Source: an uncultured Verrucomicrobia subdivision 3 bacterium
GTDB lineage: Bacteria > Verrucomicrobiota > Verrucomicrobiia > Limisphaerales > UBA11358
Length of the DNA stretch: 64,000 bases
Direction: 5' to 3'
Assembly (NCBI GenBank): GCA_903917705.1
Contig: CAIXBQ010000131.1
Coordinates: 1-64,000 of the forward strand
Part shown: piece after piece, positions 1 through 64,000 of the stretch
Position numbering within the stretch: position 1 is the stretch's first letter
How the letters are laid out: each line of letters opens with the position of its first letter
Position numbers and translations under genes: made by a program
The notes under the pieces: model-generated
What the model was told of the DNA's origin: nothing
The model's database searches: none
What the model saw: the letters and a program-made list of their open reading frames with translations, nothing else

Positions 1-304
1 CCCCAGGAGGTTCCGTTTGGAGGCGGCGAATGACCAAGTCAGCCTCGCCGCTACGATCAAGTTTTGCTCGGGGTCTTGCCATCCGCCAACGCTAACTGCA
101 TATCTCAACTTATACCAGACTATTTGCGTAGTTGGTATAAGGTGGGCGATACTCCAACCTGTTCCATCGGCACCAAGCTGGTCCCGAACCATGTGCTGCC
201 CTGAAGCGCCAGTCGGGGTGGGGCGTTTGGGTTCGGCTTCCGGCTCAGGCCGGCTGGTTTTGGCATAAACGGCTGGTTTTCAGCCAGATGGGGCGGGGCG
301 GGCT

Positions 305-545
305 GGCTAAAAGATGCAACACCTGCGGCAAGGGGCGAGTCACCAGTCGCAAGGGGTGCGTCACTTGCGGCAAGGGGCGACCCAAACCGGCCCAAGGGGT
401 GCGCCTCTTTCGGGAAGGGGTGCGTCACCAGTGTCCGGTGATGCGCCACCAGTGGCAGGGGGCGTGTCACCTTTGGCGAGGGGTGCGTCACCCGGGGCAA
501 GGGGAGCCGCCCCTTTTGAAAAGGGGCGCTTCACCAGGCACAAAA
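305..545. repeat. Degenerate minisatellite, about 21-bp period with an AAGGGG(C/T)GCGTCACC-like core
   Basis: Repeated units such as gcaaggggcgagtcaccagt, gcaaggggtgcgtcactt, gaaggggtgcgtcaccagt, cgaggggtgcgtcaccc, aaaaggggcgcttcacc. Overlapping ORFs on both strands show heptapeptide periodicity. Confidence 0.8.
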
Positions 546-795
546 AGTTCGCCCCTTCCCGCAGGTGCTGTGCCCCGGGCAGGAAAAAGTCCGCCGGCGG
601 GAGTGAAAGATTCCGGTTTGGAACAGAAGGTTCAAACGCCGGAGCCGGGGCGGTGAGCGGTGGCGGAAAAAGTTCAACCCCGGTTGCGGCCGCCACGACC
701 CCGGCCATGGTTCGCGACAGTTTCCCGCCCCGGGCAGGCGGGCGGATGGCGGCATGAAATTATTTTGCTTGGAAATTATTTTTTCCGGTGTAGAA

Positions 796-972
796 CTGGG
801 GTGTTCTTTGAAACGGCGGAAGCAATTCCGCTCAACGCAGTCAAATGTCTGGGAACCCGGTGAAATTCCGGGACGGTTGCGCCACTGTAACGGCTACAAA
901 TTCCAATGCCACTGATGCAAATCGGGAAGGCGGAATAAGGTTCGAAGCCGAAGTCAGGATATCGGTTTGATT
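796..972 (+). promoter_or_regulatory. Cobalamin (B12) riboswitch aptamer
   Basis: Conserved core gggaacccggtgaaattccgggacggttgcgccactgtaac (B12-box-like GGTGAAATTCCGGG...GCGCCACTGTAA) and distal AAGTCAGGATATC matching the cobalamin riboswitch 3' consensus. Boundaries approximate. Confidence 0.92.
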
Positions 973-1059
973 GCGCTCGTCGGCCCCGCGCACGGGGCAC
1001 TTCTCCGCAAAGAGAAGGATGAGGCCAGCCTGACGATCTGTTATCGCCAGGACTCGTCG

Positions 1060-1103
1060 AATGCCTTCATTCCCCGTTTTGCCGGAGCGCGAAGGCATTT
1101 TTG
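1060..1103 (+). terminator. Putative intrinsic terminator of the riboswitch leader
   Basis: AATGCCTTC (1060-1068) pairs with GAAGGCATT (1091-1099), followed by a short T run. An alternative hairpin AGCGCGAA (1086-1093)/TTCGCGCT (1113-1120) is mutually exclusive with it. Confidence 0.6.
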
Positions 1104-1179
1104 CTTTCCCGTTTCGCGCTGGTCTCTCAACCAAACCGTTCCGCCCGGTGGGTGGGACATTATTGAAAGATCAGTAACC

Positions 1180-2148
1180 ATGAAAAAAACCGGTTCGTGG
1201 CTGGCGTTGGCCAGCTTGTTTCTCGTCACAAAGTCCCCGGCAGTTTCCCTCGATGACATCCAGTTTTGGATTGGCTCCGGAACCAATCGCGCCGCGCTGG
1301 TGGTGGAATGGAGCGCGCCGGAATCCCCCGGCTTCACCACGGTCCCGCCGCCCGTCGCGGATAAGTCGCTTGTCTGGGGCTACCGCTTTAATGGCACTGC
1401 CACCGGCACGGAAATGCTCATGGCGATTATCGCCGCCGAACCGCGGCTCTATGTGGTGGCTGATTTGACCTGGGGGACGTACGTGGAAGGCATCGGTTAC
1501 AGCCTCGATGGCAGCGGGGCCACCGGCCTCGCGGATGCCGCGAGCACCAACCTTTTCACGAATAATTTCCTGACGGATTTCACCGTGGATATCGATGCGT
1601 CGTCGTCGTTGAAACCGGGTGATTTGTATTGGGGCGGCTATTGGGGGCCCAACTGGGAGATTTGGACGGAGGCGGGTGATGCGGGCGGTTTTCCAAATTC
1701 ACCGGATCGCGGTGCTGATTCATATTGGACGCCGGACGATCCGGCAAATCCGTTCACCGGGGTGCATGGCCAATGGCAATTTGCCACGGTGGGATTGGAC
1801 AGCCTGCCGCTTACGAACGGGTCGTGGATTGGTTTCTCCGTGGCGGCCGGCGAATATGAATCGGCCTCGACCGCCCCCTACAATGCTCATAAACATGCGC
1901 CGGCAGCCCCCGATGCCAGCCTCACTGCGCTGGTTAAAAATATGACGGGCGGCTTTCAGGGCGGCCAGTGGCAGTCGAAATTCTTGAGCTGCAGCAACTG
2001 GCTTTACACGCTGGAACGCTCGGCCGACTTGCAAACTTGGAACGCGGTCGGCGCGGGCGTGGCCGGCACCGGCACTAACCTCATCGCGACCGACCCGGCT
2101 CCCCCGGCGGACAAATCCTTTTACCGCGTCTCCGCCGCCCGGCCATGA
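1180..2148 (+). CDS. Secreted protein of unknown function under cobalamin riboswitch control
   Basis: ATG at 1180 in frame with ORF 967..2148. N-terminal signal peptide ([23 protein letters not shown]), [20 protein letters not shown] motif, and C-terminal [10 protein letters not shown]...[10 protein letters not shown] module. Confidence 0.85.
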
Positions 2149-2900
2149 ACGCCCCACCCTTCGCCCGCCGCCGCTGGGCGTTCACACTGATTGAACTGCT
2201 CGTAGTCATGGCCATCATCGGCATCCTTTCCGCGATGCTGCTGCCCGCGTTGGTGCGGGCGAAGGCGGCCGCGCAGCGCGCCGATTGCGTGAACAATCTT
2301 CGTCAGCTGGGCCTCGCCACGCAGATGTATTGGAGCGACAACGCCGGCAACTCGTTCCGCTACCTCCAGCCCGGCAACGTCAACAACGGCCTGGTCTACT
2401 GGTTTGGCTGGATTGAGAACCAGAGCGCGCAGACGCCCGACGGCTGGCGCCGCTTTGACCTGACCGTGGGCGTTTTGTTTCCATACTTCAAAGGCTGCGA
2501 TGTCCGGCTCTGCCCTTCGCCCGCGTGGAGTTCGCCGCAATTCAAATTGAAAGGTACCAACGTCATCTTCAGCTATGGCTGCAACGGCTTGATCTTCAGC
2601 GGACCGGGACATGGCGTGATCAATGAAAAAGGTCTGCCGCAGCCCGTTACAACGGCCCTGTTTGCGGATGCGGCGCAGGTGGACCCGTTTTCCGGCGCCA
2701 ATCCGATGTTTCAGGAATGGTATTATGTGGACAGCAACACCCCCCAGCCGAACGGACATTTTCGCCATTCTCAAAAGGCAAATGTGACCTTTGCCGACGG
2801 ACATGTGGATTCGGAGAAGCCGGTTGCCGGTTCGCTTGACCCGCGTTTGCCCAATCAAAACATCGGGCGATTGCGGACGGAGATACTGGCCGTTCCGTGA
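2145..2900 (+). CDS. Prepilin-type N-terminal cleavage/methylation domain protein (pseudopilin-like, H-X9-DG type)
   Basis: [24 protein letters not shown] prepilin motif and C-terminal [12 protein letters not shown]. Start overlaps the upstream stop (ATGA). Confidence 0.92.
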
Positions 2901-2919
2901 TGAAAACCGAGGCAGCGGT

Positions 2920-4302
2920 TCACGCGCCGATCTGCTTCTGGATGGCGCCGCATATTTGCCGGGACCACTTGGCCAAGGTGTCGGGGTCGCGGCCTTCCAC
3001 CAGCAGGCGGGCTTTGGGTTCGGTGCCGGAATAGCGCAACAGCAGCCGTCCGCCTTGCGCGGAGAGTTCCTTTTCGGCGTCCGCCACCAGCCGGTTCACG
3101 TCGTCGAGCTGCGCGAAGGGTTTTTTCTCGCGGACTTTGACGTTGGTGACCAATTGCGGAAAGCGGGTCCAGCATCTGGCGAGCTGCGAGAGCGGCTGGT
3201 CTTTGGCCTTGAGGATGCGGAGCACCTGCAGCGCGGCCACCAGGCCGTCGCCGGTCGTGCCGTGGTCGCGGAAGATCAAATGGCCGCTCTGCTCGCCGCC
3301 GAAGTTAAAGCCGTGGCGCAGCATCTCGTCAATCACGTTCCGGTCGCCGACGTCGGTGCGGAGCATTTTGCCGCCGGCGGCGGTGATGGCGGCGGCGAGG
3401 CCGGCATTGCTCATCACGGTGGCCACCAGGGTTTTTTCCGCGAGCGAATTTTCCGCCAGCATCTCCAGCGCGGCGATGGCCATGATGTCATCACCGTCGA
3501 TCAGCGTGCCGGTTTCGTCGCAGAGCAGAACGCGGTCGGCGTCGCCGTCGTGGGCGATGCCGAGGTGCGCGCCGTGTTCGACGACTTTGCGGCACATGGC
3601 TTCCGGGTGCATGGAACCGCAGTTTTCATTGATGTTTTTACCGTCGGGCTGGTTGCCATAGACGATGACTTCCGCCCCGAGTTCGCGTAGCACGCACGGT
3701 GACGCCTTGTAGGCCGCGCCGTGGCCGCAGTCCAAAACAATCTTCACGCCTTCAAGGGTCAGGCCTTTGGGGAATGAGGATTTGACAAACTCAATGTAGC
3801 GGCCCAGCGCGTCGTCAATGCGCACGGCCTTGCCGATCAGCTCGGCGCGCGGACGGATTTTTTCAATTTCGCCGCTGAAGACGAGGCTTTCGATCTGCGC
3901 CTCGATCTTGTCGTCGAGCTTGTAGCCGTCGGCGCGGAAAAACTTGATGCCGTTGTCGGTGTAGGGATTGTGGGAGGCGGTGATGACGATACCGGCGTCC
4001 GCGCGTAAGCTGCGCGTGACATAGGCCACGCCCGGCGTGGGCAGCGGGCCGATGAACAGCACGTCCACCCCCATCGAAAGGATGCCGGAGCTGAGGGCGT
4101 TTTCCAGCATGTAGCCGGAGAGCCGCGTGTCTTTGCCGATGACAATCCGGTGCTTGCCGCGGCCGCGCGACTGGCGTTCAAGGTTTTTGAAAACGTGCGC
4201 CGCGGCGCGGCCGAGCTTCAAGGCGGTTTCGGCGGTGACGGGCTCGACATTGGCCGTGCCGCGAACGCCGTCCGTGCCGAAGATTTTTTTTTGAGAACTC
4301 AT
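2920..4302 (-). CDS. glmM: Phosphoglucosamine mutase
   Basis: KKIFGTDGVRGTAN, TASHNPYTDNGIKFF, DGDADR motifs. Start taken at MSSQKK. Confidence 0.96.
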   Translation of the reverse strand: MSSQKKIFGTDGVRGTANVEPVTAETALKLGRAAAHVFKNLERQSRGRGKHRIVIGKDTRLSGYMLENALSSGILSMGVDVLFIGPLPTPGVAYVTRSLRADAGIVITASHNPYTDNGIKFFRADGYKLDDKIEAQIESLVFSGEIEKIRPRAELIGKAVRIDDALGRYIEFVKSSFPKGLTLEGVKIVLDCGHGAAYKASPCVLRELGAEVIVYGNQPDGKNINENCGSMHPEAMCRKVVEHGAHLGIAHDGDADRVLLCDETGTLIDGDDIMAIAALEMLAENSLAEKTLVATVMSNAGLAAAITAAGGKMLRTDVGDRNVIDEMLRHGFNFGGEQSGHLIFRDHGTTGDGLVAALQVLRILKAKDQPLSQLARCWTRFPQLVTNVKVREKKPFAQLDDVNRLVADAEKELSAQGGRLLLRYSGTEPKARLLVEGRDPDTLAKWSRQICGAIQKQIGA

Positions 4303-4316
4303 GCAGGCAAATCCGC

Positions 4317-4469
4317 TCAATGCGGCGGAGGGACCATGACGGTGCTGGCCGGGGCGGTGGCGCTGCCGGCCGATTCCTGCAAAATACGGTGTACCGTCAG
4401 CCAGATGGCCACCGCCAGCAGCAGTGAGAACATTTTCCAGCCAAGGTCGTGAAGGAAGAAATCGCGCAT
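4317..4469 (-). CDS. 50-aa single-TM protein in the cdaR position
   Basis: Manual translation: [50 protein letters not shown]. Lies 10 nt after the cdaA stop and 14 nt before the glmM start. Below the ORF-track length cut-off. Confidence 0.75.
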
Positions 4470-4479
4470 GGTGGTGAAA

Positions 4480-5349
4480 TTATCGGCCGGGCGGTTTGGC
4501 CGGCGGCCGCGGCTCGTGTTTGGTGATGACAGCCGGGCCGGCGGGGCGATGCCGTTCCGTGAACCGGGCGCGCAGCCAGCTGGCCACGCCGTGCGTCCTG
4601 GCCGGCTGCAAAACCACCGAGGTCAGGAACGCGCGCAGCTCCTCCAGCGTCACGCCGCGCGTGAGCTGGCCCTTGTAAGCGTAGGAAACCATGCCCGTTT
4701 CCTCCGATACGACCACGATGGCCGCATCCGTCTCCTCGCTCAAGCCGATGGCGGCGCGGTGGCGCGTGCCGAGCGACTTATTCAAGTCCGTCCGCTGTGT
4801 CAGCGGAAAAATACACGCCGCGTAAGCGATGCGGTCGCCCTTCAAAATCACGCCGCCGTCGTGAATCGCGTTGTTCGGGAAAAAAATCGTCTCTAGCATC
4901 TCCGGCGTGGCGTCACAGTCCACCTTGATGCCGGCCTCGACGGCCTCTTGAAGCTGGATGGACTGCTCGATGGCGATGAGGGCGCCGATCTTGACGTCCG
5001 CCAGGCGCTCAACGGTCTGGATGATGACCTCGATGGCCTCGCGCTGTTCACTGGCGGTGGCGAAGAGCGGCAGATTGCCCAGCTCGCCGAGCATCCGGCG
5101 GAGCTCCGGCTGAAAAATCACCAGGCCGCCGACCGCGATGAACACCGACGCGCTGCCGAGGATCCAGCGCAACACCTCGAGCTTCAGCAGCGTTGTAACC
5201 AGCGCCAGCGCCAGCAGCACGACGAAAAAGCCGATGACCACCGGCCAGCCGCGGGTGCCGCGCACGAAGCGAAAGGCATAGTAGATCAGCACCGCGAGGA
5301 TTAAAATTTCCACCGCGGGTCGCCAGCCGTTTTGAAGATCAATCCACAT
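4480..5349 (-). CDS. cdaA: Membrane-bound diadenylate cyclase (CdaA/DisA_N domain)
   Basis: N-terminal TM helices, then [11 protein letters not shown] and [16 protein letters not shown] motifs. Start taken at MWIDLQNGW (5349), overlapping the folP 3' end. Confidence 0.95.
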
Positions 5350-6193
5350 GATGGTTCCGGGCCAAAATTGCTTCCGCCATCCGCACCGCCTGCACCGTTT
5401 CCGCCACGTCATGCGTGCGGATGAGGTTTGCTCCCGCGGCCACCGCCAAGGTCGCGCAGGCGAGCGACGCGGGCAAGCGGTTTTCCAAGTCCGCGCCGAG
5501 CAGTTTGCCGATGAATGACTTCCGCGAAACGCCGAGCAGCAATGGGCGCCGCTTCTTTGTAAAACTCCCCAGCCCGGCGAGCAACTGCAAATTATGCTCG
5601 GCGGTTTTGCCGAAGCCGATGCCCGGATCAAACGCCACCTGTTCGGCGGCGATGCCGGCGGCGTTCAGCAGGGTTTCCAGCCGCTCCGAGAAAAACTCGC
5701 CGACTTCGCGGATAATATCATTGTAGGCCGGCTGGTCCTGCATTGTCTGCGGGGTGCCCTGCGCGTGCATGACGATGTAGCCGGCTTGAAATTCGGAAAC
5801 CACTTCCCACATCGCGACATCGCGGCGCGCCGAAGCGGCGACGTCATTGACGATGCTGGCACCGGCGGCGAGCGCGGCGCGGGCGACGACGGGCTTCATG
5901 GTGTCAATCGAGAGGGGCACTTGGGTTTGCGCGGCCAGTTGCTCGATGACGGGAACCACGCGCCGGAGTTCCTCGGCTTCGCTGACCGGGGCTGCTCCGG
6001 GTCGGGTGGATTCGCCGCCGATATCCAAAATTTCCGCGCCTTGTGCGACAAGTTTCAGCGCGTGTTCCACTGCGGCTCCGGGGGCGAGAAATTTTCCGCC
6101 GTCAGAGAAGGAATCGGGCGTGACATTGACAATGCCCATGACCAGCGCCGGACGCGGGAAGACAAATTCAAATTGGCGGGCGGTGAACTTCAT
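5339..6193 (-). CDS. folP: Dihydropteroate synthase
   Basis: MGIVNVTPDSFSDGG, DIGGESTRPGA, and GVSRKSFIGKLLG motifs. Confidence 0.97.
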   Translation of the reverse strand: MKFTARQFEFVFPRPALVMGIVNVTPDSFSDGGKFLAPGAAVEHALKLVAQGAEILDIGGESTRPGAAPVSEAEELRRVVPVIEQLAAQTQVPLSIDTMKPVVARAALAAGASIVNDVAASARRDVAMWEVVSEFQAGYIVMHAQGTPQTMQDQPAYNDIIREVGEFFSERLETLLNAAGIAAEQVAFDPGIGFGKTAEHNLQLLAGLGSFTKKRRPLLLGVSRKSFIGKLLGADLENRLPASLACATLAVAAGANLIRTHDVAETVQAVRMAEAILARNHHVD

Positions 6194-6269
6194 TTCAGCG
6201 CCGTGATGATTGCCGAATCAAACTGATTGCGCAAGAAGCACGGACAGTTTGGCCTTCCTCCAAACGAGC

Positions 6270-7214
6270 TCAAACCTTGGTGCGGAAATATGCAATCGTG
6301 TCGGTGAGACCCCGGTAAAGCGGCACGACGGGGGCCCACTTGAGAATTTTTTTAGCCTTGGTGATGTCGGGTTTGCGCTGCTTGGGATCGTCCTGAGGCA
6401 GCGGCTTGAACACGATTTTACTTTTGGACTTGGTCGCGGTGATGATCTGCTCGGCGAACTGGAGCATGGTCATTTCCGTGGGGTTGCCAATATTCACCGG
6501 CAGATCGTAATCACTCATCATCAGCCGGTAGATGCCCTCAATCAGGTCGGAGACGTAGCAGAAACTGCGCGTCTGGGTGCCTTTGCCAAAGACGGTGACG
6601 GGCTTGTTTTTTAACGCCTGGCTGATGAACGCAGGGACGACGCGGCCGTCGTTGACACGCATCCGCGGGCCGTAGGTGTTGAAGATGCGAACAATGCGGG
6701 TCTCGACCTGATGCTCGCGGTGGTAGGCCATTGTGAGCGATTCGGCGAAGCGCTTGGCCTCGTCGTAGCATCCGCGCAGGCCGATGGTATTGACGTTGCC
6801 CCAGTATTCTTCGGGCTGCGGATGAACCAGCGGGTCGCCGTAGATTTCAGAAGTGGAGGCGATGAGGAAGCGCGCGTTTTTTTCCTTCGCAAGGCCGAGC
6901 GCCTTGTGGGTGCCGAGCGAGCCAACCTTGAGCGTTTGGATGGGCAGATCGAGGTAATCTATCGGGCTGGCGGGTGAGGCGAAGTGCCAGACGTAATCCA
7001 CCGGCCCTTCAAGGAAAAGGAATTCGGTGACGTCCTGCTGGATGAATTTGAAATTGGGATTGCCGCCGAGGTGCGCGATGTTGTCAACGCTGCCGGTGAC
7101 AAAATTATCAATGCCGATGACGCGATGGCCGCGGGCGACCAGCAAATCGGTGAGGTGCGAGCCAAGAAAGCCGGCGGCGCCGGTGACGACAGAGGTGGGC
7201 TTTTGTTTTTTCAA
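6270..7214 (-). CDS. SDR-family NAD-dependent epimerase/dehydratase, UDP-glucuronate decarboxylase-like
   Basis: [43 protein letters not shown]. Confidence 0.92.
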
Positions 7215-7309
7215 GAGGTTGAATTGTTAAAAGAATAAATCGGTAAATCTCAGTGTTTACAGGGTAGGGAAACAAATCGGTGATTCAACGATTAAAGCAG
7301 ATGGTGGCT

Positions 7310-8707
7310 TCATTTTGCGCCGACGGCCGAGAATACGGCGGGAATGGTGCGCAGGAGAATCTGCAAGTCGAGCCAAATGGACCAGTTGTCAATGTATTCG
7401 AGGTCGAGGCGGACCCATTCCTTAAAGTCGGAGATCTGGTTGCGTCCCTTGACCTGCCAGAGGCAGGTGAGACCGGGTTTGACGCTTAAGCGGCGGCGGT
7501 GCGCAAGGTCTGAAAAACGCTTCACCTCATCCACCGGCAGCGGGCGGGGGCCGACCAGGCTCATCTCGCCGCGCAGAACATTGAACAGCTGGGGCAGTTC
7601 GTCCAGGCTGTATTTGCGGAGGAATTTACCAATAGGGGTCACGCGCGGGTCGTTGGAGACCTTGAAGACGGGGCCGGACATCTCGTTCATCGCCGCCAGC
7701 TCGTGCTTGAACTGCTCGGCGTTGGTCATCATGGTGCGGAACTTGTAAATCATGAACGGCGCGCCATTGAGGCCGGAGCGCTGCTGCCGGAACATCACCG
7801 GGCCGGGCGAGGAGAGTTTCACAAACAGTGCGATGATAAACATGGGCAGTGCCGCCACCAGAAGCAGCGCCAGCGCGCCAAAGAAATCCAGGAGCATTTT
7901 TGCCAGCATCTGCCAGGACGCCTCCGGCGTGGTGCGGAACACAAGGAGCGGATGGCCGAACATTTCATCAAAGCTGGCCCGTGCAATCTGCGTCGCAAAA
8001 AAGTCCGCCACCAGCCAGGCTTCGACTCCCTCGATTTCGCAAAGCTGGATGACACTCTCAACCCGTTCGAAGTGCGCGTGCTTGGCGCTGACCAGCACGC
8101 CGCTGACGGAGTGTTCGTGAAGCAACTCAATCAGCACCTGCGGGGGAGAATCGGCAAGGTGAAATTCCGCCGCGATCTCGATGGCGTCGCCGTCGCGGGC
8201 TTTCACTTCGCGGCGGAGCCGGGCGATTTCTGCGACCGAGCCGGCGATGATGATACGGCGCTTGTATTGCGCCTTGGCCATGCGGCTGCGCAACGCGGCG
8301 TGGAGGAGTTCCTCCTTGGCCCAGACCAGGCCGAAGCTGATCAGTCCGAACAGCCCGAGACCAACGCGGGGGACGGTTTCGCGAAACCCGAACAGCAGGA
8401 GTACCAGGCCCAAGGTCAAGATGAAGCAACTCTTGAGCAGCGGCCAGAACATGGCCGCCCGCGAGCCGAGCATGGGGCGCTTGTAAAATCCCTGCGATTC
8501 CAGGACCAGAGGTGCGGCTGGAACCAGCGCAAAGTATAGCCAGACTACTTGGTCGAACGCGTCCGGGGCAATCACGTCTAGGTGAAACATCTCCGTGAAC
8601 CATTCGTTGCCGCGCAGGGCGTAGGCCAGCCAAAAGCTGGCGGCAAACAGGCTCGCGTCGGCGAGTTGTTGCACCTGCGTGCGGATCTGGCGGTCGCGTT
8701 GCAGCAT
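7310..8707 (-). CDS. Exopolysaccharide biosynthesis polyprenyl glycosylphosphotransferase
   Basis: N-terminal TMs and C-terminal catalytic region KFRTMMTNAEQFK...LRKYSLDELPQLFNVLRGEMSLVGPRP. Confidence 0.95.
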   Translation of the reverse strand: MLQRDRQIRTQVQQLADASLFAASFWLAYALRGNEWFTEMFHLDVIAPDAFDQVVWLYFALVPAAPLVLESQGFYKRPMLGSRAAMFWPLLKSCFILTLGLVLLLFGFRETVPRVGLGLFGLISFGLVWAKEELLHAALRSRMAKAQYKRRIIIAGSVAEIARLRREVKARDGDAIEIAAEFHLADSPPQVLIELLHEHSVSGVLVSAKHAHFERVESVIQLCEIEGVEAWLVADFFATQIARASFDEMFGHPLLVFRTTPEASWQMLAKMLLDFFGALALLLVAALPMFIIALFVKLSSPGPVMFRQQRSGLNGAPFMIYKFRTMMTNAEQFKHELAAMNEMSGPVFKVSNDPRVTPIGKFLRKYSLDELPQLFNVLRGEMSLVGPRPLPVDEVKRFSDLAHRRRLSVKPGLTCLWQVKGRNQISDFKEWVRLDLEYIDNWSIWLDLQILLRTIPAVFSAVGAK

Positions 8708-8765
8708 GAAAGTATTAACTGGAAGAGTTAGCGTTAATCATAGCCAGAGAACTTCCAAGTTCAAA

Positions 8766-9485
8766 TCATTTGGTGGACCGTGGCACCAGTTGGAACTCCG
8801 GTACGGCGGCGACGATCAGTTTTTTCATCCGTTGAAATGTCGCTTCCTCTTGTCCTGGCGCGCACACTGAAAAAAAAGTGATATAGGCCCAGCGGTCCAG
8901 CACGCCGGTCAGCAGCATGTCTTTGACCATCCATAATTTCCACTCGTTGTGCTGCGCCGTGAGATGGTCGGCGTCCACGAACCAGTAGGCATAGACGCCG
9001 GCGCGTTTCACCGGCTGCCCGTTTTCCAGTGTGTCAATCGTGGCCACAACGCGCATCACCGGCAACTCATACGGGACCGGCTGCGTCATGGGTACGGATA
9101 CGACGTGGGTGCCATGGTCGTCAAATTTCCAGCCCTGTCCCACCATGCAGATTTGCGGCTTGTGGATGCTTGTCCGGTCGGTGCCCATGAGCACCACATT
9201 GGCTACGGCCTGAAAACCATCATCGCCGGTATAAAGCCGCTGGCCAAAGCTCGTGTCCTTTGGCAGTTCATTGGTGACAACCGACGCCTGCGGCACCGGT
9301 TCGGACTTGTAGCCCGGCAAGATCTCCGGGAGCAGCACCTCCAGATTGGCGCTGTCGGGAATCGGGCGGGTTTTCACGCCGGGCAGGCCAAGCTTTTGAC
9401 CTGCCTTGGCATGGTGCAGTAAACCAGCGGTGCCGCCGATGAGCGCCAGCACCACCGCCACCGCGATGAAGGTCTTTGCTCTCAT
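8766..9485 (-). CDS. EpsI-like exosortase-associated protein
   Basis: MRAKTFIAVAVVLALIGGTAGLL start at 9485, overlapping the exosortase stop. DRTSIHKPQICMVGQGW motif typical of EpsI-domain proteins. Confidence 0.87.
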   Translation of the reverse strand: MRAKTFIAVAVVLALIGGTAGLLHHAKAGQKLGLPGVKTRPIPDSANLEVLLPEILPGYKSEPVPQASVVTNELPKDTSFGQRLYTGDDGFQAVANVVLMGTDRTSIHKPQICMVGQGWKFDDHGTHVVSVPMTQPVPYELPVMRVVATIDTLENGQPVKRAGVYAYWFVDADHLTAQHNEWKLWMVKDMLLTGVLDRWAYITFFSVCAPGQEEATFQRMKKLIVAAVPEFQLVPRSTK

Positions 9486-10567
9486 GTCAACGTCGCCTTG
9501 CTTTTCCTGGTGGTCGCGGCGAGTTCGCCCTTTTCCAGCCAGCGCGCCACCAGAAACGCGCAGCCCAGAGCCACGGCAAAGGTGACGAAGCCGAATTTGG
9601 TCTCCACCATTTTCCCGGCGTTCTGGCCGAACGTCTCCGCTACTCCAATGGTGACACAAAGCCGTACCACATTGCCCAGCACCGCCAGGGGTAGCGCCGC
9701 CAACATCATCGTTATGCGACGCCACGGTGACATGAAGGCAACGAAACCATAGATCGTCATCAGTGCCAGCAGCGCTACGATGCTGCGGATGCCGCTGCAC
9801 GCCGCCGCCACCTCATAAGCAAACGTGTGCTGACCGTCGAAGAGCTGGGTGCCCTCGCGGACCAAATCCGGTGCCAGCCCCAAGTGCGCCACGCCGGCCA
9901 CGATCCACGAGACCAGCAGCCTTAACTTGAACGTAAACCCGTCCAGCAGACCGCCGGTCGGCACGCAAAACGCCAGCAGAAAATACGGAAAAAAACTAGC
10001 CTTCAACCAGTGGCGGCCCCATGCCAGCCCGGTCAGGCCATACAGCCCAATAAAGAATCCCAGGGTGGATAATTGCGATTGCTGCACCAAATAACCCGCC
10101 AGATGCAAGCCGAGGCCGAGGGCAACAAGAACTATTCCTGGCCACCACAAACCCGCCGGTGGCACGACCAGTTCCCGGCGCTTCCACCAGAACAACGCCA
10201 GCACAACGAAGGGTATTATCAGGCCATATTGACCGTCAGATTCGGGAGCGGTGTAACTGTCCATCAACCACGCGAATAGCGAGGGCGAATGGACATAACC
10301 CAAAGTCGAGTTGCCGAAAAAAACGAACAGCGCCACCCATGCCGCGGCAAGGGCAAAAAAGAAAAATTTATTCGGGAGGGCATACCATTCCTCCCGACAG
10401 CGGCCCGCCAGCACCGCCACGCCCCCCGCCAGCGCCGCCCCAAACAATGGAATTGGCCACGGGGTGCCCCGGAATTTTTCGTCGGTGAAATAAAAAGCCG
10501 CCGCCGCCAAAATCAGGCAGCCGATTTCATGCGGTCGCAGTCCATAGGGCAGCGTTTTGTTGTTCAT
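9482..10567 (-). CDS. Exosortase/archaeosortase family protein
   Basis: Multi-TM protein with EVAAACSGIRSIVALLALMTIYGF (active-site Cys) and NVVRL (conserved Arg). Adjacent to an EpsI-like gene. Confidence 0.92.
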   Translation of the reverse strand: MNNKTLPYGLRPHEIGCLILAAAAFYFTDEKFRGTPWPIPLFGAALAGGVAVLAGRCREEWYALPNKFFFFALAAAWVALFVFFGNSTLGYVHSPSLFAWLMDSYTAPESDGQYGLIIPFVVLALFWWKRRELVVPPAGLWWPGIVLVALGLGLHLAGYLVQQSQLSTLGFFIGLYGLTGLAWGRHWLKASFFPYFLLAFCVPTGGLLDGFTFKLRLLVSWIVAGVAHLGLAPDLVREGTQLFDGQHTFAYEVAAACSGIRSIVALLALMTIYGFVAFMSPWRRITMMLAALPLAVLGNVVRLCVTIGVAETFGQNAGKMVETKFGFVTFAVALGCAFLVARWLEKGELAATTRKSKATLT

Positions 10568-10640
10568 GTCGTTTCCAAGCCGAACCTATTAGATAGGCGA
10601 AACGCGCGTTCTGCTCAAACAAATTAACCGTTCGGCGACG

Positions 10641-12185
10641 CTATTTGACTTGTGCCGCCGGTCGGTCGTTCAACTCTCGTTTCCAGATTTGAAAGGCGGT
10701 TACGTTGGTGTTTAGTTGATAATTTTCACGCCGCGCGAATTCTGGGATAATTCCTCGCTCGTCATACACATCCGGTCGCGAGGCGATGATGACATCCGGC
10801 CGAGCCGCTCCCGCCACCGTTATGAGTCCGGGATGGGCCAGCCATAAGGCCCGGCCGGTTTCCGCCACGCCCTGAACGGCCAGGGGAAGTTCATAATAAA
10901 AGGCGGCGCTCGTATCCGCACTCCACCATACTATCTTTCTTTCCGCCAAGGCCACTCTGGCGATGGCGGCGGCCGTGCGGTAGTCGTCCTTGTCATGTCG
11001 TGCGGCAAAGCGCAGCGACAGTGCCGAGCTCAGATACAAACAAATAAATCCCCCTGCCAACATGCGCCCCGCCGGTCCGCGCCGCCACGCGGCGGCGAGC
11101 CCATAACCCGTCAGCAAAATCGCCACCGGCAGCAGTGTGGCCAGATGCCGGCCCAAAATCCGGAAATGTGAATGTGCACTGGCCGCCAGCACCAATCCGG
11201 CGGGAAGCAGGACCGCTATGATGAGCATCGCCAATTTTTTGGAACCGAGCTTTTGTCGCAGTTCACCCAGGGCCAGCCATAGCAGCGCCGCTATCACGGC
11301 CGCGTAGAGCAGGAGGGCGGGCGCGTACGGTTTGAATACTTCCATCCCGGTGCCGCCGCGAATGGCCAGCCGCCCCGGCCCCAGCCCGGCAAAGCCCAAA
11401 AGTTCATAGGCGATAAAAAGGGGGTTTTTCCAGTTCGTGCCGGCGATGCCCGTGGCGCGGTCGCCGGAGTGCAATGTCCACAGGTAATAAATTCCCAGCA
11501 AAAACAGGAAAGCCAGCAGGCTGGCCCACAGTCGCCAGAATATTTTGACGAAGCGCCCAAGTCGGTCGGCCGGCAGGAGTATGAGCGCCATCAGCACCGG
11601 CGTTGTCGCTAGCGCCATGCTTAAAAGGCTGCTGCCGCACAGACAAAAAAATGCCGCGCAAAAAATCAAGGCCCAGCCGCGTTCGCAATCCAAGCGAAGG
11701 TTCTTTTCGCGCGTCCAGTGCCAGAGGATGGCAAAAAGAATCAGGCTTGTGCTGAACTGCATGGTGTAGGCCCGCGCCTCGTTCAAATAATACCAGGCGA
11801 ACGGACTGCCAAGCGCCACTATAAAAACCGCGCCTTGCAGGGTGCGGTTGCCGGCAACGGCGCGGAGCAGCACCACCAGCGCGGGAATGAACCAGAACAA
11901 ATTCAAGGCGCGCAGAGCAAATTCACGGCTGCCGGTGAATTTTTCGCACGTCCAGAGCCAGAATATGTAGAGCGGCATTTGCGGGTCGGAGCCTTTGACT
12001 TCCCGCAGTAAATGCCAGCAAGCGGCGGGCGTGGGCTGTTGCGCCAGCCGGGCCGAGTAGGTTTCATCAATCCAGAAGCTGTGATTGGTCAGCGCCAGCG
12101 CGGCCATGAGCGCCAGCAGCCCGGCATAAATCCAGTTGTGCCAGCGGGAACGGCCTGCGGTCAGCGATGCGGCGGGAGGATTCAT
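10641..12185 (-). CDS. ArnT/PMT-like (GT39-type) membrane glycosyltransferase
   Basis: Multi-TM; WIDETYSARLAQ and DPQMPLYIFWLW typical of the family. Start taken at MNPPAASL, 1-nt overlap with the next ORF. Confidence 0.8.
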   Translation of the reverse strand: MNPPAASLTAGRSRWHNWIYAGLLALMAALALTNHSFWIDETYSARLAQQPTPAACWHLLREVKGSDPQMPLYIFWLWTCEKFTGSREFALRALNLFWFIPALVVLLRAVAGNRTLQGAVFIVALGSPFAWYYLNEARAYTMQFSTSLILFAILWHWTREKNLRLDCERGWALIFCAAFFCLCGSSLLSMALATTPVLMALILLPADRLGRFVKIFWRLWASLLAFLFLLGIYYLWTLHSGDRATGIAGTNWKNPLFIAYELLGFAGLGPGRLAIRGGTGMEVFKPYAPALLLYAAVIAALLWLALGELRQKLGSKKLAMLIIAVLLPAGLVLAASAHSHFRILGRHLATLLPVAILLTGYGLAAAWRRGPAGRMLAGGFICLYLSSALSLRFAARHDKDDYRTAAAIARVALAERKIVWWSADTSAAFYYELPLAVQGVAETGRALWLAHPGLITVAGAARPDVIIASRPDVYDERGIIPEFARRENYQLNTNVTAFQIWKRELNDRPAAQVK

Positions 12186-12949
12186 CAAGGCGGCGGAAAT
12201 TTTTTCAGGCCGGTGAGTTGCAGAAAAAAATTCAGGATAAAAAGCGGGTTGTTGCGCAAATATCGTTTCGCCAGCCGGCGCGGCTCGCAGCACAGGCGGT
12301 AAAACCATTCGAGCCCGCTGCGCTGCATCCAGGGCGGCGCCTGCCGCACCCGGCCGCTGTGGAAATCAAACGCCGCTCCCACGCCGATCATCAACGTCAC
12401 ATCCAGCTTGGGCAGGAATTCCGCCATAAACTTCTCCTGCTTCGGCGTGCTCAAGCCCACCCACAAAATATCCGGCTGGGCGGCACGGATTTGTTCCGAC
12501 AGCCCATTTTCCTCGTCCGTGGTCAGTTTGCGGAACGGCGGCGTGAAGGTGCCGGCGACTTTGAGTTTCGGGAATTTGAGGTTTAATTTTTGCGCCAGCA
12601 GTTCCGCCACGCCGTCGGCACCGCCGTAAAAAAAATGGCGGCAGCCGCTGGTTTCGCTCCAGGCGCAAACGTCCAGCATCAAATCCGGGCCGTAAACGCG
12701 GCTCATTTCGCGGTGACCGGCGAGTTTTCCGGCCCAGACCATCGGCATCCCGTCCGGCGTGCAGAGAAAGGCGCCGTTCAGGATGTTTTTGAACGCCGGC
12801 TCGTCCTGCGCCTCCATCACGCCGTGGACACCGGTGATGCAGATGTAGCCCTTGCGCCGTTCGCGCACGGCGTCGGCAATGGCATCGAGCGCTGTCCGGA
12901 GGTTAAGCACGGTGATGCCGATGCCAAGGACGTTGACGCGATTCTTCAT
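12185..12949 (-). CDS. WecG/TagA/CpsF family glycosyltransferase
   Basis: GYICITGVHGVMEAQ, TPDGMPMVW, LWVGLSTPKQEKFMAEF, GVGAAFDFHSG. Confidence 0.94.
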   Translation of the reverse strand: MKNRVNVLGIGITVLNLRTALDAIADAVRERRKGYICITGVHGVMEAQDEPAFKNILNGAFLCTPDGMPMVWAGKLAGHREMSRVYGPDLMLDVCAWSETSGCRHFFYGGADGVAELLAQKLNLKFPKLKVAGTFTPPFRKLTTDEENGLSEQIRAAQPDILWVGLSTPKQEKFMAEFLPKLDVTLMIGVGAAFDFHSGRVRQAPPWMQRSGLEWFYRLCCEPRRLAKRYLRNNPLFILNFFLQLTGLKKFPPP

Positions 12950-12977
12950 TTACGATTTACGATAACGGATTTACGAT
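12949..12977. repeat. Heptanucleotide TTTACGA repeats (3 perfect, 1 degenerate unit)
   Basis: TTTACGA TTTACGA TAACGGA TTTACGA read directly, immediately at the wecG-like start. Confidence 0.75.
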
Positions 12978-13028
12978 TCCAAGATTCATGCGGCGCGTAA
13001 ATTATAAATGGTAAATCGCCAATCAGAA

Positions 13029-14234
13029 ATGAAATTGCTTGTTTTTGCCCACACGCCGCCGCCGCATCACGGCCAGAGTTATATGGTGCAGCTCATGCTC
13101 GCAGGCTTCGGCGGCGACTGCCGCCGCGCCCGGGTGACGAATCCGCATGGCATTGAATGCTATCATGTCAACGCCCGCTTCTCGCGCGGCCTGTCGGACG
13201 TGGGCGAATTTCAGGGCGCAAAAATGTTCCTGATCTTCTGGTTCTGCGCGCAGGCGTTGTGGCTGCGGTTTCGTTACGGTGTGAAGAATTTTTATTATGT
13301 CCCCGCGCCCGGCAAGCGCGTTGCGCTCTACCGCGACTGGCTGGTGATGCTGCTCTGCCGCGTTTTTTTCAAAAACATGATCCTGCATTGGCATGCCGCC
13401 GGCCTCGCCAAATGGCTTGAAACCGCCACCACCATCGGTTCGCGCGCAGCCACCTATCGGCTGTTCCGGCCAGTGGATTTAAGCATTGTCCTATCTCGCT
13501 ACAACGTCGCGGATGCCGAGAAACTGCTCTCGCGCCACATCCGGGTTGTGAGCAACGGCATTCCCGATCCCTGTCCCGATTTTTTAAATACCATCCTGCC
13601 GCGCCGCCGCGAATGTTTTGCCGCCCGCCAGCGAATCTTTGCCGGCGAAATGCCCGCCGCATCGCTGACCGTGAATATCCTGTTCCTCGCGCATTGCACC
13701 CGCGAAAAAGGGCTGTTCGCCGCGGCCGAAGCCGTTCTGCGTGCCAACCGCGACCTGGCCGCGCGCCGCGTCCCGATGAAACTCCAGCTCATCGCCGCCG
13801 GCAATTTTGTCACCGCCGGGGAGCAGGATGAATTTGACCGGCTTCGGCAGAATGTCGACTTTGCCGCCGCTGTCCAGCACGCCGGCTTTGTTTCCGGCGA
13901 GCGCAAGGCGGCGCTCTATCGGGAGGCCGATCTTTTTCTTTTTCCCACGCGCTACCTTGGTGAAAACCAGCCGGTCAACCTGATCGAGGCCATGGCGTTT
14001 GGACTGCCCATCGTCACCACGCGCTGGCGATCGCTGCCGGAAATGCTGCCGGAAAATTATCCCGGTCTTGTCAACGGCCAGGAGCCGGATGAAATTGCGG
14101 CGGTTATCTTGAAAGTCCTTGCCGAGAAGAGCGGCGAACGGGTGCGCCGGCATTTTATCGGGCAGTTCACGATTGAACAGCACCTCGCCGCCCTGGCGGC
14201 CGCGCTCCGCAGTGTGGAGGCCGAAGCAGCTTAA
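13029..14234 (+). CDS. Glycosyltransferase family 4
   Basis: MKLLVFAHTPPPHHGQSYMVQ start; C-terminal GENQPVNLIEAMAFGLPIVTTRW. Confidence 0.9.
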   Translation: MKLLVFAHTPPPHHGQSYMVQLMLAGFGGDCRRARVTNPHGIECYHVNARFSRGLSDVGEFQGAKMFLIFWFCAQALWLRFRYGVKNFYYVPAPGKRVALYRDWLVMLLCRVFFKNMILHWHAAGLAKWLETATTIGSRAATYRLFRPVDLSIVLSRYNVADAEKLLSRHIRVVSNGIPDPCPDFLNTILPRRRECFAARQRIFAGEMPAASLTVNILFLAHCTREKGLFAAAEAVLRANRDLAARRVPMKLQLIAAGNFVTAGEQDEFDRLRQNVDFAAAVQHAGFVSGERKAALYREADLFLFPTRYLGENQPVNLIEAMAFGLPIVTTRWRSLPEMLPENYPGLVNGQEPDEIAAVILKVLAEKSGERVRRHFIGQFTIEQHLAALAAALRSVEAEAA

Positions 14235-14239
14235 CTTTC

Positions 14240-15925
14240 GTGTTTCAGAAACCATCGGAGGCCGCTAATCTTGCGCCATTGAAAATCGGCCTGCTCCAGC
14301 TCAACCCGACCGTTGGCGCGTTCGCTGCCAACCGCGAAAAATTATTGGCTGCCTATGCCCGGGCGGTTTCCATCGGCGCTGAATTCGTGCTCGCGCCGGA
14401 ACTGTTTCTCTGTGGCTACCCGCCCCGCGATCTGCTCCACCGTGAAGATTTCATCGAAGCCAGCCTGACGGCGCTGGCGGAAACCGCCGGCCGGATTGGC
14501 GGGGTGCCGCTCTGCGTCGGTTTCGTTGACCGGAATTCCGAGCGGCCCGGCCGCGCGCTGCGAAACTCCGCTGCGGTTTTGCAGAACGGGAGAATCATCT
14601 GGCGCACGACCAAGAGCCTGCTGCCGACCTACGATGTTTTCGACGAAGACCGTTATTTTGAACCGGCCAAAACCGTTGCGCCGTTCGAGTATGGCGGGCA
14701 CAAGCTCGGGATCACAATCTGCGAGGACATCTGGAACGACGAGGATTTCTGGCCGGATCGGCTTTATCGCCGCGATCCGGTGAAAGAGCTGATAGCCCAA
14801 GGCGCGGAAATGATTTTGAACATATCCGCGTCGCCGTGGCATGACGGCAAGGAAAAAACCCGGCTGGAAATGCTCCGGCGCGTGGCGCGCGACGAGAAAG
14901 TTCCGCTGATTCAGGTCAACGCCGTCGGCGCGAACGATGAGCTGATTTTTGACGGCCACAGCGTCGCCCTGGACGCCGGTGGTAAACTGCTCGCGCTCGG
15001 TCGGGGTTTTGCCGAGGATATTCTGGTGGTGGATCTGGGCGGCAGCGGCAGGCATGAAACGGAAAAAGGGTATGATTTTCCGCCGCGCGAGCAGCTTCTT
15101 TTTTTGGCGCTGTCGATGGGGGTGCGCGATTATGTCCGCAAGTGCGGCTTCCAGTCGGTGCTCGTCGGCCTGTCCGGCGGCATTGATTCCGCGCTGGTCG
15201 CGGCGGTTGCCGCCGACGCGCTCGGCGCGGAAAATGTTCTGGGCGTCTCGATGCCGGCGCGTTATTCCAGCAGCGGCAGCCTGACGGATGCGGAGCGGCT
15301 CGCAAAAACACTGGGAATCCGTTACGAAGTTCTGCCGATCGAGCCGGTGTTCAAATCCGTCGAGGCGCAGCTGCAAAAGGTATTTGCGGGAACCAAGCCG
15401 AACGAGGCGGAAGAAAACGTCCAGTCGCGCCTGCGCGGGGTGACGCTGATGGCGTTGTCGAACAAGTTTGGCGCCCTGGTGCTGACGACCGGCAACAAGT
15501 CGGAGATGGCTGTGGGCTACTGCACGCTTTACGGCGACATGTGTGGCGCGCTGGCGGTCATCGCGGACATTTTCAAAACGGATGTCTATAAAATCGCGCG
15601 CTGGCTGAACCGCGAGCGCGAAATCATTCCGTCGGATTCCATCACCAAGCCGCCCAGTGCGGAATTGCGACCGGACCAGACGGATCAGGACTCGCTGCCG
15701 CCGTATGAGATATTGGACGCGGTTCTGGATCTGTATGTTGTTAAGAATCTAAGCAAGACCGAGATTGCCTCTCGTGGCTTCGACGCGGCGGTGGTCAACG
15801 ACGTGGTAAACAAGATCAATTTCAGCGAATATAAGCGTCGGCAGGCCGCGCCGGGATTGAAGGTGTCGCCGCGCGCGTTTGGCATGGGGCGGCGGATTCC
15901 CGTGGCGCAAAGATTCCGCATATAG
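14240..15925 (+). CDS. nadE: NAD+ synthase, glutamine-hydrolysing
   Basis: N-terminal nitrilase domain (APELFLCGYPPRDLL) and C-terminal synthetase (GLSGGIDSALVAAVA, TTGNKSEMAVGYCTLYGDMCG). GTG start. Confidence 0.96.
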   Translation: MFQKPSEAANLAPLKIGLLQLNPTVGAFAANREKLLAAYARAVSIGAEFVLAPELFLCGYPPRDLLHREDFIEASLTALAETAGRIGGVPLCVGFVDRNSERPGRALRNSAAVLQNGRIIWRTTKSLLPTYDVFDEDRYFEPAKTVAPFEYGGHKLGITICEDIWNDEDFWPDRLYRRDPVKELIAQGAEMILNISASPWHDGKEKTRLEMLRRVARDEKVPLIQVNAVGANDELIFDGHSVALDAGGKLLALGRGFAEDILVVDLGGSGRHETEKGYDFPPREQLLFLALSMGVRDYVRKCGFQSVLVGLSGGIDSALVAAVAADALGAENVLGVSMPARYSSSGSLTDAERLAKTLGIRYEVLPIEPVFKSVEAQLQKVFAGTKPNEAEENVQSRLRGVTLMALSNKFGALVLTTGNKSEMAVGYCTLYGDMCGALAVIADIFKTDVYKIARWLNREREIIPSDSITKPPSAELRPDQTDQDSLPPYEILDAVLDLYVVKNLSKTEIASRGFDAAVVNDVVNKINFSEYKRRQAAPGLKVSPRAFGMGRRIPVAQRFRI

Positions 15926-15988
15926 CCCAATAAAACCATTGTCCCCCGCCGCCGCCCGCGATAATCTCACTCTGACAAAATCCAGCCG

Positions 15989-18193
15989 ATGACAAATGAT
16001 AATCCGGTTTTTATAGTTGGTGTTTTCCGGTCCGGCACCTCGCTGCTTTGCTCGCTGCTGAACCAGAACCCCGGCATCGCGCTGATGTATGAGTGTGATG
16101 TCTGGAATTTTCCGCGACCGCTGCTGGAGGCGCGTTTCCAGCGCGACTGGGCGGAACGCATCGAATTCTATAACCAGGCCCTTTCCCGCCACCGGCTGGT
16201 TTCGGAATACGATTTTTCCCCGCTGAAAAAAATCCGCGCGCCCTCGGATTTGTATCATGCCTTTGGTGCGCTGAAAGGGGCGGCGGTTGCCGGGGAAAAA
16301 TCGCCTTTTTACTGCGACCGGCTGCGGCAGCTTCACACGCACTATCCGCAAGCCTCATTCATCCTGGTCTGGCGTAACCCGACTGAGATATACCGTAGCG
16401 TGCTGAAGGCGGGGCAGACGTCCCGGTTTTTCGGCCGGCCCGGCATGTTGAGCCGGATGATTTACCATCAGGAACAGTCCATCCGGCAGGCCGCCCAGAT
16501 CGAGGCGAAGGGCGCGCGGGTTTTCCGTGTGGACTACGCCGACATCGTGGAGCATACGGAGCAGGTTTGCCGCGACATCAGCGCGTTTCTTGGCGTCCCG
16601 TTCGACGTCCGGATGATGGAACTGAACAAGGCCGACCTGTCTACCATCTATCAGGCGCCGCACCACGCCTACCTCCGCCGCGGCATTATCGAACGGCAGA
16701 AATATGACCAGGAACTTGTCTCGCCAGCGGTCGCAAAAAAACTGGAGCGCTACCGCTGCCGGTGGGAAAAGCTCCAAGCCGGCTGGCTGAAGCCTTCCGC
16801 CGGTCCGGATCAGCGCGGTCCGGGGCCGCTCGAATTTATTTATCACAATTTGGCGGGCCGGTTGCTGACTTATTACGACGCGACGGTGCGGGCGGGGTTT
16901 GAATTTCTGCCCCTGAACTGGCTGCGCATCTACCGCCTGCTTAAAAACTGGCTGGTCAGCCCGCCGTCCGGATCGGTGGATGAAAAAACGTCACTGATCC
17001 GGGACTTCAAGCGGCACTGGCTCACGATTTTGACGGCCACCGCGATGTTTGGCGCGATTGTCTATATCCATCTTCACGCCAACCCGCATCTGATGTTCCT
17101 GACATTTTATGCCTTGCCCTGCGTATTGCTGGCGCTGGTGGTGAACACGCGCTGGGCCACGCTGTTTGTCCTGGCGGCCTCGGTCGTGCCGCCCATGGTG
17201 CAATACGAGGGGGACACCGACTATCGTTCCGCCTTCGTGTTCGGCTGGAACCTTTTTTCGCGTTTCATCCTGCTGGAAATCATGGCGCTGACCGTCGGGC
17301 GCATCCGGATGGAATTCGTGCGTACGGAAATTCAAAAAAGAAAACCGGCGGCGCCGCTGACGTTTTCCATTGTCACGCCTAGTTTTCGCAATTCGGAATG
17401 GCTCAAGCTCTGCATCGCGTCCGTCGCCGATCAGGAAGGCGTGAAACTGGAGCACATCGTGCAGGATTCCTGCTCCGATGACGGCACGCAGGACTGGCTC
17501 CCGCACGATCCGCGCGTGAAGGCGTTTATTGAGAAAGACGCCGGCATGTATGACGCCGTCAACCGCGGCTACCGACGCGCCACCGGCGATATCCTTGCCT
17601 ACCTGAACTGCGACGAACAATACCTCCCCGGCGCTCTTGCTGCCGTGGGGAAAATTTTCGAGGAAAACCCGCACGTCGAGGTGCTCCTCGCCGGCAGCAT
17701 CGTCACCGACGGCGACGGCAAATACATCTGCCACCGCCATTCCATGGTGCCGACCCTGAACCAGATCTGGTTTCGTTTCCCCACCCTGACCAGCTCCATT
17801 TTCATCCGCCGCCAGGTGGTTGCCGAACGCGGTGTTTTCTTCGACACGAAATGGCGCGACCTCGGTGATTTGCACTGGATCATCGCGCTGATGAAAAATA
17901 ACGTGCCGATTGCCCACAGCAACACGTTCACCTCCACTTTCGCCGACACCGGCGAAAACATGAACCTCAAGCCCAACGCCCAGCGCGAAATGGCCGAGAC
18001 CGCAAAAATGATACCGGCCTGGCTGCGGCTGCTCAAGCCGCTGTGGATTTTCACCCACCGGTTCCGCCGCGTCACCCACGGGCATTTCAACCTCAAGCCC
18101 ACCAGCTACGCCATCTACACCAAGGCCAGCCCGGAACGCCGCGTGACCATCGATGTGCCGAAGCCCACTCCCATCTGGTGGAACCGCATCTGA
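15989..18193 (+). CDS. Fusion: sulfotransferase domain, 3-TM segment and GT2 glycosyltransferase domain
   Basis: N-terminus FIVGVFRSGTSLLCSLL (PAPS-binding-like). Middle hydrophobic helices (HWLTILTATAMFGAIVYIHL...). C-terminal FSIVTPSFRNSEWLKLCIASV...DAVNRGYRRATGDILAYLNCDEQ. Confidence 0.88.
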   Translation: MTNDNPVFIVGVFRSGTSLLCSLLNQNPGIALMYECDVWNFPRPLLEARFQRDWAERIEFYNQALSRHRLVSEYDFSPLKKIRAPSDLYHAFGALKGAAVAGEKSPFYCDRLRQLHTHYPQASFILVWRNPTEIYRSVLKAGQTSRFFGRPGMLSRMIYHQEQSIRQAAQIEAKGARVFRVDYADIVEHTEQVCRDISAFLGVPFDVRMMELNKADLSTIYQAPHHAYLRRGIIERQKYDQELVSPAVAKKLERYRCRWEKLQAGWLKPSAGPDQRGPGPLEFIYHNLAGRLLTYYDATVRAGFEFLPLNWLRIYRLLKNWLVSPPSGSVDEKTSLIRDFKRHWLTILTATAMFGAIVYIHLHANPHLMFLTFYALPCVLLALVVNTRWATLFVLAASVVPPMVQYEGDTDYRSAFVFGWNLFSRFILLEIMALTVGRIRMEFVRTEIQKRKPAAPLTFSIVTPSFRNSEWLKLCIASVADQEGVKLEHIVQDSCSDDGTQDWLPHDPRVKAFIEKDAGMYDAVNRGYRRATGDILAYLNCDEQYLPGALAAVGKIFEENPHVEVLLAGSIVTDGDGKYICHRHSMVPTLNQIWFRFPTLTSSIFIRRQVVAERGVFFDTKWRDLGDLHWIIALMKNNVPIAHSNTFTSTFADTGENMNLKPNAQREMAETAKMIPAWLRLLKPLWIFTHRFRRVTHGHFNLKPTSYAIYTKASPERRVTIDVPKPTPIWWNRI

Positions 18194-18199
18194 CGCGGC

Positions 18200-19456
18200 A
18201 TGAAAGTACTGCTTTCGACCTACTCCTGTTTTCCGTGCCAGACCTCCGAGCCGGGTAACGCCTGGCGCGCCATCAACGAGGCGCTTCGTGAACACGAAGT
18301 CTGGGCCGTTATCGCCGACGCGCATCGCTATCGTGAACTCACCTTGCCGTGGCTGGAAGAAAATCCACTGCCAAATTTTCATCCTGTTTTTTTCAAGCCG
18401 CTCCCCGCGCTTCATTGGATGAGCCGCCACGCCGGGACCAATGCCATTTATTACCATCTTTGGCAGGAAAAACTTCGCGGCCTCGTCCGTGAACTGCATC
18501 AAGACGTCCAATTCGATCTGGTCCACCACGTCACCTATGGACGCTATTGGTCGCCGAGCGGACTGCGCGAACTGAATTTGCCGTTCATCTGGGGGCCGGT
18601 CGGCGCCGCTGAAACGCCGCCGCCCGAATTTGTCCGCGAACTTCCCCTGCGCTCCCGCTTCGAAGAAGCCGCCCGTGACGGCGCGCGGAGTTTTTGCGAA
18701 CACAGCCCGGCGCTGCGCGCCACTGCTGCCGCCGCGACCATTGCCATCGGGGTCACGCGCGAAACCTGCGCCGCGCTCAAAAAGCTCGGGGCGCGTCGCA
18801 TTGAGCAGTTGCCTCAGATGGCGCTCAACGAACGTGACTTGGCGCAGTTCGCCGCGTTACCCTCGCCGCCGCCCGGCCCGTTGCGCGCGATTTGCATCGG
18901 GCGGCATGTGCATTGGAAGGGATTCTATCTGGCCATCCGCGCTTTCGCGCAATTCGCCCGGGAGAACTCGGTCGCCGAATTATGGATTGTCAACGACGGG
19001 CCATTCCGACGGGAGCTGGAGCGAACCGCCGCGCAAACGGGCGTTTCGGCGCGCGTCAAATTTTTTGGCACGCTGCCGAAATATACGGATGTGCTGGAAA
19101 AACTCGGCCAGACGCACGTTTTGATGCATCCGGCGTTGCACGAGGGGTTTGGCAATGTCTGCCTTGAGGCGATGGCCGCCGGCCGGCCCGTTGCTTGCCT
19201 GGACATCGGCGGTCCGGCGTCGCAGATCACGCCGGAAACCGGGTTTGCCGCCCCGGCGACGAATCCTGTGGAGGCCGTCGCTGCGCTCGCCGGATTCCTG
19301 GGAAAAATTGACCGCGACCGGGGTCTGCTGGCCGCGATGTCCGCCGCCGCCCGGGCGCACGTGGAGAAAAATTTTACCATGCGGCAAGTGAATGAAACCA
19401 TGAGGAAATTCTACCGGGAGGCCGTGGAGCTTTATTGCGCTGGCCCCGCGTCCTGA
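18200..19456 (+). CDS. Glycosyltransferase family 4
   Basis: IGRHVHWKGFYLAIRAF and HPALHEGFGNVCLEAMAAGRPVACLDIGG. Confidence 0.9.
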   Translation: MKVLLSTYSCFPCQTSEPGNAWRAINEALREHEVWAVIADAHRYRELTLPWLEENPLPNFHPVFFKPLPALHWMSRHAGTNAIYYHLWQEKLRGLVRELHQDVQFDLVHHVTYGRYWSPSGLRELNLPFIWGPVGAAETPPPEFVRELPLRSRFEEAARDGARSFCEHSPALRATAAAATIAIGVTRETCAALKKLGARRIEQLPQMALNERDLAQFAALPSPPPGPLRAICIGRHVHWKGFYLAIRAFAQFARENSVAELWIVNDGPFRRELERTAAQTGVSARVKFFGTLPKYTDVLEKLGQTHVLMHPALHEGFGNVCLEAMAAGRPVACLDIGGPASQITPETGFAAPATNPVEAVAALAGFLGKIDRDRGLLAAMSAAARAHVEKNFTMRQVNETMRKFYREAVELYCAGPAS

Positions 19457-19523
19457 TCTGAAAATATGATTGTCAACCGGCCGTTTACGAGGTATTTCAC
19501 ACGGGGTATCCAACCTTTTATTC

Positions 19524-21038
19524 ATGCCACGTCTGATCAAAATTGTTCTCCTTCTGGCTGTCATCATTGGCTGTGCCTGGCTGCAATATCTGTTTGATGA
19601 CGGGCTGGGGATTGGCTGGCCGTCAGATGCGGTGCGCAATTGGCAGCAGTTCGGATTTTCCAACCTGCATGGCCAGCTCGTGACCAACCCGGGTGGATTT
19701 GAGGTTGCTGCCAGCCCTAATATTTACAAAGGCATGAGCCCGGTCTGTCTCTATCCGGCCTATTTTATAACCCGGTTTTTTGCCTGGACTGGTCTGGACA
19801 CGATGGCGTTTCAGATTGTGATGTCGCTGCTCGTTTTCTGGGCGATCTGGAACCTGCTGGGGCGGGATAATTTCGCCTTGTTTGTAGCGGCGGTTGCGAT
19901 TTTTTGTCCCGGCTACTCCCGGTGGCTGAAAATTCTGGATCCGAACGTCATCACCGTTCTGTTCGGCCTGCCATATATCGCCCTCGTGGCTTCCATCTTG
20001 AAAAGACCGCGGCTGGGATTCGCCTCCGGCCTCAGCCTTTTTGCGGTCACCATGACGTTCGTCTCTCTTAACTGGACGACGGCATGGGTTCTGGGGCCGT
20101 GTGCGCTTCTGTTGCTGGGTTTGCCTCAGATCAACCGCCGTGCGGTCTTTTTATTCATCTCACTGGCCGGGGCGAGTTCAATTCTATTTGTTCTTGGTTC
20201 GGCGATAATCAAAGCCGGAGGAAGCCAGGCCAGCCCTGAACATCTGGGACGGTTCATCCGTGGCTACACCTGGGGGAATGTTGGTTATGGAGCCGGTCTG
20301 ACTACTAGCAAAGCGTTCATGCGGCTTGTTTTCGTGAACGGGATTGGCCTGCTGCCATTGCTAGTGGTTTGTGGTGGCGTGGCGGTTAAATGTCTTCCGC
20401 GCGGCGGTGGGAAAAATTGGTATGCCCTGACGCCGCTGGCGTTGACCGTGCTGGAAGTCGGGTTCATGCGAAATTATTTTGGACACCATCCGTGGATGGC
20501 CGCGCCGGTGCTGCTGGTTGGATTGGTTTTTTCACTGGTGTTATTGCGGGTTCATCCGGAAAGCTCAAGTGCCGCACCGGGTCGGATGAATGGGAGTTTA
20601 TTGTTGCCCGCCATCGTTCTGGTATGTTTCATCTACAGTCTGGCCGTGGTCGAGTTTTTCCGGGCAAATGGTCTGAATGGACTGACTCTGGCGGGTCTCG
20701 TCCGTCATCATACCGAGCGTTCCGATTGGATCGTGGTCGTCAAAAGCATTGATCCGCAAACGACAGAAATCGCGCCGCGACTTGATGAGCATCTGGATCG
20801 GCATGTGCTGGTCGTCGATGACCTTGATCATCTGCCCGCGGGCAGGGACTTCGTGATATTATCGGCGGTGCCAGCGGGTGGCCTTGGCCTCCGGGCGCAA
20901 GCCTCTGTCGGTGGACCTGCTTCCCAGTCTTTGCTCCAAAAAACCGGCGACTGGTTCAACCATTCCATCGCTCGTCGCCAGCCCGGTGACCGGATAGATT
21001 TTGCCGGAACCTATTTTCTTTATGAAACGAAACCTTGA
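19524..21038 (+). CDS. Multi-TM membrane protein, possibly glycosyltransferase or polymerase-like
   Basis: Start at MPRLIKIVLLLAVIIGCAW within ORF 19470..21038; many hydrophobic segments. Confidence 0.65.
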   Translation: MPRLIKIVLLLAVIIGCAWLQYLFDDGLGIGWPSDAVRNWQQFGFSNLHGQLVTNPGGFEVAASPNIYKGMSPVCLYPAYFITRFFAWTGLDTMAFQIVMSLLVFWAIWNLLGRDNFALFVAAVAIFCPGYSRWLKILDPNVITVLFGLPYIALVASILKRPRLGFASGLSLFAVTMTFVSLNWTTAWVLGPCALLLLGLPQINRRAVFLFISLAGASSILFVLGSAIIKAGGSQASPEHLGRFIRGYTWGNVGYGAGLTTSKAFMRLVFVNGIGLLPLLVVCGGVAVKCLPRGGGKNWYALTPLALTVLEVGFMRNYFGHHPWMAAPVLLVGLVFSLVLLRVHPESSSAAPGRMNGSLLLPAIVLVCFIYSLAVVEFFRANGLNGLTLAGLVRHHTERSDWIVVVKSIDPQTTEIAPRLDEHLDRHVLVVDDLDHLPAGRDFVILSAVPAGGLGLRAQASVGGPASQSLLQKTGDWFNHSIARRQPGDRIDFAGTYFLYETKP

Positions 21039-21110
21039 TGAGCTTCATTCACAACGGCATCTGACACTCCTGATGGCCTATCGGGACTTGGCGCAGACTC
21101 GCACTGTCGC

Positions 21111-22124
21111 ATGAATTTGGACGCCACCAAACCGATCGTCCAGCCGGGTCCGCTGGTTTCCATCGTGATTCCCATGCTCAATGAGCGCGCCGGCCTGCGA
21201 ACGCTCTTTGACCGGGTCGCGCAAGCCATCCAAGACACTCCAGTGGAATGGGAGATGGTCATCGTGGATGACGGCAGCACCGATGGCACGCGCGAGGTGA
21301 TTGCCGATGAACTGGCCCGGTTTCCGCACTGGCGGCTGGTTCTTTTGAGCCGGAATTTCGGCCAGCAACCCGCCTACCGCGCCGGACTCGAAAATGCGCG
21401 TGGCGACGCGGTGATATTTTTGGACGCGGATTTGCAGGACCCGCCGGAACTGGTGCCTGAACTGCTTGCCAAGTGGCGCGAAGGCTTCAAGGTTGTCACC
21501 GGCAGTCGCGTGAGCCGCGAAGAACGCGGGCTGCGCCGGTTGGCGTTTGATTCATTCCACCAGCTTTTCCACCGCATGACCGGCCGGGTGATGCCGATCA
21601 ACAGCGGGATGTTTTCGCTCGTGGACCGCGTGGTTGTTAATCACTTGCTCGCCGCCCGCGAAACCAACCTGTTTTTGCCCGCGCTCAAATGCTGGTATGG
21701 ATATCCGCAGGCGACCATCAGCTATGCGCGCAAAGATCGCGCCGTCGGCGAACCCAAGCAGTCGTTCAATAAGTTGTTTCGGTACGCCCTGGACGGGCTC
21801 TTCAGTTTTTCCGACCTGCCGCTGCAATGGATCGCCGCGACCGGAGCCGTCATCTGCCTGGCCAGCTTCGGCTACGCGGCCGTTTTGATTGTGGAAAAAA
21901 TTCTGCAGATGTTTGGGTATCTGCCATCCTTGCGCGTGCTGGGTTTCACCACGCTCGCGGCGGCCGTTTTCTTCTTCGGCGGACTCAACCTGCTTGCCCT
22001 GGGCATTGTCGGGCAATACCTCGCTCGCATTTACCGCGAAATCAAAGGCCGCCCGCTTTACGTTGTGGAACAAATCTTAACCTCCGATGAACCCAGAAGA
22101 ATACAGCAATCTCGCCAAGGTTGA
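21111..22124 (+). CDS. GT2 family glycosyltransferase, ArnC/DPM-like with C-terminal TMs
   Basis: VSIVIPMLNERAGL, VDDGSTDGTREVI, FLDADLQDPPELVPEL. Confidence 0.94.
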   Translation: MNLDATKPIVQPGPLVSIVIPMLNERAGLRTLFDRVAQAIQDTPVEWEMVIVDDGSTDGTREVIADELARFPHWRLVLLSRNFGQQPAYRAGLENARGDAVIFLDADLQDPPELVPELLAKWREGFKVVTGSRVSREERGLRRLAFDSFHQLFHRMTGRVMPINSGMFSLVDRVVVNHLLAARETNLFLPALKCWYGYPQATISYARKDRAVGEPKQSFNKLFRYALDGLFSFSDLPLQWIAATGAVICLASFGYAAVLIVEKILQMFGYLPSLRVLGFTTLAAAVFFFGGLNLLALGIVGQYLARIYREIKGRPLYVVEQILTSDEPRRIQQSRQG

Positions 22125-22851
22125 ACAACGACACTGGTTCTACGCCGGTAAACGCGAGATTGTCCGCTACTGGATAAATCGCTGCCACCCTCTCAAGCTG
22201 ACTGACCGGCTGGCTGACTGCGGAGCTGGAACGGGCATATTTGTTGAGGAAATGCGCGCCAGATGCCAGGTAATGGCCTTGGACGATTTCGACGAATCGC
22301 TCCAACTGCTTTGCGCCCGGCTGGGGAAAGATTGTGTGCTGAAAGGCAGTTGCACGGCGTTACCCCTGGCTGACAATTCGGTGGATGTGTTGACGGCACT
22401 GGATGTGATTGAGCATGTTGAAGATGATCAAGCTTCAGTTGGGGAATTTTTGCGAGTGTTGCAACCAGGAGGAATTGCCGTCATCACGGTTCCGGCGCTG
22501 ATGGCCTTATGGAGCGACTGGGATGTGACCCTGCGGCATTATCGTCGATACAACGCATCGACATTGCGGAAAATAATTCCAGATGGATTTGAAATCCTGC
22601 ACCTTGATTACGTCAATGTGGCTGTGTTGCCGGTGGTTTTTTTGGTCCGCAAATTCCGCGCCTTGAAACAAAAACTGGGGTTCAGTGGAACGGCACGGTC
22701 AGAAGACCGGATTCCACCGGCATGGCTTAATCGTTTTTTGCAATGGCTTTTCGTCCGTTTGGCCTGCCAGAAAACCGTCTGTTTTCCGGCCGGCGTCGGC
22801 TTGCTCGCCGTTTTGCGTAAGAAAAAACAGCCCGGCACCGGCAAACTTTAG
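22087..22851 (+). CDS. Class I SAM-dependent methyltransferase
   Basis: LADCGAGTGIFVEEM, DVLTALDVIEHVEDDQ. Confidence 0.9.
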   Translation: MNPEEYSNLAKVEQRHWFYAGKREIVRYWINRCHPLKLTDRLADCGAGTGIFVEEMRARCQVMALDDFDESLQLLCARLGKDCVLKGSCTALPLADNSVDVLTALDVIEHVEDDQASVGEFLRVLQPGGIAVITVPALMALWSDWDVTLRHYRRYNASTLRKIIPDGFEILHLDYVNVAVLPVVFLVRKFRALKQKLGFSGTARSEDRIPPAWLNRFLQWLFVRLACQKTVCFPAGVGLLAVLRKKKQPGTGKL

Positions 22852-23126
22852 GTTGAAAAACCTACTGTCATCAGGTTGGCACGAGCAAATATATTGGGGG
22901 TCCGGGCTGGCACCGCAATCCCCTACGGAAGAATAGTAAAATTATCCTGTCCGATCCTCTGTGCGTCAGTTCCATCAGGTGTTCAAACAACTTGATGGCT
23001 GGGTTGTTCTTTGTTACATGAACCGCGTCATTTCATTTCCATGAGCGACCTCGCCATCCCGGTTGCGGCCCTCGGCAATTTGCCGGGCGTCCTCCGCGTC
23101 GCCATTAATCAGAATGCCGGCCGGCC

Positions 23127-24536
23127 ATGATCAACCTCCTCAAAGCGGTCTTTCGATTTGCCGGCATAGACCGGGCCGTTTTTTTTTCGAACGCGGCGCA
23201 GGTTATGCGGCTGGTGACCGGGCCGATTTCGATGGCGCTGGTATTGCGCTACCTTACCCCCGAGATTCAAGGTTATTTCTACACTTTCTCCGGCATTGTC
23301 GCCATGCAGATTTTTCTGGAGATGGGCTTTTCGCAAAACATCCTCCAGTTTGCATCGTTTGAGTTTGCCAAGTTGAACTTCACACCCCGGAAAACCCTGG
23401 AAGGCGATCTGGTGGCCCGGTCGCGGCTGATGTCCTTGGGGCGGCTGGCCTTTGCATATTATGCGGTGGCAGCCCTTGTTTTTCTGGTGGTGGTGGGGAT
23501 TGGCGGGCATATATTTTTTTCCATCTCCGGCAGTCATGGGATTGCCTGGCAGGGGGCCTGGTGGACCATCGTAATCTGCGCCTCGGTGTCCCTGGCAGTC
23601 AATCCGGCATGGGCTTTGCTGGAAGGCTGCAATCGGGTCGCCACGCTGGCGCAATTTCGTTTCTGGTCCACCCTGGCCGGTTTTCTGGTGAACGCCATCC
23701 TGTTGATGGCGGGCGCTGGGATCTACGCCTCTGCCCTCGGTTCGGTTTTCACCAATCTGCTGTCAGTCGGGTATCTTTTGATCTGCTGGCATCCGTTTTT
23801 CCGGCAGTTTTTGCAGTCGCCCCGGCATGGTACCATATCCTGGCGTCACGAAATCTGGCCCTTCCAGTGGCGGATTGCGGTGAGTTGGATGTCTGGCTAC
23901 TTTATTTTTGACATCATGAATCCCGTCGCGTTTTACTTTTGCGGCGCTGCCGAGGCCGGCCGGTTCGGGATGAGCTTCCAACTGGTGCGGACGGTGTTAA
24001 ATGTGGCCACCTCTTGGATCTATACAAAATGCCCGCGCTTTGGAATGTTGGTGGCGGCCAGAAAATGGAAAGAATTGGATTCGCTTTGGCGGCGGAGTAC
24101 GGCGCAAGCCTTTCTGGCCTGCGTCTTGGGAATGATCCTGCTAATGGCGTTTATCCCGGTGGCCGGCCATTTCCTCCCGCAATTGCCCCGGCGTCTGGCT
24201 GGCGTTTGGGTCATGGCCTGGCTGGGTGGGGCGGAGGCGGTCCATCTCTTGATCCACGCCATGGTTATAGAAGTGCACGCCTACCGTCGCGAGCCATTCA
24301 TGTGGTGGTCCGTCATATGCGGGGCATTGACCGCCGCGCTGATCGTGCTTCTGGTGCGGCCCTGGGGCGTCTATGGCGAGGCGGTCGGCTATGCGCTGGC
24401 ACTTGGGATTATGTTCATACCCGCCCTCAAAATTTACCTCACCAAACGGCTGGAATATCGAAGGCTGGCAGATGATATGGATTACCACCAACCAGGTGAG
24501 GTGTTGCCGGGTGCCGAATCACCATGTGTCATCTAA
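23127..24536 (+). CDS. Wzx-like polysaccharide flippase/MATE-like membrane protein
   Basis: Multi-TM protein of 469 aa (FSNAAQVMRLVTGPISMALVLRYLTPEIQGYFYTF) within the glycan locus. Confidence 0.8.
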   Translation: MINLLKAVFRFAGIDRAVFFSNAAQVMRLVTGPISMALVLRYLTPEIQGYFYTFSGIVAMQIFLEMGFSQNILQFASFEFAKLNFTPRKTLEGDLVARSRLMSLGRLAFAYYAVAALVFLVVVGIGGHIFFSISGSHGIAWQGAWWTIVICASVSLAVNPAWALLEGCNRVATLAQFRFWSTLAGFLVNAILLMAGAGIYASALGSVFTNLLSVGYLLICWHPFFRQFLQSPRHGTISWRHEIWPFQWRIAVSWMSGYFIFDIMNPVAFYFCGAAEAGRFGMSFQLVRTVLNVATSWIYTKCPRFGMLVAARKWKELDSLWRRSTAQAFLACVLGMILLMAFIPVAGHFLPQLPRRLAGVWVMAWLGGAEAVHLLIHAMVIEVHAYRREPFMWWSVICGALTAALIVLLVRPWGVYGEAVGYALALGIMFIPALKIYLTKRLEYRRLADDMDYHQPGEVLPGAESPCVI

Positions 24537-24568
24537 CGCCAGTTTCGGGAATGACGCGCTCTTGAAAT

Positions 24569-25570
24569 ATGAGTAACCAGCCATTGCTTACGGTTGCGAT
24601 ACCGACGTATAACCGGCCCAAACAACTTGGCCAGACATTGTTGCGGCTGCTTCCGCAGATTAACGACAACTGGATACTGCACATCCATGACAACTGCTCG
24701 GACCAGCCCGTGGCGGAGTGTCAGGCTGAAATTCTCGCGCAGTTTGGATCCGGCCGGGTGCGCGTTTTTCGCAATGTGGTGAACATCGGTCTTTGCGGCA
24801 ACATTTTGCGGGGCTTTGAGCATGCAGTGACGCCCTGGCTGTCTATTCTGGCCGATGACGACGAAATCGCACCGGACTACCTCGCGGCGGTGTTGCAGGC
24901 CATCGGGAATCATCCCGACATGGTTTTCGCCACCTTCTCCAGCACCATCTTTGCGCGGCCGGCCGATTTTGTCACCGACGGGCTCGCGGACTTTTGTGCC
25001 AGAATGGACAACTGGTCCAACCTGCTGTTTTTGCCGTGCGGTCTTTACAACCGGCTAGCCATGGTGCCCCACCTCCGCCATGGTTACATCTATGCCTATT
25101 CGCTTGGACCCCAGATTGCGATTCTCCTGCAATGCCTGAAGGAAAATGGGGGAAAATGTTTTTTTTCCTCCCGAAAGGTGGTCACCTTTGTATCGCCCGA
25201 AGATGTGGTTTCGTGGTCCCGGCTCAATTTGAACGTGATGGCCCTGCTTTTGGAATTGATTCCGGACCGGGCTGGCCGGCTTGCCTTCTATGACCAGATG
25301 CGTCCGTATTTCATGAACCGTAGAGAGCTGGCTTTCCAGTTGATCCATCGCGCAAAAAAAACCGGGGAAGACGCCACCTGCATTTTTGATGTTCGCGCTT
25401 TTTGCCAGACGTGCTTCCGCCCGAACCTCCGCGGCCTGTTTGTTCATTTTTTCCTGCGCTATCTGGTGGCGCATCCCCGTTTGGGCCTCAAATTCATCCG
25501 GTTTTCCGGGAAGTTTTCCAGCCAGGCGGAAGACAAAGATACGGCCGCTGAATTATTCAAAGGCATTTGA
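24569..25570 (+). CDS. GT2 family glycosyltransferase
   Basis: LLTVAIPTYNRPKQLGQTL, LSILADDDEIAPDYL. Confidence 0.88.
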   Translation: MSNQPLLTVAIPTYNRPKQLGQTLLRLLPQINDNWILHIHDNCSDQPVAECQAEILAQFGSGRVRVFRNVVNIGLCGNILRGFEHAVTPWLSILADDDEIAPDYLAAVLQAIGNHPDMVFATFSSTIFARPADFVTDGLADFCARMDNWSNLLFLPCGLYNRLAMVPHLRHGYIYAYSLGPQIAILLQCLKENGGKCFFSSRKVVTFVSPEDVVSWSRLNLNVMALLLELIPDRAGRLAFYDQMRPYFMNRRELAFQLIHRAKKTGEDATCIFDVRAFCQTCFRPNLRGLFVHFFLRYLVAHPRLGLKFIRFSGKFSSQAEDKDTAAELFKGI

Positions 25571-25612
25571 GCAAAACAAGGGGCGGCTCTTTTCTTGGCA
25601 AGCCTTAACGGT

Positions 25613-26857
25613 TCAGCCCAATTTCAGCAGGCTTTTCTCAATCGCGTCCACCATTGCCTCCAGCGTGTGTTTGTTCCGAACCTCACTCTGCGCGTTCCGG
25701 CAAATCGTCTGAAATAAATTGGGATCAACGCACAATTCGCGAACCGCCCGCGCACAATCCAGCGCGTCGCCCGCGCGGAACGTCATCGCCGTTTCGCGGT
25801 TGCGGAACAGTTCGCCGCTGCCGCCGGTCGTCGTGCCCACGACCGCCAGGCCGGACGCAATGGCCTCCAGCGGAGTGATGGCAAACGGCTCGTCCCATTC
25901 CGACGGGAAAACCAGAACATCGTGTTCGGCATAAATGCGCGGCAGTTCCGCGCGTGGCACCTTGCCCAGAAAATTCACCCCTCCTTCAATACCAAATTGC
26001 GCCGGCAGGCGGTGGAGTTGTTTTTCATAATCCGGATGCATGCCGCCACCGGCCAGCGTGAAAGAGAGGGCTTTGAAACCGGGCTCCTTCGCCAATAGCG
26101 CAAACGCGGCGATGGCCGTATGGATGCCTTTTTGCGGAATCATCTGTCCGGTGTAGAGCAGTCGTTGCACCGGCCAGCGCTTGCGCGGTGTGGCAGGGAA
26201 TTGCGCCGGATCTATGCCCCAGTGCGCCACGATGGATTTTTGTTTTGCGATGCGGATGCCGTTGTTTTCCGCAACTTTCCACAGGAATTTACTGGCGAAA
26301 TGGCAGGGCTGGTTTTGCATCACGGGCCGCCCGCGTACCAGAAAAGTATTGCCAAACGAAAACTGCACCAGCTTCGGCATCACGCCGCGTTCCGCACTCT
26401 TCCGGTCGGACTCGTTCACTCCATCCGAATGGGTTAAGGGTTTGGCCGGGGCGAACCGCGCCAGCCACGCGCCGGTGCGCCATGAGACGAAATTGGTGTC
26501 CGACAAAAAGAACGCCAGGCGGCAGCCCTGCCAGCGCGCGGCGACCGGCAGCCACCGGCACAAACCCGACTGGTTCCAGAAATAGACGATATTCGGTAAA
26601 AAATATTTAACCGCCCGCCTGAGTTTGCGGCACTCGTCGCGTTTGCCGGGCGGCGGGCTGGCGCCATCTGGGGCGAAATGCAGCGACCGTTCCACATCCG
26701 TATCCGTGTCGGAAACCCCACCGAGGCGGAATGTGCTTGTGAGCACTCGCACGATATGGCCCCGGACGCGGAGTTTTTCGACAACGTCACGGCAACCCAG
26801 TTCGTAACCGCCGATGTGGTGCGGCGGATAAAGGTTGGTGACAACGAGGATTTTCAT
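25613..26857 (-). CDS. Glycosyltransferase family 4
   Basis: VTNLYPPHHIGGYELGCRDV; LVFPSEWDEPFAITPLEAIASGLAVVGTTTGG. Confidence 0.93.
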   Translation of the reverse strand: MKILVVTNLYPPHHIGGYELGCRDVVEKLRVRGHIVRVLTSTFRLGGVSDTDTDVERSLHFAPDGASPPPGKRDECRKLRRAVKYFLPNIVYFWNQSGLCRWLPVAARWQGCRLAFFLSDTNFVSWRTGAWLARFAPAKPLTHSDGVNESDRKSAERGVMPKLVQFSFGNTFLVRGRPVMQNQPCHFASKFLWKVAENNGIRIAKQKSIVAHWGIDPAQFPATPRKRWPVQRLLYTGQMIPQKGIHTAIAAFALLAKEPGFKALSFTLAGGGMHPDYEKQLHRLPAQFGIEGGVNFLGKVPRAELPRIYAEHDVLVFPSEWDEPFAITPLEAIASGLAVVGTTTGGSGELFRNRETAMTFRAGDALDCARAVRELCVDPNLFQTICRNAQSEVRNKHTLEAMVDAIEKSLLKLG

Positions 26858-26866
26858 GTTGTCGCA

Positions 26867-28147
26867 CTATCGCATTTCGAGGCTGGCCCGGTAGCCGTGC
26901 AGGGTTGCCTCGGTAAACCGCTGCCACGAAAAGAGCTTGCAGCGTTGCAATGATTTTTGCCGGAGTTCAACGCGCAGAGTTTCCTGCCGGGAAACTTGCA
27001 GCAGCGCCTGACACCAGGCGTCCGTCTCCGTGGGCGGCAACAGAATGCCCGCATCGCCGACGACTTCGGGAATGGAGGTGGTGTTGGAGGCGATGACCGG
27101 GGTGCCGCACTGCATCGCTTCCAGCGGCGGGATGCCAAAACCCTCGGCGAGCGACGGAAACAAAAAGGCCGTCGCACCACTGTAAAGCGCCGCGAGATTT
27201 TCGTCTGGTATAAAACCCGTGACCACGATCCGCGATCGGGCGCGCGGAAATTGTCCCAAGGCGGCGACCACGGCGGGGTTTCTGCCGGGATTCGGGCCGA
27301 CGATGACAAGATTCGCATCCGTCAGTTCACCGGATTCAACCAGTGCGCCAAAGCAATGGATCAGGTGGGGAAAGTTTTTATGCGGGTCATGTGCGGAAAG
27401 CGAGAGAAAATACGGGCCGTCGGGGATTTTGAATTGCGCGCGGACGGCGGCGATTTTTTCGAAGTCATTGACTGGATGGAAAACTTTTTCATCCGCCGCC
27501 AGCGGCGTTACAAACACATGTTCGGGCCGGATGCGGGAAAGATTCAGGGCGTCGTTGCGGGTCGTTTCCGAGACGCAGAAGGCAAAATTGTCCGGCGTCA
27601 GACAGGCGAGCACGTCGTCCACGAAGGGTTTGATCCCGGGGGGGAAATAGCCGGGGTTTTTCAACGGTATGAAATCGTGCAGCGTGATGAATTTCCGCAG
27701 GCCCGCCTGCGCCTTCACCGCCGGTGGGAACGGCGTGTGCGGCGAATGAAAAATATCAGCGTTGCCCAGCATGGCCGGGGTCAGTCTGAATTCGCCACGG
27801 GTGCAGTTGCGGGCGGCTTCCGCCAGAACTTTCCGAGCGGCGCGGGCGGGTAGGCTGCGGTTGTCGAGGTTGCGATGGACGGTTCGGGACAACCGGCGGC
27901 CAAGCCGGCTGGCGCGGAGTTGCGCGGGGCTGAACCGCAGCTTTTCCGTTGGTGCGATGCCTTTGCCGGCCAGAAAATCAAAAGCCCCGGCAAGGTGTGA
28001 GGTGGCAACGAAGGAAAGTTCACACTGGCCCGATTCGACGAGGCCGTCGAAGAGGTGGCTGGCGACGCGTTGGGCGCCGCGGCGGGCGGACTGATCGTCG
28101 TGGCTGTGGCCGAGAAACGCAATGTCCAGAATGACTTTGGGTTTCAT
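26867..28147 (-). CDS. Glycosyltransferase family 4
   Basis: FLFPSLAEGFGIPPLEAMQCGTPVIASNTTSIPEVVGDAG. Start taken at MKPKVILD. Confidence 0.93.
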   Translation of the reverse strand: MKPKVILDIAFLGHSHDDQSARRGAQRVASHLFDGLVESGQCELSFVATSHLAGAFDFLAGKGIAPTEKLRFSPAQLRASRLGRRLSRTVHRNLDNRSLPARAARKVLAEAARNCTRGEFRLTPAMLGNADIFHSPHTPFPPAVKAQAGLRKFITLHDFIPLKNPGYFPPGIKPFVDDVLACLTPDNFAFCVSETTRNDALNLSRIRPEHVFVTPLAADEKVFHPVNDFEKIAAVRAQFKIPDGPYFLSLSAHDPHKNFPHLIHCFGALVESGELTDANLVIVGPNPGRNPAVVAALGQFPRARSRIVVTGFIPDENLAALYSGATAFLFPSLAEGFGIPPLEAMQCGTPVIASNTTSIPEVVGDAGILLPPTETDAWCQALLQVSRQETLRVELRQKSLQRCKLFSWQRFTEATLHGYRASLEMR

Positions 28148-28258
28148 GTTCGGAAGGACCGGCAACGGGTATTAACGGCGTTGAATGGGAACGATAAGAG
28201 TCCGGGGGCGAGCAGCCCAACCGGTCGGCTGGTCGGAGAAATTCGGTTGGTTTGCATT

Positions 28259-28816
28259 TCAAGAGGTTGGGGCGTATTCAAACACAAATAGGTTGTTCAA
28301 TCCAAATTGAAATGTCCGGTGGCAAACCAGCTGGAAGTGCGGCGGGCAAAATATCTTCGAAGTCTGTCGCACTTCGTATCCGTGGTGTTCCTCCAGTGAC
28401 ATGCCGTGGATGAGCCGGAGTTTCAGGAGGATGGCGAGGATCCGGTCCACGCCCGGCGAGGGGACGGTGATGATGACCCGGCCGCCCGGCTTGAGAAAAC
28501 GGCGGCAGCCTTCGGCCAGCGATGCGCCGGCTGCGGCTGGAAAATGTTCGAGCACCGCCAGCATGGTCACGGCGTCAAAAGGTTCCGCGTCCGGCATGTC
28601 CTGCGGGAAAAATCCGGGCAGCAATTTAAAGTTTCCGCCATCCACCATCTGGCGCAGAGTTGGATCAATGCCCAGCCCGCCCGCGCCGAGAAAGTCCACG
28701 GTATGGAACAGCGCGCCGTCGTCGCTGCCGATATCCAGCACCCGCGCGCCCGGCTGTAAAAACGGCCGGGCCTGGGCGATGCGCCGGCGTTGCAGAAAAT
28801 GATCAAGCCAGGTCAT
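28259..28816 (-). CDS. Class I SAM-dependent methyltransferase
   Basis: ARVLDIGSDDGALFHTVDFLG and VTMLAVLEHFPAAAG. Confidence 0.85.
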   Translation of the reverse strand: MTWLDHFLQRRRIAQARPFLQPGARVLDIGSDDGALFHTVDFLGAGGLGIDPTLRQMVDGGNFKLLPGFFPQDMPDAEPFDAVTMLAVLEHFPAAAGASLAEGCRRFLKPGGRVIITVPSPGVDRILAILLKLRLIHGMSLEEHHGYEVRQTSKIFCPPHFQLVCHRTFQFGLNNLFVFEYAPTS

Positions 28817-29979
28817 CGGATCGATTTAATGGTTTTCATCCCCAGCACGCTCAGAAAAAAACAGGAGAAGATGCTTTGCACGCCCAGCAGGATGAGCGTG
28901 GCTGCCGGAATGATCCGCCGTAGATTTTCCTCCATCGATGGCAGCGGCCCGAACTGCGCCTGTTTCCACAGCCACACCGAGCGCAGTAGCAAGCCCAACC
29001 CCGCCGCCAGCACCAGCAGGCTGACGGCGATGCCTTTTTCCAGGGTGAAAAAATCAAACAGGCGGTTGAACTTGGGATCTTCCGGCAGCAGCCCCTCCGC
29101 CATCGCAAACACTTTTGTGTAAAAGGCAAAGGCCGTCAGCTGAAAGCCCACGACGGCCGCCAGGCATGCCATCATTAGTGTGCCGACATCCAACACCACC
29201 CCGCCGATTTTGAGGCTATCCACGGCCAGCACCGCCGCCATCACGACCCCCAGCGCTGACAGCAGCAGGCCCGGCATCAGAAACAGCCAGCGGGGCGAAT
29301 ATAGCAGCATAAACCGCAGATGCCGCCAGCCGTCGCGCCACGGCTTCAAATGCGGCGGCCGGGAGCGGCCATCCGGGTGCAAAGTGATAGGTACCTCGGA
29401 GATTTTCAACTGCTTTAACCTGGCCTTGATGACCATTTCCGAGGCGAATTCCATGCCGGTGGTTTGCAGCTCCATTTTCTCGTATGCTGTTCGGGTGAAC
29501 CCGCGTAGGCCGCAGTGAAAATCGTGCGCGGGGCATTTGAAAAACAGCCGGCCGATGAACGACAGGATGGGATTGCCCAGCCAGTGGTTTTTCCAGGGCA
29601 TGGCGCCGGGCATGATGGTGCCGCCTCCGACGGGCAGGCGGCAGCCCATGACCAGATCGTCGCCGGCCTGGAATCTTTTCACGAATCGGTCCGCCTCCGA
29701 AAAATCATAGCTGTCGTCCGCGTCGCCCATGATGATCCACTGGCCGCGTGCGGCGCGGACGCCGCCGCGCAGGGCATGGCCGTAGCCCTTTTCGGTTATG
29801 GCCACGACGCGGGCGCCGAGTTTTTCAGCAATGGCCGGCGAGCCGTCCGTGCTGCCATTGTCGGCGATGAGGATTTCGCCGGTAACGCCGGCGCGCTGCA
29901 GGCCGACTTTGGCTTTTTCGATGCAGCGGGCAATGGTCTCCGCCTCGTTCAGGCAAGGCATCAAAATCGTGAGTTCCAT
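28813..29979 (-). CDS. GT2 family glycosyltransferase with C-terminal TM helices
   Basis: LTILMPCLNEAETIARCIEKA, DNGSTDGSPAIAEKLGARVV, GDADDSYDF. Confidence 0.93.
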   Translation of the reverse strand: MELTILMPCLNEAETIARCIEKAKVGLQRAGVTGEILIADNGSTDGSPAIAEKLGARVVAITEKGYGHALRGGVRAARGQWIIMGDADDSYDFSEADRFVKRFQAGDDLVMGCRLPVGGGTIMPGAMPWKNHWLGNPILSFIGRLFFKCPAHDFHCGLRGFTRTAYEKMELQTTGMEFASEMVIKARLKQLKISEVPITLHPDGRSRPPHLKPWRDGWRHLRFMLLYSPRWLFLMPGLLLSALGVVMAAVLAVDSLKIGGVVLDVGTLMMACLAAVVGFQLTAFAFYTKVFAMAEGLLPEDPKFNRLFDFFTLEKGIAVSLLVLAAGLGLLLRSVWLWKQAQFGPLPSMEENLRRIIPAATLILLGVQSIFSCFFLSVLGMKTIKSIR

Positions 29980-30122
29980 GCGGGACAAAAGTTTGTTTCA
30001 GTTCTGCCGGACTGGCGAGCGTAAATTTCAGCGGTCAGGGGCGATGGGACTGGCCCCCAGACCTGTCGCATGATTTTCAGCGTTCCCAATGATTTGAATT
30101 GTGGCAGAATTTCAAAAATTCA

Positions 30123-31034
30123 ATGATGGAACAAACCAGCCAGGCTTGGAATATGAACGAGAATGTTGATTTGTCGCTGCAAGACATCGGTTTCTACTCG
30201 AAGCTTGATGGTAACGTGGTCACTGCCGCCGCCATCGAGAAAATCCTGGACCGGCTGCCAAGCCGCGACCGGTGGTGTGTTGAATTCGGCGCTTGGGACG
30301 GGCTGGTCGGCTCGACTACGCGCGACTTGATTTTGAATCGCGGGTATTCGGCAGTTTTGATCGAAGGCAGCCGGGAAAGGTTTGCTGACCTGGAAAGAAA
30401 TTACGCCGGCCGGCCCGAAGTCTTCACCCTGAACCGGTTTGTTGGCTTTACAGCGGACAACGGGCTGGATGCGCTTTTGTCCGGAACCCCGATCCCGCAG
30501 CAATTTGATTTTCTGACGGTGGATATCGACGGCAACGACTATCACGTGTGGAATGCCATCTGCAAATACCGGCCCAAAGTGGTGATGATCGAATTCAATC
30601 CAACCATTCCAGCGGAGGTTCATTTTGTCCAACCGGCCGATCCCGCGCTGAATCTGGGGAACAGTCTGGCAGCCCTGGTTGAACTTGGGAAAAAGAAAAT
30701 GTATGAGCTGGTTGCCGTCATCGGCGTAAACGCATTTTTTGTGGCCCAGGACCTTTTTCCGGGCTTCGCTGTTACGGATAACCGGATTGCTGCCTTATGG
30801 ACCAATCGCGATTGTGTGACGTATTTTTTCACCGGCTATACCGGCCAGGTCTTTCTTCGTGGTTGCCGCAAGCTGCCATGGCACGACGACATTCCCCTGC
30901 GTGAGAACGACGTGCAAGTGCTGCCGGCATTTTTACGGAAGTATCCTCACACCCGGAAAAATCGTTTGTTTTACACTGCTCTGACAAACCCTTTCGAGCT
31001 GGTGAAAAAAATATTCAGACGGCTGGGGCGTTAA
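30123..31034 (+). CDS. FkbM-like methyltransferase-family protein
   Basis: WCVEFGAWDGLVGSTTRDLILNRGYSAVLIEG and DFLTVDIDGNDYHVWNAI. Start approximate. Confidence 0.6.
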   Translation: MMEQTSQAWNMNENVDLSLQDIGFYSKLDGNVVTAAAIEKILDRLPSRDRWCVEFGAWDGLVGSTTRDLILNRGYSAVLIEGSRERFADLERNYAGRPEVFTLNRFVGFTADNGLDALLSGTPIPQQFDFLTVDIDGNDYHVWNAICKYRPKVVMIEFNPTIPAEVHFVQPADPALNLGNSLAALVELGKKKMYELVAVIGVNAFFVAQDLFPGFAVTDNRIAALWTNRDCVTYFFTGYTGQVFLRGCRKLPWHDDIPLRENDVQVLPAFLRKYPHTRKNRLFYTALTNPFELVKKIFRRLGR

Positions 31035-31064
31035 TAAAACCGGCATACCATCACCATTCCTGCC

Positions 31065-31982
31065 ATGAAACGCGCCCTCATCGCCACCCTGTTTAACGAG
31101 GCGGACAATGTCTTGCGCTGGTGGGGCTGCATCCAGGCGCAAAAGGTTGTGCCGGATGAAATCGTCATTGTGGACGGCGGTTCCCGGGACGGGACCTGGG
31201 AACAATTGCAGTTGCTGGCCGCCGCTAGCAGGATATCCGTGAGGCTGGAGCAGCGCCGCTGCAACATTGCCGGTGGCCGTAACCGTGCGGTCGAACTGAC
31301 CGGTGCGGAAATCATCGCCTGCACGGACGCGGGCAGCTTTCTGGATCCCGGATGGTTCGGTGAAATTACCCGGCCCCTGCTGGAAAACCCACAGGTGGAC
31401 GTGGTTGCCGGGCGCTCGGTGAACCGGTTTGAAAACGAATTCCAAAAATATCTGGAACTCTTTGAAGGCCAGCCCGCCGAGCCGCGCACCACGGACGAAA
31501 TCTATCCCTCTTCGCGCAATGTCGCGTTCCGGCGGCAGGCTTGGGCGGACGTGGGTGGCTATCCCGAATGGCTCACGCTGACTGCCGAGGATGCGCTTTT
31601 TAATTTCGGGTTGCACCAGATCGGTAAACGGTTTTTTTACAGCCCGACCGCCGTTGTGAGCTGGCCCGTGCGGGACACGGCGGCGGGCTATTTCAAGATG
31701 CTTTATGGCTATGGCTACGGCGCGGCGGAGGCGCAATTGTATGCGCCATATTTCCGGCGGCGGACGGTCATCGCCGCTTGTCCGCCGGTGCTGCTGCTAT
31801 CGCGTTGGCGCTGGCGGCATTTCGGTTTCCGTTACCAGAAAAACTTGGCGAGCGCGCGCGGCTGGCTGGCCGGGTTGGTGCGCGGCCACCATCCGCCGCC
31901 GGGCTGGAAGCGGTTGAACGGTGTGCTGCTAAGCCCGCCGGCGCAAAATTATATACAAAAACAACCCCCCCGCCTCGGATGA
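31065..31982 (+). CDS. GT2 family glycosyltransferase
   Basis: ALIATLFNEADNVLRWWGCI, IVDGGSRDGTWEQL, GGRNRAVELTGAEIIACTDAG. Confidence 0.9.
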   Translation: MKRALIATLFNEADNVLRWWGCIQAQKVVPDEIVIVDGGSRDGTWEQLQLLAAASRISVRLEQRRCNIAGGRNRAVELTGAEIIACTDAGSFLDPGWFGEITRPLLENPQVDVVAGRSVNRFENEFQKYLELFEGQPAEPRTTDEIYPSSRNVAFRRQAWADVGGYPEWLTLTAEDALFNFGLHQIGKRFFYSPTAVVSWPVRDTAAGYFKMLYGYGYGAAEAQLYAPYFRRRTVIAACPPVLLLSRWRWRHFGFRYQKNLASARGWLAGLVRGHHPPPGWKRLNGVLLSPPAQNYIQKQPPRLG

Positions 31983-33124
31983 AAATCGCGCTGCTCATCA
32001 CCGACAACCGCGAGCCGTCCAAACAACACGGCCTGGCTGAGCCCATTTTCGGGGCTGCGCCGGCGGCATTGCTGCAAGGGTTCGCGGCGCTGCCGGAAAT
32101 CGAGGTTCACGTCGTCTCCTGTCTTCGGCAGCCGGTGCGCTCGCCGGAAAAACTTGCGCCAAACATTTTTTATCACAGCGTCGTCGTCCCCAAGTTCGGC
32201 TGGATGCGCACGGGGTATCAGGGGTGCATCCGCGCCACGCGCCGGAAGCTCCGCGAAATTCAGCCGGACATCGTGCATGGCCAGGGGACGGAATTGAACT
32301 GCGGCATCAGCGCGGTTTTCTCCGGTTGCCCCAATGTGCTGACCATCCACGGCAACATGCGGTCGGTGGCAAAATATTATGCCGCGCGTCCCGGCAGTTT
32401 TCTTTGGCTGGCGGCCCGGCTGGAAGCCTTCACGTTGCGCCGGACCGGCGGCGTTTTTTGCAATTCAGCTTACACGGAGGAGTTGGTGTCGCCGCTGGCG
32501 AAAAAAACATGGCGGGTGCCGAACGCCTTGAGGATGGAGTTTTTTGCCCCGCTGGCGGGCCGGGAAAAATCCGCCGTGCCCGTGCTGTTGAACGTCGGGG
32601 TGGTCCAGCCCTATAAACGGCAGCTGGAACTGCTGGCCGTGGCGCGCAACCTGCAACGGCGCGGCTTGAAATTTGAAATGCAATTCGCCGGCGACCGGAT
32701 GCTGCATACGGCCTACGGTGCGGAGTTTGACCGGCAGCTGGCGGCGGCGCCGGCCGGGTGCGCGCGGCATCTGGGTGAGCAGTCCACGGCGCAACTCTTG
32801 GCGGCAATGGATGCGGGCCGGGCGCTGGTGCATTTCTCGGCGGAGGAGTCGTTCGGACTCGTCGTTGCTGAGGCCCTGGCGCGGAACCTGAAATTTTTCG
32901 GCGCGGCCACGGGCGGCGTGGTGGATATCGCCAGCGGCGTGGATGGTGCGGAGCTGTTTTCGGGCGGGGATTTCGCCGCCCTGGAAAACAGCCTGGCGCG
33001 GTGGTTGACGGCGGGCGGCCCGCCGCCGCGGAATGCCGCGCAAACGATGCGTCAGCGCTATCATCCCGAAATCGTTGCGCGGCAGCACCTGGGGGTTTAC
33101 CGGGAAATTTTGAAGGCGGGTTGA
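31979..33124 (+). CDS. Glycosyltransferase family 4
   Basis: MKIALLITDNREPSKQHG start, ATGA overlap with the upstream gene; HFSAEESFGLVVAEALARNLKFFGAATGGVVDI. Confidence 0.9.
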   Translation: MKIALLITDNREPSKQHGLAEPIFGAAPAALLQGFAALPEIEVHVVSCLRQPVRSPEKLAPNIFYHSVVVPKFGWMRTGYQGCIRATRRKLREIQPDIVHGQGTELNCGISAVFSGCPNVLTIHGNMRSVAKYYAARPGSFLWLAARLEAFTLRRTGGVFCNSAYTEELVSPLAKKTWRVPNALRMEFFAPLAGREKSAVPVLLNVGVVQPYKRQLELLAVARNLQRRGLKFEMQFAGDRMLHTAYGAEFDRQLAAAPAGCARHLGEQSTAQLLAAMDAGRALVHFSAEESFGLVVAEALARNLKFFGAATGGVVDIASGVDGAELFSGGDFAALENSLARWLTAGGPPPRNAAQTMRQRYHPEIVARQHLGVYREILKAG

Positions 33125-33125
33125 T

Positions 33126-33905
33126 TTAATTTTTCCGCACTGCGACAGCGAACAGGGAACTTCCCGTTTTCAGGCTCCCTTGGGCGGCCCGTCCATGTTC
33201 GAAGGCATAGGCCGCTGACATCAGAACGGGCACCGGCCAGGGCGGCAATTTCAAATAATCAGCGTAGGTTTTTTGGGGCCCCATGGCGGACTCCGGCCGG
33301 TTTCTCATGCGGCGGAGAACGGGCACCATCCACGCGCCCCACCAGAAAATCTCCCGAATTTCCAAGCCGGTGTCCGCAAAGGCGGCGCGCAGGGTTTCGG
33401 GTAGATAACGTCGGCGGTGGCCTTGAATCGCATCAAAGTCCGAAAACAGCTCCGGCAGGGCGGGCACGCTGATGATTGCCACGCCGGCGGGTTTGAGCAA
33501 CTTCGCCATGCTCGAAACCGCGCCGTGATCGTCATCCAGATGTTCGATGACATCCAGAGCCAGCAGTGCATCAAATAGCGCATGGTTAGCCGGCAGCGGC
33601 TGGTTTAAATCCATTTCCACCAGGCTACGGCCGGGGTGGTCAATCATTTCCAATATCCGCCGGGAGATGTCGAAGCCCGTGGTGCTGTAGCCGGATTTTT
33701 CCAGCGCGTCCAGATTCGTGCCCCAACCGCAGCCGACATCCGCCACCGCCGCCGGGACGGTGACGCCGTGCTTTTGGAGGGTGGTTAATGCCAGTCGGGC
33801 GCGCGCCCGCCACCAGGGATGGCGGCGGACTTTTTCCAGCGTTTCTGCCAGAAATGATTCGGGCATGTTTGCGTCGGCCACGCCGTGGGACCAGATGGAA
33901 ATCAT
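33126..33905 (-). CDS. Class I SAM-dependent methyltransferase
   Basis: VADVGCGWGTNLDALEKSGYSTTGFDIS, DALLALDVIEHLDDDHGAV. Confidence 0.92.
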   Translation of the reverse strand: MISIWSHGVADANMPESFLAETLEKVRRHPWWRARARLALTTLQKHGVTVPAAVADVGCGWGTNLDALEKSGYSTTGFDISRRILEMIDHPGRSLVEMDLNQPLPANHALFDALLALDVIEHLDDDHGAVSSMAKLLKPAGVAIISVPALPELFSDFDAIQGHRRRYLPETLRAAFADTGLEIREIFWWGAWMVPVLRRMRNRPESAMGPQKTYADYLKLPPWPVPVLMSAAYAFEHGRAAQGSLKTGSSLFAVAVRKN

Positions 33906-34879
33906 CGCGGGCGGGAGTGATCGGGGTGATCGCGCTCAATCCCCAGAGTTTCGCGGATGATCCAACGCGGACGCAGTTTCACCTCGTTGTAGATTCGCCC
34001 GATGAATTCGCCCATGACGCCGAGGATGAGAAATTGTATTCCGCCCATGAACAAAATAAGGCAGACGATGGAAGTCCAGCCCGGCACTTCCGAGGGATAA
34101 TGACCCAATAGATGAAAATTAAAAATCTTCCACAGTATCACTATCACCGAGGCGCCGATCGAAACGGCCAGGCTTGCAAAACCCAGGTAGGTTGCCAGCC
34201 GCAGGGGAAATGCGGAGAAGGCAAAAACGCCGTCCATCGCCAGGCGCACCAGTTTGCGAAAGGGATATTTGGTGTCGCCGGCGGCCCGGGCATCGCGGTT
34301 ATATTCGAGTCCGATTTGCCGGAAACCGCTCCAGGCGCGGAGGCCGCGCACGAACACATTGCGTTCCGGCATGTCCCGCAGCACCGCCACCACGCATTGG
34401 CGCATCAGGCAGAAGTCACCCGAGTTCAAGGGGATTTCGATTTCGGCGATGAACTTGAGCAGCCGGTAAAACGCGGCATAGCAGGCGCGTTTGAAAAGAT
34501 TTTCTTTGCGCTGCCGCCGCACGGCATAAACCACATCATAACCTTCGTCGAGCTTGGTCAGACAAGCGGTGATAAATTCCGGCGGGTCTTGCAAATCCGC
34601 GTCCATTACCGCGACGTAATCGCCGTAAGCATGGGAAAGCCCGGCGAACACCGCTGTCTGGTGGCCGAAATTGCGGGCAAAGGACAGGCAGCGCCAGCGG
34701 CTATCCTTTTGATATTGCGACTTGAGCAAATCCCAGGTGCGGTCGCGGGAGCCGTCATCCACGCAGATGATTTCGTAGTCCATGCCCCACGTTGCGGCGA
34801 CCGCCCCAAGCCGCTCGAAGAGCTGGGGCAGCACGTCCTGCTCATTGTAGCACGGCACGATGACGGAAATTTTTGACAT
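33902..34879 (-). CDS. GT2 family glycosyltransferase, ArnC/DPM-like
   Basis: ISVIVPCYNEQDVLPQLFERL, VDDGSRDRTWDLL, VMDADLQDPPEFI, two C-terminal TMs. Confidence 0.94.
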   Translation of the reverse strand: MSKISVIVPCYNEQDVLPQLFERLGAVAATWGMDYEIICVDDGSRDRTWDLLKSQYQKDSRWRCLSFARNFGHQTAVFAGLSHAYGDYVAVMDADLQDPPEFITACLTKLDEGYDVVYAVRRQRKENLFKRACYAAFYRLLKFIAEIEIPLNSGDFCLMRQCVVAVLRDMPERNVFVRGLRAWSGFRQIGLEYNRDARAAGDTKYPFRKLVRLAMDGVFAFSAFPLRLATYLGFASLAVSIGASVIVILWKIFNFHLLGHYPSEVPGWTSIVCLILFMGGIQFLILGVMGEFIGRIYNEVKLRPRWIIRETLGIERDHPDHSRPR

Positions 34880-34939
34880 GGCGTCTCTGGGCGGAGTTAA
34901 ATAACAACTCGCGGTTTTGGCGCAAGTGAAAAGGCGGCC

Positions 34940-35998
34940 TCAATCCGCGCCGCGTGACAGGACTTGGCGGTAAATATCCTGCACCTGCCGGGCGACCCCG
35001 CTCCAGCTGTGCAGCTTGATGGTCGGGGCGGAAAGACCGGGCGCATCCGCATAAAACTGTTTCAACCGGGCGACATTCTCGGCGCTATAGCCAATGGTTT
35101 TGAAGTAGCGCACCTGTTTGCCGAAGCATTCGCGCGACCAGGGTTGATCCTGCACCAGTAGCGGCAGTCCGCAGGCGATGGCTTCGTGGGCGGAGAGGGA
35201 CCAGTTTTCGTAGGTGCTCATTAGCACGAAACCCTTTGCCGATTGAAGCAGGGCAATGATTTCGTCCTCGCTTTGGAGATGAGGTTGGTATTTGACCCAG
35301 CGGTGGTCAATGAGTTCTTTGAAACGCAGCCAGTAAGAGTCGTCGGGATGGTAGGGTTTGCCGACAAAGAGGATCGGCACCTCGGCGGCGCGGGCCAGTC
35401 GCGCCAGTTCGACCGAGCTTTTTACGGGGTAAATGGTGCCGGTGTAGATGAGATGCGGGGCTTCGCGGCGACCGGCGCCGGCTTGGAGGAACTTATCCGG
35501 AATACCAAGCGGGACGACGGAAATGCGTTCCGGCGGGACGCGATAGACTGTTTCCAGCACATATTTTTCACGTTCTAAACCGACGATGTTGTGGGTGGCG
35601 TTGTTGTAGGCGCACCAGTTCAATTGATTTTTCACCTGCCGGGCGACGGGTGTTTTCAAGGCTGCTTGGATTAGCCAGCCCTGACGAGTCAGCCGGGCGT
35701 TGGAGCGGTTGCAGGTTTCAGAAAAAAGGTTGGTCATCACTACCGGCTTGCCGGCGGTGCGGGCGAGCTTTAAGTACGAGTTGCTGGCGGTGCCAAAATA
35801 GTGGATCAGATCACCGCGCTGCGTCTGATCCCACCAGCGCAAAAATTCCACCTCCACGCCGGCGGACTCCAGGCCGGCCTTGGTTTGCTCAATTTGAATC
35901 TGGGCACCGCCGTGGGCCAGCAGCACCGGCACCGGGCAGTCAAAAAGCACTTTCACGCGGAGAAATGTGCCGTCCGCCGCCCCGCCCGGCAACGACAA
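34940..35998 (-). CDS. Glycosyltransferase family 4-like
   Basis: KVLFDCPVPVLLAHGGAQIQIEQTKAGLESAGVEVEFL; LSAHEAIACGLPLLVQDQPW. True start may be an internal GTG. Confidence 0.85.
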   Translation of the reverse strand: MSLPGGAADGTFLRVKVLFDCPVPVLLAHGGAQIQIEQTKAGLESAGVEVEFLRWWDQTQRGDLIHYFGTASNSYLKLARTAGKPVVMTNLFSETCNRSNARLTRQGWLIQAALKTPVARQVKNQLNWCAYNNATHNIVGLEREKYVLETVYRVPPERISVVPLGIPDKFLQAGAGRREAPHLIYTGTIYPVKSSVELARLARAAEVPILFVGKPYHPDDSYWLRFKELIDHRWVKYQPHLQSEDEIIALLQSAKGFVLMSTYENWSLSAHEAIACGLPLLVQDQPWSRECFGKQVRYFKTIGYSAENVARLKQFYADAPGLSAPTIKLHSWSGVARQVQDIYRQVLSRGAD

Positions 35999-36006
35999 CC
36001 TTTCAT

Positions 36007-37521
36007 TTATTTCGTCGGGGCGGACGCGCGGCGGTATACCACCAGGTTGTATTTATGATTGGACTGGTGCTCGTAATAACCGGGGAACAGGCGGTCGAGC
36101 CAGGCGATGTTGAATTTGTTTTCCTGCGTGTAGCTTTCACCGGTGGCCACCCAGCTTCCGCCGATCTTTCCCCGGATGGCGTTGAGCCAGCGGGGGTTGA
36201 TGATCAGGCAGGTGATCTCATCGCCCTCGCGAGGTTTGATAATCTCCAGATACGGCGGATAATAATACGCCGTAACCTTGAGCTTGTGCAGTGGGTAAAA
36301 GGCCTGAAAATCAGCCATCACGACGTCGGTCGAATGAATGGTTTTGCCGACAAAGGCTTCCACCTTTGAGTAGTCGCGTCCGGCTATGTCGGTGGATTCA
36401 AGCCCCAGCCTCAGGCCCGGACCAAAACCAAAAAAAACCAATGCCAGCAGGGTGAAGACAAGTTTTCGCGACCTCGCTGGGAGAATATCCCCGGGCTGCT
36501 CCAGCAGGCTCAACAGGCAGACGGTCAGTGGGATGTAGGTTTCCCAGCAGTGATAAATTTGATAGGTATAGGTCGTCTGCGCCAAGGCGGGAACGATAAA
36601 AAACGTGGCGGTTCCCAAAAACACCAGCCGCCGGCCGGTCGCATCTAAATTTTTGCGGCTCAAGATATAGACCGCCAGCAGAATCAGGAGCAAAATGGCC
36701 GACGTGGGGTCCTGCAGCAGTTTGTGCGGAAAGGCGGCAAGCTTCTGTTTCCAGAGGGGGGCATCCGGCCGGTAATATCCCTGGTAAAAACCCTGCGAAT
36801 AGTAAACCGTGATACGGCGGTAGGTTTCCCACATGCCTGTCCAATGGAGGTACGCGACCAGCGCAGCAAATCCAGTGGCAAGGCCAGCGGCAAGACTGCA
36901 AAGTTCCAGAAAAAACCTCCGGCCCGTCACCAAGAAAATCAAAGCCCCGAAGCCGGCGACAAACGGGCCGGTCGTCAGCGCAGTTGGCAAAAACAGGACG
37001 GCGGATAAGAAGATAGCCGTCCGTCGCCAGCCTGGTTTTGGAATGGTGAAGGCTAGGAAACAGGCCGCCAGCACGAGCAGTTCCAATGGGTCGTACCGGC
37101 CGGAGCGATAGTTGAACACCAGGCCGTAGCCGCTAAATAACAGGGTGGCCAACCCCGCTACTGCCGCCGGGCTGCGCACCAATCGGGCGCGCTGCACCGT
37201 CAGGCAAATGAGCGCGACTGCCCCGGACCAAAGCAGGTAGCCCAGCACCCGCACTTGAAAAATGCCGAAGCCTGCCAGCTTGAACCACACAAACAGCAGG
37301 AAGGGGTAAAGCGGTGAATTAACGACCCAGTATTCCTCCTTGGATTGCGCCCAAGCGGTGGAGGTGAAGCCGTGGCCGAAATATAAATTCGCCGACGGGT
37401 CGGTATAAGTCCCTTCGTCGTTCCAGACGGATGTGTACCAGTCGTAAGTGGCGATATTCAGCAGCAAAAAACCGAAGATTAGCCAGGCCCACAACGGAAT
37501 TTTTTTAAGGATGGAAAACAT
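36007..37521 (-). CDS. ArnT/GT39-like membrane glycosyltransferase
   Basis: Multi-TM; WNDEGTYTDPSANLYFGHG and VNSPLYPFLLFVWFKLAG. Confidence 0.8.
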   Translation of the reverse strand: MFSILKKIPLWAWLIFGFLLLNIATYDWYTSVWNDEGTYTDPSANLYFGHGFTSTAWAQSKEEYWVVNSPLYPFLLFVWFKLAGFGIFQVRVLGYLLWSGAVALICLTVQRARLVRSPAAVAGLATLLFSGYGLVFNYRSGRYDPLELLVLAACFLAFTIPKPGWRRTAIFLSAVLFLPTALTTGPFVAGFGALIFLVTGRRFFLELCSLAAGLATGFAALVAYLHWTGMWETYRRITVYYSQGFYQGYYRPDAPLWKQKLAAFPHKLLQDPTSAILLLILLAVYILSRKNLDATGRRLVFLGTATFFIVPALAQTTYTYQIYHCWETYIPLTVCLLSLLEQPGDILPARSRKLVFTLLALVFFGFGPGLRLGLESTDIAGRDYSKVEAFVGKTIHSTDVVMADFQAFYPLHKLKVTAYYYPPYLEIIKPREGDEITCLIINPRWLNAIRGKIGGSWVATGESYTQENKFNIAWLDRLFPGYYEHQSNHKYNLVVYRRASAPTK

Positions 37522-37559
37522 AAAGGGCGACCAGTGGCTGTTAATTCAGGAATAATAGG

Positions 37560-38765
37560 ATGGCTAAAATGGAATGGCAAGTGTCGCCCGCCGGGCGCCG
37601 CTTTAAAAAGTTGCCGTTTGCGGAGGCTGACGGCAACTTATGTATAAACCTGATGTCGCCAAACCACGCTTCCACCAAACCGGGCCGGCTCTGGCAGTTG
37701 GAGGCGCTCCGGGGGTTTGCGGCGTTTTATGTTTTGCTGCACCATGTCAGCAGTGGCTATTTGAAGCTAAAATACACCGTGTGGGGGTTGCCTTTCCGGT
37801 TCGGGCAGGAGGCGGTGCTCGTTTTCTTCCTGCTCTCCGGTTTTGTCATCTGTTATTCGCAGGCTTTGGCCGGGAAGGAAGGTGCCGGGGTTTCGGACTA
37901 TTTCATCAAACGAAGCCGTCGCATCTACCCAATTTTTATTCTCGCCCTGTTGCTGGCGTATATTGTCAACTGCCTGGCAGCGCACGCTTGGGTTCCCGTG
38001 GATTTCCGGCAGTTGTTTGGCAATCTATTCATGTTGCAGGATCATCCCGAAAGACCGGGGTGGGCCGTCATGCCGTTCGGTGGCAACATGCCCTTGTGGT
38101 CGCTCTCATATGAATGGTGGTTCTATATGATGTTTTATCCCATCAACCGGTGGGTTTCAGCACGGCGGCAAAAACATCTGGTTTTGGGACTGTGCGCCAC
38201 CGGGATGCTGGTGAATCTTTTTTACCCCAACAGTTTTTGCTGGTTTCTGGTCTTTTTCATCATCTGGTGGGCGGGGGTTGAAATGGCTCGGGAGTTTGCC
38301 GCGACCGGGGACGTGACCTGGCAGCGGCAAAAATCCATGGTGCTTCTGCTCGGACTGCCTCTGGTTTGGTACGGGATCATCAGCTGGCATTGGTGGCAGC
38401 AGGGCCAACCGCTGCATTTCATCACCTTCCCGCTGGTTGAATTCAGGTTTTTTCTGATGACCATGGTGTTCATCGGCCTGTTTTTCATCTGGAAAAAACC
38501 GGCGTTTATCGGGTTCAATCAAACGGTCGGCCGGTTTTACCGGGTGGGCGCGATTTCCTATGCCCTGTATCTGGTTCATTACCCGGTCATCTGCGGACTG
38601 CGGTTGTTCGGCGGGGAAAAATATTTTTACCCCGATCTGGCCCTGCGCATCGTGGTGGTGTTTGTGCTGGCCTGGCTGGCGGAAGGGATTTTTCAGAAAT
38701 GGATCAATCGAATCACCGCCCCGCTGTTGAAAACCCGGGTCGCTCGTCCCCGCCCGGTAGGTTGA
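37560..38765 (+). CDS. Acyltransferase family 3 (OafA-like) membrane protein
   Basis: LWQLEALRGFAAFYVLLHHVSSGYL; FFLLSGFVICYSQAL. Start uncertain (alternative ATG at 37653). Confidence 0.9.
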   Translation: MAKMEWQVSPAGRRFKKLPFAEADGNLCINLMSPNHASTKPGRLWQLEALRGFAAFYVLLHHVSSGYLKLKYTVWGLPFRFGQEAVLVFFLLSGFVICYSQALAGKEGAGVSDYFIKRSRRIYPIFILALLLAYIVNCLAAHAWVPVDFRQLFGNLFMLQDHPERPGWAVMPFGGNMPLWSLSYEWWFYMMFYPINRWVSARRQKHLVLGLCATGMLVNLFYPNSFCWFLVFFIIWWAGVEMAREFAATGDVTWQRQKSMVLLLGLPLVWYGIISWHWWQQGQPLHFITFPLVEFRFFLMTMVFIGLFFIWKKPAFIGFNQTVGRFYRVGAISYALYLVHYPVICGLRLFGGEKYFYPDLALRIVVVFVLAWLAEGIFQKWINRITAPLLKTRVARPRPVG

Positions 38766-39016
38766 TTCCGAAATGGGTCGATCGCAGGTGATGAATATAC
38801 GGGGTGCTCCATCATGGCTAGGCTGGATGGTGAGCCGGCGGGTTTTTATCAGCGAGTGAAAAGAGTTTTTCCTGCGTTGCGATACCTGAAAGCGGCTTAA
38901 GCCATTTATAGCAATTTAAATAAATCTGTGGCCATTAGTTGAGGGTTTGGCTGCTTTCCGGACCGCGCCATTGCCCCGGACCGGATCATCGTTTGACCAA
39001 GTGACTGGGATCGTTT

Positions 39017-39110
39017 CTCCCTCTCCGCGTCGGCGTAGCCGATGGGGAGGGTCGGGGTGAGGTGCGCGTTACTCCCTCTTGAGGTTCATGGGGACGGGAA
39101 CGGACGTCCC
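39017..39110. repeat. Intergenic hairpin cluster, REP-like
   Basis: CTCCCTCTCCGCGTCGGCGTAGCCGATGGGGAGGG (TCGGC-gta-GCCGA inside CCCTCTCC/GGGGAGGG) and GGGACG-ggaacgga-CGTCCC between convergent genes. Confidence 0.5.
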
Positions 39111-39134
39111 GGCTATGCCTTTACTTAAAACGCT

Positions 39135-40115
39135 CTAAGTGGTGGGAATTTTCTGCCGGGCGGCGAACCGTTCCAGCCGGGGCCAGACCTCGTCCGCCGT
39201 CACGTTCCACAGGCAGAACGGTGTGCTGAACCGGCAATAGTCCGAGCACGGCTTGTAAGGACAGGCCCGGCCCTCAAACATTTCCGCCGCTGGGTGCATC
39301 GGTGCAAACCACTCGTGCAGGGACGGCCCATAGATCGTGAAGGTCGGTACGCCGCAGATGGCCGCCAGATGACCGGGGCCGGAGCAGTTGCCGATGAAAA
39401 TACCGGCGCGGTCGATCTCTGCAAACAGCTCCGTGACGCTGCGCGGGCAGGCCGCATTTTCCCCGTGAGCCTGCCACCACGCGAGTTGGTCGGGGTCGCA
39501 GGCGATCTGGACGGAGACTTTTATTTTCCGCAGCCGCGCGGCTACCTGCCGGAAATGTTCCAGCGGCCATACGCGTGCCGGCAGCCGTGCACCGCTGTGA
39601 ATCAGCGCCAGAGACGCCGGCCCGCGTGGTGGGGGAATGATTTCCCCGCGTTCAGGCAGTTCCAGGCCGAGCGCGCGGCCGGCCACGCGCCAGAATTCGC
39701 TGCGATGTGCCAGCGGGTCGGGTCGCGCCAGTTCCTGCGTGAGGTAGCGGCGGCTTTTCAGACGGGAAAAACCCAGTCGTTCCCGTACGCCGACGGTTTT
39801 CAAAACCCAGTGGTCGCGGGGATCCCAGCGTGCCGAGACGCCTAGGTCGAAATGTTCCGCCGCCAGTTGGCTGCGCCGGCGCAGCATCTCCTGCCACGGC
39901 CAGCGCCACAGGTGGTATTTGCCGCGGAACGTCGTCCACGGTGCAATGAACGGCACCACGTTCACGGCCGGCCACAGGCGGGGTCCCAGTTCCAGTGCGA
40001 ATGGCTTGGCGAGGAGCGTGACGGAAAATTTTTCGGATGCGGCGCGGAGGAACGGTGTGGCGATGACAAGGTCGCCGAGACCCCAGAGTTCGAGGACAAG
40101 GAGCCGGGGTTTCAC
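39135..40115 (-). CDS. Glycosyltransferase family 9 (heptosyltransferase-like)
   Basis: LVLELWGLGDLVIATPFLRAA and IFIGNCSGPGHLAAICGVPTFTIYGPS. Confidence 0.92.
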   Translation of the reverse strand: MKPRLLVLELWGLGDLVIATPFLRAASEKFSVTLLAKPFALELGPRLWPAVNVVPFIAPWTTFRGKYHLWRWPWQEMLRRRSQLAAEHFDLGVSARWDPRDHWVLKTVGVRERLGFSRLKSRRYLTQELARPDPLAHRSEFWRVAGRALGLELPERGEIIPPPRGPASLALIHSGARLPARVWPLEHFRQVAARLRKIKVSVQIACDPDQLAWWQAHGENAACPRSVTELFAEIDRAGIFIGNCSGPGHLAAICGVPTFTIYGPSLHEWFAPMHPAAEMFEGRACPYKPCSDYCRFSTPFCLWNVTADEVWPRLERFAARQKIPTT

Positions 40116-40121
40116 GGTGGG

Positions 40122-41663
40122 TCAGGCGGTCTGGGGTTGCGGCAGTGGCTTGATACGTGGCACCGCCGCCGGCTGGGGCTGTGGCCGGCGCACCCCCCCG
40201 TTCAGGGCGACGCTAAAACCTGTTGTTCTGGCGAGATAACCAATATCTAGTTCGAAGGCGCCAAAAATAAAAAGGAACATGATGATTTCAAGGATTTGCA
40301 GGGCCAGCAGGAAGGTATTAATCGTTCGGAGTTCGGGGTCGCCGTAGCGATAGTTGCGATAGACCACCCAAAACGCCGCGGACATCAACCAAGTCATGCC
40401 AATGGCGCCCCAAATGCCGAACGGGATGATGGTTGAAAACGGGCCGCTGTGGTAATCTCCTGCCAGGGCCAGCGCCCCTTGGCTGGCGTCGAGTTGACCC
40501 GCTGCGTCTAGGCCGGATGCGACTCCTTGGGATGTGGCCATCAATTGAAAGTCGCCGGCGGACAAAGCGTAGCCCTTGCCCAATAACAGATAAGTCGGAA
40601 TCTGAGGGGTGAGGGCTTGCCAGATGGCCAGCCGCCATTCCGAGGATCCTTGCGCATCAATCCTTACGGAGGCGTCGAGATCCAGCGGCAGGACCGCCAG
40701 ACAGCGTTGATAGACATAGGGCAGGTGCTTCGCCAGCGGCACCAACAGGGCTAGCCCCATAATGCCGGCCATGACAAGAACGGGCAGCAGCCGGGTTTGA
40801 TAGAGCCTCTCCAAAATAAATAGCGCGGTGAAAACGATCATGAAGGAGATCAGCGCCTCCCGGAAACCGCCCAGTTGCGCGGCTGTCACCAGCAGGCAAA
40901 ATGCGGGCAGCCGCCAGACTCTTGGGCTGAAGAAAATGCCGCGCAGGCCGAACTTGGCCAGCATCAGGAAGGCCAAGGCATTGCAGCCGGCGGAAACCAT
41001 GCCTAGGCGGGTGACGCCTACCGCCACATCCGTACCCAGGGTGCCGGAAGAAGCCTGAATCAACAGGTTGCCGTAGTTCAACGGGGTGGGCAGGTGTGGA
41101 AACACGTCACCCAGTATGTCCAGCGCGGCTGAACCAAAATAAAGGGTGATGTAGAGCCGACGACGATTGGCGGGAATCTCCCGGCTGATCAGCGCAAAGA
41201 ACGTGGCTATGCCCAGCAAACAAAAAATGTATTTTTTCCCGCCGCCGACCGATCCGCCCAACTGGTGGAAGCCGATGCCACCGGCGAGTTGCATCGTCAC
41301 CAGAATTACCCCCAACAAGAACATGAGCGGCATGGTCATGGCCGGCACGCTGATGAACCGTCGTTCATTGCTCAGCGTCCGCTCCACGATGGAGATGGTA
41401 AGGCTCATGGCCACCACGGCCTGCCACGTCGGCGGGCTGGTGGGCAGGAAGAACAGCATGATCGGGCAGCCGATGCCGAACAACATGATGGGGTAATGCC
41501 ACTTGATGAAGACCGGCGACAGCAGCGCCGCGACCACAAACGCCAGAAACCCGAGCGTCCCGTAATCCATCGGGTTGGTCAGCAAATAGCCGAGGAAAAT
41601 CGCCAGCGGAATGCAGATCGCATACGTGATCAGCATTTTCATGGCGGCGGCGGGATTGGTCAT
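40122..41663 (-). CDS. O-antigen ligase/polymerase-like membrane protein
   Basis: Multi-TM 513 aa in the glycan locus with a large C-terminal loop. Confidence 0.7.
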   Translation of the reverse strand: MTNPAAAMKMLITYAICIPLAIFLGYLLTNPMDYGTLGFLAFVVAALLSPVFIKWHYPIMLFGIGCPIMLFFLPTSPPTWQAVVAMSLTISIVERTLSNERRFISVPAMTMPLMFLLGVILVTMQLAGGIGFHQLGGSVGGGKKYIFCLLGIATFFALISREIPANRRRLYITLYFGSAALDILGDVFPHLPTPLNYGNLLIQASSGTLGTDVAVGVTRLGMVSAGCNALAFLMLAKFGLRGIFFSPRVWRLPAFCLLVTAAQLGGFREALISFMIVFTALFILERLYQTRLLPVLVMAGIMGLALLVPLAKHLPYVYQRCLAVLPLDLDASVRIDAQGSSEWRLAIWQALTPQIPTYLLLGKGYALSAGDFQLMATSQGVASGLDAAGQLDASQGALALAGDYHSGPFSTIIPFGIWGAIGMTWLMSAAFWVVYRNYRYGDPELRTINTFLLALQILEIIMFLFIFGAFELDIGYLARTTGFSVALNGGVRRPQPQPAAVPRIKPLPQPQTA

Positions 41664-41794
41664 GCTTTTATCAATTCTTCAATCCCGCCAAGATAGGCCA
41701 TTTTCCGCGTTTGTCGCAACCTGAATCCCCGAATTTATCGGATCTAGAGGGCGGGTGGCGGCGATGTCTACGGCCTATTCGTCGCCGTCACGAT

Positions 41795-42205
41795 TCATTC
41801 AAGAATTTCAATCAGACCCATGCCGGCCACATTGTAAAATGAGACTTTGCGTCCGCCAAAAAGCACCGCAGGGCTGGGGGACGAGATGCATAAAACGCGC
41901 AAGCCTGCTGCCTCCAAATGCGCCAGCGTCGCTGCCAGATCCATCGTCTGGTAACAGACGTGATAAACAATGCCGGCAGGGTGGCGTTGCGTCAGGCGGT
42001 CAATCGGACCTTGGGAGTCGCCCGGCCAGATGATCTCGACCGCCGGTTGGGTGGCGTGGGTGCAAAGCGCCAGGTGGACATTCTGCACTGGATCGAAAAC
42101 CGCCGCGCCCATTTGGTAGCCGAGGGTAGAAAGGAAATTCTCCGCTTCGCGAGGCTGTTTCACGGCCAGTCCAAGATGATGAAAGGTAAGCGGGGCGCAG
42201 TTCAT
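41795..42205 (-). CDS. VOC-superfamily protein (glyoxalase/methylmalonyl-CoA epimerase-like)
   Basis: FHHLGLAVKQPREAENFLSTLGYQ, IVYHVCYQTMDLAATLAHLE, GLIEILE metal-ligand pattern. Confidence 0.88.
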   Translation of the reverse strand: MNCAPLTFHHLGLAVKQPREAENFLSTLGYQMGAAVFDPVQNVHLALCTHATQPAVEIIWPGDSQGPIDRLTQRHPAGIVYHVCYQTMDLAATLAHLEAAGLRVLCISSPSPAVLFGGRKVSFYNVAGMGLIEILE

Positions 42206-42236
42206 GAGGTTTGGTTGGTGGTTGGCGGCCGGCGCG

Positions 42237-43469
42237 CTATTTAAGCATGCCGAAGATGGCTTTCATTTCGTCAAAGCGGTTGGCGAACAGGAATAGTGTG
42301 GCTGCGCAGTAACAGAAAGTCATCGTCACGGCTACGGCGCGGATCCACGGATTGGCGTTGTAAGCCTTGAAGCCGTCGCGCCCCAGCCACTTTTTCAAGC
42401 CAATGGTGTAATAATGATTTGCCACGACGCCGAGCGCATGGGCGGCGCCATACGCGGCGTAGTTCCAGCCGGCACCGTGCCAGACTCCCACCAGCAGGAA
42501 AACAACGATGATCGTCAGGGCGATGGCGTGGTTGACGTGCGCGGGACCGAGCCAGCGGGCGAAAATCCGGGAAAGCGGGGAAAACACCACATCGCGGAAA
42601 TATTGCGACAAGGTGATGTGCCAGCGGTTCCAGAAATCCTTTACGTTGCGCGCGGCAAAGGGGTTGTTGAAGTTTTCCGCCACCGGAATGCCCATCAGCC
42701 CCGCCCCGCCGATGGCCATGTCGCAGAAGCCGGAAAAGTTGAAGTACAGATAGAGGTAATAAAACAGCACGGTCACCGGCAGATCCACCCATGAATGATA
42801 ATAGCCGTCCATTAGCAGCCACGCATAGGTGAGCTGCTGGCAGAGGATCGCGAGGACGAGATATTTCACCATGCCGACCAGCGCGCGCAGGGCGGCCCGG
42901 CCCGGCGGGATCACCGGCGGGACCGCGTCAAACGTGCGGCGGTAATTGCTGTAGGGGTTGATCGGCCCCACCGGCACCGTCGGCACAAAAAAACAGAAGC
43001 CTAAATATTCCCAGAAGCCCGGCCGCGGGACGACGCCGTTGCGGACTTCCAGCACCAGGAGACTGCTGCGGAAGGCCAGATACGAGATGCCGGTGAAGTA
43101 GAATCCGAGGGAATAATGCGTCGCATGCTGGCTCAGCATCCGCCGGATGGTGCCGCTGAACTCCGCATAAAACGTGCTTGGCACATACCGGATGACGATC
43201 AAAAACAGGAGCGGCGTGGCAAAAGCCAGCCACGGCTTCCAGCCGCCTTTCCCGGAAAAGAGGAGCAGTGCCAGATACTGCATTACCACCACGGCCAGAT
43301 ACGCCAGAAAGATGGGCAGGCGCGCGGACTGCATAAAAAAAACGTAAAAACCGGCGAGGTTCAGCAGCGCAAACGCCACCGTGCGCGGACCGCCCCGCAG
43401 GCGGTGGATGATCCACCTTCCGGCGGCGATGTAGCCGAGCATCAGGCCGAAGGTCAGCAGGGGCGCCAT
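42237..43469 (-). CDS. MBOAT family O-acyltransferase (AlgI-like)
   Basis: NFNNPFAARNVKDFWNRWHITLSQYFRDVVF and GVWHGAGWNYAAYGAAHALGVV (catalytic His region). Confidence 0.95.
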   Translation of the reverse strand: MAPLLTFGLMLGYIAAGRWIIHRLRGGPRTVAFALLNLAGFYVFFMQSARLPIFLAYLAVVVMQYLALLLFSGKGGWKPWLAFATPLLFLIVIRYVPSTFYAEFSGTIRRMLSQHATHYSLGFYFTGISYLAFRSSLLVLEVRNGVVPRPGFWEYLGFCFFVPTVPVGPINPYSNYRRTFDAVPPVIPPGRAALRALVGMVKYLVLAILCQQLTYAWLLMDGYYHSWVDLPVTVLFYYLYLYFNFSGFCDMAIGGAGLMGIPVAENFNNPFAARNVKDFWNRWHITLSQYFRDVVFSPLSRIFARWLGPAHVNHAIALTIIVVFLLVGVWHGAGWNYAAYGAAHALGVVANHYYTIGLKKWLGRDGFKAYNANPWIRAVAVTMTFCYCAATLFLFANRFDEMKAIFGMLK

Positions 43470-43473
43470 GACG

Positions 43474-43605
43474 TCAAAAACCTTGATAGACTGCGCGGTT
43501 GTCCCACAGGAAATGCGGCGAGATCACTGCCAGTGCCAGCGCCGCCAGCGCCAGCACGATCACGGCGAGATACACGAGGATTTCCGGAATGGATTTACGG
43601 GGCAT
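43474..43605 (-). CDS. 43-aa single-TM protein between MBOAT and SGNH-like genes
   Basis: Manual translation MPRKSIPEILVYLAVIVLALAALALAVISPHFLWDNRAVYQGF. Overlaps the upstream gene stop by 11 nt and ends 4 nt before the MBOAT start. Below the ORF-track cut-off. Confidence 0.75.
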   Translation of the reverse strand: MPRKSIPEILVYLAVIVLALAALALAVISPHFLWDNRAVYQGF

Positions 43606-44692
43606 ACGATTGCAACAGGGCCGGGGTGATGGCGCGGGTGAAATATTCTTGACCGGTTTTGTTCAGGTGCGCGTTGTTGTAAAACAGCTTGAAGACATCC
43701 TCGTCGCTGATGCCGGCCAGTAGGGTCGCCGGGGGGACGCCCATGAGCGTCACATGGCCCGGCAGAATCTCCGGCCAGCATTCCCGTTCGGGGACGGCGG
43801 GCGAACGCGGCTCATTCGCCTTCGGAATGTGCAGCCAGACCAGCTTCACGCCCTTGGCCTGGGCGAGCGCCGCCAGTTTCTTTGCAAAATGCAGATGCGC
43901 CGGAGGTGTGGCGGGACCGGTGAATTGAAAACGTGTTTTGTTTTCGGGGGAATAAACGCAGACGGCCGCCGGCGAAACCTCGTGCGGGGGCGTGTAGGGC
44001 ACATAATTCGTGTTGGGGACCATTTCGGTGCCGAATCCCCATAATACGGAAAGCGAGCCAAGCCGTTCGGCGGAGTTCGCGCCGTTGTAGGATTTCTCCC
44101 AGCTGTTTCGCGGGGGCGACCAGATCATCGGCAGGTTGGGCCGGATCAGGCTCAATAGATTTCGGGGCATCCCGCGCAAGGCGTCGGCGTAGTAAGCCAC
44201 CTGATAGAGCGTCGGCAAGCCCGTCAAGGCTTCCCGGTTATCCGCGAGCCGGAACCAGCGCGGCGCCGCCGCGTGGGGAATCGGCCCATCGGGACTGTAT
44301 TCCTCGTTGATGACCAGCAGATGAACCTTCCGGTTCGCCATCAGGTCTTGCGCGATGAAGTAGAGCGCATCAAAGCCGGGCCAGTTCCAGCCAAGGGTTA
44401 CCACCTTCGCATTACGCCCGAGCTGCCGGCTCAGTTCCTTCTGGACGTAAGGCGTGTCAATCGCGGTCCAGATGTGCGAGGAGCCGACGAAGGCGATGTC
44501 CACGTCGCCTTTCTCCTCGTAGATTTGCTGGTGGATGAACGGGTAGCAGCCTAGGTTCAACGGCGGGGCGGCGTAGGTTTCCGCGCGCAGGGGCAGCAGG
44601 GATTTTCCGACCAGCACCGGCAGCAGCAGCACCAGTAGCAGAAGCCCCGCAAACGCCGCCGCCTGTTTCGTGGATGAAAACGCCGGCGACAT
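43595..44692 (-). CDS. Membrane-anchored SGNH/GDSL-hydrolase-like protein
   Basis: N-terminal TM (MSPAFSSTKQAAAFAGLLLLVLLLPVLV) then VDIAFVGSSHIWTAID (GDSL-block-like) and C-terminal LFYNNAHLNKTGQEYFTRAI (D/N-x-x-H block). Confidence 0.75.
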   Translation of the reverse strand: MSPAFSSTKQAAAFAGLLLLVLLLPVLVGKSLLPLRAETYAAPPLNLGCYPFIHQQIYEEKGDVDIAFVGSSHIWTAIDTPYVQKELSRQLGRNAKVVTLGWNWPGFDALYFIAQDLMANRKVHLLVINEEYSPDGPIPHAAAPRWFRLADNREALTGLPTLYQVAYYADALRGMPRNLLSLIRPNLPMIWSPPRNSWEKSYNGANSAERLGSLSVLWGFGTEMVPNTNYVPYTPPHEVSPAAVCVYSPENKTRFQFTGPATPPAHLHFAKKLAALAQAKGVKLVWLHIPKANEPRSPAVPERECWPEILPGHVTLMGVPPATLLAGISDEDVFKLFYNNAHLNKTGQEYFTRAITPALLQSYAP

Positions 44693-44937
44693 CAGCGCTC
44701 CTGGCTGCGTTTGAGGATCAGATCGGCGAACTCGCCCACGTTGCGGGTCTGCTCCACTTCGCCGACGCGGAAGCGGACGGCAAACGCCTTTTCCACGGCC
44801 ACCAAAAGCGAAATATGCATGAGCGAATCCCATTCCGGCACGTCCTTCGCGCTCAGGGCCGGCGTGAGGCTCACCGGCTCCAGGAACAAATCGTCGAAAA
44901 TCGTCTGCAATTTGGCAATGGCTTCAGCTTGGTTCAT
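44692..44937 (-). CDS. Acyl carrier protein
   Basis: 81 aa, KDVPEWDSLMHISLLVAVEKAF (DSL phosphopantetheine site). Confidence 0.93.
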   Translation of the reverse strand: MNQAEAIAKLQTIFDDLFLEPVSLTPALSAKDVPEWDSLMHISLLVAVEKAFAVRFRVGEVEQTRNVGEFADLILKRSQER

Positions 44938-46792
44938 AGGCGCGGCGCGTGATTTTAATTTTGGTCAGTGTGGGCTGAATGGCGTCCATTTCCAATTCAA
45001 AAACTCGGGCGCCAGCCGATTCTGATTTCAAAACGAAACCCATCCTTGCGTAGAAATCCCGCACCATCTCATTCTTGGCGGTGGGCAGGTAAACGCCTTC
45101 CAGCCTGGTGCAGCCCTGGAGTCTTGCCAGCCGCATCAATTCATTCAGCACCTCGTCTTCAACCTGCCGTTTCAATACGCGGCAGCTCATCAGCCAGGTG
45201 TCAATCTTCATCACCGGGCCGGCTTTCTGGCTGATGACGACGGAAATCAGTCCGTGATCGCCGAACCGGTCCTTGAGGCGGAAGGAAAAACAAAGCTGGC
45301 TTTCGTCCGCCATGAGCCCATGGATTTCCGCTTCGGTGCGGCGCCGCGTGGTGAGGTTGAACTGGTTGCTCTTGTTGATGAGCTGCGCCAGCCGGGGCGC
45401 GTCCACCAGGGTGAATTCGCTGATGGCCGCCTCCATCGCCAGCGATTCCAGATATGCCGCCATGTCGGTGACCGTGGCGGAGAGCGCCTGTCGCTGCGCG
45501 TCGGACCGGTATTGCTCGGTGCGCGCGGCATCCTCGGCGGTGAGGCTGCGCGGCTCAAACAGCCGGCAGTCCGCCAATCGCGCGACATATTCCGACGGGT
45601 CGGGGCCGAGCAAAATCGTCGTCACTTCCGGCGCAAACTGCCGGACGATTTCAATTTCCGCCGGGTTGTCGTCCACGAACACGAAACTGTCGAGGCCCAG
45701 ATTCAACTCGGTCGCCATCTGCCGGAGGTTGTCGGATTTCGGCTCCCAGTTGGCCTTGAACGAGACGAAATCTTCCAGCCGCAAAACCATTTCGGGATGT
45801 TTTTCAAACGCGGCCGCCGCCTTCGCGTGGTCGTTTTTGCTGCACACCGCCAGCAGCGTCCCCCGCTGCTTGAGCGACCGGATGTATTTTTGAAACGCCT
45901 TGAACGCCTCGCCGCGCGGCGAGGTGTCGCCGATTTCAATGCCTTCCAGGCCGTCGTCCGCGACCACGCCGCCCCAAAGCGTGTTGTCCAGATCAAGCAC
46001 GAGGACTTTTTTCGGAGCCTGCCGGAGGCTGCCGATCAGGTGGGCGACTTCCCGCGCGAAATCCGGCAGCAGCGCGGGGGAGCACGGCTGCTTGCTTTCG
46101 AACCAGGCGCGGTCGTCGCGGGCCGCGAGGCCGCCGATGCGATGCGCCAGGAATTCCAGGTCGCAGAGGTGCAGATAGGGCGGCGCGTTCAGGCCCAGTT
46201 CAAAATTCACCCATTTGCGGAAGGTCCAATCCGCGCCGAGCGTCCGCGAGCGGTAGGCGCCGAGGTCGTGCCGGGCGGGGAGCATGAAGTTGGTGAGGAT
46301 GATTTCCGCCTGCGATTTATCATGCAGGCCGCGGACGAGTTCCATCAGCGAGTCCACCACGCGGCCCGCTTCGGCCCGCTGCGTTTCCCGCGCGTCGGCC
46401 AGGTGGCCGGTGTATTTGCACCGGTGTTCCGACGGCATGAGCACCACCGCCTGCGGCCGGAATTCATAAAGCCCGCCGGTCCCGTCCATGATTTCTGAGA
46501 TGTAATTGTCGAATTCGCCCCGCCAGAATTCGCAGGGATGGCCGGCCATTTCGCACAGATGCGCCAGCAGTTCGTGAAATGGATAAAGGCTGTAGCCGCC
46601 CAGCAGCGCGACGCGGAATTTTTCGCGGCTGACCCCGGGAACCGGCAGGTGGCGCGCCTGCGCTTTTTTTCGCAGCGCGGAAAGCAGGAATAATTCGTCA
46701 AATTCCCGGGCTGCGCGCGTGCTGGCGGCCAGGCGGGGCCAGAATTCCGGATCGCCTTTCAAAAGGAGCGTCTTGAGTTCGCCGTGCTGCAT
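44924..46792 (-). CDS. HAD-IIIC family phosphatase/FkbH-like protein with C-terminal GNAT-like domain
   Basis: KKVLVLDLDNTLWGGVVADDGLEGIEIG...LLAVCSKNDHAKAAAAFEKHPEMVLRLEDF...FVFVDDNPAEIEIVRQFAPEV. Confidence 0.95.
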   Translation of the reverse strand: MQHGELKTLLLKGDPEFWPRLAASTRAAREFDELFLLSALRKKAQARHLPVPGVSREKFRVALLGGYSLYPFHELLAHLCEMAGHPCEFWRGEFDNYISEIMDGTGGLYEFRPQAVVLMPSEHRCKYTGHLADARETQRAEAGRVVDSLMELVRGLHDKSQAEIILTNFMLPARHDLGAYRSRTLGADWTFRKWVNFELGLNAPPYLHLCDLEFLAHRIGGLAARDDRAWFESKQPCSPALLPDFAREVAHLIGSLRQAPKKVLVLDLDNTLWGGVVADDGLEGIEIGDTSPRGEAFKAFQKYIRSLKQRGTLLAVCSKNDHAKAAAAFEKHPEMVLRLEDFVSFKANWEPKSDNLRQMATELNLGLDSFVFVDDNPAEIEIVRQFAPEVTTILLGPDPSEYVARLADCRLFEPRSLTAEDAARTEQYRSDAQRQALSATVTDMAAYLESLAMEAAISEFTLVDAPRLAQLINKSNQFNLTTRRRTEAEIHGLMADESQLCFSFRLKDRFGDHGLISVVISQKAGPVMKIDTWLMSCRVLKRQVEDEVLNELMRLARLQGCTRLEGVYLPTAKNEMVRDFYARMGFVLKSESAGARVFELEMDAIQPTLTKIKITRRAYEPS

Positions 46793-46998
46793 AAAAATAT
46801 GTCAAAAACAGCCGCGCGCACCACCGGTGCCGGTCAGCCGTTTCGGGTAAATTGCTTTCGCTTGCATGGGCGGAATCTTGGCGCAAATCGCCGGTGGTTC
46901 AATTCTGAAAATAGGATTTGCCTGAAACCGGAGCGGCAAACGGGTTTTCCTGACGGTCTCAGTTCCTTGTTAAAACCCGGAAAACCCGGCACACCCGA

Positions 46999-47952
46999 TC
47001 AGATTTCCGCCGTCTGCACCTCCAGCAGGGTGCCGTAGCGGCTGATCTGGTCGGCGGTGGCTGCGACGACTTGATCGACCGTGACCATTTCCATGCACTT
47101 GCGGTCGAACTCGCACGGATTGCGGAGCCAGCAGGGCGCGCAGCGGACCTGGGTGTAGAGATTTTTGTTGGCCACATAGCCGGTCTGCGAAGGTTTCTCC
47201 CGTCCGCCATAGACGATGACGGCGCGGCAGTCCACCGCGCGGGCCACCTGCATTAAATATCCGGCCAGGCCCACGAACGCGAGCGATTGCGCGAGAATCG
47301 CCGCGGTCTGGCGCAGCGTCGTTCGCCCGCGCATGTCCGTCGCGCCTTCCAGCTTCGGGTCGCTGGCCGCGCCGACCTGGATCACGGTGACATCGCTGCG
47401 CAAGACCGCGCAGACTTCCTGAAATCGGTGCGGATACCATTCGCGGTTGCGCATGGGGTTGGGCGAGGCCAGGTCGGAAGATTGCATGACCACCTGGTCC
47501 CGGCCGAGCCGGCCGGCCTCAAATTCCTCGCGGGTCAAAAACAGGTAGGGGCGCAATTCCACTTTCCCGGTCACCCCCGCGCGCCGGCACATCTGGATCA
47601 ACACGTGTTCATTCGGCGGCTCGTCCGCATCGCGCGCCGGATCGTAGGCGGTCTGGTCGAGTTGCCTCAGCGGCAATCCGCAGCGCAGCCAGCGATTGAG
47701 GCCCGGGCGCGGATGGTGGATGATTTTGTCCACATCGGGGTTGTGCTGGAACACCTCGCGGTGATGCGTGGCCACGGCGATGCCTCGCGCGCCGCGTTTG
47801 CGGAGCTCGCGAAAAACGGCGGTGCCCATCAGGTCGCCGCTGATGGGTTCGTTGCCCTGGAAAAAATAACGGGGAAATCCCAGCCGCGCGCGGTTGAACA
47901 GCCCGGCAAAAGGCGACACGGCTTGGTTGATCATTTCCACCGGGGTTGCCAT
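46999..47952 (-). CDS. Glycosyltransferase family 9-like protein
   Basis: GDLMGTAVFRELRKRGARGIAVATHHREVFQHNPDVDKIIHH; LAFVGLAGYLMQVARAVDCRAVIVYGG. Start taken at MATPVEM. Confidence 0.75.
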   Translation of the reverse strand: MATPVEMINQAVSPFAGLFNRARLGFPRYFFQGNEPISGDLMGTAVFRELRKRGARGIAVATHHREVFQHNPDVDKIIHHPRPGLNRWLRCGLPLRQLDQTAYDPARDADEPPNEHVLIQMCRRAGVTGKVELRPYLFLTREEFEAGRLGRDQVVMQSSDLASPNPMRNREWYPHRFQEVCAVLRSDVTVIQVGAASDPKLEGATDMRGRTTLRQTAAILAQSLAFVGLAGYLMQVARAVDCRAVIVYGGREKPSQTGYVANKNLYTQVRCAPCWLRNPCEFDRKCMEMVTVDQVVAATADQISRYGTLLEVQTAEI

Positions 47953-48030
47953 GCGGCCAATTTTTCCAGTTTGCCGACGAAGCGCAAGTATCAATATCGA
48001 CCGTGCCCGCGGCCAGCCGGACAAAAAACT

Positions 48031-49929
48031 TTAATGACCGGCTCGCGTTTTCAGGTCGTCCGGTTTTTCAAAGTGCAGCAGAAACCACTGCTCCGGTCCG
48101 CCCGCCACCAGTTCGGTGATCGCAAGTGCGCGGACGATCTTGGCATGATGTTCCGGCGCCCATACGGCCAGCGGAACCGGGCAGATCTCCGACCACGCGT
48201 TTTCTTTGACCACCACCCATTCGATGGCCGTTGGATTTTGGAAAAAGCGACTGCTGTCCTGCCGGAGATGTTTGACCCGGCGCTGGCCGAACGGCCGCCA
48301 CAGGGAATAATCGCTGTCATTCGAGCCGGCGATGAAGCCGATTTCGCCGGCGCTGTCCGGCAGGCTGTCGCGGATGGGGGCCAGGAAATCATTCCGGTAG
48401 GCGTAGGTCGCGCAGGTGGTGGCCAGCCGGCGAAATGTTTCGTTTTCCGGATGTGCCTGCGCCAGTTTCCGCGAAATGGTCTGGGCCGGCCACAATGGTC
48501 GCGACACGGACAAAACCAGCACCGGCAGGGCGCCCAGAGCCAGCAGCACCAGCAGCGCCCGCCAGATCCGTCGGCGCAGCAGTTCCCGCTGTGCCGGCAG
48601 CAGCAGCAGCGGCATGACCGCCAGCGGATAATACGGCAGCATCAGTCTTGGCCCGGCTTCCGACCCCATCTTGGCCATGAAAAACAGGACGGATATCCAT
48701 GCCGCCAGCGCCACCAGCGGCAACCGCGTGACGCCGCCTTTGCGGAAACCCCTCCGGCCGACTCCGGCAATCGCCGCGCCCAGGACCAGCAGCAGCGGCA
48801 GCGTGACGCCCAGGCCCAGGCCGGCGCCTTCTTCGCCCGGAAATTCGTTGACCTTGTTCGAGCGCAGGCGCGGAAACTGGGTTTGCAGGAAGTGCGGCAG
48901 CGCGTCGGTGAGCCGGTGGTTGATCCGGTTGGAGCCGGGCATCACCGGCGGCACGAATGATTGTTCCGCCAGCAGGAAGCCGTTCCCCAGCAATCCCGCC
49001 ACCGGATTCGCCATCTGCATCTGGTATTTGTTTTGCGGGTCGCCGTTCCAGCTGCCGGTGTTCAACCAGTTCAAGCCCATGATCGGCAGGGCGGACACCA
49101 CCACCGCGAGGCCGGCCGCGGCGAGGCTGCCGGCCAGATGTTTCCGCAACTGCCCCAGCGCCGGCCAGACGGCGACGAGGCACGGCAGCGCGAGCGGCAG
49201 GTTGGAAAGTTTCACGCCGGTCAGCAGCGCGGCGGCCAGCAGCGCGGTCCACACCTCCGCCACGCTGCCCGAGCGCCGGGCCCGCAAGCCAAAGTAAATG
49301 GACAGCAGGCACAGCCAGGCGCCCGTCAGATCGTTTCCGATGCTGCCGGCCTGCGTCACATAGCCGTAGGCGAGCGGCAGCAGCCACATCCACGTCCAGG
49401 CCACCTTGCGCGCCACGCCCAGTTGCCGGCTGATGGAAAACAGCAGGCCCGGCATCAGCAGGAACCCCAGCGCGTTGATCAAAAACATTCCCCGGTCGGA
49501 ATGCGTCAGCGTCAGGATGGGCAGGGCGATCCATTCCCACGCCACGCCGGAATAATTCATCCGCTCATTGCACGTCGGAATCCAGCCCCAATGCCCCGCG
49601 TCCAGCCAGTTCAGCAGGCGCGGCAGCCGGTACGTCAGCGCGTCGAAGTTCGTGGGGGCATACAGCGCGCCGCCCAGCAACACCAGGGCCGCCACCGATA
49701 GATAAACCGCCGGCAGCGGTCGGCGGCCGCGGCGGAAAAGCTTCCGGCCGGCCCCGCGCGGAAATATCGCCACGCCCGTCCGCTTCAGCCAGAGTCCCGC
49801 GCCCGCCGCGAAGAGCAGCAGCGCCACCGCGTAGCCGCCCGCATTCAGTTCGTGCAATCCGGACAGCGCCCAGCCCGTGAAATTCAGCCAGGCGCACAGC
49901 CAGACCCAGATAAGTGCGGCGGCAGGCAT
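48031..49929 (-). CDS. Large multi-TM glycosyltransferase-like membrane protein
   Basis: 632 aa, about 10 hydrophobic segments, YAPTNFDALTYRLPRLLNWLDAGHWGW (acidic first-loop motif). Confidence 0.75.
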   Translation of the reverse strand: MPAAALIWVWLCAWLNFTGWALSGLHELNAGGYAVALLLFAAGAGLWLKRTGVAIFPRGAGRKLFRRGRRPLPAVYLSVAALVLLGGALYAPTNFDALTYRLPRLLNWLDAGHWGWIPTCNERMNYSGVAWEWIALPILTLTHSDRGMFLINALGFLLMPGLLFSISRQLGVARKVAWTWMWLLPLAYGYVTQAGSIGNDLTGAWLCLLSIYFGLRARRSGSVAEVWTALLAAALLTGVKLSNLPLALPCLVAVWPALGQLRKHLAGSLAAAGLAVVVSALPIMGLNWLNTGSWNGDPQNKYQMQMANPVAGLLGNGFLLAEQSFVPPVMPGSNRINHRLTDALPHFLQTQFPRLRSNKVNEFPGEEGAGLGLGVTLPLLLVLGAAIAGVGRRGFRKGGVTRLPLVALAAWISVLFFMAKMGSEAGPRLMLPYYPLAVMPLLLLPAQRELLRRRIWRALLVLLALGALPVLVLSVSRPLWPAQTISRKLAQAHPENETFRRLATTCATYAYRNDFLAPIRDSLPDSAGEIGFIAGSNDSDYSLWRPFGQRRVKHLRQDSSRFFQNPTAIEWVVVKENAWSEICPVPLAVWAPEHHAKIVRALAITELVAGGPEQWFLLHFEKPDDLKTRAGH

Positions 49930-49932
49930 GGC

Positions 49933-50658
49933 TCAGCGAAGGAAATTATATTTGAAGATGCACCACAGCGCCCGGAAGCCGTCGCGCCAGCCGATCTTTT
50001 TGCCCTCCGCATAGGTGCGCCCGTAATACGAGATGGACACCTCGTAGATGCGCACCTTCAGCCGCGCCACCTTGGCCGTGATCTCCGGCTCAAAGCCGAA
50101 CCGGTTCTCCTCGATCTTGATTTTCTGGATGATCTCGCGGCGGAAAGTCTTGTAGCACGTCTCCATGTCCGTGAGGTTCAGGTCCGTGGCCATGTTCGAA
50201 AACGTGGTCAGCAGGTTGTTGCCCACTGAATGCCAGTAATACAAAACCCGGTGCGCCCCGCTGCCGCCGAAAAACCGCGACCCGAACACCACATCCGCCT
50301 TGCCCGACAGGATGGGCGCGATCAGCCGGTGATATTCCCCCGGGTCATATTCCAGGTCCGCGTCCTGGATCACCACGATCGGCGCCGTGGCCAGGGAGAT
50401 GCCCGTCCGCAGCGCCGCGCCCTTGCCCTGATTCACCTCATGGCGGACCAGCTTGATGCGCGGCTCGTTTTGCGCCAGCGGCTGGAGCTTGTCCCACGTG
50501 CCGTCCGACGAGCAATCGTCCACGATCACCAGCTGCTGCACCGGCCGCTGCGCCAGCACCACCCCGATGACTTCCGCCACCGTGGCCGCCTCGTTATAGA
50601 CCGGCATCACCGCGGAAAGGCACGGCGCGATGTCGTTGTTGGAATTGATTTCGGACAT
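49933..50658 (-). CDS. GT2 family glycosyltransferase (DPM1-like)
   Basis: [51 protein letters not shown]. Confidence 0.95.
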
Positions 50659-50801
50659 TAAACGAATCTCAGGGTTGCGGGAAGCTCGCAAAAACCCCGC
50701 CCCGGTTCAATCCCAAACCTTGCGCGTTCGTGAAAGGGTTAAATCGTTCAAGGCTTGCCCCCTGGCCATCGCGCCGCGGCCCGCGCCGCCGGTTCAACCC
50801 G

Positions 50802-51323
50802 TCAAACACTTAACGATTTGACAAAAATCCGCCACACCAGCACAAACGCGCTCGCGAAATCCTCCGGCGTTTCCGCCACCCAGCTCGTCACCGTCTCCGG
50901 CGCGAACCATCCGCCCGACTCGATCTCCTCCGGGTGCAGCGCGAACGGCCCCTCCGCCTCCGTGCGATACACCCAGCAAAACTCCCAGCCCGTCTCCGGG
51001 CGCGCGTCCAGCTTGAAGAGTCGCGCCAACGGCCGCGCCGCCGCCGCCGGCAGGACCAGGCCGAGCTCCTCGCGCAGCTCGCGCACCGCGCACGCGTCGT
51101 AGGCCTCGCCCGCATCCACGTGGCCGGACGACGACGAATCCCACTTGCCCGCCGACGAATCCTTTTTCATGGACCGCTTCTGGAGGAACACCGCCCCGCG
51201 CGCATTGAACACCAGCACATGCACCGCCCGATGTTTCAAGCCGAGCCGATGCACCTCGCCCCGCGTGTTCTGGCCCGTCACCGCGTCGCGGTCATCCACC
51301 ACGTCAAAGATTTCCTCGCTCAT
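50802..51323 (-). CDS. NUDIX hydrolase
   Basis: GHVDAGEAYDACAVRELREELGLV Nudix box. Start taken at MSEEIFDVV. Confidence 0.93.
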   Translation of the reverse strand: MSEEIFDVVDDRDAVTGQNTRGEVHRLGLKHRAVHVLVFNARGAVFLQKRSMKKDSSAGKWDSSSSGHVDAGEAYDACAVRELREELGLVLPAAAARPLARLFKLDARPETGWEFCWVYRTEAEGPFALHPEEIESGGWFAPETVTSWVAETPEDFASAFVLVWRIFVKSLSV

Positions 51324-51605
51324 GCCCCGCACCATAAACCGCCGCGCCGCCAAAATCGAAATAAATTTCCCGCCGCCCGCGCCGCCCGCCATCCACAGGA
51401 ATGATCCATAAGGCACAGCCTTTAACTTGACAAGTGACCAAGGCTATGGCCTAATAGCCGGCGTCACCCACGGGTTTTCTATGAAGCTTAAGACTTCCCA
51501 CTTTGCTTCAGGTGAACTTTATTTTCGTGCGGTCAAAATCCCCGTCAGCCAGACACCCCCTAACCGACCCGTCACCGCCAAACCGCTTGGCCGGACCGAC
51601 CATTT

Positions 51606-51815
51606 CAGACCTGCAAACCCCACCCGCATGCGTCCGGCAGCCCCTTTCAGACCTGCAAACCCCATCCGCACACGTCCGGCAGCCCTTTGCAGACCTGCAA
51701 GCCCCAGCCGCATCCGTCCGGCAGCCCCTTGCAGACCTGCAAGGCCCACCCGCATGCGTCCGGCAGCCTCTTGCAGACCTGTAAACCCCACCCGCACGCG
51801 TCCGGCAGCCCCTTA
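51606..51815. repeat. 42-bp tandem repeat, five copies
   Basis: CAGACCTGCAAACCCCACCCGCATGCGTCCGGCAGCCCCTTT-type units begin at 51606, 51648, 51690, 51732, 51774; partial sixth follows. Confidence 0.95.
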
Positions 51816-51921
51816 CAGAACTGCCGACATTGCGCTTGTGGCTGTTAACCAGCCATTTAGCCGGATTGACCCCGTTTCCAGCCGAAATTTCAGCCAGTTA
51901 ACACCAAACAAATAAAATCAT

Positions 51922-52773
51922 ATGCCAACTCGAAGACTAGCCAACTCCATCGCCTCCGCCATGCTCGTCCTCACCACCGCCCGGAACGAATGGAAAAACA
52001 CCCCCGTGCTCGCCAACCGCGCCATCAGCGCCGAACAGTGGGCCCAACTCGATGACACCATCCCCGGCAACCTCCTCAACCGGTTTATCCGCCAGAACGG
52101 AATTGTGGACAACGCCATGGCCGCCCAGGTGCCCGTCACCGCCAGCGTCGAAGCCTGCGCCAAACGGCTGGGCATGACCGTCTCGCATTTTCATCAGGTG
52201 TTTGACTTGGGCGTGGCCCGCGGCGTGTTCGCCGCCGGTGCGCGCAGCTATTACCAGCGCCCCGCCAACGCCACCTCCATACCCGAGCTCAAGAGCTACG
52301 ACGCCATCACCACCGCCGCCGGGCATGTGGTCGCCGGCGAAGCCGCCCGCGCGCAGGCCGAGGGCCATCCCGCCACCTACGACAGCGGCATTGCCTACGA
52401 CAGCGGGGTAAGGTTCGATTCCATCACCGGCTATGTGGCCATGGCCCTGCCGAGCGCCGCCGAAGTGGGCACCCTGCTCGGGCAATTCACCACCCTGCGC
52501 GCCGAAAGCAACGACGTGCTGGTGGACACCGACACCCAGCGCGAAATCTTGCAGCCGATTTATACCGACGCGCTCGCGCTGGCCGAGGATATTTACGACA
52601 CCGTGGAATATTTCTATCGCAAAGACCCGAGCGATTCCAGCCGCCGCCAGAAATGCGAGCGCTGGGGCGTGGTCTATGTGGCCGAAGCCGTCCCCGCCAC
52701 GCCGCCGCCCACGCCCCCGCCGACCACGACGCCCACCACCACCCCCGCGCCCACGCCCACGCCGCCGGCGTGA
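51922..52773 (+). CDS. Hypothetical protein with Pro/Thr-rich C-terminal tail
   Basis: 283 aa ORF (MPTRRLANSIASAMLVLTTARNEWKNTPVL...) with tail PATPPPTPPPTTTPTTTPAPTPTPPA. No recognised family. Confidence 0.75.
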   Translation: MPTRRLANSIASAMLVLTTARNEWKNTPVLANRAISAEQWAQLDDTIPGNLLNRFIRQNGIVDNAMAAQVPVTASVEACAKRLGMTVSHFHQVFDLGVARGVFAAGARSYYQRPANATSIPELKSYDAITTAAGHVVAGEAARAQAEGHPATYDSGIAYDSGVRFDSITGYVAMALPSAAEVGTLLGQFTTLRAESNDVLVDTDTQREILQPIYTDALALAEDIYDTVEYFYRKDPSDSSRRQKCERWGVVYVAEAVPATPPPTPPPTTTPTTTPAPTPTPPA

Positions 52774-52781
52774 ACCAAAAC

Positions 52782-52843
52782 GGGTAGGGCTGACCTGCTG
52801 GTCAGCCCCAATATTAGGGCGGCGCAGCAGCGCCGCCCTACCA
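52782..52843. repeat. Paired perfect hairpins, REP-like or terminator-like
   Basis: GGGCTGACC-TGCT-GGTCAGCCC (52787-52808) and AGGGCGGCGC-AGCA-GCGCCGCCCT (52816-52839). Outer GGTAGGGC/GCCCTACC also pair. Confidence 0.7.
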
Positions 52844-52986
52844 CAGCCTTGGAGGCCGTCTTTTTGTGAATCCGCTTGGCAAGGCGGGCGAAAGGGCGTA
52901 AACCACCGTAGCCGCTGCCCCTGAAACTGAAGCTGCAAATACAAAAAAGGATTCAGGATAGGCCGCAATATTTCAAGACAAGACCT

Positions 52987-53294
52987 GTTAGGCGTCATGC
53001 GGAGCGTCACATGAAAACCAGCACCAGATTCATTATATTTCTGAGCCTGATTGTGGTTTATGTTGGTCTCGTTAGATTGACTGGCGTAAAGTTTCAAGTG
53101 TTTTCAGGTCGTTATAGCGGGTCGGGGATTGATATTTTTATCCTCGCTGATTGGGCCGCGTGTTTTTGGTCTGGGCCGTTTGTTGGGCCGATGGATCCAT
53201 ATCCATATCGTTCGACATGTGCGTTCATCGGCGGTTTGGGGATGATAGCACTTTCATTTTTTAAATTTGTGATATTACGATGATGACGCCTACC
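52987..53294. repeat. Inverted repeat TAGGCGTCAT/ATGACGCCTA flanking a small ORF, integron-core-like
   Basis: GTTAGGCGTCAT at 52987-52998 and ATGACGCCTACC at 53283-53294, read directly. Confidence 0.5.
53011..53283 (+). CDS. Small hypothetical membrane protein (90 aa)
   Basis: MKTSTRFIIFLSLIVVYVGLVRLTG... hydrophobic N- and C-termini; visibly less GC-rich than flanking genes. Confidence 0.6.
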   Translation: MKTSTRFIIFLSLIVVYVGLVRLTGVKFQVFSGRYSGSGIDIFILADWAACFWSGPFVGPMDPYPYRSTCAFIGGLGMIALSFFKFVILR

Positions 53295-53327
53295 AGATTT
53301 GATGAGAAGGCAGAGGCCCTAAAGTTG

Positions 53328-54224
53328 TCACTCACCCTTAGCGGCGAGGAGTTGGGTCAGGGCGACGAATTGTTCCAGGGTCAGTTTCTCGGCGCGTTCC
53401 TGCGGTGAGATGCCCAGCCGGGCAAAGGCGGCCTCCAGCTTTTCCTTGGGCCAGTCGGCTTTCAGCAGCTTCAGCATCATCTTGCGCCGTTGCGAAAAGC
53501 CGCGCTTCACAATCTTCACAAAGTCGGCCCGCAGCGCCGTCGGCAGCAGCGGCTCGGCCCGCCGCTCCAGATGCACACACGCGGAATCCACGTCGGGCGA
53601 GGGGAAAAAACATTCGGGCGGGATCTTGAACCAGCCGCGCGGCTGGAAATCGATCTGCACGAGCAGGGTCAGGATGCCGTAATCGTCGTCGTCGGCCTGC
53701 GCCATGAGCCGCCGCGCGACTTCGAGCTGGAGGGTGGCGACGATGCGCCGGGGCGCGCGCGGGCCGGCGGCCAGCTCCACCAGTATGGGCGAGGCGACGG
53801 AATAGGGGAGATTGGCGACGAGCTTCCAGTCGCGCCAGTCGCGCGGTTCGCGCTTGAGAAAGGCCAGGGCGTCGTCGTGGAGCAGGACGAGGTTGGTCGC
53901 GGCGGCAGCGGCGTCCGCGGGCTCGCCGGCGGCGGGGGCGGGCAGTTCATCGGCCTTGGTGGTCAGGCCGAAGCGTTCGCATAAAACTTCCACGAGCCGC
54001 TCGTCCAGCTCGATGGCGAGGACTTCGCGGGCTTTGGGGAGGAGCAGTTCGGTCAGCGGGCCGAGGCCGGGGCCGATTTCGAGGATCTGGTCGTCGGGCT
54101 GGATTTCGGCGGCGTCCACGATGCGGCGGAGCTGGTTGCCGTCGTGCAGAAAATTCTGGCCGAGGGAGCGGGTGAGTTGGATGTCGCGCTTGGCCAGCAG
54201 CTCGCGCATTTCGGTGAGGGTCAT
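53328..54224 (-). CDS. rsmA: 16S rRNA (adenine(1518)-N6/adenine(1519)-N6)-dimethyltransferase
   Basis: RSLGQNFLHDGNQLRRIVDAAEI, ILEIGPGLGPLTELLL, LVANLPYSVASPIL. Confidence 0.96.
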   Translation of the reverse strand: MTLTEMRELLAKRDIQLTRSLGQNFLHDGNQLRRIVDAAEIQPDDQILEIGPGLGPLTELLLPKAREVLAIELDERLVEVLCERFGLTTKADELPAPAAGEPADAAAAATNLVLLHDDALAFLKREPRDWRDWKLVANLPYSVASPILVELAAGPRAPRRIVATLQLEVARRLMAQADDDDYGILTLLVQIDFQPRGWFKIPPECFFPSPDVDSACVHLERRAEPLLPTALRADFVKIVKRGFSQRRKMMLKLLKADWPKEKLEAAFARLGISPQERAEKLTLEQFVALTQLLAAKGE

Positions 54225-54248
54225 GGGAGGTGAGGGGCGGGCATGGGG

Positions 54249-55550
54249 TTAAGCGGCGGCCAAAGCTTTATGCAGTTCGGCGACGGCCCGGGCGAGCTGG
54301 GCGCGGGTGATGGTCAGCGGCGGGGTGAAGCTGATGACGTTGGCGTGCTCGCCTTCGGGCAGGAAAATGTAGCCGCGCCGCAGCAGGGTCTTGATGGCGC
54401 CAAGGGCCGCGGCGGTGGCGGGCCGGCCGCCGGGCAGGGTCAATTCCACGCCGGCCATCAGGCCCAGGCCGCGGGGTGAAACCTGAAACTTGAATCCTGA
54501 AACCTGAAGCTCTTGCAGTCCGGCCAGTAAAAATTTGCCGAGAACGGCGCTGCGTTCGCAGAGTTTGAGCCGGCGGATTTCGGAGATTTGCGCGAGGGCC
54601 ATGGCGCAGCCGACGGGATGGCCGAGGAAGGTGCTGGTGTGAATGGCTTCGCCGGTGGAGGCGGGCCACGCGGCATCCATCAGCTCCGCGCGGCCGACGC
54701 AGGCGGAGAGCGGAAAGCCGCCGGTGAGGGCTTTGCCCAGGCAAATCAGGTCGGGCACCACGCCGCTGTGTTCGCAGGCGAACCAGCGGCCGGTGCGGCC
54801 AAAGCCGGTGTAAATCTCGTCGAGGATGAGCAAGGCGCCATGTTCGTCGCACAGCCGGCGGAGCAGCGGCAGGAAGGCCGGCGGTGGAAGGTTGATGCCG
54901 CCGCGGGCCTGCACGGGCTCGACAAGGAGGGCGCCGATTTTTTCGCGGCGGAAAAGGCGGCGGATGGCTTGCTCGACTTTCGCGAGCTGCCCGGGCCGGG
55001 CGGGGAATGGGACGAAGCGGCCGAATTCGCGGAGCTGCGGGCGGAACGGGTGGCGGAAATGTTCGCGGTGCGTGGCGTTGAGCGCGCCGTAGCCGAGGCC
55101 GTGATACGCGCCGGCAAACGCGATGACGCCGCGGCGGCCGGTGGCGAGCATGGCCGTTTTGAGCGCGGATTCGACGGCTTCAAAGCCGGAGTTGGAGAAA
55201 ATGACCTTGCCCCGCTTTTGATTCGTTTTCGCCCAGCGCTCGAAGGTGATCCGGCTCAACTCGCGCGCGAGCCGCGCCTTGAGGGCGTGCGGATGGACGT
55301 CGCCCATGGCGTGCAGGAGCCGGGCCATCTGCTTTTGCCCGGCCTGGACGACGCGGGGATTCGCGTGGCCGGCGGCGGCGACGCCGAACGCGGCGGTCAG
55401 GTCCAGATACTTTTTCCCTTCCGCATCCCACACGTGAATGCCGCGCGCGCGGTCCCAGACGATCGGCCACGAGCCGTCCGGCTCCGTGAAAATGACGTTG
55501 CGTGATTCAAAACGGCCCAGCTGCTGCAGGATGGTTTTTGTTTTCGTCAC
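54249..55550 (-). CDS. Class III (PLP-dependent) aminotransferase
   Basis: FAGAYHGLGYGALNAT, LLILDEIYTGFGRTGRWFACEHSGVVPDLICLGKALTGGFPLSA. Confidence 0.94.
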   Translation of the reverse strand: MTKTKTILQQLGRFESRNVIFTEPDGSWPIVWDRARGIHVWDAEGKKYLDLTAAFGVAAAGHANPRVVQAGQKQMARLLHAMGDVHPHALKARLARELSRITFERWAKTNQKRGKVIFSNSGFEAVESALKTAMLATGRRGVIAFAGAYHGLGYGALNATHREHFRHPFRPQLREFGRFVPFPARPGQLAKVEQAIRRLFRREKIGALLVEPVQARGGINLPPPAFLPLLRRLCDEHGALLILDEIYTGFGRTGRWFACEHSGVVPDLICLGKALTGGFPLSACVGRAELMDAAWPASTGEAIHTSTFLGHPVGCAMALAQISEIRRLKLCERSAVLGKFLLAGLQELQVSGFKFQVSPRGLGLMAGVELTLPGGRPATAAALGAIKTLLRRGYIFLPEGEHANVISFTPPLTITRAQLARAVAELHKALAAA

Positions 55551-55559
55551 GGGATTGCG

Positions 55560-56303
55560 CTAGACGCCGCGCTGATCGGGCGGCCAGATGATTTTGTGCT
55601 GCTGGATTTGAAAGCGGACGGGCAGGGCGTCGGCGATGATTTTTTCGGCGAGTTCCCGGCGGGTGATGGGCGTGAGGCCGGCGGGAACTTTTTTCAATCC
55701 CTGGCTGGTCTGTTCCGGCGCGAGCGGATGCACCCAGGAGACGAGCAGCGGACAAACGGCCGCCAGCCGGTGCGCGGCGATCTGCTGCCTGGCCCATTCG
55801 TAATCCTCGACGGTGCCGATGACGAACTTGATTTCGTCGGTGGCTTTCAGGTGCGCGATATTGGAAAACAGGTTGCGCTGCACCTCGCCGCTGCTGGGGC
55901 ATTTCAAGTCCATGATGCGGTGGACGCGCGGATCAATCTTGGACAAGTCATGCGCGCCGCTGGTTTCCAGCAGGACGGTGAAGCCGTCGTTGCAGAGCTG
56001 CCGCATCAGCGCCTGGGAATTTTTCTGGAGCAGGGGTTCGCCGCCGGTGAGTTCGACGAGCGGAAGTTTTGAGCCGGGGCTGGTGCCGGGTGCGTTTGAA
56101 AACGGTTTCGCCTGCCGCCGGACTTCGGCCAGAATGTCGGCGAGGGTTTTCTTTTTGCCGGCGGTGAAGGCGTAGGCGGTGTCGCAGTAGGAGCAGCGGA
56201 GGTCGCAGGCGGTGAGGCGGATGAAAATGCACGGGAGCCCGGCGAAGGTGCTTTCCCCCTGCAGGCTCAAATAGATTTCGTTGACGACGAGCGATTCGGT
56301 CAC
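55560..56303 (-). CDS. queE: 7-carboxy-7-deazaguanine synthase (radical SAM)
   Basis: EIYLSLQGESTFAGLPCIFIRLTACDLRCSYCDTAYAF (Cx3Cx2C). Confidence 0.94.
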   Translation of the reverse strand: MTESLVVNEIYLSLQGESTFAGLPCIFIRLTACDLRCSYCDTAYAFTAGKKKTLADILAEVRRQAKPFSNAPGTSPGSKLPLVELTGGEPLLQKNSQALMRQLCNDGFTVLLETSGAHDLSKIDPRVHRIMDLKCPSSGEVQRNLFSNIAHLKATDEIKFVIGTVEDYEWARQQIAAHRLAAVCPLLVSWVHPLAPEQTSQGLKKVPAGLTPITRRELAEKIIADALPVRFQIQQHKIIWPPDQRGV

Positions 56304-56414
56304 GGCGGCAGGGTAGCGGTTAGGCGCCGGAAATGGAATCTACTTTAAGGCGCCGGATGCAGGTTGGACTTTTGGGGATATGAGGTTATTTTTGCGGCAG
56401 TCTCAGAAGCACCC

Positions 56415-57980
56415 ATGAACAAGTTCATAATTATCGGCGGTCTGCTGTGCGCGGGCGGATTATTCTGCCGGCCGGCGCAGGCGCAATTTCACGATCAGAT
56501 CGGCCTGACTGCGCTGCGGGCGGTCACGACGAACCTCAACGGGGCCGGCCTCCGCGTGGCGGTGCCGGAGGCGAACCTTTATACGAACGGCCCGGCGGGG
56601 TTTGAAATAAATCCGGCCAATGTCGGCCAGCCAGCCAGCCTGTTCACCTATGCTTCGGCGGCCGGCACGACCAATGTCTATCCCAACGCAGTGGGCACGA
56701 ATTCCTGGCATGCGGAAGACACGGGCAATTACTTTTTCGGCATGTTCTACGGCGTGGCGACCAACGTGGCGCATGTGGACAATTCGGATGCGGATTATTT
56801 CATCACGAACATTGTGCAAACGCTCGCCGCCATCCCGGATACCATCGTGAACCAGAGTTTTGCGGACTACGACTTGAGCAGCCAGTCCTATTACAACACG
56901 AATTACGACAACTACGCGGACCAATATAAAACGCTTTTCATCACCGCGGCGGGCGACGGCGGGCCGGTGCTGCCGCCCTCGACCTGCTACAACGGGATTT
57001 CCGTAGCCGCTTATTTTCCGGTCGCTTATTCCAGCGTCGGCCCGACGCTGGATAACGGCCGCTGCAAACCGGATATCACCGCGGTCTCCCAATTCACCAG
57101 CACGTCCACCCCGATGGTTTCCGGCGGGGCGGCGCTGCTGCTTCAGGCCGGGGTGCGGGGCGACGGCGGGGGCGACACCAATTCTGCCTCCGACCCGAGA
57201 ACCCTCAAGGCGCTCCTGCTCAACGGGGCGGTGAAGCCGTCCGGCTGGACGAATGGGGCGGCCACGCCGCTCGACGCGCGTTATGGCGCCGGTATGCTGA
57301 ATGTTTTGAACTCCTACGAACAGCTGGCTGGCGGCAAAAACGGCTGCATTGTTGCCACCATGGTTGCCACCGGCGGCGCGCATCCGCCCACCGGCGCGGC
57401 CGGCACCGTTGGTGTTTTGAGCGGCTGGGATTTCAGCACCAACACCAGCAGCGCGTCCAGCGATGCCATCCGGCATTATTATTTCAACGCGACGAATAAT
57501 CTGCCCGGCGCGAAGTTCACCGCCACGTCCACCCTGGTCTGGAACCGGCACCAGAACCAGACGAACATCAATAATCTCAACCTCTACCTTTACAACTGCG
57601 CCAACAGCAATCTCGTCGCGTGCAGCACGAGCCGCGTGGACAACGTGGAACACATCTATGTGCCGCAGCTCGCGCCGGGCCGCTACGATTTGCAGGTTTG
57701 GAAGGCCGGCGGCAGCACTGTCACCACCAACGAAACGTACGCGCTCGCGTTTGAATTTTTCTCGGACACGCTGGCCGTCGCAAAATCTGGCGCCAATACG
57801 ATGGTCACCTGGCCGGTTTATCCGGCGGGTTTCCTTGTCGAGTCCGCGACCAATCTGATTTCGCCCGCCTGGAGCACCAACTATCTGCCGCCGGCCACCA
57901 TCACGAACAGCAGGAACAGCCTGCTTTTGAATGCGACGAACTCGAACCGGTTCTTCCGCCTGCGCCGCCCGAATCTGTGA
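56415..57980 (+). CDS. Secreted subtilisin-like (S8) protease-family protein with C-terminal verrucomicrobial-type module
   Basis: Signal peptide at MNKFIIIGGLLCAGGLFCRPAQAQ. FTSTSTPMVSGGAALLLQAG Ser block, FITAAGDGG oxyanion-like block, C-terminal VESATNLISPAWSTN...NRFFRLRRP. Confidence 0.8.
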   Translation: MNKFIIIGGLLCAGGLFCRPAQAQFHDQIGLTALRAVTTNLNGAGLRVAVPEANLYTNGPAGFEINPANVGQPASLFTYASAAGTTNVYPNAVGTNSWHAEDTGNYFFGMFYGVATNVAHVDNSDADYFITNIVQTLAAIPDTIVNQSFADYDLSSQSYYNTNYDNYADQYKTLFITAAGDGGPVLPPSTCYNGISVAAYFPVAYSSVGPTLDNGRCKPDITAVSQFTSTSTPMVSGGAALLLQAGVRGDGGGDTNSASDPRTLKALLLNGAVKPSGWTNGAATPLDARYGAGMLNVLNSYEQLAGGKNGCIVATMVATGGAHPPTGAAGTVGVLSGWDFSTNTSSASSDAIRHYYFNATNNLPGAKFTATSTLVWNRHQNQTNINNLNLYLYNCANSNLVACSTSRVDNVEHIYVPQLAPGRYDLQVWKAGGSTVTTNETYALAFEFFSDTLAVAKSGANTMVTWPVYPAGFLVESATNLISPAWSTNYLPPATITNSRNSLLLNATNSNRFFRLRRPNL

Positions 57981-58791
57981 AACGGCCGGCCAGCGGGTTG
58001 AGTGCGAAATGTTTGCCGATGCGGTAGCTGCCGGCAATCGCCGCCGTGATGAAATTTTTTCCGAGCTCCACCGCGTGCGGCAGGTCATGTCCGGATGCCA
58101 GTGCCGCGCAAATCGCCGCGGAATAGGTGCAGCCGGTGCCGTGTGTGGAAACGCCCCGCACAAACGGCGCCGTCAGCAGCAGTTCGGTTACGCCGTCGAA
58201 GAATACATCCATTGCCTCCGGGCAGTTTTTCAGGTGTCCGCCTTTCACGAGCACCGCGCAGCCATAGCGCGAATGAATTTTGTGCGCGGCGGAACGCAGA
58301 TCCTCCGGCGACAAAATCTTTCGGTCCGCGAGAATTTCCGCCTCGTCCAGGTTGGGGGTGACGAGGGTGGCGAGCGGCAGGAGGCTGGCTTTCAGGATTT
58401 TTTCCGCTGCGGGCTGCAGCAATCGTGCACCGCTGGTGGAAACCATCACCGGATCTACGACGAGTTTTAAGTGTTGTACTTTAAGGGGTGAGGTTTTGAA
58501 AAACTTCGCGACCACGGAAATGTTTTTTGCTGAAAACAGCATCCCCGTTTTCGTCGCCGCCGGAGTCAACTCTTGGAACACGGCTTCGATTTGCCGCCGC
58601 AGCATATTCGGCGCACACGGCTCCACGCCCAGGACGCGCCGGGGATTTTGGGCGGTCAGGCAGGCGATCGCGCTGGTGCCGTGGACGCCTAGGGCGGCGA
58701 AGGTTTTCAGGTCCGCCTGGATGCCCGCGCCGCCGCCGCTGTCCGAACCGGCGATGGTGAGGGCGACGGGCAAAGTTTTTCGCTTAGTCAT
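57901..58791 (-). CDS. thiD: Hydroxymethylpyrimidine/phosphomethylpyrimidine kinase
   Basis: LTIAGSDSGGGAGIQADLKTFAALGVHGTSAIACLTAQN; GTGCTYSAAICAALA. Confidence 0.95.
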   Translation of the reverse strand: MTKRKTLPVALTIAGSDSGGGAGIQADLKTFAALGVHGTSAIACLTAQNPRRVLGVEPCAPNMLRRQIEAVFQELTPAATKTGMLFSAKNISVVAKFFKTSPLKVQHLKLVVDPVMVSTSGARLLQPAAEKILKASLLPLATLVTPNLDEAEILADRKILSPEDLRSAAHKIHSRYGCAVLVKGGHLKNCPEAMDVFFDGVTELLLTAPFVRGVSTHGTGCTYSAAICAALASGHDLPHAVELGKNFITAAIAGSYRIGKHFALNPLAGRFTDSGGAGGRTGSSSSHSKAGCSCCS

Positions 58792-58924
58792 AATTCAAAA
58801 ACCGGCGGCCGGAATTTAGCGGATGGGCGCCAGGATGCAAAGGCGGGAAGAACGGGATGGATTCAAGCTCGGCGGGTTTGCGTTAAGAATTTGAACTTTC
58901 CGGATTGCGCATCATATTTGGCGC

Positions 58925-60655
58925 ATGGACAAAGACAAAGTGGCCGAGATTCTGGTGGAGATTGGAACATTGTTGGAATTGAAGGGTGAAAATCCATTCA
59001 AGACACGCGCCTATGCCAACGCGGCGCGGACGCTGGAGGGTTTGAGTGAACCGCTGGCGACGCTCGTCGCCGAAAAGCGGCTGGGCGAAATCAAGGGCAT
59101 CGGCGAGGCGCTGGAGCAGAAAATCACGGAGCTGGTCGAGACGGGGAAATTGAAATATTACGACGAGCTTAAGGCGTCGATTCCGCCGGGCTTGATCGCG
59201 ATGCTGGACATTTCCGGCCTCGGCCCCAAAAAAATCCAGGCCCTGAACAAAAAGCTGGGCATTGATTCCATTGAAAAACTCGAGGCGGCCTGCCAATCCG
59301 GCCAGGTGGCGGAACTGGAGGGCTTCGGCGAGAAGACGCAGGCGAATTTGCTGGAGGGGATCGGGCGCAAGCGCGCTTACGCGAGCAAGCATCTGTTGAG
59401 CGACGCCTGGCTGGCAGCGGAGCCTTTGCTGGAAAACCTGCGGTCGCTGCCGGAGGTGATCCGCTGCAGCACGGCGGGCAGTTTGCGGCGGTTCAAGGAG
59501 ATTTGCGGCGATGTGGATTTGCTGGCGTCGTCGAAAAATGCGGCGGTCGTGATCGGTTTTTTCGTATCCCAGCCGGGCATCGTCAAAGTGCTGGCGCAGG
59601 GCGAAACGAAGGCGAGCGTGATCTTGGAGGGGGGGATACAATGCGATTTGCGGGTGGTGAGCGACTCGGAATTTCCGTTTGCGCTGGCGTATTTCACCGG
59701 CAGCAAGGAGCACAACATCGTGATGCGGCAGCGGGCCATTCAGCGCGGGCTGCGGCTCAATGAATACGGCCTGTTCCGGTCGAAGGAGGAAACGCGCGAC
59801 CCGGAATTGCTCGTGGCCTGCCGGACGGAGGAGGAGATTTTCAGCAAACTGGACCTGGTTTTTGTGCCGCCGGAACTGCGCGAGGATCATGGCGAGTTCG
59901 CCGCGGCGGAGAAAAACGAGTTGCCGAAGCTGGTCGAATGGTCGGATCTCAGGGGTGCGCTGCATAACCACTCGAATTGGAGCGACGGCCACAACTCGCT
60001 GGCCGAGATCGCGGAATTTATGGACGGGCTGGGCTTGGAATACTGGGCGATCACCGACCACTCCAAGTCGTCGTATCAGGCGAACGGGCTGGATGCGAAA
60101 CGGATGCGGGAGCAGATCAAGGAAATCGCCGCATTGAATCGCAAATTCACCGATGACGGCCGCGCCTTCCGGCTGTTAACGGGCAGCGAAGTGGATATTT
60201 TGAAAGACCGGCTGGATTTTGATGACGAGTTGCTCGCGGAACTGGACGTGGTGGTGGCGAGCCTGCACGTTCCCGGCAGCAGCGAGGCGGAAAATACGAA
60301 ACGATTGATCCGCGCGGCCGAAAACCCGTTTGTCCACATCCTTGGCCACTTGACGGGGCGGTTGTTGCTCGAGCGCGAGCCGTACCCGGTGAATGTGACG
60401 GCGGTAATTGACGCCTGCGCGGCGACGGGGACGTGGATCGAGCTGAACTGCAATCCTCACCGGTTTGATCTGGATTGGCGGTTGTGGCCTTACGCAAAAG
60501 CCGCCGGAGTGAAATGTGTCTTAAATCCGGACGCGCACCGGAATGCGCACGCGGGGTTTTTGCGGCTGGGAGCGGGGGTGGCGCGCAAGGGCTGGCTGAC
60601 AAAAGCGGACGTGGTGAACACCTGCCCGTTGAAAACGCTGGCGGTACAATTGTGA
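58925..60655 (+). CDS. polX: DNA polymerase/3'-5' exonuclease PolX (Pol X plus PHP domains)
   Basis: HhH region, CGDVDLLASS polymerase motif, PHP motifs LHNHSNWSDGHNSL and AITDHSKSSYQANGL. Confidence 0.95.
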   Translation: MDKDKVAEILVEIGTLLELKGENPFKTRAYANAARTLEGLSEPLATLVAEKRLGEIKGIGEALEQKITELVETGKLKYYDELKASIPPGLIAMLDISGLGPKKIQALNKKLGIDSIEKLEAACQSGQVAELEGFGEKTQANLLEGIGRKRAYASKHLLSDAWLAAEPLLENLRSLPEVIRCSTAGSLRRFKEICGDVDLLASSKNAAVVIGFFVSQPGIVKVLAQGETKASVILEGGIQCDLRVVSDSEFPFALAYFTGSKEHNIVMRQRAIQRGLRLNEYGLFRSKEETRDPELLVACRTEEEIFSKLDLVFVPPELREDHGEFAAAEKNELPKLVEWSDLRGALHNHSNWSDGHNSLAEIAEFMDGLGLEYWAITDHSKSSYQANGLDAKRMREQIKEIAALNRKFTDDGRAFRLLTGSEVDILKDRLDFDDELLAELDVVVASLHVPGSSEAENTKRLIRAAENPFVHILGHLTGRLLLEREPYPVNVTAVIDACAATGTWIELNCNPHRFDLDWRLWPYAKAAGVKCVLNPDAHRNAHAGFLRLGAGVARKGWLTKADVVNTCPLKTLAVQL

Positions 60656-60740
60656 CGAAATGGTGTCAAATCAGAATATAATTGGGTCATTTGCATGGAT
60701 TTATGCGGTGTGGGTTGTGAATAATTCGCTGAAAATTATT

Positions 60741-60770
60741 TTGACGCGGGGCTTGTATGCCTGATAGTCT
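60741..60770 (+). promoter_or_regulatory. Possible sigma-70-type promoter with upstream palindrome
   Basis: TTGACG (60741-60746), 18-nt spacer, TAGTCT (60765-60770). AATAATT-CGCTGAA-AATTATT inverted repeat at 60720-60740 abuts the -35. Confidence 0.4.
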
Positions 60771-60866
60771 TGAACTTAAGTCGCTCGAGAGAATTTTTTT
60801 GAATGGCATCGGGCGCGGACAGTCAATGATTTTGTCCCGATTAATCTTTAAATCCAGACGTAACAC

Positions 60867-62264
60867 ATGAAGAAATTTTTTGTCTCTGCCGGGATGGTAG
60901 CCATTGGCGCCGCCGGATTGCAATCGGCGCAGGCCGCCAGTCTGGATATCGTCTCCCCCAAGGCGTGGAATGTTTCGGCCAGCCTCCGCGGGTTTTATGA
61001 CGACAACTACAACATCGGCAGCACCAAACAGGGCAGTTTCGGTGCGGAGGTTTCCCCGTCCATTTCCTTCAATGTGCCTTTGAAGCAGACCGACATTGGC
61101 ATGCGGTACACCTACGGGTTGTACTATTATCAAGATCGTGATTCGTTGGGGTTGAACCCGTTTGACCAGACCCATCAGGTGGATGTCTGGCTGGATCATT
61201 CGTTCACCGAGCGGTGGAAGCTAAACATCACTGACAACTTTGACGTCGGTCAGGAGCCGGAATTGCTCGGCCCGACCAGCTCGGCGTTTCCAAACGGGCA
61301 GCAATTCCGCGTTGAAGGCGACAATATTGCCAATCATGCCACCGTCACCTTGAATACGGATTGGACCCGCCAGTTCAGCACTGCGTTGCATTACGCCAAC
61401 AGTTTTTACGATTATCAAAAGAGTGGAGCGACCCTGGGTGGCCCGGTGTCGGGCGTCGTCACGATTCTGCCGAACAATCCTCCCAACGGTGTTCCGGGCC
61501 CGAACTTTTTGAGTGCCGGTGGCGCCACCTATGCTGGTCTTTTAAACCGGGTGGAGCAGTCAGTGGGTCTGGATTTACAATGGCACTTCCGTCAGGACAC
61601 TATGGGTTTTGTTGGCTATAGCTTCAGTTGGGTGAACTACACGGGAAATGAGCCGATCGGGGTTTATAATTATTACGCACTTGATACGGCTAGCTTCCAG
61701 TCGGTGATTTATCGCAGCGATTCCCGCGACAGTCTGTCGCATTACGGTTTTGTCGGGGTGCAGCATTCCTTCACGGGTAATTTGACCGCCGCGGTGAAAG
61801 GCGGCGTGTCCTACTCAGACAGCTACAACGATCCGCTGCAGCAGACCACGTCCCTGTCGCCGTATGCGGATTTGTCCGTGACCTACACCTACATTCCGGG
61901 CAGCTACGTTCAGCTCGGGTTCACGCATGACATCAATGCCACCGATATCGCGACCGTGGATTCCAACAACGGGTCGCTGACGCAGTATCAGGAAAGCTCT
62001 GTGCTTTATGCGGATATCAACCACCGCTTCAATCCCAAGTTGGTTGGCACGATCATCGGCCGCTGCCAGTATTCGACCTATCAGGGCGGCCCCAACAGCA
62101 GCATTTCCGACACGGATTACAATCTGGGTGTGAACCTGAACTACTCGTTCACCACCCATTTTTCAGCGGAGTTGGGCTACAACTTTGACGATCTCATATC
62201 GGGCATTGACGGCCGCAGTTACACGCGCAACCGGGTTTATCTCGGCTTGAGCGCGAATTATTGA
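60867..62264 (+). CDS. Outer-membrane beta-barrel protein, polysaccharide-export associated
   Basis: Signal peptide MKKFFVSAGMVAIGAAGLQSAQA; alternating aromatic/hydrophobic strands ending in aromatic ...NRVYLGLSANY; immediately upstream of Wzc-like kinase. Confidence 0.85.
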   Translation: MKKFFVSAGMVAIGAAGLQSAQAASLDIVSPKAWNVSASLRGFYDDNYNIGSTKQGSFGAEVSPSISFNVPLKQTDIGMRYTYGLYYYQDRDSLGLNPFDQTHQVDVWLDHSFTERWKLNITDNFDVGQEPELLGPTSSAFPNGQQFRVEGDNIANHATVTLNTDWTRQFSTALHYANSFYDYQKSGATLGGPVSGVVTILPNNPPNGVPGPNFLSAGGATYAGLLNRVEQSVGLDLQWHFRQDTMGFVGYSFSWVNYTGNEPIGVYNYYALDTASFQSVIYRSDSRDSLSHYGFVGVQHSFTGNLTAAVKGGVSYSDSYNDPLQQTTSLSPYADLSVTYTYIPGSYVQLGFTHDINATDIATVDSNNGSLTQYQESSVLYADINHRFNPKLVGTIIGRCQYSTYQGGPNSSISDTDYNLGVNLNYSFTTHFSAELGYNFDDLISGIDGRSYTRNRVYLGLSANY

Positions 62265-62299
62265 GGATGCGGATAACATCATGGTTTGAACACAACGCA

Positions 62300-62341
62300 G
62301 GGAGCCGGGTCTAACCACACTGGCTCCCGTTATTTTTTTTT
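62300..62341 (+). terminator. Intrinsic terminator or attenuator between barrel gene and wzc-like gene
   Basis: GGGAGCC (62300-62306)/GGCTCCC (62322-62328) followed by GTTATTTTTTTTT. Confidence 0.75.
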
Positions 62342-62345
62342 AGAT

Positions 62346-64000
62346 ATGGATTCTGTAAAAAACTTTGCGCCGCCGGAAGCCCGGCTGCATTTTCTCGATT
62401 ACTGGCGCGTCATCCGCATCCGTAAGGCGATCATCATCACGGTGTTTCTCATCACCGCCATCATCGCCACGGCGGTCACGTTCATTTTGCCCGAATCCTA
62501 CGCGAGCACTTGCCGCATCAAGGTGGAAAACGACTTTACCGACAATCTGGGCTCGGGCTCGGTGACGCCTTCGCAAATGCCGTATGATCCCTATTTCATC
62601 CAGACGACGTTTGAAATCATGCAGTCGCAGTTGGTCTTGAGCAACGTCATTTCGGCCATGAACCTGAATGCCGAGTGGGGACGGAAATATTTCAACGGCG
62701 AGACGCTCAAGACCTCGGAGACCATGAGCATTCTCAAGGGCCGCATGAGTCTGGCTCCGGTGCGTAACACCAAGCTCATTGCCATCACGGTCTATAGCGA
62801 CGACAAGAATGAGGCGGCGCTAATGGCGAACGCCATCGCGGCCGCTTACAAGACCTATCGCATTGAATCGCGGCAGCAGGTGGTGTCCAAGGGGTTGGAA
62901 ACCTTGAAGGACCAGTATGCGATGGAGGAATCGCAGATCCAGACGAACCAGGCCAAGGTGGACCAGCTTCGGAAAGCTCTTGGCATCAACGAGACCATGG
63001 GCTCCGCCGGCCCGGTCCCGACGCTGGACGATGCGGCCCTGCAAAGAATCCATGAAAACCTCCTCGAAGGGGAGCAGACCTATAAGCAGTCGCTGGCGCT
63101 GCTGAACGAATTGAAATCGCAGGACAAGGACAAGCTCCGCGACGTCCTGCCCCGGGCCTACCCGGATTCGGCTTTGTCCAGCATGTTGGATCAGTTGCAT
63201 GAAGCGCAGCGGAAAAAAGCTTCGCTCGTTATTGATTATTCCATTAGCAACAACATCGTCGCCCGGGTTCAGACGCTCATTGACACGCTCAACCAGCAGA
63301 TTGACGACTGCGTGGCCGGCATCATGATCGGCATCACCAGCACGGTGAATTCAAAAAAGGCCGCCCTAGACGCGCTGACGGAGAAAGTCGCGGAAGCCAA
63401 GACTAACGATCTGATGGAGGCCGCCCGGAATCAGCCCTATTACGATTCCAAGCGTGACTTGGAGCAGCGCCGGGACATGCACAAGCTGCTTTATTCCAAA
63501 ATCAAGGCGGAAGAACTCGACATTGCCATGCCCAAAACCTTCATGGTGCAAGTCACTGATTCTGCCGAACCCGGTAAGGCTCCGGTCAAGCCCAACAAGA
63601 CTGTCAACATTGTCCTCGGCCTCATTTTCGGCATCATCATGGGCATCGGCCTGGCGTTTTTCATCGAATATCTCGACACCAGTGTGAAGACCATTGACGA
63701 CGTCGAACGCACGTTCCAAGCGCCGGTGCTTGGCGTCATTCCCCAAAATATCGGTTACCTCCTTGAAGAAGGCACCGAAAGCAAACATGCCGAGGCCTAT
63801 CGTGTGCTCCGCACCAACCTCCTCTTTTCCCGCAAGGACGACAAGCTCAACACCATCGTCGTTGTCAGCGCCGGTGCCGGCGAGGGCAAGTCCACCACCA
63901 CCATCAATCTTGCCACCGTGTTCGCCCAGGCCGGCAATCGCGTGTTGATCGTGGATTCCGACCTGCGCCGCCCCACGCTCCACAAGCTGTTCAAGGTCGC
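62346..64000 (+). CDS. Wzc/EpsB-like polysaccharide co-polymerase/tyrosine autokinase, truncated at window end
   Basis: Frame open from ATG 62346 to the window end. Wzz-type N-terminus (YWRVIRIRKAIIITVFLITAIIATAVTFILPESYAS) and Walker A/A' VVVSAGAGEGKSTTTINLATVFAQAGNRVLIVDSDLRRPTLHKLFKV. Confidence 0.93.
   Translation, partial: MDSVKNFAPPEARLHFLDYWRVIRIRKAIIITVFLITAIIATAVTFILPESYASTCRIKVENDFTDNLGSGSVTPSQMPYDPYFIQTTFEIMQSQLVLSNVISAMNLNAEWGRKYFNGETLKTSETMSILKGRMSLAPVRNTKLIAITVYSDDKNEAALMANAIAAAYKTYRIESRQQVVSKGLETLKDQYAMEESQIQTNQAKVDQLRKALGINETMGSAGPVPTLDDAALQRIHENLLEGEQTYKQSLALLNELKSQDKDKLRDVLPRAYPDSALSSMLDQLHEAQRKKASLVIDYSISNNIVARVQTLIDTLNQQIDDCVAGIMIGITSTVNSKKAALDALTEKVAEAKTNDLMEAARNQPYYDSKRDLEQRRDMHKLLYSKIKAEELDIAMPKTFMVQVTDSAEPGKAPVKPNKTVNIVLGLIFGIIMGIGLAFFIEYLDTSVKTIDDVERTFQAPVLGVIPQNIGYLLEEGTESKHAEAYRVLRTNLLFSRKDDKLNTIVVVSAGAGEGKSTTTINLATVFAQAGNRVLIVDSDLRRPTLHKLFKV

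Follow-up and report, generated by a model that had tools for sequence, protein, structure and literature searches.

A probable relic integron unit beside rsmA in an uncultured verrucomicrobial genome: a single IS-capped gene cassette at an attI-like site

Positions 52956 to 53319 of the window (the whole 64,000-nt stretch of DNA that was analyzed, located on contig C131 of a 3.76-Mb draft genome) very probably represent a relic integron unit, that is, a single IS-capped cassette borne on an attI-like site with no integrase gene (intI) nearby; we put the probability of this reading at roughly 0.88. The unit is neither a complete integron nor a CALIN but a former cassette at an attI-like site, a structure of known kind in an unusual state. 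A first-pass annotation had proposed a degraded or orphan cassette here, and that proposal is supported by the attI-like site, by homology to a related genome that is bounded by the cores, and by an attC capped by an IS. The annotation did not see the left boundary as attI-like or the right boundary as the end of an IS.

On the forward strand, the core site GTTAGGC, a match to the integron consensus GTTRRRY that is invariant in seven aligned attI-like sites, occupies positions 52987 to 52993, 17 nt 5′ of the ATG (53011) of an open reading frame (ORF) for a 90-aa protein (53011 to 53283, forward strand). The longer left motif, GTTAGGCGTCAT, ends 12 nt 5′ of this ATG, and the right motif, ATGACGCCTACC, starts at 53283, the final base of the TGA stop codon. 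These positions are as first annotated, and the inverted repeat described around the ORF (CTGTTAGGCGTCAT/ATGACGCCTACCAG) is also present and extends over 14 nt, of which 13 are complementary. The AT richness claimed for the ORF is likewise borne out, with a G+C content of 0.45 over 53000 to 53299 versus 0.63 to 0.70 in the flanking genes. In composition-shuffled copies of 52800 to 53500, 14-nt pairs of equal quality occurred at a mean of 0.027 per shuffle, and 1.7% of shuffles had at least one. The real sequence has two, and the inverted repeat taken alone is only suggestive as boundary evidence because the second pair in the same 700 bp (52850/53424) is unconnected with the ORF. The GTCAT/ATGAC extension outside the 7-bp cores is probably a coincidence, since it is absent from the related copy in genome G065 described below. 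Single-strand folding of both boundaries was no better than that of shuffles, and an Rfam scan of the region gave chance matches only. The boundaries become convincing through the recurrence of each of them elsewhere in the genus.

The encoded protein is hydrophobic and probably membrane bound and belongs to no known family, with no match in Pfam or NCBIfam and no relative in a scan of genome contigs. The dN/dS of the gene is 0.15 to 0.20, which indicates that it is maintained under purifying selection and that the protein has probably been kept functional. Weak N-terminal matches to proteins of 350 to 390 aa resembling von Willebrand factor A proteins, which have in common with the 90-aa protein one hydrophobic stretch and a GIDI motif, were treated as chance.

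A search of 320 genomes of the order found one full-length homologue of the protein, 81% identical, in G065. The corresponding DNA match covers positions 53004 to 53291 of the window and nothing outside them, and the surrounding genes in G065 are different. The right end of the homology falls inside the first attC core at 53291 (GCCT); its left start lies 11 nt past the attI core, and the intervening stretch of about 11 nt (52994 to 53003) has no match to G065. An attC of 34.7 bits (E value, 7e−8) ends at the start of the G065 homologue. The two loci therefore share a core-bounded unit that appears to have moved independently of its flanks, which supports the identification of the ORF as a former integron gene cassette. 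One rival reading, in which an unremarkable foreign or orphan gene next to rsmA happens to lie within a chance inverted repeat, draws on the second 14-nt pair of equal quality and on the lack of an intact attC or intI at the locus. It is mainly refuted by the recurrence of both boundaries beside different genes in other genomes and by the restriction of the G065 homology to a core-to-core stretch next to an attC, which leaves it very improbable.

Comparison of the flanks points in the same direction. To the right, outside the cassette, lies rsmA, encoding the 16S rRNA dimethyladenosine transferase (53328 to 54224, reverse strand; RrnaAD, E value of 8.5e−48). Among named sequences, those closest to this rsmA come from metagenome-assembled genomes of uncultured Verrucomicrobia subdivision 3 (Limisphaerales). 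The ORF had been described as upstream of rsmA; because rsmA is on the minus strand, it in fact lies beyond the rsmA 3′ end. To the left, also outside the cassette, is a gene (50802 to 51416, reverse strand) whose product we take, from a reading of its sequence, to be nudix hydrolase-like and which has matches of 58 to 73% identity beside rsmA in 14 relatives. The two genes are neighbors in all 14 relatives with a comparable rsmA flank, separated by only 0 to 90 bp in seven of them and by different intervening sequence in the others, compared with 1.9 kb in the window. Neither the cassette nor its boundaries were found between them in any of the 14. An ordinary resident gene is therefore unlikely, since relatives have the nudix-like gene and rsmA adjacent without the ORF. 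Two outcomes had been named in advance as evidence against a cassette: conservation of the gene beside rsmA in relatives, which is contradicted by its absence from the 14 compared, and a lack of related boundaries elsewhere, which are present both in this genome and in the genus.

About five 42-bp units (CAGACCTGCAAACCCCACCCGCATGCGTCCGGCAGCCCCTTG) are arrayed in tandem at 51606 to 51824, just before a 283-aa ORF (51922 to 52773) of no known family with a Pro/Thr-rich tail. Two adjacent palindromes (GGGCTGACC...GGTCAGCCC and TAGGGCGGCGCAGCAGCGCCGCCCTA; 52783 to 52843) are members of a repeat family with many copies in this genome and its relatives. At an attI-like site in G010, an upstream repeat-coded stretch likewise precedes a gene with a Pro/Ala-rich tail.

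A DNA search with 52775 to 53330 matched positions 52956 to 52994 at 85 to 95% identity in G010, G019 (twice), G005 (twice), and G052. On this basis, the left boundary is delimited as a 38-bp attI-like site (52956 to 52993, forward strand) with its exchange point between G52987 and T52988. The block common to the seven aligned sites consists of GGATAGGCCGCAATAATTCAATACAATACCTG, followed past the exchange point by TTAGGC, and has 27 invariant columns; the sequence 3′ of it differs at every locus, each copy preceding a different gene. The copy in G052 lies directly upstream of intI, between an integron integrase of 420 bits, read in the opposite direction, and the first attC-bearing cassette. 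Several other integrons of the set have GTTAGGC at about 171 to 195 nt from the integrase match, with upstream sequence that partly aligns with the left motif. The left boundary is called attI-like by homology because of the G052 copy before intI and this partial alignment at other integrase-linked GTTAGGC sites, an assignment that thus relies on one close integrase-linked copy and on more divergent ones that align in part. A sequence model of the site (R1), which includes the window copy, scores that copy at 49 bits. The left motif was first suspected of being the right end of the same IS that caps the cassette, but it precedes intI in G052 and heads arrays with attCs in G010 and in G013, positions that spoke for an attI instead.

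Insertion by an integrase at a nonclassical genomic target (attG), rather than at a real attI, would be compatible with the lack of intI beside the window site, and cassettes at attG sites are likewise scattered through genomes away from the integrase, according to the passages on Loot et al. (2024) in PMC12444791. The sites described here differ from attG, as characterized in those passages, in having 38 bp, and often a leader of more than 100 bp, in common, which scattered attG targets would not; moreover, the shared site occupies the attI position of an integrase in G052. We consider an attG origin improbable.

In seven related attI leaders, the motif TG(G/T)ACA-N17-TAAAC(C/T) occurs with almost constant spacing relative to attI. 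A weaker version of it is present in the window (TTGGCA, a 17-nt spacer, and TAAACC; 52876 to 52904, forward strand), about 32 nt farther upstream than in the related leaders, and is possibly a weak Pc-like cassette promoter. Between the attI core and the start codon (52994 to 53010; TCATGCGGAGCGT), 13 nt match a weak attC candidate on contig C59 of the same genome (L043, 480 to 589), and this stretch may be the tail of the attC of a lost first cassette.

At the right boundary, an attC remnant at 53288 to 53296 (forward strand), consisting of the first core, GCCTA-C, and the spacer CAG, is recognizable when the window is aligned with six further loci in which the sequence is GCCTAAC(C/A)AG. 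The resemblance of GCCTACC to GCCTAAC that had been pointed out does reflect an attC first core, from which one A has been lost. The remnant is followed by the left end of an IS110/IS1111-type element, ATTTGATGAGAAGGCAGAGGCCC (53297 to 53319, forward strand), with the target junction located to within about 3 nt. The same left end opens intact or longer elements in G032, G027, G014, G019, and G033, and it follows GCCTAAC in at least six loci. The longer stretch 53271 to 53319, with GCCTAACCAG and then ATTRGATGAGAAGGCAGA as the common sequence, recurs after different genes in G027, G014 (twice), G018, and G019. An intact layout is found in G032, where GCCTAACAAG is followed by the element and then by AGTCGCCGGAGCC...CGTTAGGC, the rest of the attC; this arrangement places the element in the attC just after the first core. 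Its left end is followed by a 374-aa frame, presumably an IS110-like transposase, and it has subterminal repeats, ATGAGAAGGCA/TGCCTTCTCAT. Assignment to the IS1111-attC group is based on the layout of the insertion and on this presumed likeness to IS110, and the intact G032 example shows both a fixed place inside attC and subterminal inverted repeats. That group (Tetu and Holmes, 2008, and Post and Hall, 2009, as cited in PMC12444791 and PMC11187229) comprises DEDD-type elements that have subterminal inverted repeats and occupy one end of an attC, and the element described here would share all three properties. The window differs in retaining only about 23 bp of the left end: the remainder of the IS and of the attC is gone, and the end of rsmA follows eight bases further on.

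A covariance model (R2) built from twelve attCs of the group and run with filters off found no credible attC in 52500 to 53600, the best hit (10.2 bits) being an unrelated palindrome. A complete attC was thus rightly reported as not evident. The lack of an attC score, which had been listed among the results that would tell against a cassette, has a visible cause: an attC-targeting IS, of which the left end remains, interrupts the attC immediately behind the first core. The nature of the two ends also bears on a further possibility, namely, that the gene is carried by a small transposon whose termini are short inverted repeats. Although 14-nt inverted ends do flank the gene, the two ends are different conserved sequences that occur separately, no target duplication is seen, and the 19-nt left end was found nowhere else in the genome at up to three mismatches; such a transposon is extremely improbable.

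Integrons are common in the group. Integrases above the family cutoff were found in 19 of the 59 related genomes searched, and full integrons, with attI-like sites, cassettes, and cores, are present in the same genus. The attCs of the group have the form GCCTAAC...GTTAGGC; in the folded form, both the cores and the inner arms are paired, with unpaired bases separating them. The genome to which the window belongs has attCs on contigs C73 (59.7 bits) and C122 (36.2 bits) and a weaker candidate on C59. The last contig also encodes a divergent IntI-like recombinase (L043, 1871 to 2870) at the family cutoff, with the integron-specific segment LVELPGRLAHKYKNANRELRWQWLFPS; no clear cassette array was found on this short contig. 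A second attI-like site, GGATAGGCTGCA...CTGTTAGGC, is found on C73 (L183, 116 to 460), followed by a gene for a 94-aa membrane/zinc-ribbon-like protein and by GCCTAAT. The attCs, the second attI-like site, and the IntI-like gene together indicate that cassettes are scattered in this genome. A tyrosine recombinase on C73 was considered as a candidate IntI and rejected for want of the integron-specific segment. Elsewhere on the same contig (L183, 2892 to 3231), there is a separate unit composed of GTTAGGC, a gene, and an attC.

Set against known systems, the unit has the attI-like site, the one-gene cassette in the usual orientation, and the GTTRRRY/RYYYAAC core boundaries of a chromosomal integron (intI, attI, and cassette array), its attI being recognized by homology. 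It differs in having a single gene, a destroyed attC, and no nearby intI, there being no intI-like match in the window by tblastn. CALIN and single-attC loci are IntegronFinder classes defined by attC (PMC9024848). Like the window, these are cassettes without a neighboring integrase; unlike them, it lacks an attC, at least one complete copy of which defines a CALIN, and has an attI-like site, a feature outside the description of those classes. The delta-attI-type cassettes of mobile integrons (PMC12901181) also have an attC that is missing and replaced by other sequence, but they are still in integrons and carry the attI piece downstream of the gene, whereas here the attI-like site is upstream and an IS end is downstream.

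The favored history of the relic unit begins with an integron integrase, which would have joined a circular cassette carrying the small membrane protein gene to attI by attC × attI exchange between the G and TT of GTTAGGC. Transcription of the gene would then probably have started at a promoter next to attI. Subsequently, the cassette attC would have received, just past its first core, an insertion of an IS110/IS1111-type element of the kind that targets one end of attC sites, and a deletion reaching as far as the end of rsmA would have taken out nearly all of the IS together with what was left of the attC. Since the locus lacks both a complete attC and an integrase gene in its vicinity, the cassette would no longer be excisable, and the gene is probably stuck in place as a fixed chromosomal gene. 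The attI-like site, the core-bounded cassette, the IS end, the lack of a full attC and of a nearby intI, and the insertion relative to syntenic relatives can be read directly from the sequence; we infer the order of these events, the use of the promoter, the loss of mobility, and the production of the protein. Counting against this history are the lack of both a nearby intI and a full attC, which prevents a demonstration of recombination capacity, the stretch of about 11 nt that the G065 homology leaves unaccounted for, the single full-length homologue, the 66% completeness of the genome, and the dependence of the attI assignment on one close integrase-linked copy.

The attI-like sites of the relatives raise a wider possibility. 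The model of the left site has matches in 22 of 146 genomes, the weakest of which are probably chance, with several copies in G017 and two each in G005, G010, G019, and G071. With the exception of G052, none has intI within about 1.5 kb, which leaves a single intI-linked locus among about 20 attI-like ones. The G017 copies have 120 to 320 bp of upstream sequence in common up to the exchange point and then diverge. Both G019 loci have the layout of the relic unit (attI-like site, one gene, GCCTAAC, and IS left end), and in G013 the attI-like site is followed by a cassette with a full attC, a second cassette, and the IS left end. Decayed attI-like sites in G017 (L164, C60) and G003 (L169, C112) lie beside a conserved 2.7-kb block and are followed by different genes; as evidence of different genes at an orthologous site, these two decayed copies are suggestive only. 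The L164 site additionally ends in a decayed IS left end. After the gene, the orphan loci L115 and L117 (both G005) and L162 (G017) end in a shared sequence of more than 100 bp, GCCTAACA(T/C)CTATCAAGC(A/C)CGATAGTT(T/C)AATAG, which is perhaps the end of a second attC-targeting element.

These integrase-less attI leaders, present in several copies per genome and each before a different gene, appear to have some novelty. They could be docking sites that an integrase encoded at another locus of the genome loads in trans, in which case the integron of the genus would be a distributed one, with several copies of a promoter and attI leader served by one integrase and an attC-targeting IS that then caps and fixes the cassette. 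The rarity of intI beside the sites fits this tentative idea, as do the several G017 leader copies with different genes and the orphan sites of G010 with full attC arrays, the integrase in both genomes being elsewhere. It is made rather doubtful by G005, G013, and G019, which have orphan sites and no integrase above the cutoff, and by the decay of many copies. A similar picture would result if older integrons had lost intI, leaving the orphan sites as remains of whole integrons, or from breaks in draft genomes.

The relic unit illustrates a route by which a mobile cassette may become a fixed chromosomal gene, with an attC-targeting IS destroying the excision site. Integron finders that seek intI and attC miss units of this kind, because neither is intact. 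If orphan attI leaders can indeed be loaded in trans, integrons could work as multisite platforms.
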